Origin: an uncultured Pelagibacteraceae bacterium
GTDB lineage: Bacteria; Pseudomonadota; Alphaproteobacteria; Pelagibacterales; Pelagibacteraceae
DNA: 45,643 nucleotides
Direction of reading: 5' to 3'
NCBI GenBank assembly: GCA_902558705.1
Contig: CACEEW010000002.1
Location: 76,547 to 122,189 of the forward strand
Position 1 is the first letter of the stretch, and each line of letters starts with the position of its first letter. The notes beneath the pieces are model-generated. The model did not search any database and was not told the DNA's origin. It saw nothing but the letters and a program-made list of their open reading frames with translations. A program made the translations under genes and the position numbers. This document shows, piece after piece, positions 1-45,643 of this stretch.

Positions 1-1
1 A

Positions 2-940
2 ATTCCAGCCTTAATCATTGTTACTGGAATACTAGCAACCAATCATATTGCTGGTCTTTATGGAATTGCAATTGCAGTCACAACTATGTTGGCTTTAGCT
101 GGAATGGTAGTTGCACTAGATGCTTATGGTCCTGTTACTGATAATGCAGGTGGTATAGCTGAAATGTCAAAATTGCCGAATAATGTGAGAAAAACCACAG
201 ATGCACTTGATGCAGTTGGAAACACAACAAAAGCAGTTACAAAAGGTTATGCTATTGGTTCTGCAGGGTTAGGAGCTTTAGTTCTTTTTGCAGCATATAC
301 TGAAGATATAAAACATTTCTCCAAAGAAGCAGGATCTGCACTTGAGGGAATTGTTGTTACTTTTGATTTATCAAATCCATATGTTGTCGTGGGTTTATTG
401 ATTGGTGGAATGCTTCCATATTTATTTGGTTCAATGGGCATGCAAGCTGTTGGTAGAGCAGGTGGTGCTGTAGTTGTTGAAGTAAGAAGACAATTTAAAA
501 AATATCCAGGTATAATGAAAAGAAAACAGAAACCTGATTACGCAAAGCTTGTTGATTTATTAACAGTCGCTGCGATCAAAGAAATGATAATACCATCATT
601 ATTACCAGTCTTGTCACCAATTGTACTATACTTTATCATTTTTGCTATTGGTGGTCAGGTAGCTGCATTAGCTTCAGTTGGAGCAATGTTATTAGGTGTT
701 ATTATAACTGGATTATTTGTAGCTGTTTCAATGACTGCAGGTGGTGGTGCTTGGGATAATGCAAAAAAATATATTGAAGACGGAAATCATGGGGGAAAAG
801 GATCTGAAGCTCATAAAGCAGCTGTTACTGGCGATACAGTTGGAGATCCTTATAAAGATACTGCTGGACCTGCAGTTAACCCAATGATTAAAATTACCAA
901 TATAGTAGCTTTATTATTGTTAGCTGTTATCGCTGGCTAA
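2..940 (+). CDS. hppA: Membrane-bound proton-pumping pyrophosphatase, C-terminal part (cut by window edge)
   Basis: The reading frame is open from base 2, so only the 3' part of the gene is present (about 312 codons; the family usually has 660-700 residues). It hydrolyses pyrophosphate and pumps protons across the inner membrane. The segment carries the family hallmark [16 protein letters not shown], the [12 protein letters not shown] block and the terminal [13 protein letters not shown] block, with several hydrophobic membrane segments between. After GNTT comes K-A-V-T: lysine and threonine at these two positions mark the K+-independent subclass, in contrast to the two alanines of K+-dependent enzymes. 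Its last 14 bases overlap the end of the convergent BamE-like gene. Family call is very secure. Confidence 0.97.
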
Positions 941-1412
941 TTTCTTTTCTTTTTTTGGCCCTTACACCAAGAGGGTCATTAATTTTTTGTCTCATACTTG
1001 ACATAAAATCATAAATAAAGGAGTTTCTTGCAAATCCTGTTTCTGTAGTATTACTAACAATCTTAATATCCTCCATATTATCAATATTTAAAAACTCTTT
1101 CTTAGTAAGTACACCATAATTATCAATTTCTAAAACAAGTATGTCATTTTTATAAATTTTCATTTTTCCAAGATTTTTTATATTTGATTGTGTTTGTTTT
1201 CTCTCAATATAAATCCACACATCATTATCAAATTTACTTTTAGTTGATGGGCTTCCTAAGATCTTTCTTATATCATTGGTAGTTGACTCATTGACTATCA
1301 ATGTTTTTTGTTTTTTTTCTAGAAATGGTACACCATGGTGTTTTACAACTTTTTTAAATGAGCAATTTGTTGCTATAATTGAAAAAAAAATTATGTATAA
1401 TATTTTAATCAT
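927..1412 (-). CDS. bamE: BamE/SmpA-OmlA-like outer-membrane assembly lipoprotein
   Basis: 161 residues. An N-terminal hydrophobic segment (about residues 2-15) ends in a cysteine at residue 17, consistent with a lipoprotein signal, although the residue before the Cys is Asn rather than the usual Gly/Ala/Ser. The body has the BamE/SmpA pattern: a helix with T-x-x-D-I-R-x-x-L-G-S-P-S followed by D-x-x-W-x-Y-I-E and a beta hairpin. BamE is a periplasmic accessory subunit of the beta-barrel assembly machine. The start codon lies back to back with that of the divergent chaperone gene (they share two bases), a neighbourhood also seen in other alphaproteobacteria. The gene tail overlaps hppA by 14 bases. 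Confidence 0.82.
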
Positions 1413-1878
1413 GAGTAAAAATTATATTAATATTTATAACAATTTAATCAACTACTCTAGAAATAAAGATTTGTATATTTCACTTAATCGTCAAGATAAT
1501 TTTTCTGATCGATTGACGTTTTTCTTGATACATTTTGCCTTTTTTTTAAAAAACTATAAAAATGAGGAAAATAAAGAGATTTTACAAAAAATCTATGATT
1601 TTAATTTCAGACAATTAGAACTTAGCATTAGAGAAATTGGCTACGGCGATCAATCTATAAACAAAAAAATGAAAGTTTATTTAAATTTGTTTCATGCAAT
1701 TGTTTCAGAAATTCATTTTTGGGATGATTTAGATAAGAATGAAAAATTAAAAAAACTTTCTATATTCTTAGAAGATTTTAGTAAAATAGAGAATTTAGTT
1801 GTATATTTTGATGATTTTAACCAAAATTTAAGCAAAAAATCTTTGAATTTTTTTCTAAAAGGTGTAAGTAACCAATAA
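1411..1878 (+). CDS. Ubiquinol-cytochrome c chaperone family protein (CBP3-like)
   Basis: 155 residues from ATG 1411. An upstream ATG at 1276 in the same frame would lie inside the opposite-strand lipoprotein gene and adds 45 atypical residues, so I reject it. The central block around residues 65-90 ([10 protein letters not shown]-x-x-I-x-K-K-M-K, then a helix with F-H) is the signature of the family related to mitochondrial CBP3, which helps assemble cytochrome bc1. The protein is acidic/lysine-rich and has no signal peptide, so it probably acts on the cytoplasmic side. Only 2 bases separate it from rpmF, suggesting co-transcription. In other alphaproteobacteria a DUF177 (YceD) gene often follows; none is present here. 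Confidence 0.8.
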
Positions 1879-1880
1879 TT

Positions 1881-2063
1881 ATGGCTGTTCCAAAACGTAA
1901 ACAAACTCCTTCTAGGACTGGTATGAGAAGAGCTCAAAACATGAAGTTCTCCTCTAAGAACGTTGTTGAAGATAAAAAATCTGGTGAATATAGATTATCT
2001 CATCATTTAGACTTAAAAACAGGTATGTACAAAGGTCGTCAAATTTTAGATCCAAAAGAATAA
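1881..2063 (+). CDS. rpmF: 50S ribosomal protein L32
   Basis: 60 residues, the usual length. It begins [18 protein letters not shown], the diagnostic L32 N-terminus. The region where L32 proteins with a zinc ribbon carry cysteines has none here; many alphaproteobacterial L32 proteins also lack them. It sits between the cytochrome bc1 chaperone gene and plsX, matching the widespread rpmF-plsX linkage of ribosome and phospholipid genes. Confidence 0.96.
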
Positions 2064-2078
2064 TAATATTTTTTAACA

Positions 2079-3080
2079 ATGTCAGAATTAATTAAAATTG
2101 CAGTTGATGCAATGGGAGGTGATGGTTCTCCTAAAAAGGTTATTGATGGTATCATTCATAACCATAAAACAAACAATAGTAATTTCTTTAAAATTTTTGG
2201 TGATAAAGATGAAATATTAAAAAATATAAAGGGAAAGATTAATGATGCTTCTTACGAAATAGCTCATACAACCAATGTGGTAAAAAGTACTGATAGTCCC
2301 CTAGAAGCTGCTAAAAGAGGAAAAGATACTAGTATGTGGCTAGCAATTGAAAGTGTTAAAAAAAAAGAAACTGATATTGTTATTTCAGCAGGTAATACAG
2401 GTGCACTACTTGTAATTGCTAAATTGAATCTTAAAATGATTGAAAATATAGATAAACCAGCCTTATCTGCTCTCTGGCCTAATAAAAAAGGTATGAGTGT
2501 GGTTTTAGATCTTGGTGCAAATATTGAATGTAGTTCAAAAAATTTAGTTGATTTTTCCGTTATGGGCTCATCACTTTACAAATCTCTATATCCCGATGAA
2601 ACGCCTAATGTAGCCTTATTAAACATTGGCTCAGAAGAGCTAAAAGGAAATGAAATAATTAAAGAAACTTATCAAATATTAAATGACAAAAAATCTAAAA
2701 ATTTTGATTTCGCTGGTTATATAGAAGGAAATGAACTTATGAATGGAAACGTAAATGTTATTGTTTCTGACGGTTTTACCGGCAATGTTGCACTCAAAAC
2801 AGCAGAAGGTACAGCCAATTTTATAACTAGTGAACTTAAACAAGCATTAAGTGGATCAATTTTAGGTAAAATTTCATCTATATTAAACCTATCAAACCTT
2901 AGGAAATTTAAAAACAGACTAGACCCAAGATTATATAATGGGGCAATTTTTATTGGGTTAGACTCACCTGTTGTAAAAAGCCATGGAGGAACTGATTATA
3001 TTGGATTTTCAAATTCGTTAAATGTTTGTAATAAGATTGTAAAAGGAAATTTGATAGATAAAATTAGAAGTAATATATAG
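2079..3080 (+). CDS. plsX: Phosphate acyltransferase PlsX
   Basis: 333 residues (family about 330-355). PlsX converts acyl-ACP to acyl-phosphate, the first step of the PlsX/PlsY route to phosphatidic acid, as a peripheral cytoplasmic membrane enzyme. Diagnostic segments are A-V-D-A-M-G-G-D near residue 10, S-A-G-N-T-G-A near residue 102, the block V-V-L-D-L-G-A-N, and V-S-D-G-F-T-G-N-V-A-L-K near residue 230. It starts 15 bases after rpmF and ends 5 bases before ihfA. The fabH gene that frequently lies between plsX and ihfA in alphaproteobacteria is absent. Confidence 0.97.
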   Translation: MSELIKIAVDAMGGDGSPKKVIDGIIHNHKTNNSNFFKIFGDKDEILKNIKGKINDASYEIAHTTNVVKSTDSPLEAAKRGKDTSMWLAIESVKKKETDIVISAGNTGALLVIAKLNLKMIENIDKPALSALWPNKKGMSVVLDLGANIECSSKNLVDFSVMGSSLYKSLYPDETPNVALLNIGSEELKGNEIIKETYQILNDKKSKNFDFAGYIEGNELMNGNVNVIVSDGFTGNVALKTAEGTANFITSELKQALSGSILGKISSILNLSNLRKFKNRLDPRLYNGAIFIGLDSPVVKSHGGTDYIGFSNSLNVCNKIVKGNLIDKIRSNI

Positions 3081-3085
3081 ACAAA

Positions 3086-3385
3086 ATGAGAATAAATTTA
3101 ACAAAAAAAGACCTAGTTAATACAGTTTATATGCAGATTGGATTTTCAAAACAGATCTCTGAAAATCTTATTGAAGAATTTTTTTCATTGATAGTCTTAA
3201 CTTTAAAAAAAAAAAGAAGCGTAAAGATTTCTAAATTTGGGACATTTTCTATTAGATCTAAAAAATCAAGAATTGGAAGAAATCCCAAAACTAGGGAAAG
3301 TAAGGTTATTTCCGAAAGAGATGTAGTACTTTTTAAACCATCAAAAGAATTTAAAGAATTTATTAATCAAAAAAAAGATGAATAA
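3086..3385 (+). CDS. ihfA: Integration host factor alpha subunit
   Basis: 99 residues, full length for the HU/IHF family. It shows the N-terminal T-K-K-D-L-V helix, the V-K-I-S-K-F-G-T-F strand and the DNA-binding arm G-R-N-P-K-T, whose proline intercalates into DNA. The short linker and neighbours (plsX upstream, a MerR-type gene downstream) are the normal alphaproteobacterial ihfA context and support IHF-alpha over HU. It overlaps the next gene by 8 bases. Confidence 0.9.
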   Translation: MRINLTKKDLVNTVYMQIGFSKQISENLIEEFFSLIVLTLKKKRSVKISKFGTFSIRSKKSRIGRNPKTRESKVISERDVVLFKPSKEFKEFINQKKDE

Positions 3386-3749
3386 ATCATCAGATTCATA
3401 TAAAACTATAAGTGAAGTTGTAAAGATATTAGGTTTGAAATCCAAGAAAGGTGAGTCTTTACCAACACATACAATTCGTTTTTGGGAAAAAAAATTTAAA
3501 CAAATAAAACCTAAAATATTTAATAATAACAGACGATATTATGATAAAAAAAATATTGAGTTATTAAAAAAAATTCATTTTTTACTTAAAGACCAGGGAA
3601 TGACTATAGATGGAGCCAAAAAAATATTAAATAATAATGAACCTTTAAAACTTGACGAAACCTCAAATAATTCTATAAAGACTGATAATTTAAAAAACAA
3701 ATTAGTAAAGATTTCTAATCTTATTAAAGTTTTAAAAAAAATAAAATAA
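3378..3749 (+). CDS. MerR-family transcriptional regulator
   Basis: 123 residues. The N-terminal 75 residues form a MerR winged helix-turn-helix: a K-T-I-S-E-V-V-K-I-L-G helix, then T-I-R-F-W-E-K-K-F and a N-N-R-R-Y-Y-D wing, then a lysine-rich helix. The remainder is a short polar/coiled segment without an obvious ligand domain or cysteines, so the signal it senses cannot be read. This is the compact MerR protein usually found directly after ihfA in alphaproteobacteria. It overlaps ihfA by 8 bases and is followed after 1 base by rpmG, so all appear to be in one operon. Confidence 0.88.
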   Translation: MNKSSDSYKTISEVVKILGLKSKKGESLPTHTIRFWEKKFKQIKPKIFNNNRRYYDKKNIELLKKIHFLLKDQGMTIDGAKKILNNNEPLKLDETSNNSIKTDNLKNKLVKISNLIKVLKKIK

Positions 3750-3750
3750 T

Positions 3751-3942
3751 ATGGCAAAAAAAACACATGTTAAAGTACGTTTAGTTCCAGAAGCTAAACC
3801 TGATAGTCCCTTTTTTTATTATGTAAAAAAACCTGCTGGTGGTGAAAAAGCTAAGATAAAATTAAAAGCTAAAAAGTATAATCCTGCTACTCGTAAACAT
3901 GAGGTTTTTGTTGAAAAGAAACTTCCACCCCACAGTAAATAG
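3751..3942 (+). CDS. rpmG: 50S ribosomal protein L33
   Basis: 63 residues, a little longer than the common 50-55. The L33 pattern is clear: K-V-R-L-V-P-E-A, F-F-Y-Y-V-K-K, K-Y-N-P-A-T-R-K-H and the final V-E-K-K-L. The extra length comes from a P-D-S-P insert near residue 18 and a short C-terminal tail. The zinc-binding cysteines of some L33 forms are absent. It is the last gene of the rpmF-plsX-ihfA-merR run and its stop codon directly abuts the stop codon of the convergent chorismate mutase gene. Confidence 0.93.
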   Translation: MAKKTHVKVRLVPEAKPDSPFFYYVKKPAGGEKAKIKLKAKKYNPATRKHEVFVEKKLPPHSK

Positions 3943-4233
3943 TTATTTTTTTTTAAAATTCCTTTTTTCGTAATCAATGTAAGACCAAATCATATTTTTC
4001 CAAATTCGGTTAGTTATTTTTGGATCAATTTTATTTTGTATAGATTTTTTTTTAATATTTTTAAGAATTAGGTTAATTCTTCTTTGATCTACTATTTGGT
4101 TCTTTTTATCTTTAAGAGCTAATACTTTATTAACAAGGACTGTTCTTTTTTTTATAACTTTAATTAGAGTATTATCTAATTTATCTAGTTCTGATCTAAT
4201 TTTCCTCAGTTTTTTTCTTTTATCCGGCGACAT
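3943..4233 (-). CDS. Chorismate mutase, AroQ type (monofunctional)
   Basis: 96 residues, the length of a free-standing all-helical AroQ chorismate mutase, which rearranges chorismate to prephenate on the way to phenylalanine and tyrosine. Visible features are L-R-K-I-R-S-E-L-D-K-L-D at residues 9-20, the R of helix 1 (K-K-R, residues 29-31), a catalytic-type K in A-L-K-D-K-K, and D-x-x-R at residues 49-52. The glutamate that usually follows this Arg is replaced by isoleucine. The gene stands alone, divergent from ctaA and convergent with rpmG. Confidence 0.83.
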   Translation of the reverse strand: MSPDKRKKLRKIRSELDKLDNTLIKVIKKRTVLVNKVLALKDKKNQIVDQRRINLILKNIKKKSIQNKIDPKITNRIWKNMIWSYIDYEKRNFKKK

Positions 4234-4276
4234 TTATATATTTGGATTATTAAAAAATTATTATATTTATGGCTTC

Positions 4277-5293
4277 ATGTATACAGTTAATCCAAAAATA
4301 AATAATCAATTATCTCTTTGGTTGATAACCATGTTTTGGATTATAGCAATTATGATCGTTGTTGGTGGTCTTACAAGATTAACTGACTCGGGTCTTTCCA
4401 TAACTGAATGGCAGTTGTTTTCTGGGATCCTACCTCCTTTAAATAATAATGATTGGATCATGTATTTTGATCTCTACAAAAAAATTCCTGAGTACGAATT
4501 ACAAAATTACAATATGACTTTACAAGATTTTAAAATAATTTTTTGGTGGGAGTGGGGTCATAGATTTTTAGGAAGAATAATTGGTATCAGTTTTCTAATC
4601 CCTTTAGTCTATTTTTCCTTTAAAATTGAATTTTATAAATTGTTGAATTTATATTTAATTTTTTTTCTCATATGTTTTCAAGGTTTTATAGGTTGGTATA
4701 TGGTTAGTAGTGGTTTAGTTGATAGAGTTGATGTAAGTCATTTTAGACTATCAATTCATTTATTAATAGCATTTTTGATTTTATCATTAATTTTTTGGAA
4801 TTATTTAAAAACTAAAGTTATCAATAATAACACAAAAAGAATAAGTGTATTTTTACCATTAACATTTTTGATACTTATATTTATACAAATAGTTGTAGGT
4901 GCTTTCGTTTCTGGTATGGATGCTGGTAAAATCTATAATTCTTGGCCTCTCATGGACAATACTTATTTCCCAAATGATAATGACTTTGAAGATCTGTTTA
5001 AATTATCTGCTTTTAGTGATCCTTCTTTAGTCCAATTCATGCATAGAAATTTGGCATATTTGATCATGTTCTTTTATTTTTTTATTTTTTATAAGATATA
5101 TAAAAACAAAATTTATGATTTATATAAATCTATAAACATTTTAGGTATTTTGATAATCCTGCAAATTATTTTAGGTATTTATACAGTGATATATGGTGCA
5201 CAACTTTATATTGCAGCTATGCACCAATTAAGTTCGATTTTTTTAGTAAGTTCATGTATTTATTTTTTTTATATAAATACAAGGTTTAACTAA
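4277..5293 (+). CDS. ctaA: Heme A synthase CtaA
   Basis: 338 residues with eight predicted membrane helices. CtaA oxidises the C8 methyl of heme O to make heme A for cytochrome c oxidase. The four conserved haem/substrate histidines are visible in W-E-W-G-H-R near residue 95, H-F-R-L-S-I-H-L near 155, F-M-H-R-N-L near 258 and A-A-M-H-Q-L-S near 315. Motif G-G-x-T-R-L-T-x-S-G-L-S near residue 30 is the standard N-terminal signature of the alphaproteobacterial/mitochondrial COX15 group. An in-frame ATG 43 bases after the divergent chorismate mutase start is used. The end overlaps convergent metY by 8 bases. Confidence 0.95.
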   Translation: MYTVNPKINNQLSLWLITMFWIIAIMIVVGGLTRLTDSGLSITEWQLFSGILPPLNNNDWIMYFDLYKKIPEYELQNYNMTLQDFKIIFWWEWGHRFLGRIIGISFLIPLVYFSFKIEFYKLLNLYLIFFLICFQGFIGWYMVSSGLVDRVDVSHFRLSIHLLIAFLILSLIFWNYLKTKVINNNTKRISVFLPLTFLILIFIQIVVGAFVSGMDAGKIYNSWPLMDNTYFPNDNDFEDLFKLSAFSDPSLVQFMHRNLAYLIMFFYFFIFYKIYKNKIYDLYKSINILGILIILQIILGIYTVIYGAQLYIAAMHQLSSIFLVSSCIYFFYINTRFN

Positions 5294-6614
5294 CAGCCTT
5301 CAAAGTTCCTTTTGACGATTTATTTAATGCTTGATCTAGATCTTCTATAATATCATCAATGTGTTCTAAACCGATACATAGTCTAACATAACTTTGAGTC
5401 ACACCAGATGCCGCAAGCTCTTTGTCATTTAACTGACTATGGGTTGTGCTAGCTGGATGAATTGCTAAACTTCTAGCATCTCCAATATTTGCAACATGAT
5501 AAAACATTTTTAGAGATTCTATAAATCTTTTGCCAGCTTCAAAACCACCTTTTAGCTCAATACCCACCATAGGCCCATTTCCACCTCTAAGATATTTTTT
5601 GGCTCTATCAGCAATAAGTTTATCGTGTTCAGTAGAAAATATTACTTTAGTTACTTCTTTATGTTTTTTTAAATAATCAACAACTTTTTGCGCATTTTCA
5701 CAATGCTGTTTCATTCTTAAAGCTACAGTTTCAAGTCCTTGAATTATAGAAAACGCATTATCTGGTGAACAAGCTGATCCTAAATCTCTTAATAAACAAA
5801 CTCTAGCCCTCACTGCAAAAGGTATATTTGCCCCAGTAAGTTCTGGTACAACCTTGCCCCAAATAGCCCCACTATAACTGGCATCAGGTTCGTTAAATAA
5901 GGGTTGTCTTTTTGGATCTGCTGTCCAGTCAAAATTACCACTATCAACAATACTCCCAGCTATAGCAGTACCGTGTCCACCAATATATTTTGTTAGAGAG
6001 TGAATTACGACAGCTGCACCATGTTCAATGGGTTTACATAGTATGGGAGCCGCTGTGTTATCCATTATTAAGGGGATATTATATTTTCTTCCTATGTCAG
6101 ATACTTCTTTAATTGGAAATACTCTTAAATATGGATTGGGCAGAGTTTCTCCGTAAAAAGCCCTAGTCTTATCATCAATAGATTTCTCAAAATTTTTAGG
6201 GTCTTTAGGGTCTGCATATCTAATTTCAATACCAAGCTTACTTAAAGTGTGGGTAAATAAAGAGACTGTACCACCATATAGATCAGTTGAACTAACTATA
6301 TTGTCTCCAGCTTGAGCGACATTTAATACTGAAAATAGTGAAGCAGTTTGTCCTGATGCTACCGTCAAACAAGCTAAACCTCCTTCAAGAGCTGCAATTC
6401 TTTTCTCTAATACATCGTTAGTGGGGTTCATTATCCTTGTGTAAATATTGCCAAATTCTTTTAAAGCAAAGAGATTTGCGGCATGATCCACACTATTAAA
6501 TTGATATGATGTAGTTCTATAGATAGGAACGGCTACTGCATTTGTTGTTGGGTCACTTCTATAGTCACCTCCATGAATGGCTATAGTTTCTGGGTTGTTT
6601 CTTTTTTTTGTCAT
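5286..6614 (-). CDS. metY: O-acetylhomoserine sulfhydrylase (PLP enzyme)
   Basis: 442 residues, typical length. It makes homocysteine (or methionine) from O-acetylhomoserine and a sulfur donor in the cytosol. The Cys/Met-metabolism PLP fold is evident: I-H-G-G near the N-terminus, Y-T-R-I-M-N-P-T near residue 60, S-G-Q-T-A near 87, and the PLP lysine in H-S-L-T-K-Y-I-G-G-H-G near 210. The start at 6614 is fixed by a good ribosome binding site, AAGGAG, 7 bases upstream. This site is part of a SAM-V-type riboswitch, itself preceded by a SAM-II-type aptamer, so expression should drop when S-adenosylmethionine is abundant. hom, which supplies homoserine, lies 2.4 kb away on the other strand. Confidence 0.96.
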   Translation of the reverse strand: MTKKRNNPETIAIHGGDYRSDPTTNAVAVPIYRTTSYQFNSVDHAANLFALKEFGNIYTRIMNPTNDVLEKRIAALEGGLACLTVASGQTASLFSVLNVAQAGDNIVSSTDLYGGTVSLFTHTLSKLGIEIRYADPKDPKNFEKSIDDKTRAFYGETLPNPYLRVFPIKEVSDIGRKYNIPLIMDNTAAPILCKPIEHGAAVVIHSLTKYIGGHGTAIAGSIVDSGNFDWTADPKRQPLFNEPDASYSGAIWGKVVPELTGANIPFAVRARVCLLRDLGSACSPDNAFSIIQGLETVALRMKQHCENAQKVVDYLKKHKEVTKVIFSTEHDKLIADRAKKYLRGGNGPMVGIELKGGFEAGKRFIESLKMFYHVANIGDARSLAIHPASTTHSQLNDKELAASGVTQSYVRLCIGLEHIDDIIEDLDQALNKSSKGTLKAVS

Positions 6615-6618
6615 TTTA

Positions 6619-6672
6619 CTCCTTTTTTAGTGCTTTAACTAAATGTAAGGCGCACAATATAGTTCAAATGCC
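6619..6672 (-). promoter_or_regulatory. SAM-V-type riboswitch in the metY leader
   Basis: Read on the reverse strand, a short stem AACUA/UAGUU (6660-6664 with 6637-6641) closes a loop. Loop bases GUGC (6655-6652) can pair with GCAC (6633-6630), and loop bases CCUU (6650-6647) can pair with AAGG (6624-6621), which is the metY Shine-Dalgarno itself. This H-type pseudoknot with the AAAGCACUAAAAAAGGAG tail is the pattern of the SAM-V class known from marine bacteria in front of metY. Ligand binding should hide the ribosome binding site, so control would be translational. Pairings were found by eye. Confidence 0.85.
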
Positions 6673-6691
6673 TACCGACTAATTAATGAAA

Positions 6692-6738
6692 GTTCCTTTT
6701 TAGCAGTTTTACGCCCGCAATAGGATCAAATCGGCAAA
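6692..6738 (-). promoter_or_regulatory. SAM-II-type riboswitch upstream of the SAM-V element
   Basis: About 20 bases upstream of the SAM-V element on the same RNA lies a second aptamer-like segment. The SAM-II core GCUAAAAAGGA (6704-6694) is present, as is the loop UCCUAUUGC (6725-6717). UCC can pair with GGA and GC with GC to form the SAM-II pseudoknot, and GCC/GGGC flanks can make the first stem. No clear U-run terminator follows, so how it acts (transcription or co-operation with SAM-V) is not visible. Sequence identity of the core with SAM-II makes the call fairly strong. Confidence 0.75.
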
Positions 6739-6741
6739 TAA

Positions 6742-6769
6742 TTTGTAGCATATATGAACAAATATTCAA
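6742..6769 (-). promoter_or_regulatory. Candidate promoter of metY
   Basis: On the reverse strand TTGAAT (6769-6764) and TACAAA (6747-6742) are separated by 16 bases. Transcription would begin near 6735, at or just inside the first stem of the SAM-II-type aptamer. The -10 is imperfect, so this is only a candidate. Confidence 0.35.
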
Positions 6770-6782
6770 GATAAATATCAAA

Positions 6783-6810
6783 TTGACTTTGAAGTTAATA
6801 ATAGTATTAA
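6783..6810 (+). promoter_or_regulatory. Candidate promoter of rplM-rpsI
   Basis: TTGACT (6783-6788) and TATTAA (6805-6810) are spaced by 16 bases. The predicted start, around 6817, would leave only about 4 bases before the rplM ATG at 6821, giving an almost leaderless message. No Shine-Dalgarno is seen in front of the ATG, which fits that reading. Confidence 0.35.
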
Positions 6811-6820
6811 TCCTCGCACA

Positions 6821-7279
6821 ATGACTAAATTCGTAAAAAAAGACCAGATAAACTCATCCTGGTATGAAATAGATGCAACTAATGCAGTTGTTGGTAGACT
6901 AGCTACAATTGTTTCTAAAATTATAAGAGGAAAAAATAAAACTACTTATACACCCCATATGGATAATGGTGATTTTGTTGTAGTTAAGAATATAGAACAA
7001 GCAAAATTTACAGGCAAAAAGTTTCAAGATAAAAAATATTTTAGACATACTGGTCACCCAGGGGGAATAAAAGAAACTACACCAGAAAAACTTCACGAAA
7101 AAAAACCAGGTGAAACACTTAAATTAGCTGTTAAGAGAATGTTACCAGGTGGTGTCTTAGGAAGAAAGCAGCTTACAAAACTAAAGATTTATTCTGGTAA
7201 TGAACACCCACATGCCTCTCAAAATCCTAAGGTTATAGAATTGAATAAATTAAATAATAAAAATATTGTAAGAAATTAA
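6821..7279 (+). CDS. rplM: 50S ribosomal protein L13
   Basis: 152 residues. The L13 fold is recognisable from W-Y-x-I-D-A-x-N-A-V-V-G-R-L-A near residue 15, the T-Y-T-P-H-M-D-N-G-D-F-V-V-V block near 40, K-x-Y-x-R-H-T-G-H-P-G-G near 65, and A-V-K-R-M-L-P near 103. It forms the standard rplM-rpsI pair: the stop codon is immediately followed by the rpsI ATG. It is divergent from metY. Confidence 0.97.
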   Translation: MTKFVKKDQINSSWYEIDATNAVVGRLATIVSKIIRGKNKTTYTPHMDNGDFVVVKNIEQAKFTGKKFQDKKYFRHTGHPGGIKETTPEKLHEKKPGETLKLAVKRMLPGGVLGRKQLTKLKIYSGNEHPHASQNPKVIELNKLNNKNIVRN

Positions 7280-7717
7280 ATGGAAAATACTCAATCAACT
7301 CTAAAAGCTTCTAAAATAAAGTTAGATTTTAAAGATAGTAAATATGCAACAGGAAGAAGAAAGACTTCTATAGCAAGAGTTTGGTTAAAAAAGGGTTCAG
7401 GAAAAATTTATGTTAATGGTAAACTTTTTAGTGATTATTTTGCTAGTGATAACCATAAAATGCAGATTACAAGACCTTTTGAGCTAATCAATCAAGCTAC
7501 TGATTACGATGTAAGATGTAGTGTGAAAGGTGGTGGACCAACAGGACAAGCTGGAGCAATGGTACATGGTATATCTAAAGCATTAGTATTATTTGACGAA
7601 AATCTTAAATCTACTCTTAGAACTGAAAAATTGACCACTAGAGATTCTAGGGCTGTTGAGAGGAAAAAACCTGGAAGAAGAAAAGCTAGAAGAAGTTTCC
7701 AGTTTTCTAAAAGATAA
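7280..7717 (+). CDS. rpsI: 30S ribosomal protein S9
   Basis: 145 residues with a short N-terminal extension before Y-A-T-G-R-R-K-T-S-I-A-R-V, the S9 signature. Other hallmarks are the G-K-I-Y-V-N-G-K segment, G-G-G-P-T-G-Q-A-G-A near residue 90 and the C-terminal basic tail ending F-S-K-R, which reaches the P-site tRNA. It directly follows rplM with no spacer. Confidence 0.97.
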   Translation: MENTQSTLKASKIKLDFKDSKYATGRRKTSIARVWLKKGSGKIYVNGKLFSDYFASDNHKMQITRPFELINQATDYDVRCSVKGGGPTGQAGAMVHGISKALVLFDENLKSTLRTEKLTTRDSRAVERKKPGRRKARRSFQFSKR

Positions 7718-7750
7718 TTTTTTTTTAAATTTAAACTGTTATAATATAAA

Positions 7751-8773
7751 ATGCCTAAGCTTAATGTATTAGTCGCTGGTTCATCTGGCTATATTGGAAT
7801 TCAACTAATTAAGTTATTAGTGAAACATAAGTATGTAAGAATTAAATACTTATGTGGAAATTCTTCTGTTGGAAAAAAAGTTTCAAGTTATGATAATTCA
7901 AGATCTGTTAAAAACTTACCCAAGATTATCAAGTTTGATAAAAAATACTTAAAGGATGTTGATATAGTTTTTACGGCATTGCCTAATGGTGAAGCTCAAG
8001 CCATTTCAAAAGATTTAAATGATAAAAATGTATTAATTGATTTGGCGGCAGATTTTAGACTCGAAAAAGCTTCTGATTATAAAAAATGGTATAATCAAAA
8101 ACATAAAGCTTTAGCAAATATTAAAAAAAGTATTTATTCTTTACCTGAAATAACTGGAAAAAAAGTGATAGATTTTAAAATAATTTCTTGTCCAGGATGT
8201 TATCCAACTTCAATTCTTATACCGTTGCTTCCGTTATTAAAGAGTAAATTGATTAAAAAAAACAATATTATAATTGACTCTAAATCTGGATATTCTGGAG
8301 CTGGAAGAGGTGTTCATAAAAAATATAAAGATAAAAATTTATATGAATCTCTTAGTGCTTATGGAATTGACACTCATAGACACAATCCTGAAATAGACCA
8401 AATGATTAAAAGATTCACAAAAGTAAAATCTACTTTTGATTTTACTCCACATTTATCACCAATGTTTAGAGGAATATTTAGCACTATTTATGTAGATTTG
8501 AATAAATCTAGTTCTCAATCAAAAATTATTAAAAATTTATCTAATTTTTATAAGAAATCTACTTTTGTAAAAATAATGAACAAAGATAAATTGATAAGTA
8601 CTAATGATGTGATTAATTCAAATAATTGTCATATTTCTATTTGTAAAACAAAAAATAAAAATAGAATAATAATACTATCTGTAATAGATAATTTAGTTAA
8701 AGGTGGGGCAGGACAAGCAATTCAGAATATGAATATAAAATGTGGCTTTCCAATAAATGCAGGTTTGGAATGA
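7751..8773 (+). CDS. argC: N-acetyl-gamma-glutamyl-phosphate reductase
   Basis: 340 residues. ArgC reduces N-acetylglutamyl phosphate to the semialdehyde in arginine synthesis, in the cytosol. The N-terminal nucleotide-binding turn V-A-G-S-S-G-Y-I-G and the catalytic cysteine in S-C-P-G-C-Y-P-T-S near residue 150 are present, followed by S-G-x-S-G-A-G-R near 180 and the C-terminal V-I-D-N-L-V-K-G-G-A-G-Q-A-I-Q-N block. It begins 33 bases after rpsI; its TGA overlaps the ATG of the next gene as ATGA. Confidence 0.96.
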   Translation: MPKLNVLVAGSSGYIGIQLIKLLVKHKYVRIKYLCGNSSVGKKVSSYDNSRSVKNLPKIIKFDKKYLKDVDIVFTALPNGEAQAISKDLNDKNVLIDLAADFRLEKASDYKKWYNQKHKALANIKKSIYSLPEITGKKVIDFKIISCPGCYPTSILIPLLPLLKSKLIKKNNIIIDSKSGYSGAGRGVHKKYKDKNLYESLSAYGIDTHRHNPEIDQMIKRFTKVKSTFDFTPHLSPMFRGIFSTIYVDLNKSSSQSKIIKNLSNFYKKSTFVKIMNKDKLISTNDVINSNNCHISICKTKNKNRIIILSVIDNLVKGGAGQAIQNMNIKCGFPINAGLE

Positions 8774-8994
8774 GAATTTTAGTGTATTTTGGTTTGGCTA
8801 TAATTATCAACAATTGTTCGTTAAATGAAGATTCTAAATACTGGACAGAAAATAGTATAAAGAAAAAAGTAGATAACCAAAAATTAATAAAGATTATTGA
8901 AAAATCAAATGATATTAGATTAATGTCTCTTGATGAGTATAAAATTTATATAGATGATTATATTAAAAAAAGTAAATTTCCAGATATAAACTAA
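8770..8994 (+). CDS. Small putative lipoprotein, unknown function
   Basis: 74 residues from ATG 8770, chosen because it overlaps the argC stop as ATGA and because a signal sequence follows immediately; an in-frame ATG at 8740 would add 10 residues inside argC. A hydrophobic stretch (residues 2-13) ends at a Cys (residue 16) preceded by N-N, resembling an atypical lipobox. The mature part is a charged, probably helical chain with no motif I recognise. Its stop overlaps the hom start by one base, so it is translationally coupled between two amino-acid genes. It may be an envelope protein that merely shares the operon. Confidence 0.7.
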   Translation: MRILVYFGLAIIINNCSLNEDSKYWTENSIKKKVDNQKLIKIIEKSNDIRLMSLDEYKIYIDDYIKKSKFPDIN

Positions 8995-10286
8995 TGAATA
9001 AGACGATTAACATTGCTGTAGTTGGTTTGGGTCAAGTTGGTATATACCTTTATAACGAACTGAACTCTAAAAAAAAAGAAATTGAAATTAAGACAGGAAA
9101 AAAAATTAATATAGTTGCTATTTCAGCAAAAAATAAAAATAAAAAAAGACGATTTAGAATTGATAAGAAAATTTTTTACTCAAATCCATTAAAGATATTT
9201 AAATTAAAAAAAATTGACATATTATTTGAGTCAATTGGATTGTCAGACGGTATTTCCAAAAAAATTGTAGAAACTGCCTTAAAAAAAAAAGTTAATGTTA
9301 TAACTCCTAATAAAGCTTTAATAGCAAAACATGGAGATTATCTTTCTAAATTAGCAGAAAAAAATAGAGTAAATTTAGAGTTTGAAGCTTCTGTTGCTGG
9401 AGGAATACCTATCTTAAGAACTATAAAAGAAAGTTTGGCAACAAATAAAATTAGCAAAGTCTATGGAATACTCAACGGTACTACTAATTATATTTTATCT
9501 GAAATGGAAAATAGTAATGAAACTTTTGATAAAGTCTTAAAAAAAGCTCAAAAACTTGGGTATGCTGAACCAGGTAATCCAAAGTTAGATTTAAATGGTT
9601 TTGATGCTTTTGCTAAAATTAGAATATTATCCGCTCTTTCTTTCAATACAAAAATTTCTAAACATAAATGTATAATGGAAGGAATTGAAAACATTAAATT
9701 AGAGGACATTAAAATAGCTAATCAGTTAGGTCTTAGAGTTAAATTACTTGGAATTTCTGAAATTATTAATGGTCAATTATTCGAAACAGTGCATCCAAGT
9801 TTAGTAAGCAAAAACACATACATAGGAAATGTTAGTGGTGTTATGAATGCAGTGATTACAGAAGGTAAACCAGTAGGACAAAGTGTTTTACAAGGCGAGG
9901 GTGCTGGACCTGGCCCAACATCATCATCTTTGTTGGCTGATCTGTTATCAATCTTACGAGGTAATACAAAATATCCTTTCGGTATTTCTTTTAACAAAAG
10001 ACAATCTATTAAGCCATTTAACAATGATAATTATACTAATTCTTTATATCTTAGATTTGAGGTCAAAGATAAACAAGGTGTTCTTTCATTAATAACAAAT
10101 AGATTAGCAAAATATAAAATTTCAGTGAAAAGAATTATTCAAACACCTGATAAGAAGAATAAGAAAGCAACTATTGTAATTATTACCCATAAAACAACAG
10201 AAATTAACGCAAAAAATTGTTTATCAATATTCAAAAAAAATAAGAATATTCTTAAATTTCCAACATTAATTAGACTATATAATTAA
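8994..10286 (+). CDS. hom: Homoserine dehydrogenase with ACT domain
   Basis: 430 residues, the length of the Gram-positive/alphaproteobacterial form not fused to aspartokinase. It reduces aspartate semialdehyde to homoserine for threonine and methionine. The N-terminal NAD(P) motif is V-V-G-L-G-Q-V-G, the catalytic core contains E-A-S-V-A-G-G-I-P-I and G-I-L-N-G-T-T-N-Y-I-L (residues near 130 and 155), and G-E-G-A-G-P-G-P-T-S-S-S-L near 302. Residues from about 350 form an ACT domain (Y-L-R-F-E-V-K-D-K-Q-G-V-L), suggesting allosteric feedback, commonly by threonine. Start overlaps the previous stop (TAATG). Confidence 0.96.
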   Translation: MNKTINIAVVGLGQVGIYLYNELNSKKKEIEIKTGKKINIVAISAKNKNKKRRFRIDKKIFYSNPLKIFKLKKIDILFESIGLSDGISKKIVETALKKKVNVITPNKALIAKHGDYLSKLAEKNRVNLEFEASVAGGIPILRTIKESLATNKISKVYGILNGTTNYILSEMENSNETFDKVLKKAQKLGYAEPGNPKLDLNGFDAFAKIRILSALSFNTKISKHKCIMEGIENIKLEDIKIANQLGLRVKLLGISEIINGQLFETVHPSLVSKNTYIGNVSGVMNAVITEGKPVGQSVLQGEGAGPGPTSSSLLADLLSILRGNTKYPFGISFNKRQSIKPFNNDNYTNSLYLRFEVKDKQGVLSLITNRLAKYKISVKRIIQTPDKKNKKATIVIITHKTTEINAKNCLSIFKKNKNILKFPTLIRLYN

Positions 10287-11188
10287 TGGACATTTATATT
10301 AAACTTTTTGAGGTTTTATTTCCTGTTTTTTTTGTTGTTGGTATTGGATATTATTTAGGTAAAAAAAATCCAAAAATAGACACAACTTTTATTACAAATT
10401 TTGCTGCTAACGTTGGTACTCCAGCAATGATTATTTACGCTTTAAATCCGGTAAATATTTCATTCAATATTTTTCTTAATTATTTTTGGTATTACGCATT
10501 AGCCATTTGCGGATTCATGATTACAGGAGTAATAATATTATACCTTTTAAAAACCAAAGATATTATTAGAGAATTACCTCCATTAACAATGCCCAATACT
10601 GGAAATATGGGTTTACCAATATGCTTATTTGCTTATGGTTCACAAGGTCTTGGTGTATCAGCAGCAATATCTGCATTGATTATTTTATGCCATTTTACAT
10701 TAGGTGTATTTTTAGCTGATAGAAAATTTAGTTTAAATGTCATACTTAAGAGTCCTCCCTTTTACGCAATTATAATTGCTATATTTTTACTTTACTATGA
10801 TTTAGAACTTCCAGGATTTGTTGAAAATACTACCTTTCTATTAATGTATGCAACAATTTTTCTAATTTTAATGTCGTTAGGAATTGCTTTAACTAGACTA
10901 AAGGTCTTTTCACTAAATAAAGCAGTATTCTCCTCTATAGGTCGAGTAATCGTTGGTCCTATAATAGGATATTTATTAATCCTATATTTTAACCTAGAGG
11001 GATTTGCTGCTGGTGTTTTATTAATTCAATGTTCAATGCCAAGTGCAGTTCTTAATTATCTTGTAGCATCAATTTATTCACCGAAAAAGATTGTTGATAG
11101 TGTTGCTAGTACAATTGTTGTTTCAACACTTATGTCATTTATAACTGTTCCAATAGTTGTATTCTTTGCTTTAAAATACTTTAATTAA
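10286..11188 (+). CDS. AEC (auxin efflux carrier) family permease
   Basis: 300 residues with about ten hydrophobic segments. The N-terminal F-P-V-F-F-V-V-G-I-G-Y-Y-L-G and the central N-T-G-N-M-G-L-P segment are typical of the AEC family, which exports or imports small carboxylates or amino-acid-like compounds; the substrate cannot be told from sequence. The second half repeats the fold with the late A-V-L-N-Y-L-V-A block. Its ATG overlaps the hom stop by one base, so it appears co-transcribed with hom. Confidence 0.85.
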   Translation: MDIYIKLFEVLFPVFFVVGIGYYLGKKNPKIDTTFITNFAANVGTPAMIIYALNPVNISFNIFLNYFWYYALAICGFMITGVIILYLLKTKDIIRELPPLTMPNTGNMGLPICLFAYGSQGLGVSAAISALIILCHFTLGVFLADRKFSLNVILKSPPFYAIIIAIFLLYYDLELPGFVENTTFLLMYATIFLILMSLGIALTRLKVFSLNKAVFSSIGRVIVGPIIGYLLILYFNLEGFAAGVLLIQCSMPSAVLNYLVASIYSPKKIVDSVASTIVVSTLMSFITVPIVVFFALKYFN

Positions 11189-11208
11189 TCTATATCCTTC
11201 TTCAATAG

Positions 11209-12060
11209 ATGAAGGCTATAACTTTTAATTTATTGGCGTGGGTAATGCTTCCAATTATGGACGGATTTGCAAAATATTTAAGTGCAGATCTACCAGTTTT
11301 ACAAATTACTTGGGCAAGATATTTTTTTACTGTTACTTTTACTCTTCCGATTATGTTTTTCTTTTTTAGGCAAAATTTAGTTTGGACTGATAAACCTAAA
11401 TTACAATTCATTAGAGGTTTAATATTACTCTGTGCAAATATTTGTTTTTTTTATGCAATATCAGTCATATCTTTGGCTAAGGCGTTAACTTTAGCATTTA
11501 TTGCTCCATTAATTGTTACCGCTTTCTCACCAATATTTTTAAAAGAAAAAGTTGGTTTCAGAAGATGGGCAGCAGTAATTATTGGATTTGTAGGTTCCTT
11601 AGTAGTTATAAGACCAGGTTTTGTAGAAATTAATTTAGCAAGTTTGGCTGCGCTTGGCACTGGTGTTATGTATGGATTTTATTTAATTATTACTCGTAAA
11701 CTTAGCACTTCAGACAATCCCTTATTAACTTTATTGTTAACTGGTGTAGTAGGGGCCATAATAATATCTTTCGTAATGCCTTTTGTGTGGGTTAAGCCTA
11801 ACTTAAATCAGTGGTCTATGATGGCTGCCATAGGTATTTTTGCCTGTATAGGGCATTTATTCCTAATATTGTCTCTCAAATATGCCGACGCTTCTAAATT
11901 AGCTCCATTTAGCTATTTTGAAATAATTACAAACATCATTATAGGTTATTATTTCTTTAGTGATTTCCCAGATAATTGGACTTTCCTAGGATTATTTATT
12001 ATTATATTAAGTGGTATATATATCTCAAAAAGAGAGAACATAGTTAAAAAAGTAAAATAA
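11209..12060 (+). CDS. DMT superfamily (EamA domain) transporter
   Basis: 283 residues with ten predicted helices in two EamA repeats. The first repeat has the W-A-R-Y-F-F-T segment near residue 30 and A-L-T-L-A-F-I-A-P-L near 95, the second the G-x-x-Y-G-F-Y-L-I-x-T-R-K-L segment near 155 and P-F-S-Y-F-E near 240. Members export metabolites or take up amino acids; the substrate is unknown. It follows the AEC gene after 20 bases and is the last forward gene before a 450-base non-coding stretch. Confidence 0.87.
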   Translation: MKAITFNLLAWVMLPIMDGFAKYLSADLPVLQITWARYFFTVTFTLPIMFFFFRQNLVWTDKPKLQFIRGLILLCANICFFYAISVISLAKALTLAFIAPLIVTAFSPIFLKEKVGFRRWAAVIIGFVGSLVVIRPGFVEINLASLAALGTGVMYGFYLIITRKLSTSDNPLLTLLLTGVVGAIIISFVMPFVWVKPNLNQWSMMAAIGIFACIGHLFLILSLKYADASKLAPFSYFEIITNIIIGYYFFSDFPDNWTFLGLFIIILSGIYISKRENIVKKVK

Positions 12061-12490
12061 TAGGTATAATTTATTTACTAATATTTAAAGTATTACATTA
12101 AGTATTTATGTTAAACTATTGTTTTTATTGTATATTTTATAACTTAAAATATTATAAAATTATGACTTATTTACAATATAAATACAAATAATTGCTGTAA
12201 TAAGTTCTTAATTTTTGGTAAAAAATGAAAAATGTTAAAAATCAAACAAAATTAAGCTTTTTTACACATACCAAATAAAAAATTGATTGAAAAATAGGGT
12301 GCTTTAAAAATGTTGATATAGTTGAATAGTAGAGCGATGCACTAATTGAATATACCATTTAAACGGCCATAGAGGGGTCTATTTTAAGTGTAGCCTCATA
12401 TCTAGTACAACTGAAGGGTGAACTTTACTAATTTACAAGAAATCAATTAAAAAGATCAAAAAATGTTGATTTTACTGACTTTTTTAATGT
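12061..12490. other. Non-coding stretch with no recognised gene
   Basis: About 430 bases between the DMT transporter and the alkyltransferase terminator. It is very AT-rich up to about 12300 and somewhat richer from 12320 to 12420. I find no tRNA, no reading frame with a credible start, and no strong hairpin. A 22-codon open run around 12365-12430 on the forward strand is preceded by a stop and is too short to support a gene. It may be decayed sequence next to a mobile region. Confidence 0.5.
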
Positions 12491-12512
12491 AAAAAAGTCC
12501 TAGAATAGGGCT
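12491..12512 (-). terminator. Rho-independent terminator of the alkyltransferase gene
   Basis: Read on the reverse strand, AGCCCTA and TAGGACT (12512-12506 with 12502-12496) form a 7-bp stem (one G-T) with a 3-base loop, followed by a run of six T. The upstream arm overlaps the stop codon of the alkyltransferase gene. Intrinsic terminators are scarce in this window, which makes this one notable. Confidence 0.65.
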
Positions 12513-12786
12513 AAATCTCTGCTTTTTCAGATCTAAGTAATTTGAGCTTTTGCTTAATTCCGCCTCTCCCAGAGTAACCTCCAAGAGCTCCATCAGATCT
12601 AATCACTCTATGACAGGGTATTTTTGGGGCATATGGGTTTTTAGCACAAGCATTAGCCACAGCACGAGCCGATTTAGGGCTTTTTATGCTAATAGCCACC
12701 TGTTTATAAGTTTTTATTTTACCTTTTGGTATTGTTTTAAGGTATTTCCAGACTTTTAATTGAAATTTAGTACCCTTAAGTATCAT
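12511..12786 (-). CDS. ogt: Methylated-DNA--protein-cysteine methyltransferase, DNA-binding/catalytic domain
   Basis: 91 residues, covering only the C-terminal catalytic domain of O6-alkylguanine-DNA alkyltransferases (full proteins have 160-180). The active-site block P-C-H-R-V-I is at residues 57-62, preceded by the arginine-finger region R-A-V-A-N-A-C-A-K-N-P and followed by L-G-G-Y-S-G-R-G-G. The Cys is intact, so repair by alkyl transfer is plausible; short forms of this kind also occur elsewhere, including catalytically inactive alkyltransferase-like proteins, but those lack the Cys. A GC-rich structured segment ending in a terminator-like hairpin lies directly upstream of the ATG. Confidence 0.9.
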   Translation of the reverse strand: MILKGTKFQLKVWKYLKTIPKGKIKTYKQVAISIKSPKSARAVANACAKNPYAPKIPCHRVIRSDGALGGYSGRGGIKQKLKLLRSEKAEI

Positions 12787-12792
12787 TTATCT

Positions 12793-12837
12793 AAAAAACC
12801 ACTGTTTCCTTGCACTTTTATGGGTGCAAAGAACAGT
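12793..12837 (-). terminator. Terminator-like hairpin just upstream of ogt
   Basis: On the reverse strand ACTGTT/AACAGT (12837-12832 with 12806-12801) and inner TTGCAC/GTGCAA (12829-12824 with 12815-12810) stack across a small internal loop with an 8-base apical loop, then GG and six T (12798-12793). The T-run ends 6 bases before the ogt start codon, so read-through here would decide ogt expression if transcription starts upstream. Confidence 0.65.
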
Positions 12838-12970
12838 TGTTTTGACGCGTCGTTGATCAGCTACCGCCACGTCTCCCGCTCTACATGTTCAGCGATGCTT
12901 TGTAGAGCTTTCTGCCCCTTGGAATTGTACCTCTCGGTTTTTCTCCAATCGGCCAGTTAAGAGTTGCCCC
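12793..12970 (-). ncRNA. Candidate structured RNA or attenuating leader upstream of ogt (unrecognised)
   Basis: A reverse-strand unit of about 178 bases with a promoter-like signal in front (12975-13003), a GGGG start near 12970 and a terminator-like end. GC content is about 51% over 12841-12960 by my count, against the obviously AT-rich surroundings. Visible stems are GCTCTACA/TGTAGAGC (8 bp, 12878-12885 with 12901-12908, 15-base loop) and the final two-part hairpin at 12801-12837 followed by six T. I tried tmRNA, 6S, SRP and RNase P signatures and found no convincing match. It ends 6 bases before the ogt ATG, so it could be a stand-alone small RNA or a leader that attenuates ogt. A decayed foreign gene is the main alternative. 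Confidence 0.5.
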
Positions 12971-12974
12971 TTAA

Positions 12975-13003
12975 TTCATATCTACTTTAACAAAATATGC
13001 GAA
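12975..13003 (-). promoter_or_regulatory. Candidate promoter of the GC-rich RNA / ogt
   Basis: Reverse strand TTCGCA (13003-12998), 17-base spacer, TATGAA (12980-12975). Predicted start falls in the GGGG run at 12970-12967, exactly where the GC-rich segment begins. Confidence 0.45.
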
Positions 13004-13071
13004 AATAGGGTATCACTAAATAGTTGTTTTTTTTAATTTAATTATTTTCTGTGAATTACGGTGATAACTAT

Positions 13072-13245
13072 TCATTTGGTTAATAATATCAAGTAACTCG
13101 CTAAAAATATTACTGCCATTATAGATAAAAATATTGTGTTAAAGCTTTTACCAGTATTTCGATACTGAATAAAACTCAATATAATAAATCCTATTGAGCT
13201 TATTAAGAACCAAACTGCAGGAATTTCTCCATCTATTGAACCCAT
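13072..13245 (-). CDS. Small membrane protein, unknown function
   Basis: 57 residues, ATG at 13245, stop TGA at 13074-13072. It begins MGSIDGEIPAVWF and has two hydrophobic helices (about residues 10-26 and 38-55) separated by Q-Y-R-N-T-G-K-S. The pattern of a clean start, two well-formed membrane helices joined by a polar basic loop, and a stop after a final T-K is unlikely for random AT-rich DNA. I recognise no family. It lies between the GC-rich segment and the recombinase gene, on the opposite strand to the recombinase and with about 76 bases between the two starts. Confidence 0.55.
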   Translation of the reverse strand: MGSIDGEIPAVWFLISSIGFIILSFIQYRNTGKSFNTIFLSIMAVIFLASYLILLTK

Positions 13246-13263
13246 AATTTTTAATTTAAACTA

Positions 13264-13292
13264 TTGACATTAAAAATCACCTATTATATAAC
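13264..13292 (+). promoter_or_regulatory. Strong sigma-70-type promoter of the recombinase gene
   Basis: A perfect TTGACA (13264-13269), a 17-base spacer and TATAAC (13287-13292). The predicted start near 13299 lies inside the left arm of a 9-bp palindrome, suggesting that a protein bound there would block initiation. Confidence 0.7.
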
Positions 13293-13317
13293 TTCCGATA
13301 ATTAATGGTTATCGGAA
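13293..13317. repeat. 9-7-9 inverted repeat at the recombinase transcription start
   Basis: TTCCGATAA and TTATCGGAA are perfect inverted copies separated by the 7 bases TTAATGG, 5 bases before the recombinase ATG. Such spacing is that of a tyrosine-recombinase core site (two inverted arms around a 6-8 base crossover region), and the inner ATAA/TTAT ends resemble dif sites. It could equally be an operator for autoregulation or, as RNA, a hairpin at the 5' end of the message. Confidence 0.75.
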
Positions 13318-13321
13318 ATAT

Positions 13322-14227
13322 ATGAATAATTTAATAACTGATGTTAAAAGCTTGGAATTAGAAACTTTAAAAAATTTAAAGAATTCAAAAGCTAATAATA
13401 CTTTAAGGGCTTATCAATCTGATTTCAGAGACTTTTCAGCATTCTGTGCAAAAAATGGTTTTTCTTCATTGCCAACACAGCCAAAAATAGTAGCGCTCTA
13501 TATTACTCATCTCTCAAAATCATCAAAATTTAGTACATTAAAAAGGAGAATAGCATCAATAAGCGTCCTTCATAAACTAAAGGGGCATTATCTAGACACT
13601 AAACACCCAATTATAATGGAAAATTTACATGGTATTAAAAGAACTTTAGGGACAAGGCAAAAGGCAAAAAAACCACTATTAATCAATGATTTAAAATTAA
13701 TAGTTAAAGCAATAGATGAAGAAAAAATTAGAGATAAAGCATTAATTTTAATTGGATTTTCAGGCGGGTTTAGAAGATCAGAGTTAGTCAACATCCATAT
13801 TAGTGATATTGAGTTTGTAACTGAAGGTGTAAAAATTCTCATTAAAAGATCTAAAACAGATCAATCAGGTGAAGGAAGTGTTAAGGCAATCCCCTACTTT
13901 GACAATCAGGAATTTTGCCCAGTTGTAGCTCTCAAAAATTATATTAATGAAAAATTTTCAAATACTAATGAGGGTAAAATTTTCAATATTTCAGATAAAT
14001 CGGTGGCTCTTATTATTAAAAGATATGCAGAAAAAGTGGGTTTAGATTCTTCAAAATATGCAGGACATAGTCTAAGATCAGGTTTTGCAACTACTGCTGC
14101 TGAGTTTGGTGCTGAAGAAAGAAATATCATGGCTATGACAGGTCATAAAACTACTCAAATGGTAAGAAGATATATTCAAGAAGCAAATTTATTTAAAAAT
14201 AATGCCTTAAATAAGATAAAGATTTAA
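13322..14227 (+). CDS. Tyrosine recombinase / site-specific integrase
   Basis: 301 residues. The N-terminal SAM-like core-binding domain (residues 15-105) has N-T-L-R-A-Y-Q-S-D-F-x-D-F. The catalytic domain shows the full set: Arg in G-G-F-R-R-S-E-L near 147, Lys in K-R-S-K-T-D near 180, H-S-L-R-S-G near 248, G-H-K-T-T near 274 and the nucleophile Tyr in V-R-R-Y-I-Q near 284. The C-terminal block resembles integrases carried on mobile elements of other alphaproteobacteria more than housekeeping XerC/XerD. No phage or plasmid genes accompany it and I saw no flanking direct repeats. It has its own strong promoter. The tail overlaps the convergent methyltransferase by 4 bases. Confidence 0.92.
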   Translation: MNNLITDVKSLELETLKNLKNSKANNTLRAYQSDFRDFSAFCAKNGFSSLPTQPKIVALYITHLSKSSKFSTLKRRIASISVLHKLKGHYLDTKHPIIMENLHGIKRTLGTRQKAKKPLLINDLKLIVKAIDEEKIRDKALILIGFSGGFRRSELVNIHISDIEFVTEGVKILIKRSKTDQSGEGSVKAIPYFDNQEFCPVVALKNYINEKFSNTNEGKIFNISDKSVALIIKRYAEKVGLDSSKYAGHSLRSGFATTAAEFGAEERNIMAMTGHKTTQMVRRYIQEANLFKNNALNKIKI

Positions 14228-14931
14228 TTTACTTTCTTAATAATTACTTGCTGCCAAATTTTTAAGAAAGAAATGTTAGATAAATTTTCTGAAATAAAAT
14301 TATTAATAATAACAGCAGGGTTATTTTTTAAATCTTTATAATACCACCATAGATAATCATCTAAAATTAAATAACCACCATTATTAAGCATTTTCCATGA
14401 ATTATTAATATCTTTTTTTACTTGTTCTGATGAATGATCACCATCAACAAAAATTAGGTCAAATGATTTAAAATTATTAGAAAAAAAATCATTGGAAGTA
14501 TTTTTAATTTTTTTTAATCTATTATCATCTTGATAAGATTTAGTATTTATATCGAAATTAGCCTCGATAATATTAAAATTTTGTTTTAAGTGCTCATCAC
14601 TTCCTGACCACGTATCTACACAAGTAATCTTACTATTCTTAAATGTTTTCAAAAAAAAAATAGCACTACGACCCTCGTATGATCCAATTTCCAATATATC
14701 AGATATATCATTTGAATATTTAAAATAATTATTTAGATAATAAAGATTATTGCAAAACCATTTTTCTTTAAAATTAAAAGATTTAAAATCAGAATAAATT
14801 TGTTTTTCAATTTTAGATGATTTTCTTTTTGATTTATAATTCGGTAAAAAATTTGTTATATAATTTAATAATATAAAAAAAGGAGTACGAATTAATAATA
14901 GACGGTACAAATTTTTAAAAAACTTAGTCAT
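14224..14931 (-). CDS. Class I SAM-dependent methyltransferase (Methyltransf_24 type)
   Basis: 235 residues. A basic, partly hydrophobic N-terminus (about 40 residues) precedes the methyltransferase fold: motif I I-L-E-I-G-S-Y-E-G-R-S near residue 79, the acidic end of strand 2 in C-V-D-T-W near 99, L-I-F-V-D-G-D-H-S near 157 and L-I-L-D-D-Y near 188. The V-D-G-D-H-S form is common in methyltransferases that decorate surface glycans, and the upstream partner is a glycosyltransferase, so glycan methylation is the likely role. The start lies 3 bases after the restored end of that gene (see the frameshift there). Confidence 0.82.
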   Translation of the reverse strand: MTKFFKNLYRLLLIRTPFFILLNYITNFLPNYKSKRKSSKIEKQIYSDFKSFNFKEKWFCNNLYYLNNYFKYSNDISDILEIGSYEGRSAIFFLKTFKNSKITCVDTWSGSDEHLKQNFNIIEANFDINTKSYQDDNRLKKIKNTSNDFFSNNFKSFDLIFVDGDHSSEQVKKDINNSWKMLNNGGYLILDDYLWWYYKDLKNNPAVIINNFISENLSNISFLKIWQQVIIKKVN

Positions 14932-14934
14932 TAA

Positions 14935-17041
14935 TCAAATTAATGAGCACTTCTTATCAAGTGATTTATCAATTATAAATTTTGAAATTTTTTTTTCATT
15001 AAAAAGTTTGAAATATTTTTCCTTACCTTTTTTTTGCAATTTTAGCTCTTTTTTTATCATTTCTTTTATAGAATTTAATTTTGTTAGCTAAATCATCAAT
15101 ATCGTTATAGGAAACAATTTCATTAGAATTGAAAAAATTATTCATTTCAACTTTTTGATCAATAAAAACCATTAAACCATTACCCATAAGTGAGGCAATT
15201 CGATTACTAGAATAATGTTTTGTTGGATTACCTCTACTTAGGTTTAATGCCATTTTTGAGTTTAACAATGCTTTATAAAAATCATTGCCCCAAACAGGTT
15301 CTTGATTTGCAAAACCATAAAAGTCATATTTAATACCGTTTATTTTCTTTATAAGTTTGTTTAAAAAATTTACTCTATTATCTGTTTTTCCCTCTTTTAA
15401 AATAGCACGATTAACACCATGGCTCATAGCATAAAAAATATCATTATGAGGTTTAAGTTTATAAACATCAAAACACTCAATATTTTTATCAACTGGAGTC
15501 ATAAAAAAATGAATATTTTGGTTATTTTTTTTTGAAAAATTTAAGATAGAAGGATTAGTAGTAATAAATGAATGATCTACTAACGGTAAAAATTTTTTTA
15601 ATTTATTTTTATTATCTAATTTATCAGTTATGTTATTTATAAAAGGATCTTCATTCCATTGAGAAATAATTATGTTTTTATTAAGTTTTTTGAAATCATA
15701 TAAAATATTTTCTGTAATATTATTGGAGTGACCAAACATAACAAGATCGGGGTTATAATTTTTGAACGTATTAATCAAATAAGAGTGAAATTTATCTTTG
15801 ATATTTAATATGTTAAGCCCCTTATTTTGTTTTACATAATCTCTATCACTAATTTCGATCACATCATGACCATTTCTTATAAAACCATTTGTAAATTTCT
15901 TACCCAACGATAAATTATAAATTCTATGATTTAATTTTTGAGCTATATTATAAATATTTAAGATCCTTAATTTATCCCTATTAACATTTATATTTTTGAA
16001 AGGAAATAATGAGTTCCTCATTAAATCTATAACTTCAGAATTTGTTTTGAGATCGTGTTTAATATATTTTTGACTGTTAATCTGGATCTTTTTCCTTAAG
16101 TTTTTATTTATAATCAAATTAATAGTTTCATTTTCAATATTTTTAACATCTAACTTTTTAAGTTTAATTGCATAATCTGTTGTTTCAGGAAGACCTCCTT
16201 GTTTTGAAATAATTGTTGCACAACCCCTTGAAGAAGCTTCCATTGCAGTTCGACCAAAAGGTTCTTCCCATCTTGATGGAATTATAGCTATTTCAGATTT
16301 ACTCAGATAATTTAAAACTTTGCTATGTGATATTTGACCTAAAGATTTATGTCTATTATGAGTAGGAAAATTTTGAAATCTTTTCTCTTCACCTATTGAA
16401 TATGCTTTCCAATCTTTATTTGAATCTAATATTTTAAACATTGCTTTGCAGTACAAATCATAACCTTTTGATTCATTTAATTTTCCTACAAATATAATTT
16501 GTTTGTTCTTTTTTATTTTTTTTTTAAATGGATCAATACTGTGGTAAATAACTTGAGTTTTATTATCAGATAAACTTGGTAATCCTTCAAAAAATTTTTT
16601 TTTAACCCATTTTGTTATAAAAATTATTTTATCAACACTATTTAATAAATATATTCTTTCATCAATAGTTTTAGCTCCTTTCATTGATATAGGATCATTG
16701 TGAAAATATAAAATTATTTTTGAATTAATTTTTTGATAAAATTCTTTAACCATTATTGGCCTGTTATGTAATTCAATAATATCAAAACTCATATTTTCAA
16801 TTCTTTTGATAATTTCATTTGAATATGCTTTTGTAGTGCTACTAAATCTGGAGTTAATATTATCTATTTTAATATTTATATAATTTTTTGTTAAAAAGTT
16901 TTTATTTTTTGTGTTACCAAAAACAAAAGAATTTTTTTTATAGATTGAATCTCTCATGAATTCACTAATCCACAAAGCAACAGCTCCAGCTCCTTCTTTT
17001 GTATAATTTTCTTTATAGGGAAGAATTGATGCAATTTTCAT
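14935..17041 (-). CDS. Two-module glycosyltransferase, interrupted by a poly-A frameshift
   Basis: The intact frame gives 672 residues and stops at 15023, but moving one base at an A8 tract (15028-15035) opens a further 30 or so codons ending at 14935 with a natural family tail (K-G-K-E-K-Y-F-K-L-F-N). Residues 1-350 are a GT4/GT-B transferase: N-terminal G-A-G-A-V-A-L-W-I-S, then F-V-G-K-L-N-E-S-K-G-Y-D near 195, and the nucleotide-sugar-binding P-S-R-W-E-E-P-F-G-R-T-A-M-E-A-S near 258. Residues 365-670 form a second transferase-like module ending in the conserved R-G-N-P-T-K-H-Y-S-S-N-R block. Likely role: synthesis of surface polysaccharide. The frameshift may be assembly error or a slippery switch. 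Confidence 0.85.
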
Positions 17042-17042
17042 T

Positions 17043-17291
17043 TTAATTATTTTCTAATAAGTATTTTCTTTTTTTTCGATCTATTTTTAAATGATATTCA
17101 AATGACATAGCTTGTCTTTTATCATAAAATCTTTTCTTATAGATAATTTTCCATTTATAACCACGAGTTGACTTTGCTCCTTTGCTAGAATTGTGTTTTT
17201 TTAGTCTTAAATGTAAGTTATTTGTATATCCAACGTATGACTTGGTTATTTTATTATTAACGCTTTTAAGCATATAAACATAAAATATCAT
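17043..17291 (-). CDS. GIY-YIG domain protein (UPF0213/YhbQ type)
   Basis: 82 residues, a stand-alone GIY-YIG module. It begins MIFYVYMLKS and has the paired motif as Y-V-Y and Y-V-G-Y-T, followed by N-N-L-x-x-R-L-x-x-H-N near residue 28 and the late E-x-x-L-K segment (F-E-Y-H-L-K). Members are presumed nucleases, but small forms like this have no well-defined role. Its ATG lies 6 bases past the CCA end of tRNA-Glu, and its stop is 1 base before the glycosyltransferase start, so it may be transcribed together with both. Confidence 0.88.
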   Translation of the reverse strand: MIFYVYMLKSVNNKITKSYVGYTNNLHLRLKKHNSSKGAKSTRGYKWKIIYKKRFYDKRQAMSFEYHLKIDRKKRKYLLENN

Positions 17292-17296
17292 AAATA

Positions 17297-17371
17297 TGGC
17301 GGTCCCTAGGGGAATCGAACCCCTCTTTCGAGGATGAAAACCACGTGTCCTAACCGATAGACGAAGGGACC
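17297..17371 (-). tRNA. tRNA-Glu (anticodon UUC)
   Basis: Reverse-strand cloverleaf: acceptor GGTCCCT pairs with AGGGACC, T arm contains GGTTCGATTCC, and the anticodon loop reads TTTTCAT with TTC central. CCA is encoded (17299-17297). It lies downstream of glpX and upstream of a GIY-YIG gene on the same strand. Confidence 0.95.
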
Positions 17372-17424
17372 GAATTTCAGTTTTTTATTGCATAATATCA
17401 GTATAATCAAGCTTTTTAAGTTGA

Positions 17425-18366
17425 TTAAATCTTCTGTTTGATTTTAATAATCTTTTTTAATCCAGCAGATTTATGCGTAATTAATGTTTCTGATGTAAAA
17501 TCGTTATTATCAATATTAATTCCAGATACTAAGTCCCCAGATGTTATTCCTGTCGCACAAAAAATTGTGTCACCAGTTATAATTTCTTTTAAATGGTATT
17601 TTTTTTCTAAATCAATAATTCCCATCTTTTTCGCTCTAGTTTTATCCTCTATTGTATCAAATAAGAAACGACATTGGAAAAAACAATCAAAAGCATCTAA
17701 AGCAGAAGCAGCCAAAACTCCTTCGGGACCTCCCCCAATACCTAAAAATATATCAACATTATATTTTTGATCTGTTACTAATAAAGCACCAGATACATCA
17801 CCGTCTGTAATAAGTTTTAGATTTACTTTGAGCTTTTTAAGCTCATCTATAATTTCTTTGTGTCTAGGTCTATCTAGAACACATGCAGTTAAATTTGAAG
17901 GTTGTTTATCTTTATATTCAGCCAGATTATAAATATTTTTTTTAACTGAGTTGTCCAAGTCGATAATATTTGGATCACTCACGTTAGCTGATATTTTATT
18001 CATATATGTCTCTGGAGCATTTAATAAATTTGATTTTTCAGCAACTGAAATAACTGATAGAGCACCAGGAAGATTGTTAGCAACAAAATTTGTACCTTCT
18101 AAAGGATCAACTGCTATATCGAGTTTAGGTCCTTTTTTAGTACCTAGTTTTTCACCAATAAAAAGCATTGGCGCTTCATCAAGTTCACCTTCACCAATAA
18201 CAACTTCTCCATCCATGTCAATTTTATTTAATTCTGTTCGCATTTTATCAACTGCTGCTTTATCTGCAGCTACTTTATCTTTTTTACCAGCAAAATAGTA
18301 TGAAGCTAAAGCAGCACGATTGGTAATATTTATAAATAAATCTTCAAATTTTTTATCTAATGACAT
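17425..18366 (-). CDS. glpX: Class II fructose-1,6-bisphosphatase
   Basis: 313 residues (family about 320-335). It dephosphorylates fructose-1,6-bisphosphate for gluconeogenesis. Hallmarks are V-I-G-E-G-E-L-D-E-A-P near residue 55, the metal site D-I-A-V-D-P-L-E-G-T-N near 82, D-R-P-R-H near 165, I-T-D-G-D-V near 186 and G-G-G-P-E-G-V near 211. Its start overlaps the stop of the upstream transporter gene (TAATG). In many alphaproteobacteria glpX directly follows hom; here hom is 7 kb away on the other strand and recJ is absent. Confidence 0.96.
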   Translation of the reverse strand: MSLDKKFEDLFINITNRAALASYYFAGKKDKVAADKAAVDKMRTELNKIDMDGEVVIGEGELDEAPMLFIGEKLGTKKGPKLDIAVDPLEGTNFVANNLPGALSVISVAEKSNLLNAPETYMNKISANVSDPNIIDLDNSVKKNIYNLAEYKDKQPSNLTACVLDRPRHKEIIDELKKLKVNLKLITDGDVSGALLVTDQKYNVDIFLGIGGGPEGVLAASALDAFDCFFQCRFLFDTIEDKTRAKKMGIIDLEKKYHLKEIITGDTIFCATGITSGDLVSGINIDNNDFTSETLITHKSAGLKKIIKIKQKI

Positions 18367-19358
18367 TATTTTACTGTTTCAAAAGAACTATTTTTTTCTA
18401 ATTTAGCTTCAAATTCTCTTAATCTTTTCCAAACAGAAATTAATTCAACTATAATTGGCCAACTTCTAACTAGATATTGAAGAGAAGTCTCTACTCTACC
18501 AAAAGCTCTTATAATTTGTTGAACAAATCCTAAAGTAATAGCTCCTGTAACAATTGTAGGAGCTAAAGCCAAATACGGAACAATAACCATTCCTTGTAGA
18601 TAACTCCATTTAACAGCATTAAAATATACATAATGAAAATACATTTTGTAATGGATTTTTCTTACTCCACCATATAAGTCTGTTATTTTTTCTGGTTGAG
18701 CTTTTTCTTTAAAGTCTTCGCCTAAAACTAGTTCTTTTCTATAAGCTGCTTCTTCTTTCTGTATATCGTACTCGATACCGGGTAGTTTTATGCCAACACT
18801 AGCAAGTAAAATTGTTCCACCAAGAGCAGATAAAATCGCAACCCAAACTAGTGCATGTTCAACTTCACCAAACCAAGGGAGTACTGTTATACTTTTGGAT
18901 AAACCCCACAAAATTGGTGTAAAAGCAATCAATGTCATTAAACTTCTTAAAAGCTCAGCACCTAAGCCTTCCATTATTCTTGCAAATTTAAGAGTATCTT
19001 CTTGAACTCTTTGTGATGCTCCCTCAATAGACGAAGCATAATCCCATTTATCATGGTAAAATTCAGCCATTGCTGTTCTCCATCTAAATGTCCAGTGACT
19101 TGTAAAGTAATCACTAAATATGACTACAAGAATATAGACTGCTGCTATTTTGGCAAATGTAAATAGATAAGCTATAAATTCTTTTTCAGTAACTGAGTTA
19201 GGAGTTGTTAAAGCTTTTTGTAAAGTATCATAAAACTCTCCAAACCATTCATTAATTTGCACATCTAATTGAACTTGATACCAAGTAGCACCTAATATTA
19301 GCAGTGTACCACCAATACTCCATAAATACCATTTTTTTTCTGTAAAAAATTTAAACAT
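18366..19358 (-). CDS. SbmA/BacA-like peptide transporter (transmembrane subunit)
   Basis: 330 residues, somewhat shorter than E. coli SbmA (about 406). The N-terminal hydrophobic helix is followed by Q-L-D-V-Q-I-N-E-W-F-G-E-F-Y-D-x-L-Q-K-A-L, then W-T-F-R-W-R-T-A-M-A-E-F-Y near residue 87 and R-V-Q-E-D-T-x-K-F-A near 115, all typical of the SbmA/BacA family of proton-driven importers of peptides and peptide-like antibiotics. No ATP-binding domain is fused and none is adjacent. It is coupled to glpX by a TAATG overlap and lies 4 bases after the NDUFS4-like gene; neither neighbour explains its substrate. Confidence 0.85.
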   Translation of the reverse strand: MFKFFTEKKWYLWSIGGTLLILGATWYQVQLDVQINEWFGEFYDTLQKALTTPNSVTEKEFIAYLFTFAKIAAVYILVVIFSDYFTSHWTFRWRTAMAEFYHDKWDYASSIEGASQRVQEDTLKFARIMEGLGAELLRSLMTLIAFTPILWGLSKSITVLPWFGEVEHALVWVAILSALGGTILLASVGIKLPGIEYDIQKEEAAYRKELVLGEDFKEKAQPEKITDLYGGVRKIHYKMYFHYVYFNAVKWSYLQGMVIVPYLALAPTIVTGAITLGFVQQIIRAFGRVETSLQYLVRSWPIIVELISVWKRLREFEAKLEKNSSFETVK

Positions 19359-19362
19359 ATGA

Positions 19363-19644
19363 TTATTTTAAGAAATTATCTGCATAAGATTTTTTTACAG
19401 TTTTTCTTTTTTTAGGTTCAATTATTTCAAAATCAATTTTTTTTTTCTTAGCATAATTAATTGCTAATTCTTTTGTGGAAAATTCTAATTTAAGTTCTGT
19501 ATAAGTATCATTAGAACTTTCCCACCCCATTAAAGGATTTTTTGTAGGGTCATTAGTCTCAAATTCAATAATCCATTTATCTGTCTTACCAAAACCAGAC
19601 TGCATAGCACTTTTGTTTGGAATATAAATTTTTGCTTTTTTCAT
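19363..19644 (-). CDS. NDUFS4-like accessory subunit of NADH dehydrogenase complex I
   Basis: 93 residues from ATG 19644; an in-frame ATG further upstream would read through tRNA-Pro and is rejected. Nearly the whole chain matches the ETC complex I 18 kDa (NDUFS4) domain: I-Y-x-P-x-K-S-A-M-Q-S-G-F-G-K-T near residue 5, W-x-I-E-F-E near 23, N-P-L-M-G-W-E-S-S-x-D-T near 35 and the final K-S-Y-A-D-N-F. This small subunit is shared by alphaproteobacteria and mitochondria and helps build the NADH-oxidising arm. It begins 4 bases after the tRNA-Pro CCA and is probably transcribed with it. Confidence 0.9.
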   Translation of the reverse strand: MKKAKIYIPNKSAMQSGFGKTDKWIIEFETNDPTKNPLMGWESSNDTYTELKLEFSTKELAINYAKKKKIDFEIIEPKKRKTVKKSYADNFLK

Positions 19645-19648
19645 AAAA

Positions 19649-19725
<77 letters not shown>

Positions 19726-19734
19726 AGTGAGATC

Positions 19735-19762
19735 GTTATATCGATTTTACTTATGTTTTCAA
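19735..19762 (-). promoter_or_regulatory. Candidate promoter of tRNA-Pro and downstream genes
   Basis: Reverse strand TTGAAA (19762-19757), 16-base spacer, TATAAC (19740-19735). The predicted start is only a few bases before the mature tRNA-Pro 5' end at 19725. Transcription may continue through the NDUFS4-like gene, sbmA-like gene, glpX and tRNA-Glu. The rest of the gap to 19945 shows no further gene. Confidence 0.55.
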
Positions 19763-19948
19763 TAGAAAGAAAATTTAAATAGAGGTAATATTGCCATCTG
19801 AAAGAATCTTATACCTGCTATTGCTTGATTTCTCTTTCTTTTTATTAAATTAAAACATTAATAATGTTATTAAGATAAACAGTAATTTTTACAATATACA
19901 CCTTTAAATAAATGTAAATCATAATTGATATTCTTGAAGATTTGCTCT

Positions 19949-19977
19949 TTGTTAAACCAATTTTTTGTTTATATTTA
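19949..19977 (+). promoter_or_regulatory. Candidate promoter of the zinc-ribbon/nhaA/peroxidase run
   Basis: TTGTTA (19949-19954), 17-base spacer, TATTTA (19972-19977), about 38 bases before the ATG at 20015. Both hexamers are imperfect in an AT-rich background, so this is tentative. Confidence 0.35.
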
Positions 19978-20014
19978 GATATAAAGTCTCAATACAATTA
20001 TGGTATAAGAGTTG

Positions 20015-20476
20015 ATGATTATAGAATGTATTAATTGTAGTAAACTATTTGATGTAAATTCTGATCTTATACCAAGTACAGGAAGAACAATTCAATGTGG
20101 ATCGTGTGATCATGTTTGGTTCTTTAATCCTAATAATGTAAATTTAAAACTTAAAGAAGAAATACAACCAAATATTTCTATACCTATTAAAAGTCAAAAA
20201 ATAAAAGATATTAAACCTAAAAAGAAAACTGACAATATAAATAAAACTGAAAAAAAGCAATTTGCAGTAACTAAATATCAAGCTAAATCGAGCTTTAATA
20301 TAACAAAGTTTTTTTCTTATATCTTGGTCTCAATAATATCTTTTGTTGCTCTGATAATCTTAATAGATACCTTTAAGTCTGTTTTATATGTTGTTTTTCC
20401 AGGTTTAGAATTAATGATATTTAGTCTTTTTGAAACCTTGAAAGATATCCAATTATTTATTAAAGACTTAATTTAA
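20015..20476 (+). CDS. Zinc-ribbon (MJ0042-type) single-pass membrane protein
   Basis: 153 residues from ATG 20015 (a TTG one codon earlier is less likely). The N-terminus is a zinc ribbon with C-x-x-C (C-I-N-C) near residue 5 and C-x-x-C (C-G-S-C-D-H-V-W) near 30, the pattern of the MJ0042 finger domain. A basic, disordered lysine-rich middle follows, then a hydrophobic helix near residues 95-115 and a second weaker one. Such proteins are common in alphaproteobacteria but their job is not established. The stop is 1 base before nhaA. Confidence 0.82.
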   Translation: MIIECINCSKLFDVNSDLIPSTGRTIQCGSCDHVWFFNPNNVNLKLKEEIQPNISIPIKSQKIKDIKPKKKTDNINKTEKKQFAVTKYQAKSSFNITKFFSYILVSIISFVALIILIDTFKSVLYVVFPGLELMIFSLFETLKDIQLFIKDLI

Positions 20477-20477
20477 T

Positions 20478-21671
20478 ATGATCAATTATTTATCCAAACC
20501 ATTTAAATGGTTTTTTAAGTTAGAAGCAGCAAGCGGTTTAGTTCTGCTTTTTGCTGCGATCATAGCATTAATTATTAGTAATTCTAATTTATCAGAATTA
20601 TATTTTTCAACTTTAAATAATTATTTATTTATAGGAATTAAAAATTTTGGATTAAAATTATCTGTTATCCATTGGATTAACGATGCCTTAATGGCAATAT
20701 TCTTTTTTTTTGTAACTTTAGAAATCAAAAGAGAATTTTTACAAGGTGAACTTTCAAATATAAAACAAGCCTTACTACCAATTATTGCTGCTGTGGGTGG
20801 AATGTTAGTTCCAGCTTTATTCTATGTTTTTATAAATCTAGGAGATAGTGAAACTTTAAATGGATGGGCTATACCCTCTGCTACTGATATTGCATTTTCA
20901 TTGGGTGTCTTGTCATTATTAGGAAAACGAGTTCCATTGTCGTTAAAAGTTTTTTTAACAGCATTAGCAATCATTGATGATCTTGGAGCAATTTTGATCA
21001 TTGCTATTTTTTATTCGGGGGATTTAAGTATCAAATATTTAAGCTTGATGTTGTTAGCATTCATAATTTTGTTAATCATAAACAAATTTAATATTAAAAA
21101 GTTTTTACCTTATTTAATCGTAGGTATTTTTCTTTGGGATTTTACTCATAATTCGGGAATTCATGCAACGATTGCTGGTGTTTTATTAGCAATGACAATT
21201 CCACATAGAAAAAAAGAAAAAGATTTTTCACTGTTAATAAAAGTCGAACATGCAATCAGCCCTTATGTTGCTTTTGGTATTATGCCATTGTTTGCTTTTG
21301 CTAATGCAGGAGTATCTCTGGAAGGTTTAACTTTTGGATCTTTATTAAATAAAGTACCATTAGGAATTGTACTAGGATTATTTGTAGGTAAACAATTAGG
21401 TGTTTTCTTGTTCTCCTACGTTTCTATAAAAATGAAAATCGCTCAAATGCCTAACGACACAAGCTGGTATAATTTTTATGGTGTAGGTGTGCTAACTGGA
21501 ATTGGTTTTACCATGAGTCTTTTTGTTGGAAATTTAGCTTTTGCTGAAAATTTGCAGTACATGGATGGGGTTAAAATAGGTGTGCTAACTGGGTCATTAT
21601 TATCAACTTTATTTGGATATTTTCTAATATTATTAACTCCTAATAAACCTAAAGTTAAAATTGCTAAATGA
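20478..21671 (+). CDS. nhaA: Na+/H+ antiporter NhaA
   Basis: 397 residues with about 12 helices, matching E. coli NhaA (388). It expels Na+ in exchange for protons across the inner membrane. The ion-binding aspartate pair is in A-I-I-D-D-L-G-A-I near residue 163, and the unwound helix segment A-T-D-I-A-F-S-L-G lies near 135. The late G-I-G-F-T-M-S-L-F block carries the conserved C-terminal helix. It begins 1 base after the zinc-ribbon gene and overlaps the next gene as ATGA. Confidence 0.96.
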   Translation: MINYLSKPFKWFFKLEAASGLVLLFAAIIALIISNSNLSELYFSTLNNYLFIGIKNFGLKLSVIHWINDALMAIFFFFVTLEIKREFLQGELSNIKQALLPIIAAVGGMLVPALFYVFINLGDSETLNGWAIPSATDIAFSLGVLSLLGKRVPLSLKVFLTALAIIDDLGAILIIAIFYSGDLSIKYLSLMLLAFIILLIINKFNIKKFLPYLIVGIFLWDFTHNSGIHATIAGVLLAMTIPHRKKEKDFSLLIKVEHAISPYVAFGIMPLFAFANAGVSLEGLTFGSLLNKVPLGIVLGLFVGKQLGVFLFSYVSIKMKIAQMPNDTSWYNFYGVGVLTGIGFTMSLFVGNLAFAENLQYMDGVKIGVLTGSLLSTLFGYFLILLTPNKPKVKIAK

Positions 21672-22213
21672 AAAAATCCTTTTTAACAGTTATAACAATA
21701 ATAATGTTTTTTTTTAACAATATGGCTAAATCTGATTATGAGAAAATTTTTTATGATTTTAACATCGAAGGCATAAATGGTGAGTTAATTAATTTTAAAG
21801 AATACAAAAATAAGGCTGTTTTAGTGGTGAACACAGCTAGTTATTGTGGTTTTACAAATCAATATGAAGAGCTCCAGAAATTATGGGATAACTATAAGTC
21901 AAAGGGATTAGTTGTTCTTGGTGTACCTTCAAATTCATTTAATCAAGAAAAAAAAAATAACGATGAAGTAAAAGAATTTTGTGAAGTTAATTTCAATATA
22001 AACTTCCCTTTAACAACTATTACTGAGGTTAAAGGAGATAATGCTCATGAAATATTTAAATGGGCAAAAAAAAACTACGGAAAATCTGCTATTCCAAAAT
22101 GGAATTTTCATAAAATTTTAATTAATAAAGAGGGTAAAATAGAAGATACATTTGCATCTTTTACAAAACCAATGTCTAGCAAACTTACTAAAAAAATTGA
22201 GGGAATATTATAA
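21668..22213 (+). CDS. Glutathione peroxidase family protein, exported
   Basis: 181 residues. A basic start with a hydrophobic stretch to about residue 22 (ending M-A-K-S) indicates export to the periplasm. The peroxidase domain has the active Cys in N-T-A-S-Y-C-G-F-T near residue 58, the Gln of the catalytic tetrad in N-S-F-N-Q-E near 97, and K-W-N-F-H-K near 140 with the Trp and Asn. It is a cysteine, not selenocysteine, form that likely uses thioredoxin-like donors. Coupled to nhaA through ATGA; the tail overlaps the convergent MBL gene by 6 bases. Confidence 0.92.
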   Translation: MKKSFLTVITIIMFFFNNMAKSDYEKIFYDFNIEGINGELINFKEYKNKAVLVVNTASYCGFTNQYEELQKLWDNYKSKGLVVLGVPSNSFNQEKKNNDEVKEFCEVNFNINFPLTTITEVKGDNAHEIFKWAKKNYGKSAIPKWNFHKILINKEGKIEDTFASFTKPMSSKLTKKIEGIL

Positions 22214-22978
22214 GCTTATTGTTAATCCATCATGAGCTGGGATTACATTTTTAGGTAAAAGCTTTTTTAAAACTTTGTAGTCTAATACAGGTGATAAATT
22301 TGTTAGAATTGCGTTTTCAGGTTTAAATTTTTTTATCATTGATAAAGAGTTTTCTAAATTAAAATGAGATGGATGAAAATTGTACCACAAACAGTCAATA
22401 ACTAAGTACTTCAAATTTTTAAAATATTGATAGTCCTTGTTATAAATTTTACTTACATCACTTATGTAAGCTAATTTTTTATCCAAGATAAAACAATTTG
22501 ATTTAACCTTGCCATGTTCAACTTCAATAGATCTAATTTTTACTTTTCTATTATTATTTAATGTAGAAAAATTTTTTTTCAATCTATTTAATTTAAGTGT
22601 TGCTGGATATTCTTTTGAATAACTTTTAAATATATAAGAAAAAGTTTTCAACAAATAATTAGAGGTAAACTTATCAGCATAAACATTAATTGGGTTTCTA
22701 CTATTAATAAAAAAAGATCTTAAATCATTAATACCGTGTGTTTGATCACCATGCATATGTGAATAAAGTACTTTATTAATCTTCTTTATTTTATGTCTTA
22801 AAAGCTGCTGTCGTAAATCTGGTGAAGTATCAATTAGAATATTTTCATTTGAAGTCATGAATAATGCAGAACATCTTGTCCTATAATTCTTTTTATTATT
22901 TGGATCACAATTACCAAAAAAGCCATCGGGTCTTGGTACACCCATTGAACTACCACATCCCAAGATTATAAACTTCAT
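22208..22978 (-). CDS. Metallo-beta-lactamase-fold hydrolase (PhnP-like)
   Basis: 256 residues. It begins MKFIILGCGSSMGVPR, and the metal-binding motif is S-H-M-H-G-D-Q-T-H-G near residue 74, with further likely ligands in E-V-E-H-G near 153, I-S-D-V-S near 172 and A-H-D-G-L near 248. This arrangement is that of the PhnP-type phosphodiesterases that lie after tatD in many alphaproteobacteria; the physiological substrate is unknown. It is the last gene of the nine-gene reverse-strand operon. Confidence 0.9.
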   Translation of the reverse strand: MKFIILGCGSSMGVPRPDGFFGNCDPNNKKNYRTRCSALFMTSNENILIDTSPDLRQQLLRHKIKKINKVLYSHMHGDQTHGINDLRSFFINSRNPINVYADKFTSNYLLKTFSYIFKSYSKEYPATLKLNRLKKNFSTLNNNRKVKIRSIEVEHGKVKSNCFILDKKLAYISDVSKIYNKDYQYFKNLKYLVIDCLWYNFHPSHFNLENSLSMIKKFKPENAILTNLSPVLDYKVLKKLLPKNVIPAHDGLTISL

Positions 22979-22985
22979 AAATTAA

Positions 22986-23744
22986 TTAGCTAAATAGCTT
23001 ATTAAAGTTATTAGTTGTTATTTCTACAAGTTGAGATTTAGTTATTTCTTTTAATTCTGCTAACTTCTGAGCAGTATAATCTATAAAAGAAGGCTCATTT
23101 TTTTTACCTCTATTTGGAACTGGAGTTAAAAAAGGACTATCTGTCTCTATTAAAATTTTTTCTAATGGTAGAAATTTGAACGTTTCTTGTAATTCCAATG
23201 AATTTTTAAATGTTATGATACCACTCGCTGAAAAAAAAGCATTTAAATCAAGTAATTTTTCAGCAAATCTTTTTGAACCCGTAAAACAATGCATTAAAAT
23301 TTTAAGATCTTTATCTTTATAATCATTTAATATATTGAATGTTTCCTCTTCAGCATTTCTCGAATGAATAATTAAAGGTGCATTAGTTTCAATTGAAGCT
23401 TGGATATGTTCATTGAAACTTTTAATTTGTTTATCTTTATCACTATTATTGTAATAAAAATCTAATCCTGTCTCACCTATCCCAATGATTTTAGGATTGT
23501 CATTAAAATTTTTTACAATATTATCTGAACTTATAATTTCATCATTAGTTTCATGAGGGTGAATACCTATTGTACCATAAATCATTTCGTCTTTGTCTAT
23601 AATACTTTTGATTCTAGAAAAACTTTCTAAAGAAGTAGAAATGGTTAGTAGTTTTTTAATACCAACATCCTTTGATCGTTTAATAACATTGGGTAAATCG
23701 CTTAAAAGCGGTTCATGATCTAAATGACAATGTGAATCAATCAT
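22986..23744 (-). CDS. tatD: TatD-family metal-dependent hydrolase
   Basis: 252 residues. Metal ligands are visible in D-S-H-C-H-L-D at residues 3-9, G-E-T-G-L-D near 92, I-H-S-R near 126, M-H-C-F-T-G near 151 and E-T-D-S-P near 199. TatD proteins act as DNases on nicked or damaged DNA and on aminoacyl compounds. The gene overlaps metG by 8 bases, the usual metG-tatD pairing. Confidence 0.95.
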   Translation of the reverse strand: MIDSHCHLDHEPLLSDLPNVIKRSKDVGIKKLLTISTSLESFSRIKSIIDKDEMIYGTIGIHPHETNDEIISSDNIVKNFNDNPKIIGIGETGLDFYYNNSDKDKQIKSFNEHIQASIETNAPLIIHSRNAEEETFNILNDYKDKDLKILMHCFTGSKRFAEKLLDLNAFFSASGIITFKNSLELQETFKFLPLEKILIETDSPFLTPVPNRGKKNEPSFIDYTAQKLAELKEITKSQLVEITTNNFNKLFS

Positions 23745-25278
23745 CTTTTTTTTCTATTTTTTTAAAAAGAATATCTATTTTATTAATTTTATCAACTTTT
23801 GATAAAAAATCATTATTTTCTAAAGATGACAGATTAATGTCAGCTTCATTTATGTCAAAAATTTTAAGTGCTTTAATAGAGCTTTCTGGGATAATTGGAT
23901 ACAATAAAAAACTAACCTTTCTAACAATTTCTAGTGTAGTAAAAACAATAGTATTTAATCTTAATAAATCATCTTTTTTATTCCATGGTTCTTGATCGTT
24001 AAAATATTTATTAGCTTCAAATAATGAATTAACGATAAAGTTTATATAGAAATTGATATCTTGATTATCAATTTTTTCTCTAATTAACTCAATATTATCT
24101 TTATAATTATTTAGTATCTTGTGATCATCATCATTTAATTCAATTTTTTTTGGGATTTTACTGTCACAATTTTTAATTGCGAAGGCGGTTACTCGTTGAC
24201 ACAGATTACCAAAATTGTTAGCCAAGTCACTGTTAATACAATCTTCTAAACGTTCTTGAGAAATATTTCCATCATTACCAAATGAAACTTCTTTTATAAG
24301 ATAATATCTTAATGAATCTAGGCCATATTGATTAATAATTTCTATGGGATCAAGAATATTACCTTTCGATTTAGACATCTTTTCATCTCCAGAAAGTATC
24401 CAACCATGACCATAAACTTTTTTAGGAAGATCTATTTTAGCTGCAAGAAGAAATGCAGGCCAATATACTGCATGAAATCTCAAAATATCTTTTCCTATTA
24501 AATGAATGGAAGCTGGCCAAAAACTTTTAAATAATTTTTCCTTAGTATTTGGATAGTTTAAAGCACTAATATAATTTGTTAAAGCGTCCAACCAGACATA
24601 AATAACATGATTTTCATTACCAGGAACTTTAATTCCCCAAGAAAAACTTTTTCTACTAATTGATAGATCCTTTAAACCACTTTTTACAAAGCTAACTACC
24701 TCATTTTTTCTTGCTTCAGGTGAAATGAAACCTGGGTTTTTTTCATAAAATTCCAGTAATGGTTTTTCCCATTTTGATAATCTAAAAAAATATGACTCTT
24801 CATCCACCCATTCTACAGTTGATTTAGATGAGGTAGCGACTTTCGAACCATTAATTTCTTCAATTTCTTCCTCACTGTAAAACGCTTCATCTGAAACTGA
24901 ATACCAACCAGAATATTTAGATAGATAAATATCATCATTTTTTTCTAATTCTTTCCATAAATGTTGAACTGAAGTTTTATGGCGTGTTTCTGTCGTTCTA
25001 ATAAAATCTGTATTAGTTAAATTTAGTATCTCAGAGAGATTTCTAAAAGTTTTACTAATTTCATCGCAAAATTGTAATGGTTTTAATCCTTTTTTTTCTG
25101 CCGATCTTTGAATTTTTAAACCATGTTCATCAGTACCGGTTAAAAAATGAACTTTAAAACCGTCTATTTTTTTAAATCTAGCAAAAAAATCTGCTATTAT
25201 ACTAGAATAAGCATGTCCCATATGTGGTTTTGCAGATGGATAATAAATTGGAGTAGTAATATAAAAATTTTTATCCAT
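23737..25278 (-). CDS. metG: Methionyl-tRNA synthetase
   Basis: 513 residues, the short form without a C-terminal tRNA-binding appendix. The class I signatures are P-H-M-G-H-A-Y near residue 18 and K-M-S-K-S-K-G near 302. The connective insert has no C-x-x-C knuckles, so it belongs to the zinc-free MetG2 group. An anticodon-binding helical domain follows from about 370. It overlaps holB by 8 bases upstream and tatD by 8 downstream. Confidence 0.97.
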   Translation of the reverse strand: MDKNFYITTPIYYPSAKPHMGHAYSSIIADFFARFKKIDGFKVHFLTGTDEHGLKIQRSAEKKGLKPLQFCDEISKTFRNLSEILNLTNTDFIRTTETRHKTSVQHLWKELEKNDDIYLSKYSGWYSVSDEAFYSEEEIEEINGSKVATSSKSTVEWVDEESYFFRLSKWEKPLLEFYEKNPGFISPEARKNEVVSFVKSGLKDLSISRKSFSWGIKVPGNENHVIYVWLDALTNYISALNYPNTKEKLFKSFWPASIHLIGKDILRFHAVYWPAFLLAAKIDLPKKVYGHGWILSGDEKMSKSKGNILDPIEIINQYGLDSLRYYLIKEVSFGNDGNISQERLEDCINSDLANNFGNLCQRVTAFAIKNCDSKIPKKIELNDDDHKILNNYKDNIELIREKIDNQDINFYINFIVNSLFEANKYFNDQEPWNKKDDLLRLNTIVFTTLEIVRKVSFLLYPIIPESSIKALKIFDINEADINLSSLENNDFLSKVDKINKIDILFKKIEKKDD

Positions 25279-26191
25279 TTAATAATTTTGTGTCAATTTC
25301 CAAAAATAAGGACTCTTCATTTAGGTTAAACTTTTTTACATTATTAATCTTTTTTAAAAAATAACTAAAAATTTCAAAGTAAGTGATGGAAACTTTTTTA
25401 AGCAAAAATAATTCTAAATAATCATACAAAATAATCTTTATTTTATTATCATTTTTATAATAAGATTCTTTAATAATTAGTGATAAGAACTCTTTTAGAC
25501 TTATTGTTGTTAGATCTATCTTCTTTTCTTTAGAAAACTCTAATACATCATAAATTTTACCAGGTGTGTGGTAATAATTTAATATATCTGAATTAATTAA
25601 GTTTTTAATGTCATCACCAAATAATAACTTATTCACAAAAATAACCTTTTCGTTACTTAGTGATATCTTAAAATTTAAACATCTAGATAAAAGAGTAGAT
25701 AGGATTTTTTTATTATTATTTATCAAAATAAAATAAGTATTGTCGTTAGGTTCTTCTAAAATTTTAAGTAAAGCGTTAATAGAGTTTACATTCAAAAATT
25801 CAATATTATCAATTAAAATAAACCTTGGTTTTGAGTTGAATGAGGATTTGTTTAGATTATTGATTAAGCTTCTTATCTGATTAATTTCAATACTTTTTTT
25901 TTCAGAGTTTACATCAATTAGATTAAAATTAGGATTTGAATTATTTTGAATTAATTTAAAAGAATGATTGTCTGTATTTATTTGAAGATCATTAATGTTG
26001 TAAGGTTTTTCTTCATTTTTAGATAAAATATAATTTATTAAATGATAAGCAAGAGTGCACTTACCAATACCTTTTTCTCCTGAAAGCAAAATCTTATTTG
26101 GTAATTTTGAATTATTATATAAATTTATTAATTCGAGAAGGTCTTCATTTAAACCATAGAGTTTTGTTTGTGAATTTGAGCAAAGGTTCAT
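25271..26191 (-). CDS. holB: DNA polymerase III delta' subunit
   Basis: 306 residues. The AAA+ core has a Walker A-like G-E-K-G-I-G-K-C-T-L-A near residue 37 and sensor/arginine segments I-N-A-L-L-K-I-L-E-E-P near 132 and S-R-C-L near 158. Delta' is a structural member of the clamp loader that opens the beta clamp. The zinc-module cysteines of the longer forms are not seen. The position between tmk and metG is the conserved one, which supports delta' over other clamp-loader subunits. Confidence 0.88.
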   Translation of the reverse strand: MNLCSNSQTKLYGLNEDLLELINLYNNSKLPNKILLSGEKGIGKCTLAYHLINYILSKNEEKPYNINDLQINTDNHSFKLIQNNSNPNFNLIDVNSEKKSIEINQIRSLINNLNKSSFNSKPRFILIDNIEFLNVNSINALLKILEEPNDNTYFILINNNKKILSTLLSRCLNFKISLSNEKVIFVNKLLFGDDIKNLINSDILNYYHTPGKIYDVLEFSKEKKIDLTTISLKEFLSLIIKESYYKNDNKIKIILYDYLELFLLKKVSITYFEIFSYFLKKINNVKKFNLNEESLFLEIDTKLLNG

Positions 26192-26802
26192 CTTATTAAC
26201 TTTTCTATTTTTGTAATTATAATCTTTTTATTTTTCTCAATTGATAAGTTTGAGTCTATAATTTGATAATTTTTTTTATTTTTACTTAATTTCAGGTATC
26301 CTTTTTGAACTCTTCTATAAAAATCATTATTAAATTTATCATATCTGTTTAATTTGACTCTCTTTTGCAATCTTTTAATCATATTTTTCTTATTTACAAT
26401 ATTTAAAAATGTAAAATTTACTTTAAAATTTTTTAAAATATGGTCATTAATCTTTTTTATTATATCTAGGTTTACACCCATACCAAAATGTTGATATGCC
26501 AAAGTTGAGTCTGTAAATCTATCTAATAAAATTATCTTCTTTTTATAAAATTTTTTTAAGTAACTTATGTTTTCACTTCTAGCTGCTAGATATAGAAATA
26601 AATCAGTATTTTTTTGAAAATTTGATTTGTTATTTAAAATTAATTTTCTTATTTTCTCTGAGTTCTTGCTTCCTCCTGGTTCCCTTATTGAAACGTGACT
26701 GATTTTCTTTTTTTTTAGATAGTTAGACACACATTTGATATGAAAAGTTTTGCCACTACCCTCAATACCTTCAAAAACTATTACAACTTTTTTAGACATC
26801 AC
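26188..26802 (-). CDS. tmk: Thymidylate kinase
   Basis: 204 residues. Phosphorylates dTMP to dTDP. The P-loop is F-E-G-I-E-G-S-G-K-T near residue 10, the D/E-R-x motif is R-E-P-G-G near 40, and D-R-F-T-D-S-T-L-A-Y-Q near 94 is the substrate block. It overlaps dacC by 11 bases and holB by 4. Confidence 0.96.
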   Translation of the reverse strand: MMSKKVVIVFEGIEGSGKTFHIKCVSNYLKKKKISHVSIREPGGSKNSEKIRKLILNNKSNFQKNTDLFLYLAARSENISYLKKFYKKKIILLDRFTDSTLAYQHFGMGVNLDIIKKINDHILKNFKVNFTFLNIVNKKNMIKRLQKRVKLNRYDKFNNDFYRRVQKGYLKLSKNKKNYQIIDSNLSIEKNKKIIITKIEKLIR

Positions 26803-27943
26803 CCCAGATTAAATAATTTAATGACTTCATTAATCTTGAAAAGATATTTACTTTTTTAATATCTTCTGAAGCTAGAAGGTCGTATTCACCTACTAAATCT
26901 TGATCATAAACTATTTTCAATTTAGCCAAAATTTGGTCTTTTTTAATTGGAGCCTCTATAGGGCCATCATAAATTAATTTAATTTTAAGTAATTTTTTTT
27001 GACCTTTTTTAATTATTTTGTATATATCATCTTTAGAATAAACCTTGACTTTATTTTTTTTTCCAAGCCAAACATCAACATCGCTAAATGACTCATTAGA
27101 TTTTGCTATTTCAACTAAATCAAAATTTGTAAGTCCATAAGTTAATAATTTTGCACTTTCCTTTGATCTCGATGTCTTTGTTTCAAATCCACTACCAACG
27201 GCTATTAATCTTCTACCTTTTCTTTCTAAGGATGATGCTAATGAATATCTTTCTACAGCTAAGTAACCTGTTTTTACACCATCAACACCCATATTTTTAT
27301 ATAAAAGAGGATTTCTATTACCTTGTGTAATAGGATCACCCCCTGTCCTATCCCAAGTAAATTCTTTTTCTTTAAACCATTTATAAAATTCAGGATGATT
27401 TTTTATTAAATAATTGGACATAATCATAATATCTCTAACAGTAGAATAATTATCAGGATCATTAATTCCTGAAGAGTTGGCAAAATTAGTATTTTCCATT
27501 CCAATTTCTCTTGCTTTAGAAGTCATCATAATGGCGAATTCTTCCTCAGTCCCAGCTATACCCTCTGCCAAAGCAATGCATGAGTCATTACCTGAAGCAA
27601 CTATTATACCTTTAAGTAAATTTTCAACTGAAACCTCGTCTCCAACCATTACAAACATAGAAGAGTAACCAGCGGTAGATAATCTCCAAGCTTTTTCTGA
27701 AATTAAAAATTTTTCATCTAAACTCAAATCGCCAGATTTAATCAAATCAAAAGCAATAATACTTGTCATGATTTTTGTCATTGAAGCAGGATAAATCGAT
27801 CTATCTGGCTCTTTTTCATAAAGAATTTCACCTGATAAATAGTCTTGTAGAATTGCTGTTCTAGCTTTTATATCAATGTTTGCAAAGGAATGGTTAAAAA
27901 AAAATAAAATTGAAAATAAGAAAAGTATGAAATTTTTATACAT
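26792..27943 (-). CDS. dacC: D-alanyl-D-alanine carboxypeptidase (PBP5/6 type)
   Basis: 383 residues with a signal peptide (hydrophobic to about residue 21, then F-A-N). It trims the terminal D-Ala of murein pentapeptides in the periplasm. All three penicillin-binding motifs are present: S-M-T-K near residue 54, S-G-N near 117 and K-T-G near 223. A C-terminal beta domain follows and the protein ends in a hydrophobic segment (S-L-N-Y-L-I-W-G) that may be an amphipathic membrane anchor. It overlaps rlpA (8 bases) and tmk (11 bases). dacA is an equally valid name. Confidence 0.95.
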   Translation of the reverse strand: MYKNFILFLFSILFFFNHSFANIDIKARTAILQDYLSGEILYEKEPDRSIYPASMTKIMTSIIAFDLIKSGDLSLDEKFLISEKAWRLSTAGYSSMFVMVGDEVSVENLLKGIIVASGNDSCIALAEGIAGTEEEFAIMMTSKAREIGMENTNFANSSGINDPDNYSTVRDIMIMSNYLIKNHPEFYKWFKEKEFTWDRTGGDPITQGNRNPLLYKNMGVDGVKTGYLAVERYSLASSLERKGRRLIAVGSGFETKTSRSKESAKLLTYGLTNFDLVEIAKSNESFSDVDVWLGKKNKVKVYSKDDIYKIIKKGQKKLLKIKLIYDGPIEAPIKKDQILAKLKIVYDQDLVGEYDLLASEDIKKVNIFSRLMKSLNYLIWGDV

Positions 27944-28688
27944 TTTTTAAAACCTCTAAATTTTCAAAATCAAATAAATCCATTTTTTCAAAATTATTTC
28001 TTAATGATTTTATATCATTAAAAGGACCTATTAGAAGTCTATAATTTGTTTTTGATAATTCAATAATTTTAAAATTTTTAATAGAGGTTTCTTTTTTAAT
28101 ACGATCCAATAAGATTTTGGCTGTGTCTTTATAATAAAAATCTGCAACTTTAATAGAATAGGAAAAATTTTTTTTTGGTATAATCTTTTTTTTCTTTTTC
28201 TTTACGTTTAAATCATTAATTTGAATTCCATCTATTGGAGCCTTTTCTGCAACTTTACTTTCCTCTTCAAATGTTTTTGCTTTTCCTGCAATAAAAGTAG
28301 AATTTTTTGATATTAATACTATTTCAACATATGGTTCATTTTGATCTAAATCTAACGTTTCTGCTATTCTAGGGCTCAATATAGAATTATAAAAATTTGA
28401 AAATTTTACCCTATTTGATTTAACTTCAGCAATTAAAGAATGCCCATTAGCAGGATTTGTAATTTTAACCATTGATTTTTTTTTGAGAGATTTGTGATAA
28501 ATATTTAAAGATCTATCCTCAATTTTTTTAATGTTTTCTAATTTATCATTATAGATAAGTGCAAAACCTGAATTTCTGTATTTATCATCTCTTAAAAGTT
28601 CTAAATTTTCATTTTTAATGATAAATGTTTGATTACAACCTATTAATAGAAGTGGTAAAAAAATTATCAGTATTAATTTATAATTCAT
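27936..28688 (-). CDS. rlpA: RlpA-like lipoprotein with SPOR domain, probably not catalytic
   Basis: 250 residues. The lipoprotein signal ends L-L-L-I-G-C (Cys 18). A double-psi barrel spans about residues 40-125 (G-F-A-L-I-Y-N-D, then I-T-N-P-A-N-G-H), and residues 173-246 resemble a SPOR murein-binding domain (Y-S-I-K-V-A-D-F-Y, then Y-R-L-L-I-G-P-F). In active RlpA transglycosylases the N-G segment is followed by V-N-D-R-G-P-F; here the equivalent is S-N-R-V-K-F, so the catalytic Asp is lost. It overlaps mltB and dacC, consistent with a septal murein role. Confidence 0.8.
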   Translation of the reverse strand: MNYKLILIIFLPLLLIGCNQTFIIKNENLELLRDDKYRNSGFALIYNDKLENIKKIEDRSLNIYHKSLKKKSMVKITNPANGHSLIAEVKSNRVKFSNFYNSILSPRIAETLDLDQNEPYVEIVLISKNSTFIAGKAKTFEEESKVAEKAPIDGIQINDLNVKKKKKKIIPKKNFSYSIKVADFYYKDTAKILLDRIKKETSIKNFKIIELSKTNYRLLIGPFNDIKSLRNNFEKMDLFDFENLEVLKNV

Positions 28689-29679
28689 TTTTAATTTTAT
28701 CTTTTAATGTGCATACTGCTAAAGCAAATCTTAAAGATCGATTCCATTTTAAAATTATTTCGTAATTATCAAAAACTAAATAAGCTGGACTAAGTTTATT
28801 AGCATTTTCAACAATATCTTTATCTGGAGTAATTATAGCAACATTTAAATTTTCATCTAAAGAGTCTAATATTTCATTATTTTTTATAAATTTTTTAAAA
28901 TATCTTAATTTTTTTTTATTCTTTAATTTTTTTGCTGAAACATTTAAATATTTATCTGAAATATCTTCATTTAGATTAATTTTATAAAAACATGGTGTTT
29001 CTTGGTTCCAACCCATATTATTTAAATAGTTGGCTGCAGAAGCATACGAGTCTTGTGAATTCTTGAGATCAATATAGTCATCATTATTATAATCAATTGC
29101 ATAATTTTCAATTGTAGAGGGCATAAATTGGAAAAAACCAAATGCACCTGCCCATGATCCATATAATGATTTATAATCAATTTGATTTGTATCAATTAAT
29201 TTTAATAGAATTAACAATTCATTTGTAAAAAATTTAGATCTTCTTTGATCAAAACTTAATGTTGCTAATGATGACAGAATATCCATTTTACCTACATATG
29301 TGCCAAAGTTAGTTTCGATTCCCATTAATGCTAAAAGTAATTCTTTTTCTACATTAAATTTTTTTTCAACTTTATTAATTAGTTCAGATTGATCTTTGTA
29401 AAAAATAACCCCTTTTTTTACTTTTGTATCTGAACTTCTTTTAGAAATATAAGTTTTAGTATCTTCGTAAAATTCTGGTTGATACCTATCATATTCAATA
29501 ACTTTAGGTAAAAATTTAACATCTGACATAACTAGATTAAAAGTATTTTCAGAAATATTATTTTTAAGTGCAACAGCTTTAAAAGTTTTTTTCCAATTTT
29601 CAAATTCTAAATTATTATCAGCGTATGAATTGTGTATAAATAATGTTAAAATAAGAATGAAAGTACTAACTAGTTTCAT
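28678..29679 (-). CDS. mltB: Lytic murein transglycosylase, MltB family
   Basis: 333 residues with a signal peptide (to about residue 20, Y-A-D). It cleaves the glycan strand of murein in the periplasm. The catalytic Glu is in M-G-I-E-T-N-F-G near residue 117, followed by S-L-A-T-L-S-F-D-x-R-R and the G-S-W-A-G-A-F-G-F-F-Q-F-M-P-S block near 168, both diagnostic. No lipobox, so a soluble form. It overlaps rarD by 14 bases and rlpA by 11. Confidence 0.93.
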   Translation of the reverse strand: MKLVSTFILILTLFIHNSYADNNLEFENWKKTFKAVALKNNISENTFNLVMSDVKFLPKVIEYDRYQPEFYEDTKTYISKRSSDTKVKKGVIFYKDQSELINKVEKKFNVEKELLLALMGIETNFGTYVGKMDILSSLATLSFDQRRSKFFTNELLILLKLIDTNQIDYKSLYGSWAGAFGFFQFMPSTIENYAIDYNNDDYIDLKNSQDSYASAANYLNNMGWNQETPCFYKINLNEDISDKYLNVSAKKLKNKKKLRYFKKFIKNNEILDSLDENLNVAIITPDKDIVENANKLSPAYLVFDNYEIILKWNRSLRFALAVCTLKDKIKNEL

Positions 29680-30544
29680 AAAGATCCTTTAGATATATAA
29701 CTACAGCAATCCAAATAATAATAAAACTCACAAATTTAATAATAGAAAACTCTTCATTATAATAAAAATAACCCAGAATAAACTGTAATGTCGGTGTTAT
29801 ATAGAAAATCATACCTGTAGGGCCCAGCCCAATCAATTCAACACCTCTAACGTATAAAAATAAAGGAATCACAGTCATAGGACCAGCTAATATTAAAAAA
29901 AAACTTAAGCCTGGACTCGATAAGCTAAAATCATTAAATCCATTTTTAATTATAAAGTAAAAAATAAGTAAAGCAAAAGGAAGTATATATAAACTTTCAA
30001 TTAATATACCTACATCAGTATCTACATTAATCTTCTTTCTGACAAGATTATAAAAAGCCCAACTAAAAGCTACTATCAAACCTACCCAGGGTAAACTTTT
30101 TAAATTTATGAATATTATAATGATAATTGATAATAGAACTAATAAGATTGAAAAAATTCTTTTTGAATTAAGTTTCTCTTTAAAAAAAATATATCCTAAC
30201 AAAACACTTATAATCGGCATAATGAAATAGCCAAAACTTGCATCAATAATTCGTTCTGTTGCAACTGCATATATCCATACAGCCCAATTTATAAAGATCA
30301 AAAAACCAGAGATAAACAAAGCAAAGAGAGTTTTTTTATTTCTAAAAATATTTTTAAAAAGATTCCATTTTGATAGAATTGAAGTTGTAAAAATTAGCAT
30401 TACTGCTGTCCATAAACATCTATGAACTATTAGTTCAACATGACCAATAAATGATACATATTGAAAATATATTACCCCAATAAAGCCCCACCAAAAAGAT
30501 CCTAGAGAAGTTAATAATAAACCTTTATTAAATTGTTCTTTCAT
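29666..30544 (-). CDS. rarD: RarD-type EamA permease
   Basis: 292 residues with ten helices. The family-specific start (G-L-L-L-T-S-L-G-S-F-W-W-G) and H-V-E-L-I-V-H-R-C-L-W-T near residue 35 match RarD, annotated as chloramphenicol-sensitive protein though its real substrate is unknown. I-N-W-A-V-W-I-Y-A near 85 is also characteristic. It is the first gene of the nine-gene reverse-strand operon. Confidence 0.9.
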   Translation of the reverse strand: MKEQFNKGLLLTSLGSFWWGFIGVIYFQYVSFIGHVELIVHRCLWTAVMLIFTTSILSKWNLFKNIFRNKKTLFALFISGFLIFINWAVWIYAVATERIIDASFGYFIMPIISVLLGYIFFKEKLNSKRIFSILLVLLSIIIIIFINLKSLPWVGLIVAFSWAFYNLVRKKINVDTDVGILIESLYILPFALLIFYFIIKNGFNDFSLSSPGLSFFLILAGPMTVIPLFLYVRGVELIGLGPTGMIFYITPTLQFILGYFYYNEEFSIIKFVSFIIIWIAVVIYLKDLYETS

Positions 30545-30632
30545 AGATAATTTAGCTAATTAATTAATAACTATGTTAAATAGACTATTTTATAGTTGAA
30601 TTAAATATTTTTAATTATAAAAACTTCTTCGT

Positions 30633-30722
30633 GGAGAGATGGCTGAGCGGTTGAAAGCACCGGTCTTGAAAACCGGCAAAGGGGCAACTCTTTCCTGGGT
30701 TCGAATCCCAGTCTCTCCGCCA
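30633..30722 (+). tRNA. tRNA-Ser (anticodon UGA)
   Basis: 90 bases with a long variable arm, as expected for a serine tRNA. Acceptor GGAGAGA pairs with TCTCTCC, the anticodon loop is TTGAAAA with TGA central, and the T arm has GGTTCGAATCC. CCA is encoded; the convergent sdhE stop codon begins directly after it. Confidence 0.96.
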
Positions 30723-30989
30723 TTATTTTTCATTATACCTAAAATTTTTAAATAAAAAATTTATATTATTGTTCTCAAATTCAAAATCAGTTTTTAATTT
30801 GTTGTAAAAACTATACAAATTATCATCATCTATGTTCAATAATTTTTCTAAATCGAGCAGATCTTCGTTACTTAATTCATCAATATATTTTTTGGTAAAT
30901 GCTCCTAGGAGTTTGTCCATTTCTTTAGTCCCACGATAATTAGATCTGTAAATAATTTTTTTTTTTAATTGATCTATATTGATGTTCAT
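30723..30989 (-). CDS. sdhE: Succinate dehydrogenase flavinylation factor SdhE
   Basis: 88 residues, the usual length. The R-G-T-K-E-M-D motif near residue 19 is the signature R-G-x-x-E segment required for covalent FAD attachment to SdhA. The rest forms the expected small helical bundle. The start is 22 bases from that of divergent recG, a linkage typical of alphaproteobacteria. Confidence 0.93.
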   Translation of the reverse strand: MNINIDQLKKKIIYRSNYRGTKEMDKLLGAFTKKYIDELSNEDLLDLEKLLNIDDDNLYSFYNKLKTDFEFENNNINFLFKNFRYNEK

Positions 30990-31011
30990 TATTAGAATAT
31001 ATTAGTTGTTT

Positions 31012-33063
31012 ATGGATAATAAAAGTAATTATAAATATCTATTATCAGATTTGTCAATTTTAAAAGGTGTAGGTAATAAAACCACCAATTTGCTTAAAAA
31101 GAAAAAGATAAATAATATTTTCGATCTATTATGGAAATTACCTAAGTCATATACAGATAGAAGTTTATCATCAGAAATCAAAGATTTAAAATTGGGAGAA
31201 ATTCAAACAGTAACAATAGTTCCTAAAAAGTACTCTTTTCCTCGAATAAGAAATCTACCTAACAGAGTTTTATGTTCAGATGAAACAGGAGAACTAGACT
31301 GTATTTTTTTCAATAGTTATGAGGGATATATTAAAAAGATTTTACCTATAGGAAAGAAAGTAACAATAAGTGGTAAAATAGGTAGATTTAGAAATAGATA
31401 TCAACTTACTAATCCAAAATATATTTCTGAAGATGCTTCGTTAATAAAACAAAAACATAACACATATTCACTTACAGAAGGAATTACAGAAAAAGTCTAC
31501 AACAAAATTATGAAACAAATAATGGATAAACTGCCTACTTTAGATGAATGGCACTCTAAAGAACTACTTAAAAGATTTGATGGTATAAGTTGGAATGAGT
31601 CAATTAAAGAATTACATGAACCTCAAAACCAAGGAAATTATAAAAATAATTTTTATCAAAGACTTGCTTTTGATGAAATTTTTTCTACATTTTTAGTTAA
31701 TTCTGAAATCAGGAAAAAAATAAAAAAGATAAAAAAAAAGAAGAAGAAAATAGATTTAAAAAAACAAGCTTTAATAATAAAAAATTTAGATTTTACGCTA
31801 ACAAATGATCAATTAAAATCACTTAAAGAAATTAATAATGATTTATGTTCCAATACTAAAATGTTTAGACTGTTACAGGGAGATGTTGGTAGTGGAAAAA
31901 CTATCGTTTCTCTTATTTCTGCATTCAATACAATTAATTCAGGTTTTCAAGTAGCTTTAATGGCTCCAACTGAAATTTTAGCTAGACAGCATTTTAATCT
32001 CGCAAAAAAATTATTACCCAAGAATGTGAATATAAAATTAGTTTCAGGGAAATCAGAATATAAAGATAAAAAAGAGATACTTAATGAATTATCAAATCAT
32101 GAGATAGATATAATTTTTGGAACTCATGCAATTTTTCAAAAAAAAGTAACTTTTAAAAAGTTGGGATTAATCATTATAGATGAACAGCATAAATTTGGTG
32201 TAAATCAAAGAAAGAAATTATCTGATAAAGGTGGAAACGATTGTGATGTTTTGTTAATGACAGCGACACCAATTCCAAGAACGTTAACCATGACAATTTA
32301 TGGTGATATGGATCTTTCAATAATTAGAGAAAAGCCAGCAACAAGAAAACCCATAAAAACTTACAGTAAATTAGAAACTAAAATTGATGATGTTTTAATG
32401 TTTATAAAAAAACAAATAGAACTTAATAATCAAGTTTTTTGGGTTTGCCCCTTAATTGAAGAGTCAAAAAAAGTTGATCACACTTCTGCTATCAAAAAAT
32501 TTGAATTTCTTAACAAAGCATTCCCCAACAATGTAGCACTGCTTCATGGAAAAACTAATATTGTAAATAAAGAGCTAATACTTAATGATTTTCTAAATAA
32601 TAAATTTAAGATATTGGTTTCTACTACAATTATTGAAGTTGGGATTGATTTTCCTAACGCCAATGTAATTGTAATAGAAAATGCTAATAAATTTGGCTTA
32701 TCTCAATTACATCAACTAAGAGGAAGAGTTGGAAGAGGCAGTAAACAGTCCACCTGTATCCTCATGTTCAAATCTAACTTGAGTGAAAATGCAAAAAAAA
32801 GAATTAATATACTTAAAGATTCTAATGATGGCTTTATAATTTCTGAGGAAGACATGAAAATCAGAGGTTTTGGAGACATTTTAGGTTTTAAACAAAGTGG
32901 AATAAAAAATTTTAAGTTAGCTGACCCTGTTCTTAATGAGGATTTATTTTTATTAGCTGAAAAGGAAATGAATAGAATTGAAAAATCTGATGAAGATATA
33001 GGTAAATACAAACCTCTTATTAAGTTATATGATAGAGCAGATATAATTAATGATATAGCTTAA
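31012..33063 (+). CDS. recG: ATP-dependent DNA helicase RecG
   Basis: 683 residues from ATG 31012 (a TTG two codons earlier is possible). RecG remodels stalled forks and Holliday junctions. The wedge/OB domain covers about residues 60-140; the helicase domains show Q-G-D-V-G-S-G-K-T-I-V near 290, I-I-D-E-Q-H-K-F-G-V (DEQH) near 386, M-T-A-T-P-I-P-R-T-L near 415 and Q-L-H-Q-L-R-G-R-V-G-R-G near 565. The end overlaps convergent DUF502 by 4 bases. Confidence 0.96.
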   Translation: MDNKSNYKYLLSDLSILKGVGNKTTNLLKKKKINNIFDLLWKLPKSYTDRSLSSEIKDLKLGEIQTVTIVPKKYSFPRIRNLPNRVLCSDETGELDCIFFNSYEGYIKKILPIGKKVTISGKIGRFRNRYQLTNPKYISEDASLIKQKHNTYSLTEGITEKVYNKIMKQIMDKLPTLDEWHSKELLKRFDGISWNESIKELHEPQNQGNYKNNFYQRLAFDEIFSTFLVNSEIRKKIKKIKKKKKKIDLKKQALIIKNLDFTLTNDQLKSLKEINNDLCSNTKMFRLLQGDVGSGKTIVSLISAFNTINSGFQVALMAPTEILARQHFNLAKKLLPKNVNIKLVSGKSEYKDKKEILNELSNHEIDIIFGTHAIFQKKVTFKKLGLIIIDEQHKFGVNQRKKLSDKGGNDCDVLLMTATPIPRTLTMTIYGDMDLSIIREKPATRKPIKTYSKLETKIDDVLMFIKKQIELNNQVFWVCPLIEESKKVDHTSAIKKFEFLNKAFPNNVALLHGKTNIVNKELILNDFLNNKFKILVSTTIIEVGIDFPNANVIVIENANKFGLSQLHQLRGRVGRGSKQSTCILMFKSNLSENAKKRINILKDSNDGFIISEEDMKIRGFGDILGFKQSGIKNFKLADPVLNEDLFLLAEKEMNRIEKSDEDIGKYKPLIKLYDRADIINDIA

Positions 33064-33677
33064 TTCTTACCTGAGGATGTTCCTGCTGATACTATAAATT
33101 TTGAAGCTTCTTCAAAAGTCATATTAAGATAAATAACATCATCAATTGGAAACATTAATAAAAAACCACTTGTTGGATTTGGAGTAGTTGGTACAAAAAC
33201 ATTAATTAATCTTTGATTAGTTTTATCCGCCATTTCACCTATATTTTCTTTAGTAGCAAATCCAACAGCCCATACACCTTTTCTTGGATATTCGATTAAT
33301 ACAACACTTTTTTTATCGTTATCTTTATTTGAAAAAGACTCCGTCATTTGAAGTATTGCTGAATAAATAGTTCTTAAGAAAGGTATTCTTTTAAATAAAT
33401 CGTCAATTAATTTAAGTATTCTTTTTCCTAAAAAGGATAATGATAAACCGCCTACAATAGTTATTAAAATAATTGAAATTAATATTTCAATACCTGGAAT
33501 CGCAAACGGTAGATAACTATTAGGATTAATGTTTTCAGGAATAAGATTCGATGAAACTCCAATAAGGATTTTACTTAAATATAAAGTAAAACCAATAGGT
33601 ATCAGAACAACCACTCCTGTAATAAAATAATTTCTTAAAATAAGTGTAAAAGATCTTTTTTTTTTATTTTTTTTCAT
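33060..33677 (-). CDS. DUF502 family membrane protein
   Basis: 205 residues. Two membrane helices (about residues 15-33 and 55-80) are followed by a soluble domain with the family's conserved segments I-P-F-L-R-T-I-Y-S-A-I-L-Q near 103, V-L-I-E-Y-P-R-K-G-V-W-A-V-G-F near 125 and F-V-P-T-T-P-N-P-T-S-G near 160. Function is unknown. It is often located next to recG in alphaproteobacteria. Confidence 0.9.
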   Translation of the reverse strand: MKKNKKKRSFTLILRNYFITGVVVLIPIGFTLYLSKILIGVSSNLIPENINPNSYLPFAIPGIEILISIILITIVGGLSLSFLGKRILKLIDDLFKRIPFLRTIYSAILQMTESFSNKDNDKKSVVLIEYPRKGVWAVGFATKENIGEMADKTNQRLINVFVPTTPNPTSGFLLMFPIDDVIYLNMTFEEASKFIVSAGTSSGKN

Positions 33678-33681
33678 AAGA

Positions 33682-33759
33682 TTAATTAAAACTAGAGTAA
33701 ATTACGAAAGAAATTGCAATAATAAATAAAATTAACAAAATTTTATTATTTAGATTCAT
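33682..33759 (-). CDS. Possible 25-residue single-helix membrane peptide
   Basis: A reverse-strand frame, ATG 33759 to TAA 33684-33682, encodes M-N-L-N-N-K, one hydrophobic helix of about 15 residues, then Y-S-S-F-N. It lies immediately before DUF502 (its stop is 5 bases upstream of the DUF502 ATG). It may be real and co-transcribed, but AT-rich DNA easily gives hydrophobic short frames, so the call is weak. Confidence 0.25.
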   Translation of the reverse strand: MNLNNKILLILFIIAISFVIYSSFN

Positions 33760-33789
33760 TTAAAAATATATTATCAATGATAATTGAAA

Positions 33790-34617
33790 ATGGATAGAAG
33801 AAAATTCTTAACTTATGTTGGTTGTGGCTGTTGTGGTTTTGCCCTTAATTCTTGTACTACAGCACCTATTACTGAAAGAAGACAATTAAAGATTGTCTCT
33901 GAGGCTAAACTAAATGCTCAGGCAGCAGCTATTTATGAAAAAGTAAAAGAAAAAGAAAAAATGAGTGATGATATAAAAGCACTTAATGAAATTAGAGAAA
34001 TAGGAAAAAAAATGGAATATTCAATAGGTGAATATTTCTACAGGTCAAAATTAAATGACCCTACAGCGAATTTTGATTGGGAGTATATATTAATTGATAA
34101 TAAAAAAGTTAGAAATGCTTGGTGTATGCCAGGTGGTAAAATTGCAATTTATTCTGGTATGCTTGAGGTAACAAAAAATAAAAATGGTCTAGCAGCTGTA
34201 ATGGGTCATGAAATTGCTCATGCTGTAGCAAAACACTCAGTTGAAAGAGCAAGTCGAGGTGCTCTTATTAATACTGGAACTCAAATCGTTGATATTCTTA
34301 GTGGTGGTAAATTATCTCAAGTTAATAGAACCACAGGAATGAATACGGTTGGTTTACTTTCTCAATTAGGGATAATGTATCCATTTAACAGAAAACAAGA
34401 AAGTGAAGCTGATTATCTTGGATTAATTTTTTCTTCTTTATCAGGATACGATATCAGGGAAACAACTAAAATTTGGGAAAGAATGAAGGAATTTAATAAG
34501 GGAAAAACTCCTTCTGAGTTTATGAGTACCCACCCTTCACCAGATAATCGTATAAGAAAAATTAAAGACTGGACTAACAGCGTAACTTTAGATTATCCAC
34601 CCATAAAAGATATCTAA
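33790..34617 (+). CDS. M48-family metalloprotease, lipoprotein
   Basis: 275 residues from ATG 33790. A twin-arginine-like start (M-D-R-R-K-F-L) leads to a short hydrophobic segment with several Cys and a lipobox-like L-N-S-C, so the protein is probably exported and lipid-anchored. The zinc site is H-E-I-A-H near residue 142, with the third ligand Glu in E-S-E-A-D near 199. Periplasmic M48 peptidases of this kind take part in outer-membrane protein quality control (as BepA or LoiP do). It stands alone, ahead of convergent tRNA-Lys. Confidence 0.9.
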   Translation: MDRRKFLTYVGCGCCGFALNSCTTAPITERRQLKIVSEAKLNAQAAAIYEKVKEKEKMSDDIKALNEIREIGKKMEYSIGEYFYRSKLNDPTANFDWEYILIDNKKVRNAWCMPGGKIAIYSGMLEVTKNKNGLAAVMGHEIAHAVAKHSVERASRGALINTGTQIVDILSGGKLSQVNRTTGMNTVGLLSQLGIMYPFNRKQESEADYLGLIFSSLSGYDIRETTKIWERMKEFNKGKTPSEFMSTHPSPDNRIRKIKDWTNSVTLDYPPIKDI

Positions 34618-34623
34618 ATTATA

Positions 34624-34699
<76 letters not shown>

Positions 34700-34722
34700 A
34701 CATTCATTAGATGAATAAAATC

Positions 34723-34750
34723 TATATATAGAATTATTTTGATAATTCAA
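34723..34750 (-). promoter_or_regulatory. Candidate promoter of tRNA-Lys
   Basis: Reverse strand TTGAAT (34750-34745), 16-base spacer, TATATA (34728-34723), about 23 bases before the tRNA 5' end. Confidence 0.4.
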
Positions 34751-34781
34751 ATAGGAATTTCTGAGACAAATAGTTTCTTAT

Positions 34782-35894
34782 TTACAACTTTTCAATATAT
34801 TTGTCATGAAAGGTGTCAAATGTACCATTTTCAATATTCTTTCTTATTGCTGTCATCAATTCTTGATAAAAGTTTATATTATGTAAAGTTAAAATCATCG
34901 AACCTAAAATTTCGTTAGTATTAAAGAGATGATTCAAATAATTCTTTGAATACTTGTTCAGGTTGAGATTTGTACAATTGTCATCTAAAGGAGTATTATC
35001 ATCTTTATATCTATTATTTTTTATATTTATTCTACCATTCCAAGTAAAAGCCAATCCTGTTCTTCCTGATCTTGTTGGCATCACACAATCAAACATATCA
35101 ATACCTCTTTTAACAGCACCTAAAATATCAGGAGGAGTACCTACTCCCATTAAATAATGAGGTTTTTCGTTTGGTAAAACATCTTTAATACCGTCTAATA
35201 CTGAAAACATTTCTTTTTGAGTTTCTCCTACAGCTAATCCACCAATTGCATAACCATCAAAATTGATTTTTTCTAATTCATTTAATGATTTTAATCTTAA
35301 GTCCTTAAAAAGTCCTCCTTGTATTATTCCAAATAATGCTTTGTGAGAATTTTTACCAAAAGCAATTTTAGATCTTTTTGCCCAATATAAAGATAGTTCC
35401 ATAGATTTTTGTATTAATTGATAATCATCAGTTTTTTTTGGGCACTCATCCATAATCATAACAATGTCAGAATTTAATCCAAGTTGAATTCTTATACTTT
35501 CCTCAGGACTCAAATTATATTTTTTTCCATCCACATGTGAATTAAAAATAGCTCCTTTTTCTCTATCAATTTTATTTAATTTAGATAATGACATCACTTG
35601 AAAGCCTCCAGAGTCAGTAAGTATCGGCAAATCACAATTCATAAATTTATGTAAACCACCAGCTTTCTGAATTCTATCAACACCAGGTCTAATCATTAAA
35701 TGATAAGTATTTCCAAGAATAATCTCAGAGCCTGTTTTAATTATATCATCAATTGTGCATGCTTTAACTGTTGCTTGAGTTCCAACTGGCATAAAGGCAG
35801 GAGTTTTAATATTGCCTCTATGTGTTTCGATTAAACCATGTCTAGCGTATTTATCTTTGTTTAATACATTAAAAGTAAAATCTTTTAATGCCAT
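34782..35894 (-). CDS. tgt: Queuine/preQ1 tRNA-ribosyltransferase with a degenerate zinc site
   Basis: 370 residues, full length. Tgt swaps guanine-34 of Asn, Asp, His and Tyr tRNAs for preQ1. The base pocket L-T-D-S-G-G-F-Q-V-M-S-L near residue 90, G-G-L-A-V-G-E near 218 and the nucleophile region F-D-C-V-M-P-T-R near 268 are intact. In the usual zinc site C-x-C-x-x-C ... H, the first Cys (D-D-N-C) and the His (L-H-N-I-N-F-Y) remain, but the second and third Cys are replaced by Asn and Leu. The last gene of the ssb-gyrA-coaD-cyclophilin-tgt run. Confidence 0.93.
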   Translation of the reverse strand: MALKDFTFNVLNKDKYARHGLIETHRGNIKTPAFMPVGTQATVKACTIDDIIKTGSEIILGNTYHLMIRPGVDRIQKAGGLHKFMNCDLPILTDSGGFQVMSLSKLNKIDREKGAIFNSHVDGKKYNLSPEESIRIQLGLNSDIVMIMDECPKKTDDYQLIQKSMELSLYWAKRSKIAFGKNSHKALFGIIQGGLFKDLRLKSLNELEKINFDGYAIGGLAVGETQKEMFSVLDGIKDVLPNEKPHYLMGVGTPPDILGAVKRGIDMFDCVMPTRSGRTGLAFTWNGRINIKNNRYKDDNTPLDDNCTNLNLNKYSKNYLNHLFNTNEILGSMILTLHNINFYQELMTAIRKNIENGTFDTFHDKYIEKL

Positions 35895-35900
35895 TAAAGT

Positions 35901-36461
35901 CTATAAAGATTTAAAGCTAATTATTTTATCCGGATCTGACACAGAACCGTTATTACTTTCATCACCTCTTTTAATTTTGTCCACATATTCCATACCTTCA
36001 ACTACTTTTCCAAAAACTGTATACTGGTTATCTAAAAACGGAGCAGGTTTAAAACAAATAAAAAATTGACTATTAGCACTATTAGGATCTGATGATCTTG
36101 CCATAGATAAGGTCCCTCTATCATGAGGTAACTTACTAAATTCTTGTTTTAAATCTGGTAAATCAGAACCACCCATACCTGCCCTTCCTAAATCAAAATC
36201 ATTAGATGATGAATTACCAAATTTAACATCACCAGTTTGGGCCATAAATCCATCTATTACTCTATGAAAAACGACATTGTCATACTTTCCATTGTCGGCT
36301 AGCTCTTTAATTCTTTTTACATGATTGGGTGCTACATTCGGAAATAATTCTATCTTAACATCTCCATCTTTTAATTTTAAAATCATTATATTCTCCTGTG
36401 ATATTGATTGATTGGTTGTTAAAAAAAATAAGATTAATATCTTTATTAAAAATCTATTCAT
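35901..36461 (-). CDS. Cyclophilin-type peptidyl-prolyl isomerase, exported
   Basis: 186 residues with a signal peptide (hydrophobic to about residue 20, S-I-S-Q). The cyclophilin domain has V-V-F-H-R-V-I-D-G-F-M-A-Q-T-G-D near residue 64 (catalytic Arg in F-H-R), G-T-L-S-M-A-R near 116, S-Q-F-F-I-C near 131 and F-G-K-V near 150. Works on periplasmic proteins. It overlaps coaD by 8 bases and precedes tgt by 6. Confidence 0.94.
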   Translation of the reverse strand: MNRFLIKILILFFLTTNQSISQENIMILKLKDGDVKIELFPNVAPNHVKRIKELADNGKYDNVVFHRVIDGFMAQTGDVKFGNSSSNDFDLGRAGMGGSDLPDLKQEFSKLPHDRGTLSMARSSDPNSANSQFFICFKPAPFLDNQYTVFGKVVEGMEYVDKIKRGDESNNGSVSDPDKIISFKSL

Positions 36462-36957
36462 AATTATTATTCTTATCTTTTAACGATTTAATTGTACTTT
36501 TAGTCGTAAATTTTTTTATGTCACCACCTAATTTAACAATTTCTTTAACAAATTTTGATGAAATAATCTGATTTTCAACATCCGACATTAAGAAAATTGT
36601 CTCTATATTGTTGTTTAATTTTCTATTCATTCCAGCTAACTGAAATTCATATTCAAAATCTGAAACTGCTCTTAAGCCTCTTAGAATTATATTAGACTTA
36701 AACTTTTTACATAAGTCAGTTGTTAGTGAGTTGAAAGAAACAACTACAATTTTTTTTTTACTCAGTTTAAGATCTTTAAATAGTGCTTTGTTAACAATAT
36801 CTATTCTTTCCTCAGAGCTAAATAAATAATTTTTATTATTAACATTCGAAACACCAACAACTATCTTATCAAACAATTTTAGTGCTTTTTTAATTACATC
36901 GATGTGTCCATATGTTATTGGATCAAATGTACCTGGATAAATAACAACTTTATTCAT
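36454..36957 (-). CDS. coaD: Phosphopantetheine adenylyltransferase
   Basis: 167 residues. The penultimate enzyme of coenzyme A synthesis. It has Y-P-G-T-F-D-P-I-T-Y-G-H at residues 6-17 (the T/H-x-G-H nucleotidyltransferase motif), R-G-L-R near 92 and I-S-S-K-F-V-K-E near 134. Its start overlaps the gyrA stop by one base. Confidence 0.96.
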   Translation of the reverse strand: MNKVVIYPGTFDPITYGHIDVIKKALKLFDKIVVGVSNVNNKNYLFSSEERIDIVNKALFKDLKLSKKKIVVVSFNSLTTDLCKKFKSNIILRGLRAVSDFEYEFQLAGMNRKLNNNIETIFLMSDVENQIISSKFVKEIVKLGGDIKKFTTKSTIKSLKDKNNNYE

Positions 36958-39536
36958 TAGATTAAATTATCATCAATTTTAATTGCAGAAACAACTTTTT
37001 CATCACCTGATAATTTAATAATTTTAACACCTTGAGTATTCCTACCAGCTGATCTAATCTCTTTAACAGCAACTCTAATTACTCTACCTTTGTTTGTTGA
37101 AATTAATATTTCATCTCCTTCAAATACTGGAAATGATGATGTTATATTTCCATTTCTTGGTGAATTTATAATTCCAATAATCCCTTTACCACCACGATTT
37201 GTTACACGATAATCTATATGAGAAGTCTTTTTACCGAATCCATTTTCACTTATTGATAAAACAAATTTTTCTTTAGCTTTAATTTCAGATTTTTCATCTT
37301 TAGATATTTTGCCATTTTTTTTTGTTTTATCATTATCAATTACTGAAAGAGATACTATCTGATCATTTGTAGCCAATTCAATTCCTTTAATTCCTTTTGA
37401 TGAACGACCTTTAAAAACTCTTAATTTTTTTGCTTCAAAACGAATACATTTACCAAATTTAGTACTCAATATAATGTCCTGATCATCCTGACATATTTTT
37501 ACTCCAACAATTTTATCATTATTATCAAGCTTCATTGCAATTTTTCCTGAGGCATTAATTGAAGAAAAATCATCTAGGCTATTTTTTCTAACTTTACCTT
37601 GAGCAGTTGCAAAAATTATTTGATAATTCTTAAGGTCTGTGTCATTTTCTGGCATCGGCATGATTGAGCTTATTGACTGGTGATTTTTTAAAGGTAAAAT
37701 ATTAAACAAAGATTTTCCTTTTGAAGTTGTTGACCCTTCAGGGATTTTCCATGCTTTAATCTTATAAACCAATCCCTCTGTAGAAAAAAATAAAACAGAA
37801 GTATGGGTATTAACTGATAATGTTTGAATGACAGAGTCCTGATCTCTTGTTGTAATTCCAGATTTTCCTTTACCACCTCTTTTTTGTTGTTTAACACCAT
37901 CCAAAGAGCCTCTCTTTATATATCCTTGTAACGTGACGGTTATTATTACTGACTGTTTTTGAATTGTTTCTTCAATATCATAATTTAAAACAGCGTCTAT
38001 TATTTTAGTTCTTCTTGGGATTGTAAATTTTTCTTTGATACTTTTTAGTTCTTCACTAATGACTTTTAAAAGTTCTTTTTTAGAAGATATGATTTTTTTA
38101 AATTTAATAATTAATTCAGCTAGTTTTTTTATCTCAACTTCAATTTCGTTAGCTCCTAAAGCTGTTAATTTTTGTAATCTTAATTCTAGAATTGCTAGAA
38201 CTTGTGGCTCTGTTAATGAGTAAAGGTTTTTATTTTTTTTACCTTCAACTAAAGAAATTAATTTTTGTGTTTTATTGATTTTCCATTTTGTTTTTAGAAT
38301 AGATTGTTTCGCATCATCAGGTGTTTTTGATGAACGAATAATTTTAATAATTTTATCTAAATTTTCAACAGAGACAGATAAACCTAATAAAATGTGTGCA
38401 CGATCCTCTGCTTTTTTTAAATCGAATTTAGTTTTTTTAATTACAACGTCTTCTCTAAAGGACAAGAAACTAGATAAAAAATCTTTTAAATTACAAGTTT
38501 TTGGTTTTCCTTCAACTATAGCTAAAGTATTAAAACCAAAAGAACTTTCGATTTGGGTATTTTTGTAAAGTTGTCTTTTTATAGTTTCTGGCTCAACACC
38601 GTTTCTTAAATCTATCGCTACTCTAATACCTTCTCTATTAGACTCATCTCTAATATCTTTAATACCCTCAATTTTTTTTTCTCTTACTAATTGTGCAATT
38701 CTTTCATTTAAAACTGATTTGTTTACTTGATATGGAATAGATGTAATTACCAATCTATCTCTTCCATTTTTAAGAGACTCGGCTGAGATTTCGCCTCTTA
38801 TTTTAAATGAACCTCTGCCATTATTATATCCTTGTTTGATAATATCTTTGCCAATTATTATACCGCCTGTTGGAAAATCTGGTCCTGGAATATGTTTCAT
38901 TAATTCTTTAATTTTAATATCTTTATTTTCAATCAAAGCTAATGTACCCTCAATAATTTCTCCTAAATTATGTGGTGGAATACTCGTTGCCATTCCAACT
39001 GCTATACCACCTGCTCCATTAACCAATAAATTTGGATATTGTGATGGGAGAACGGTAGGTTCCTTCTCAGTTTCATCATAATTGCTTTTATATTCAACAG
39101 TATTCTTCTCAATGTCATCAATTAAATATTGAGAAACTTTCGAAAGCCTTGTTTCTGTGTATCTCATTGCAGCTGCAGGATCTCCATCGATAGAACCAAA
39201 GTTTCCTTGACCTTCAACTAAAGGTAAGCTCATGGAAAAATCTTGCACCATTCTTACAAGAGCATCATATACAGACTGATCACCGTGAGGATGATATTTA
39301 CCAATTACATCTCCAACTATTCTTGCGGATTTTCTAAATTGTTTAGACCAGTCGTAACCACCTTTGTACATTGCGTACAAAATTCTTCTATGAACTGGCT
39401 TTAAACCATCTCTAATATCAGGTAGCGCCCTACTAACTATTACACTCATTGCATAAGAAAGATAAGACGAGCTCATCTCATCATGCATCGAGATCAACTT
39501 AATATTCTTATCTTCGGGAACTTCTGTTTTTTGCAT
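36957..39536 (-). CDS. gyrA: DNA gyrase subunit A
   Basis: 859 residues. The catalytic tyrosine is in M-R-Y-T-E-T-R-L near residue 122, and the C-terminal half has the beta-pinwheel repeats with the GyrA-box-like Q-Q-K-R-G-G-K-G near 560 that wraps DNA. The loop that carries quinolone-resistance positions reads [10 protein letters not shown], with Gln at the position of E. coli Ser83. It is linked to ssb upstream (5 bases) and coaD downstream (1-base overlap). Confidence 0.97.
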
Positions 39537-39541
39537 ATGAA

Positions 39542-39997
39542 TTAAAAGGGAATTTCGTCATCCATGTCATTAGATATTTGAGACATGTCATCATTGTTTG
39601 ATGGTGATTGAGAGTTGTCATTGGCTATTCCTCCGCCAGAATTTCCACCACCCAACATTGTTAAAGATGAATTATAACCTTGAATAACTATTTCAGTTGA
39701 ATACTTATCTTGACCAGATTGTTCGTCTTTCCATTTTCGAGTTGTTAGTTGTCCTTCAACATAAATTTGAGCACCTTTTTTTAAATATTGTTGAACAACA
39801 TTTACTAGTCCTTCATTAAATACAACTATACGGTGCCATTCAGTTTTTTCTTTTTTTTCACCTGAATTCTTATCTTTCCATGATTGACTAGTAGCTAAAC
39901 TTAATCTAGCTACACTTTTACCGTTAACCATTTGTTTAATTTCAGGATCTGCGCCCAAACGACCAATTAAAAGTACTTTATTTAAACTTCCAGCCAT
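39542..39997 (-). CDS. ssb: Single-stranded DNA-binding protein
   Basis: 151 residues. The OB fold begins [18 protein letters not shown] and includes W-H-R-I-V-V-F near 53 and [10 protein letters not shown] near 74. A glycine/asparagine-rich linker leads to the acidic tip D-D-E-I-P-F that binds partner proteins. It is divergent from uvrA, the classic ssb-uvrA arrangement. No recognisable LexA box was seen in the 90 bases between them. Confidence 0.96.
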
Positions 39998-40087
39998 AAT
40001 ATTTTAATATTTGTTAAATTAATTTATTTGAACTATATCACAATTTACTCTGAATATTAATTTTATTAAGTCAAAGCAACAAAAATT

Positions 40088-42943
40088 ATGATTAAAAAGA
40101 TAGTTATTAAGGGAGCTAAAGAACATAATTTGAAGAATATTTCTTTAGAAATACCTAAAGATAAATTTGTTGTAATTACTGGCTTATCTGGATCGGGAAA
40201 ATCATCATTAGCATTTGATACAGTCTATGCTGAAGGGCAAAGAAGATATGTTGAAAGTTTATCGGCATATGCAAGACAATTTTTAGACAAAATGAAAAAA
40301 CCAAATGTGGATTTAATTGAAGGATTAAGTCCAGCAATTTCGATTGAGCAAAAAAATACATCAAAAAATCCTCGGTCTACAGTTGCAACAGTGACTGAAA
40401 TTTATGATTATATGAGAGTACTGTATGCTAGAGCAGGAATACCTTTTTCACCATTCACTGGTAAACCAATTACATCACAAACTGTTACACAAATTGTTGA
40501 TAAGATTAAAGAACTTCCAAAAAAATCAACTATATATATTTATGCACCAGTCGTAAGAGGTCGCAAGGGAGAATATAGAAAAGAAATTTTAAATTACAAA
40601 AAAAGAGGGTTTAGAAAAATAAAAATAGATGATGTTTTATACGATATTGAAAAAGTCCCTGAATTAAATAAAAAAGTTAAACATGATATTTACATTCTTG
40701 TTGATAGGATAGTTCTAAATTCATCCTTAGGAAATAGACTAGCTGAAAGTATAGAATCGTCAATCAATATTGCTAATGGTTTAGTTTTTGTTGAATATGA
40801 GGACGAAACTTTACCAAAAAAATTTAGAAAATTAGAAAGATTAATATTTTCAACTAAATTTGCCTGTCCAGAAAGTGGCTTCACAATTGAAGAAATTGAA
40901 CCAAGGCTTTTTTCTTTTAATAGTCCATTTGGAGCTTGTGAAGAGTGTGAAGGAATAGGAATAAAATTAAATGTTGATCCCAATTTGGTTGTACCAAATG
41001 AAAAGAAAAGTATCGCAGATGGAGCTATAGAGCCCTGGGCAAAAACTACAACATTATATTATGCACAAACGCTCTCATCATTAGCAAAACATTATGGATT
41101 CTCATTAGAAGATAAATGGTCAAAACTTTCTAAAAAAATAAAAGATATAATCCTTTATGGATCTGATGAAGAAGAAATAAAATTCTCATATGATGATGGA
41201 TATGAAAAATATTCTCATAAAAAAACATTTGAAGGAGTAATAAACAACCTAGAAAGAAGGTATTTAGAGACAGATAGTGATTGGAAAAGAGAGGAAATTT
41301 CTCAATACCAATCTGATACAAAATGTGAGAGATGTAATGGTCATAGACTAAAAGATGAAGCTCTTTGTGTTAAAATTGATGGATTACATATAAGTGAAGT
41401 AACTGAAAAGTCTATTTCTGATGCTGCTAAATGGTTTGATAATCTTAAAAATACTTTAGATAAAAGACAAGTAAAGATTGCTGAACATATTTTAAAAGAG
41501 ATAAATGAAAGATTAAATTTTTTATTAAATGTTGGTCTTGACTATCTAACTCTATCAAGAGAATCTGGAACTTTATCGGGTGGTGAGGCTCAAAGAATAC
41601 GTTTGGCTTCACAAATAGGTTCTGGATTAACAGGTGTTTTATATGTACTTGATGAACCCTCTATTGGTCTTCATCAAAAAGATAATGTTAAATTAATTAA
41701 TGCACTAAAAAGATTACGAGATTTAGGTAATACAGTTATTGTAGTAGAACATGATACTGAAACAATGGAAAATGCAGATCATATAATTGATCTTGGTCCT
41801 GAAGCTGGTAATAATGGTGGTGAAATAGTTGCACAAGGTTCTTTTAAAGAAATTAGCCAAAATAAAAATAGTATTACAGGTAAATATCTATCAAATAAAT
41901 TAAAGATTAATGTTCCTCAAAAAAGAAGGTTAGCAAAAAATGGTAGATTTTTAGAAATTACAGGAGCTAGTGGTAACAACTTGGACAATGTGAATTTAAA
42001 GATACCACTTGGCAGTTTAACTTGCGTAACTGGTGTATCTGGTAGTGGTAAATCTACTCTTGTGTTACAGACTTTATATAATGCACTCAACTTAACTTTA
42101 AATAATAATAAATCTAGAAAAATTCCAAAACCTTTTAAAGGTTTTAAAGGAACCGAATTAGTTGATAAAATTATTGATATCGATCAATCACCTATTGGTC
42201 GAACACCTAGATCAAATCCAGCAACTTATACAGGTGCTTTTGGTCCAATTAGAGATTGGTTTACGGGATTACCAGAATCAAAAACAAGAGGTTACAAGCC
42301 AGGTCGATTTTCTTTTAATGTAAGGGGTGGAAGATGTGAGGCTTGTGAGGGTGATGGAGTAATTACTTATGAAATGCATTTTTTACCTGATGTTTATATA
42401 CAGTGTGATGAATGCAAAGGTACCAGATATAATAGAGAAACTTTAGAAATAAAATTTAAAGATAAAAGTATTGCTGATGTTTTGGATATGACTGTAGATG
42501 AGGGTTGTGAATATTTTGAAAACATATCTAATATCAAAACTAAACTGTTGACTTTAAAAAAAGTTGGTCTTGGTTATATAAAAATTGGACAACAAGCCAC
42601 AACATTATCTGGTGGTGAGGCTCAAAGAATAAAACTTGCCAAGGAATTATCTAAACGTTCGACAGGTAGAACTATGTATATTTTAGATGAACCAACTACA
42701 GGCCTACATCAGCATGATATTAAAAAATTGCTGGAAATTCTTCATACTTTTGTCTCACTAGGAAACACAGTGGTGGTCATAGAGCATAATTTAGATGTGA
42801 TAAAAACCGCGGATTACATAGTGGATATGGGGCCTGAGGGAGGAGTAAAAGGTGGAAAAATTATCGCAGAAGGTAAACCTGAAGAAATCTGCAAGATTAC
42901 TAACAGTTATACAGGTAAATTTTTAAAACCACTTTTAAATTAG
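40088..42943 (+). CDS. uvrA: Excinuclease ABC subunit A
   Basis: 951 residues. Damage-recognition ATPase of nucleotide excision repair. Two ABC modules are visible: Walker [10 protein letters not shown] near residue 32 and G-V-S-G-S-G-K-S-T near 650, with signature L-S-G-G-E-A-Q-R in both halves (near 496 and 840). Zinc fingers C-x-x-C occur near 277 (C-E-E-C), 414 (C-E-R-C) and 754 (C-E-A-C ... C-D-E-C). Full length and intact. Confidence 0.97.
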
Positions 42944-42990
42944 ATAATAAATATTGTTATATCTAGATGAAATTAGTATATTAAAGATTA

Positions 42991-43593
42991 ATGGGTAACT
43001 TACTTTCTTCACTTTCAAAAACAATTCATGCATCCTTAGCGATTGCTATAATTTTATTTTTAGGATTATTTTATCAAAATGATGGGTTTAGCTTTGATAG
43101 AATTTTTTGGAGTTGGGTTGCAAGATATGTTCATGTCATAGTTGGAATAATGTGGATTGGTTTATTATGGTATTTCAATTTTGTTCAAATTCCTAATATG
43201 AGTAAAATACCTGACGAACAAAAACCTGCAATTGGGAAAGTTATTGCTCCTGCTGCATTATTTTATTTTAGGTGGGGAGCGGCACTTACTGTTTTATCTG
43301 GATTAATTCTTGCTGGACTAAATGGATATTTACATGATTCAATGACACTTAGTATTGGTTCTGGAATACCAAAACATACGGCAATAGGTATTGGAATGTG
43401 GTTAGGTTTAATTATGGCTTTCAATGTATGGTTTGTTATTTGGCCTAATCAGAAAAGAGCTTTGGGTATTGTTGAGTGTGAACCAGAAATAAAAGCTAAA
43501 TCTGCAAGAACCGCAATGTTATTTTCAAGAACAAATACATTATTGTCCATACCAATGCTACTGACAATGGTGGCTGCTCAAAATTTATATTAA
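42991..43593 (+). CDS. Urate-oxidase N-terminal-type (PuuD-like) membrane protein
   Basis: 200 residues with about five or six helices. It resembles the membrane part of the urate hydroxylase PuuD: Y-V-H-V-I-V-G-I-M-W-I-G-L-L-W-Y-F-N-F-V-Q-I-P near residue 45, V-I-A-P-A-A-L-F-Y-F-R-W-G-A near 87, and F-N-V-W-F-V-I-W-P-N-Q-K near 145, ending in a conserved R-T-A-M-L-F-S-R-T-N-T block. The cytochrome c domain found at the C-terminus of PuuD is missing and no purine genes are nearby, so urate oxidation is doubtful; haem binding through the conserved His residues remains possible. Start chosen at ATG 42991. Confidence 0.75.
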   Translation: MGNLLSSLSKTIHASLAIAIILFLGLFYQNDGFSFDRIFWSWVARYVHVIVGIMWIGLLWYFNFVQIPNMSKIPDEQKPAIGKVIAPAALFYFRWGAALTVLSGLILAGLNGYLHDSMTLSIGSGIPKHTAIGIGMWLGLIMAFNVWFVIWPNQKRALGIVECEPEIKAKSARTAMLFSRTNTLLSIPMLLTMVAAQNLY

Positions 43594-44477
43594 TTATTAT
43601 CGTCTTCTTTTAAAACAGTTTTTTGAGACACTTTAAGTCTAACTAGAACTGTATTAGCAATATATATTGATGAATAAGTACCAAAAATTACGCCAAATAT
43701 CATAGCTAGGGAAAAGCCTCTTAAAATTTCACCACCAAAGAAAAATATCGATAACAATGCTAATAAAGTTGTTATAGAAGTTATTAAAGTTCTCGATAAA
43801 GTTTCATTTATTGAAATATTTGTTAATTCAAAAATTTTTATATCTGAATATTTTCTTAAATTTTCCCTAACTCTATCAAAAATTACAACAGTATCATTCA
43901 TTGAATAGCCAACAATTGTTAGTACTGCAGCAATAATTGATAAATTAATTTCTAGTCCAAGGAGAGAGAACAAGCCTAACGTTACTATAACATCATGAAA
44001 TAAAGCTAATATAGCTCCAAGACTAAATTGCCATTCAAATCTAATCCAAATGTAGATAAGCATTAAAATCAAAGCAACTGATATTGCTATAATTCCAGAC
44101 TTTAATAATTCTGCACTAACTTTTGGTCCTACATTTTCAACTCTTCTAAAATTAAAATTATTTCCAAAAGACTTATCGAGGTTTTTTTTTATTTCTTCTA
44201 TTACTTTTTTATTATTATTATTTTCAAACTTAATTAAAAAATCTGTTTCATTTCCAAATTTTTTAACTGAAACATCACCTAGATTCATTTGATTAAGATT
44301 ATCTCTTAAGGATGATACATTAATTTTAGATTCTGACGCTCTAAGTTCAATTAGTGTACCACCTTTAAAATCTATACCAAAATTTAAACCCTTGAAGGTC
44401 AATAATAATAATGAGACTAAAACAAGCGAAACTGAAAGAATGTTAAATTTATTATAATATTTGTTAAATGCTATCAT
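43590..44477 (-). CDS. secF: Protein translocase subunit SecF
   Basis: 295 residues. Six membrane helices and a periplasmic domain. Motifs: L-N-F-G-I-D-F-K-G-G-T-L-I-E near residue 30 and the helix-4 segment D-x-V-V-I-F-D-R-V-R-E-N near 195 with the proton-path Asp. With SecD it uses the proton gradient to finish protein export. It begins directly after the secD stop (no spacer) and its tail overlaps the PuuD-like gene by 4 bases. Confidence 0.96.
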   Translation of the reverse strand: MIAFNKYYNKFNILSVSLVLVSLLLLTFKGLNFGIDFKGGTLIELRASESKINVSSLRDNLNQMNLGDVSVKKFGNETDFLIKFENNNNKKVIEEIKKNLDKSFGNNFNFRRVENVGPKVSAELLKSGIIAISVALILMLIYIWIRFEWQFSLGAILALFHDVIVTLGLFSLLGLEINLSIIAAVLTIVGYSMNDTVVIFDRVRENLRKYSDIKIFELTNISINETLSRTLITSITTLLALLSIFFFGGEILRGFSLAMIFGVIFGTYSSIYIANTVLVRLKVSQKTVLKEDDNN

Positions 44478-45643
44478 CTAAATTAATCCTTCATTTTGCT
44501 TGTTTTTAGCTACGTATAAAACAGTCAATAATCTAGCTATGAAGTAAACTGAAAAAAGAGTAGTAAATATTCCAATTCCTAAAGTTAAAGAAAAGCCTTT
44601 AATAGGACCAGATCCCATAAAGAATAATATAATTGCAGCAATTAATGTTGTTATGTTTGCATCAAGAATAGCTGTTCTTGATTTAGTATAACCACTATCG
44701 AAAGCAATTAGGTTATTTTTTTCGTCTTTTAATTCCTCTTTAATTCTCTCAAATATCAAAACATTAGCATCGACAGCCATACCTACAGTTAAAATTATAC
44801 CAGCAATTCCTGGTAGGGTTAAAGTTGCTTCGAATATTGTTAAAATACCAATTAAAAGAAATAAATTTATAACTAATGCTATATTGGTAATGAGACCAAA
44901 TATTTTATATTTAATAAAAATAAATAAAATAACTAAAGCAAACCCAATAGCCAAAGCAATCATTCCAGCATTAATAGAGTCTTGTCCAAGATCAGGGCCA
45001 ACAGTTCTTTCCTCGATAATATTTAGTGGAGCAGGCAATGCTCCTGATCTAAGTAGCAATGCAAGATCAGTGGCAGATTGAAATGTAAAGCCTCCACTTA
45101 TTTGACCAGATCCACTTGCAATAGTGTCTCTTATAACTGGAGCACTTATAATCTTACCATCAAGAACTATTGCTAGTTGTTTTCCAATACCTGTTGAAGT
45201 AGCTTTACCAAATCTTTTTGCTCCTACTCTATCTAAGGTGAATGAAACAACAGTTTCGTTTGTTTCATTATTCATTCTTGGTTGGGCATCTAAAAGATTA
45301 TCTCCACTTAAAATTATTCTTTTGCTAACGACTGATTCTTCAGAACCATCTTCATATTTCAATTTTTCTGTACCAAAGGAATCTTCTGTGTTTGAGACTA
45401 CAAATCTAAATGTTAAATTTGCAGTTTTTCCAAGCAATGATTTAATTCTCATTGGGTCATCTAATCCTGGTAGTTCCACTAAAATTCTATCATTACCTCT
45501 TTTAAGAATATTTGGTTCATTCGTACCTATTTCGTCAATTCTTCTTCTTACAATCTCTAAAGCTTGATCTTGAGATGATGTTTTAAGTTCAACCAAACCT
45601 TGTTTTGAATAACTAACAATTAAAAGATCGTTTTTTTCTTCGA
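44478..45643 (-). CDS. secD: Protein translocase subunit SecD, C-terminal part (cut by window edge)
   Basis: The frame is open to the right edge, so the N-terminus (first helix and part of the periplasmic P1 domain) lies outside; about 388 codons are present. Visible: V-R-R-R-I-D-E-I-G-T-N-E-P near the left part of P1, L-A-L-L-L-R-S-G-A-L-P-A-P, and the membrane motif V-G-M-A-V-D-A-N-V-L-I-F-E-R-I-K-E-E with the conserved Asp of the proton path. A TTG at 45596 is inside the protein, not its start. Confidence 0.96.
   Translation of the reverse strand, partial: EEKNDLLIVSYSKQGLVELKTSSQDQALEIVRRRIDEIGTNEPNILKRGNDRILVELPGLDDPMRIKSLLGKTANLTFRFVVSNTEDSFGTEKLKYEDGSEESVVSKRIILSGDNLLDAQPRMNNETNETVVSFTLDRVGAKRFGKATSTGIGKQLAIVLDGKIISAPVIRDTIASGSGQISGGFTFQSATDLALLLRSGALPAPLNIIEERTVGPDLGQDSINAGMIALAIGFALVILFIFIKYKIFGLITNIALVINLFLLIGILTIFEATLTLPGIAGIILTVGMAVDANVLIFERIKEELKDEKNNLIAFDSGYTKSRTAILDANITTLIAAIILFFMGSGPIKGFSLTLGIGIFTTLFSVYFIARLLTVLYVAKNKQNEGLI

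What the first reader, a model, noticed from the sequence alone, without database searches (positions are those of the whole stretch)
12787..13003. GC-rich promoter-to-terminator RNA-like unit directly upstream of ogt
Seen: on the reverse strand a promoter-like pair (TTCGCA-17-TATGAA), a GGGG start, an 8-bp stem and a two-part hairpin followed by six T, ending 6 bases before the alkyltransferase ATG. GC is about 51% over 12841-12960 by my count in otherwise AT-rich DNA; in AT-rich genomes such islands usually mark structured RNAs. It fits a stand-alone small RNA or an attenuating leader of a DNA-repair gene. I could not match it to tmRNA, 6S, SRP, RNase P or a riboswitch I know. This is the best candidate in the window for an undescribed element.
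Basis: partly seen in the sequence, partly recalled or inferred. Interest (0 to 1): 0.75.

Follow-up and report, generated by a model that had tools for sequence, protein, structure and literature searches.

The report
Known IMES-2 RNA of SAR11 bacteria
The GC-rich stretch beside a DNA-repair gene is a small RNA gene of an already catalogued marine family, IMES-2, whose job is unknown; relatives show that it folds compactly, carries its own conserved upstream region, and is cleanly missing from some close relatives that keep the repair gene.

Summary
It folds with z -5.28, and 39 relatives show strong covariation.

An ogt leader is not supported: same-strand ogt is the next gene at 88 of 174 loci, and relatives keep ogt without the RNA.

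Hfq and CsrA models find nothing in 38 genomes.

Best reading: a stand-alone, compactly folded RNA acting in trans, probably through a protein. Transcription and function were not shown here.

The parts
13050..13067 (-). tandem DnaA-box-like pair upstream of the RNA (TTATCACCG TAATTCACA in the window)
   Evidence: A match of 7/9 or better to TTATCCACA in 161 of 161 unique upstream sequences, against 21% for permuted letters and 61 of 161 for the reversed consensus; binding by DnaA not tested
13010..13026 (-). conserved element CAAC...GTGATAC
   Evidence: G[TA]GAT at -36 to -33 from the model start in 159 of 161 unique upstreams, GCGAT in the other 2
12984..12992 (-). extended -10 promoter element TGTTAAAGT
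   Evidence: TGnTAnnnT conserved behind GTGAT
12793..12977 (-). predicted transcript, about 185 nt
   Evidence: Inferred from the -10 and the T6; fold z -5.28; transcription not observed here
12842..12981 (-). IMES-2 (RF02035) match, whole model
   Evidence: 140 bits, gathering score 54.7, E 2.4e-36
12957..12974 (-). hairpin 1, GCAA (GNRA) tetraloop at 12964-12967
   Evidence: Covarying stem; GNRA loop in 66 of 66 rows
12912..12956 (-). hairpin 2 with internal loops, GAGA (GNRA) tetraloop at 12932-12935
   Evidence: Covarying stem; GNRA loop in 62 of 66 rows
12878..12908 (-). hairpin 3; loop AUCGCU at 12891-12896
   Evidence: Covarying stem; loop complementary to loop 4
12844..12873 (-). hairpin 4; loop AGCUGAU at 12856-12862, proposed kissing partner of loop 3
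   Evidence: Covarying stem; own against swapped loops
12793..12843 (-). terminator-like hairpin with T6 at 12793-12798
   Evidence: Fold; hairpin of -8 kcal/mol or better plus TTTT in 131 of 160 unique loci
12511..12786 (-). ogt-type gene (neighbour, not part of the unit)
   Evidence: Pfam PF01035; next same-strand gene in 88 of 174 loci

Best explanation
It is a stand-alone gene for an IMES-2 RNA of about 185 nt. Shown: its identity, its covarying secondary structure, a conserved upstream region and a terminator-like end, and its independence of ogt. Inferred: transcription starts near 12977 from the extended -10 element, is controlled through the GTGATAC element and perhaps through the DnaA-box-like pair, and ends at the T6 at 12793. 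The RNA folds into two GNRA-capped hairpins plus two hairpins joined by a loop-loop contact. Because its conserved loops are taken up by such motifs, and Hfq and CsrA are not detected in these bacteria, it most likely acts in trans as a compact folded RNA that binds a protein (scaffold or decoy), rather than as an Hfq-type antisense RNA or a leader of ogt. It is dispensable, since relatives live without it.
For: Rfam match over the whole model. 44 pairs including the proposed loop-loop helix: 93.9% of cells paired, 31 pairs with double-sided change, 0 of 500 shuffles as high. Loop 3 with loop 4: 26 distinct combinations average -8.91 kcal/mol against -6.71 (sd 0.34) with partners swapped, 0 of 20000; the two variable loop-loop pairs rank 9th and 14th of all column pairs. 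GNRA loops. Upstream region kept while the neighbour gene changes. Unit absent with flanking genes kept: 285 bp between small gene and ogt in the window, 6 bp in G003 and G072. Hfq 0 of 38 and CsrA 0 of 38 genomes, with 5 and 3 of 14 control genomes positive.
Against: No transcript, partner or phenotype was seen. In a tree-aware null of my own only 6 of 39 stem pairs reach E < 0.05 and the loop-loop pairs do not fall below 0.5, so the kissing loop is probable, not proven; the swap test ignores relatedness. 29 of 160 unique loci fail my hairpin-plus-TTTT test; the 12 of these that were printed have a hairpin with a poorer T tract. Absence of Hfq and CsrA rests on one Pfam model each.
Confidence: 0.5

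Rival explanations
1. Trans-acting antisense small RNA that pairs with mRNAs without Hfq, through the CAGAAAG segment between hairpins 2 and 3 or through the hairpin loops.
For: Small RNA gene with terminator-like end; invariant unpaired GAAA between hairpins 2 and 3.
Against: Hfq not detected in 38 of 38 genomes; loops look engaged in GNRA and loop-loop motifs. Target prediction was not run.
Confidence: 0.25
2. RNA-only dimer or larger assembly through the palindromic loop AGCGCU, in the manner of GOLLD, ROOL and OLE.
For: Loop 3 is self-complementary in most rows; GOLLD, ROOL and OLE form homo-oligomers with kissing loops (PMC12286853, abstract and passages).
Against: Where the loops are not palindromic (AGCACU with AGUGCU; AGUGCU with AGCACG) loop 3 still fits loop 4, so the constraint is loop 3 with loop 4, which an intramolecular contact explains as well.
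Confidence: 0.08
3. Attenuating or sensing leader of ogt.
For: T6 ends 6 bases before ogt; same-strand ogt follows at 88 of 174 loci, median 50 bases after the model end.
Against: 86 of 174 loci have no same-strand ogt next; 18 of 20 genomes without the RNA keep ogt.
Confidence: 0.05
4. Part of a mobile or hypervariable element tied to the neighbouring tyrosine recombinase.
For: The recombinase lies near 118 of 174 loci; presence is patchy; variant RNAs L056 and L140, 93.8% alike, sit in different clades of the flank tree.
Against: The recombinase is present in 6 of 6 RNA-less regions examined and absent within 2.5 kb in the mnmA-type arrangements printed; no match in phage or plasmid records; viral pattern hits not confirmed by the RNA model.
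Confidence: 0.05

Closest known systems
IMES-2 RNA motif (Rfam RF02035)
   Same: Sequence and secondary structure over the whole model, 140 bits; Rfam type Gene.
   Different: The Rfam structure line shows no loop-loop pairs and the model stops before the terminator hairpin; the upstream region, terminator-like end and kissing loop are added here. Whether the discovery paper drew them could not be checked.
GOLLD, ROOL and OLE RNAs
   Same: Structured bacterial RNAs of unclear function with covarying kissing loops (PMC12286853, abstract and passages).
   Different: Those are large; IMES-2 is about 185 nt, and multimers are untested. Resemblance only, no membership claimed.
6S RNA (RF00013)
   Same: Similar length (recalled).
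   Different: No 6S match at E up to 1 in 30 of 30 Pelagibacterales genomes; IMES-2 is a row of hairpins, not one long bulged hairpin (6S shape recalled).

Membership tests
IMES-2 (RF02035) | Covariance-model score above the curated gathering score | tested here: met
   140 bits against 54.7
IMES-2 (RF02035) | Whole model aligned with its four hairpins | tested here: met
   Model positions 1-141, posterior near 1 over almost the whole match
IMES-2 (RF02035) | Transcribed as an independent RNA | not testable with these tools
   No RNA-seq available; upstream region and terminator-like end are indirect
Cis-regulatory leader of ogt | Consistent association with the same downstream gene in the same orientation | tested here: not met
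   88 of 174 loci
6S RNA | Match to the 6S covariance model | tested here: not met
   Rfam scan of the stretch lists no 6S; 0 of 30 genomes
Hfq-dependent small RNA | Host encodes Hfq | tested here: not met
   PF17209 in 0 of 38 genomes; control genomes positive in 5 of 14
CsrB-like RNA | Host encodes CsrA | tested here: not met
   PF02599 in 0 of 38 genomes; control genomes positive in 3 of 14
RNA-only oligomer (GOLLD, ROOL, OLE type) | Multimer formation | not testable with these tools
   Needs native gel or cryo-EM

The most novel reading that the evidence does not exclude
IMES-2 is a compact RNA machine held by a kissing loop and GNRA contacts that works without Hfq or CsrA in SAR11 bacteria, is switched by a promoter tied to DnaA (growth or replication state), and is gained and lost as one cassette.
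Probability: 0.12. Interest if true: 0.7.

Novelty: new member of a known kind. Interest (0 to 1): 0.4.

Why it matters
IMES-2 is catalogued but I found no function for it. This work places it on assembled SAR11 genomes, outlines the whole gene (upstream element, RNA, terminator-like end), adds a testable loop-loop contact, and supplies natural knock-outs: close relatives with 6 bp where the window has the 285-bp unit. That makes the question of what IMES-2 does directly testable by comparing strains and metatranscriptomes.

Tried and rejected
ogt leader: not supported by gene context or by clean absence. 6S replacement: no 6S hit in 30 of 30 genomes, with or without IMES-2, so no exchange pattern. 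IMES-1 as a substitute: 0 of 32 over cut-off; one weak hit (E 4.5e-4) in G052, which has IMES-2. Diverged copies in IMES-2-less genomes: Rfam model, 11 genomes, best E 0.67; model R1, 40 genomes, best E 0.106. Origin of replication, suggested by the DnaA-like pair: TTATCCACA occurs 6 times in G007, far apart, reversed control 13, and GC skew in 20 sampled stretches was noisy; neither shown nor excluded. Regulon: CAMNNANNWRGTGATA gave 15 places in 7 of 8 genomes (7 for the pattern read backwards); 3 are IMES-2, in the other 12 I saw no similar promoter by eye; the pattern missed IMES-2 in G034 and G090, which have it. Peptide: longest reading frame in the RNA, median 14 codons over 66 rows, range 6-35. 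Viruses: 2 and 37 pattern matches, none confirmed by R1 (one 11.9-bit match, E 0.29, elsewhere in L251). Phages and plasmids: no match. RNA-against-flank identity as a test of transfer: flank rows include partial genes, so one search does not bear that out. A structured RNA between ogt and EamA: no consensus fold on either strand.

Rows dropped: L059, L089 and L129 (matches cut by a contig or locus end) and L061 (no real match) were left out of the 174 loci; L118 (shortened match) is in the 174 but was left out of the 66-row alignment, which keeps sequences under 97.5% alike. The tree used 98 of 173 loci with the RNA and 17 of 18 without, those holding enough of both genes.

Literature: 'IMES-2' and 'IMES-1' each return one unrelated paper; 'IMES' with Rfam and marine one unrelated. 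Other searches, listings only. Passages read: PMC2864571, PMC6429828, PMC2704228, PMC2864753, PMC5069720, PMC12286853. The papers sought under doi 10.1038/nature08586 (IMES discovery, doi recalled) and 10.1038/nature08055 (marine small RNAs) are not held.

Full report
CHECK OF THE OBSERVATION. The named sequence features are on the minus strand at the stated places. GC of 12841-12960 is 50.8% in a 27.8% window; 3 of 4553 sliding 120-base windows reach it, all inside this block. The 185-nt strand folds at -64.8 kcal/mol, z -5.28, 0 of 200 shuffles as low. The promoter pair is not picked up by the scan, which finds fewer promoter-like sites in the region (1) than in shuffles (mean 3.5).

IDENTITY. 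Rfam at curated cut-offs gives IMES-2, RF02035, at 12842-12981 minus: 140 bits (cut-off 54.7), E 2.4e-36, model 1-141. The held part of the own genome (986 kb, 86% complete) has one copy. In the order, 200 of 397 genomes in 6 of 13 genus groups match, one match each in the rows shown. In a class-wide draw 2 of 190 match, both in the window's family. The pattern favours close sequences, so this scan says little about distant hosts.

STRUCTURE. On 39 distinct rows the Rfam pairs plus the proposed loop-loop helix make 44 pairs: 93.9% of cells are standard pairs (shuffled mean 81.6; slid controls 32.0-40.3), 31 pairs change on both sides (shuffled mean 18.3), 0 of 500 shuffles as high. The 5-pair loop-loop helix alone: 95.9% paired (shuffled mean 90.8), 3 pairs with double-sided change (15 of 500 shuffles as high), 10 cells with double-sided change (0 of 500), further pair types 4 (179 of 500). 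Hairpin 1 ends in a GNRA tetraloop in 66 of 66 rows and hairpin 2 in 62 of 66; hairpin 2 in 128 of 132 unique cores, the 4 exceptions being divergent genus groups. Loops 3 and 4: AGCGCU with AGCGCnU in most, also AGCACU with AGUGCU, AGUGCU with AGCACG, AGUACU with AGUACU, AUCGCU with AGCGCAU, and AUCGCU with AGCUGAU in the window. Over 26 distinct combinations the own duplex averages -8.91 kcal/mol against -6.71 (sd 0.34) swapped, 0 of 20000. The two variable pairs rank 9th and 14th in a weighted covariation scan. Against: in a null that redistributes substitutions on a tree, only 6 of 39 stem pairs reach E < 0.05, and the loop-loop pairs do not fall below 0.5. So I call the kissing loop probable. 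The Rfam structure line has no such pairs.

UPSTREAM REGION. In 161 unique upstream sequences G[TA]GAT stands at -36 to -33 from the model start in 159 and GCGAT in 2. An extended -10, TGnTAnnnT, follows at a nearly fixed distance (its two strongest T positions 96% and 86%). Further up is a DnaA-box-like pair: 7/9 or better to TTATCCACA in 161 of 161, against 21% for permuted letters and 61 of 161 for the reversed consensus. These stay while the upstream gene differs. Many of the sequences are related, so the counts are not independent. The operator pattern does not reveal a regulon. A hairpin plus TTTT closes 131 of 160 unique loci.

CONTEXT. Among 174 loci (the same genome can appear twice under different locus ids) the next gene is same-strand ogt in 88, an uncharacterised opposite-strand gene in 38, opposite-strand EamA in 20, and others or none in 28. 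Of 20 genomes without the RNA 18 have ogt. In G003 and G072 the order recombinase, small membrane gene, ogt, EamA, auxin-type carrier is kept with 6 bp between small gene and ogt, where the window has 285; an alignment of G072, G110 and G003 shows the same gap. On a tree of ogt plus EamA DNA from 115 loci (98 with, 17 without) presence changes at least 8 times, 7 forced by well-supported branches, shuffled mean 16.2. This is a local gene tree from a quick search, so gains and losses cannot be told apart.

MECHANISM. Hfq and CsrA models find nothing in 38 genomes, which argues against the two commonest ways for a bacterial small RNA to act. With GNRA caps and a loop-loop contact taking up conserved loops, I favour a folded RNA that binds a protein in trans; this is inference. 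Antisense action without Hfq is the main rival. Read-through into ogt remains possible where the genes are close; this is inference from spacing only.

NOVELTY. The family is known; I found no function for it in the library (with the discovery paper not held).

Noticed in passing
window 6616-6682, minus: SAM-V riboswitch (RF01826, 76.9 bits, gathering score 41) just upstream of a Cys/Met metabolism PLP-dependent enzyme at 5286-6614; a known arrangement in SAR11 (PMC2704228, passages).
   Followed up: partly
window 13322-14227, plus: Tyrosine recombinase (PF00589, PF02899) divergent from IMES-2; near 118 of 174 IMES-2 loci and in 6 of 6 IMES-2-less regions examined, next to a glycosyltransferase-rich stretch by my reading of the ORFs: looks like a fixed border of a variable region.
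   Followed up: partly
window 12061-12510: Intergenic region between the convergent EamA and ogt genes is 73-85% identical over nearly its whole length in 9 relatives, with and without IMES-2, with a denser block near 12300-12425 but no consensus RNA fold on either strand. Unexplained.
   Followed up: partly
alignment A3 columns 57 and 93 (hairpin 2 internal loop and loop 3): Letters pair in 66 of 66 rows as U-G 43, A-U 12, C-G 11; may be a further tertiary contact or shared descent.
   Followed up: no
L056, L140, L117: A distinct IMES-2 variant (GCAA cap on hairpin 2; RNAs 93.8-96.2% alike); L056 and L140 fall in different well-supported clades of the flank tree among mostly IMES-2-less loci. 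Possible horizontal movement.
   Followed up: partly
G007 whole genome: TTATCCACA occurs 6 times against 13 for the reversed pattern, with no cluster; where SAR11 starts replication stayed open here.
   Followed up: no
38 Pelagibacterales genomes searched: Neither Hfq (PF17209) nor CsrA (PF02599) is detected in any of the 38, with or without IMES-2.
   Followed up: partly
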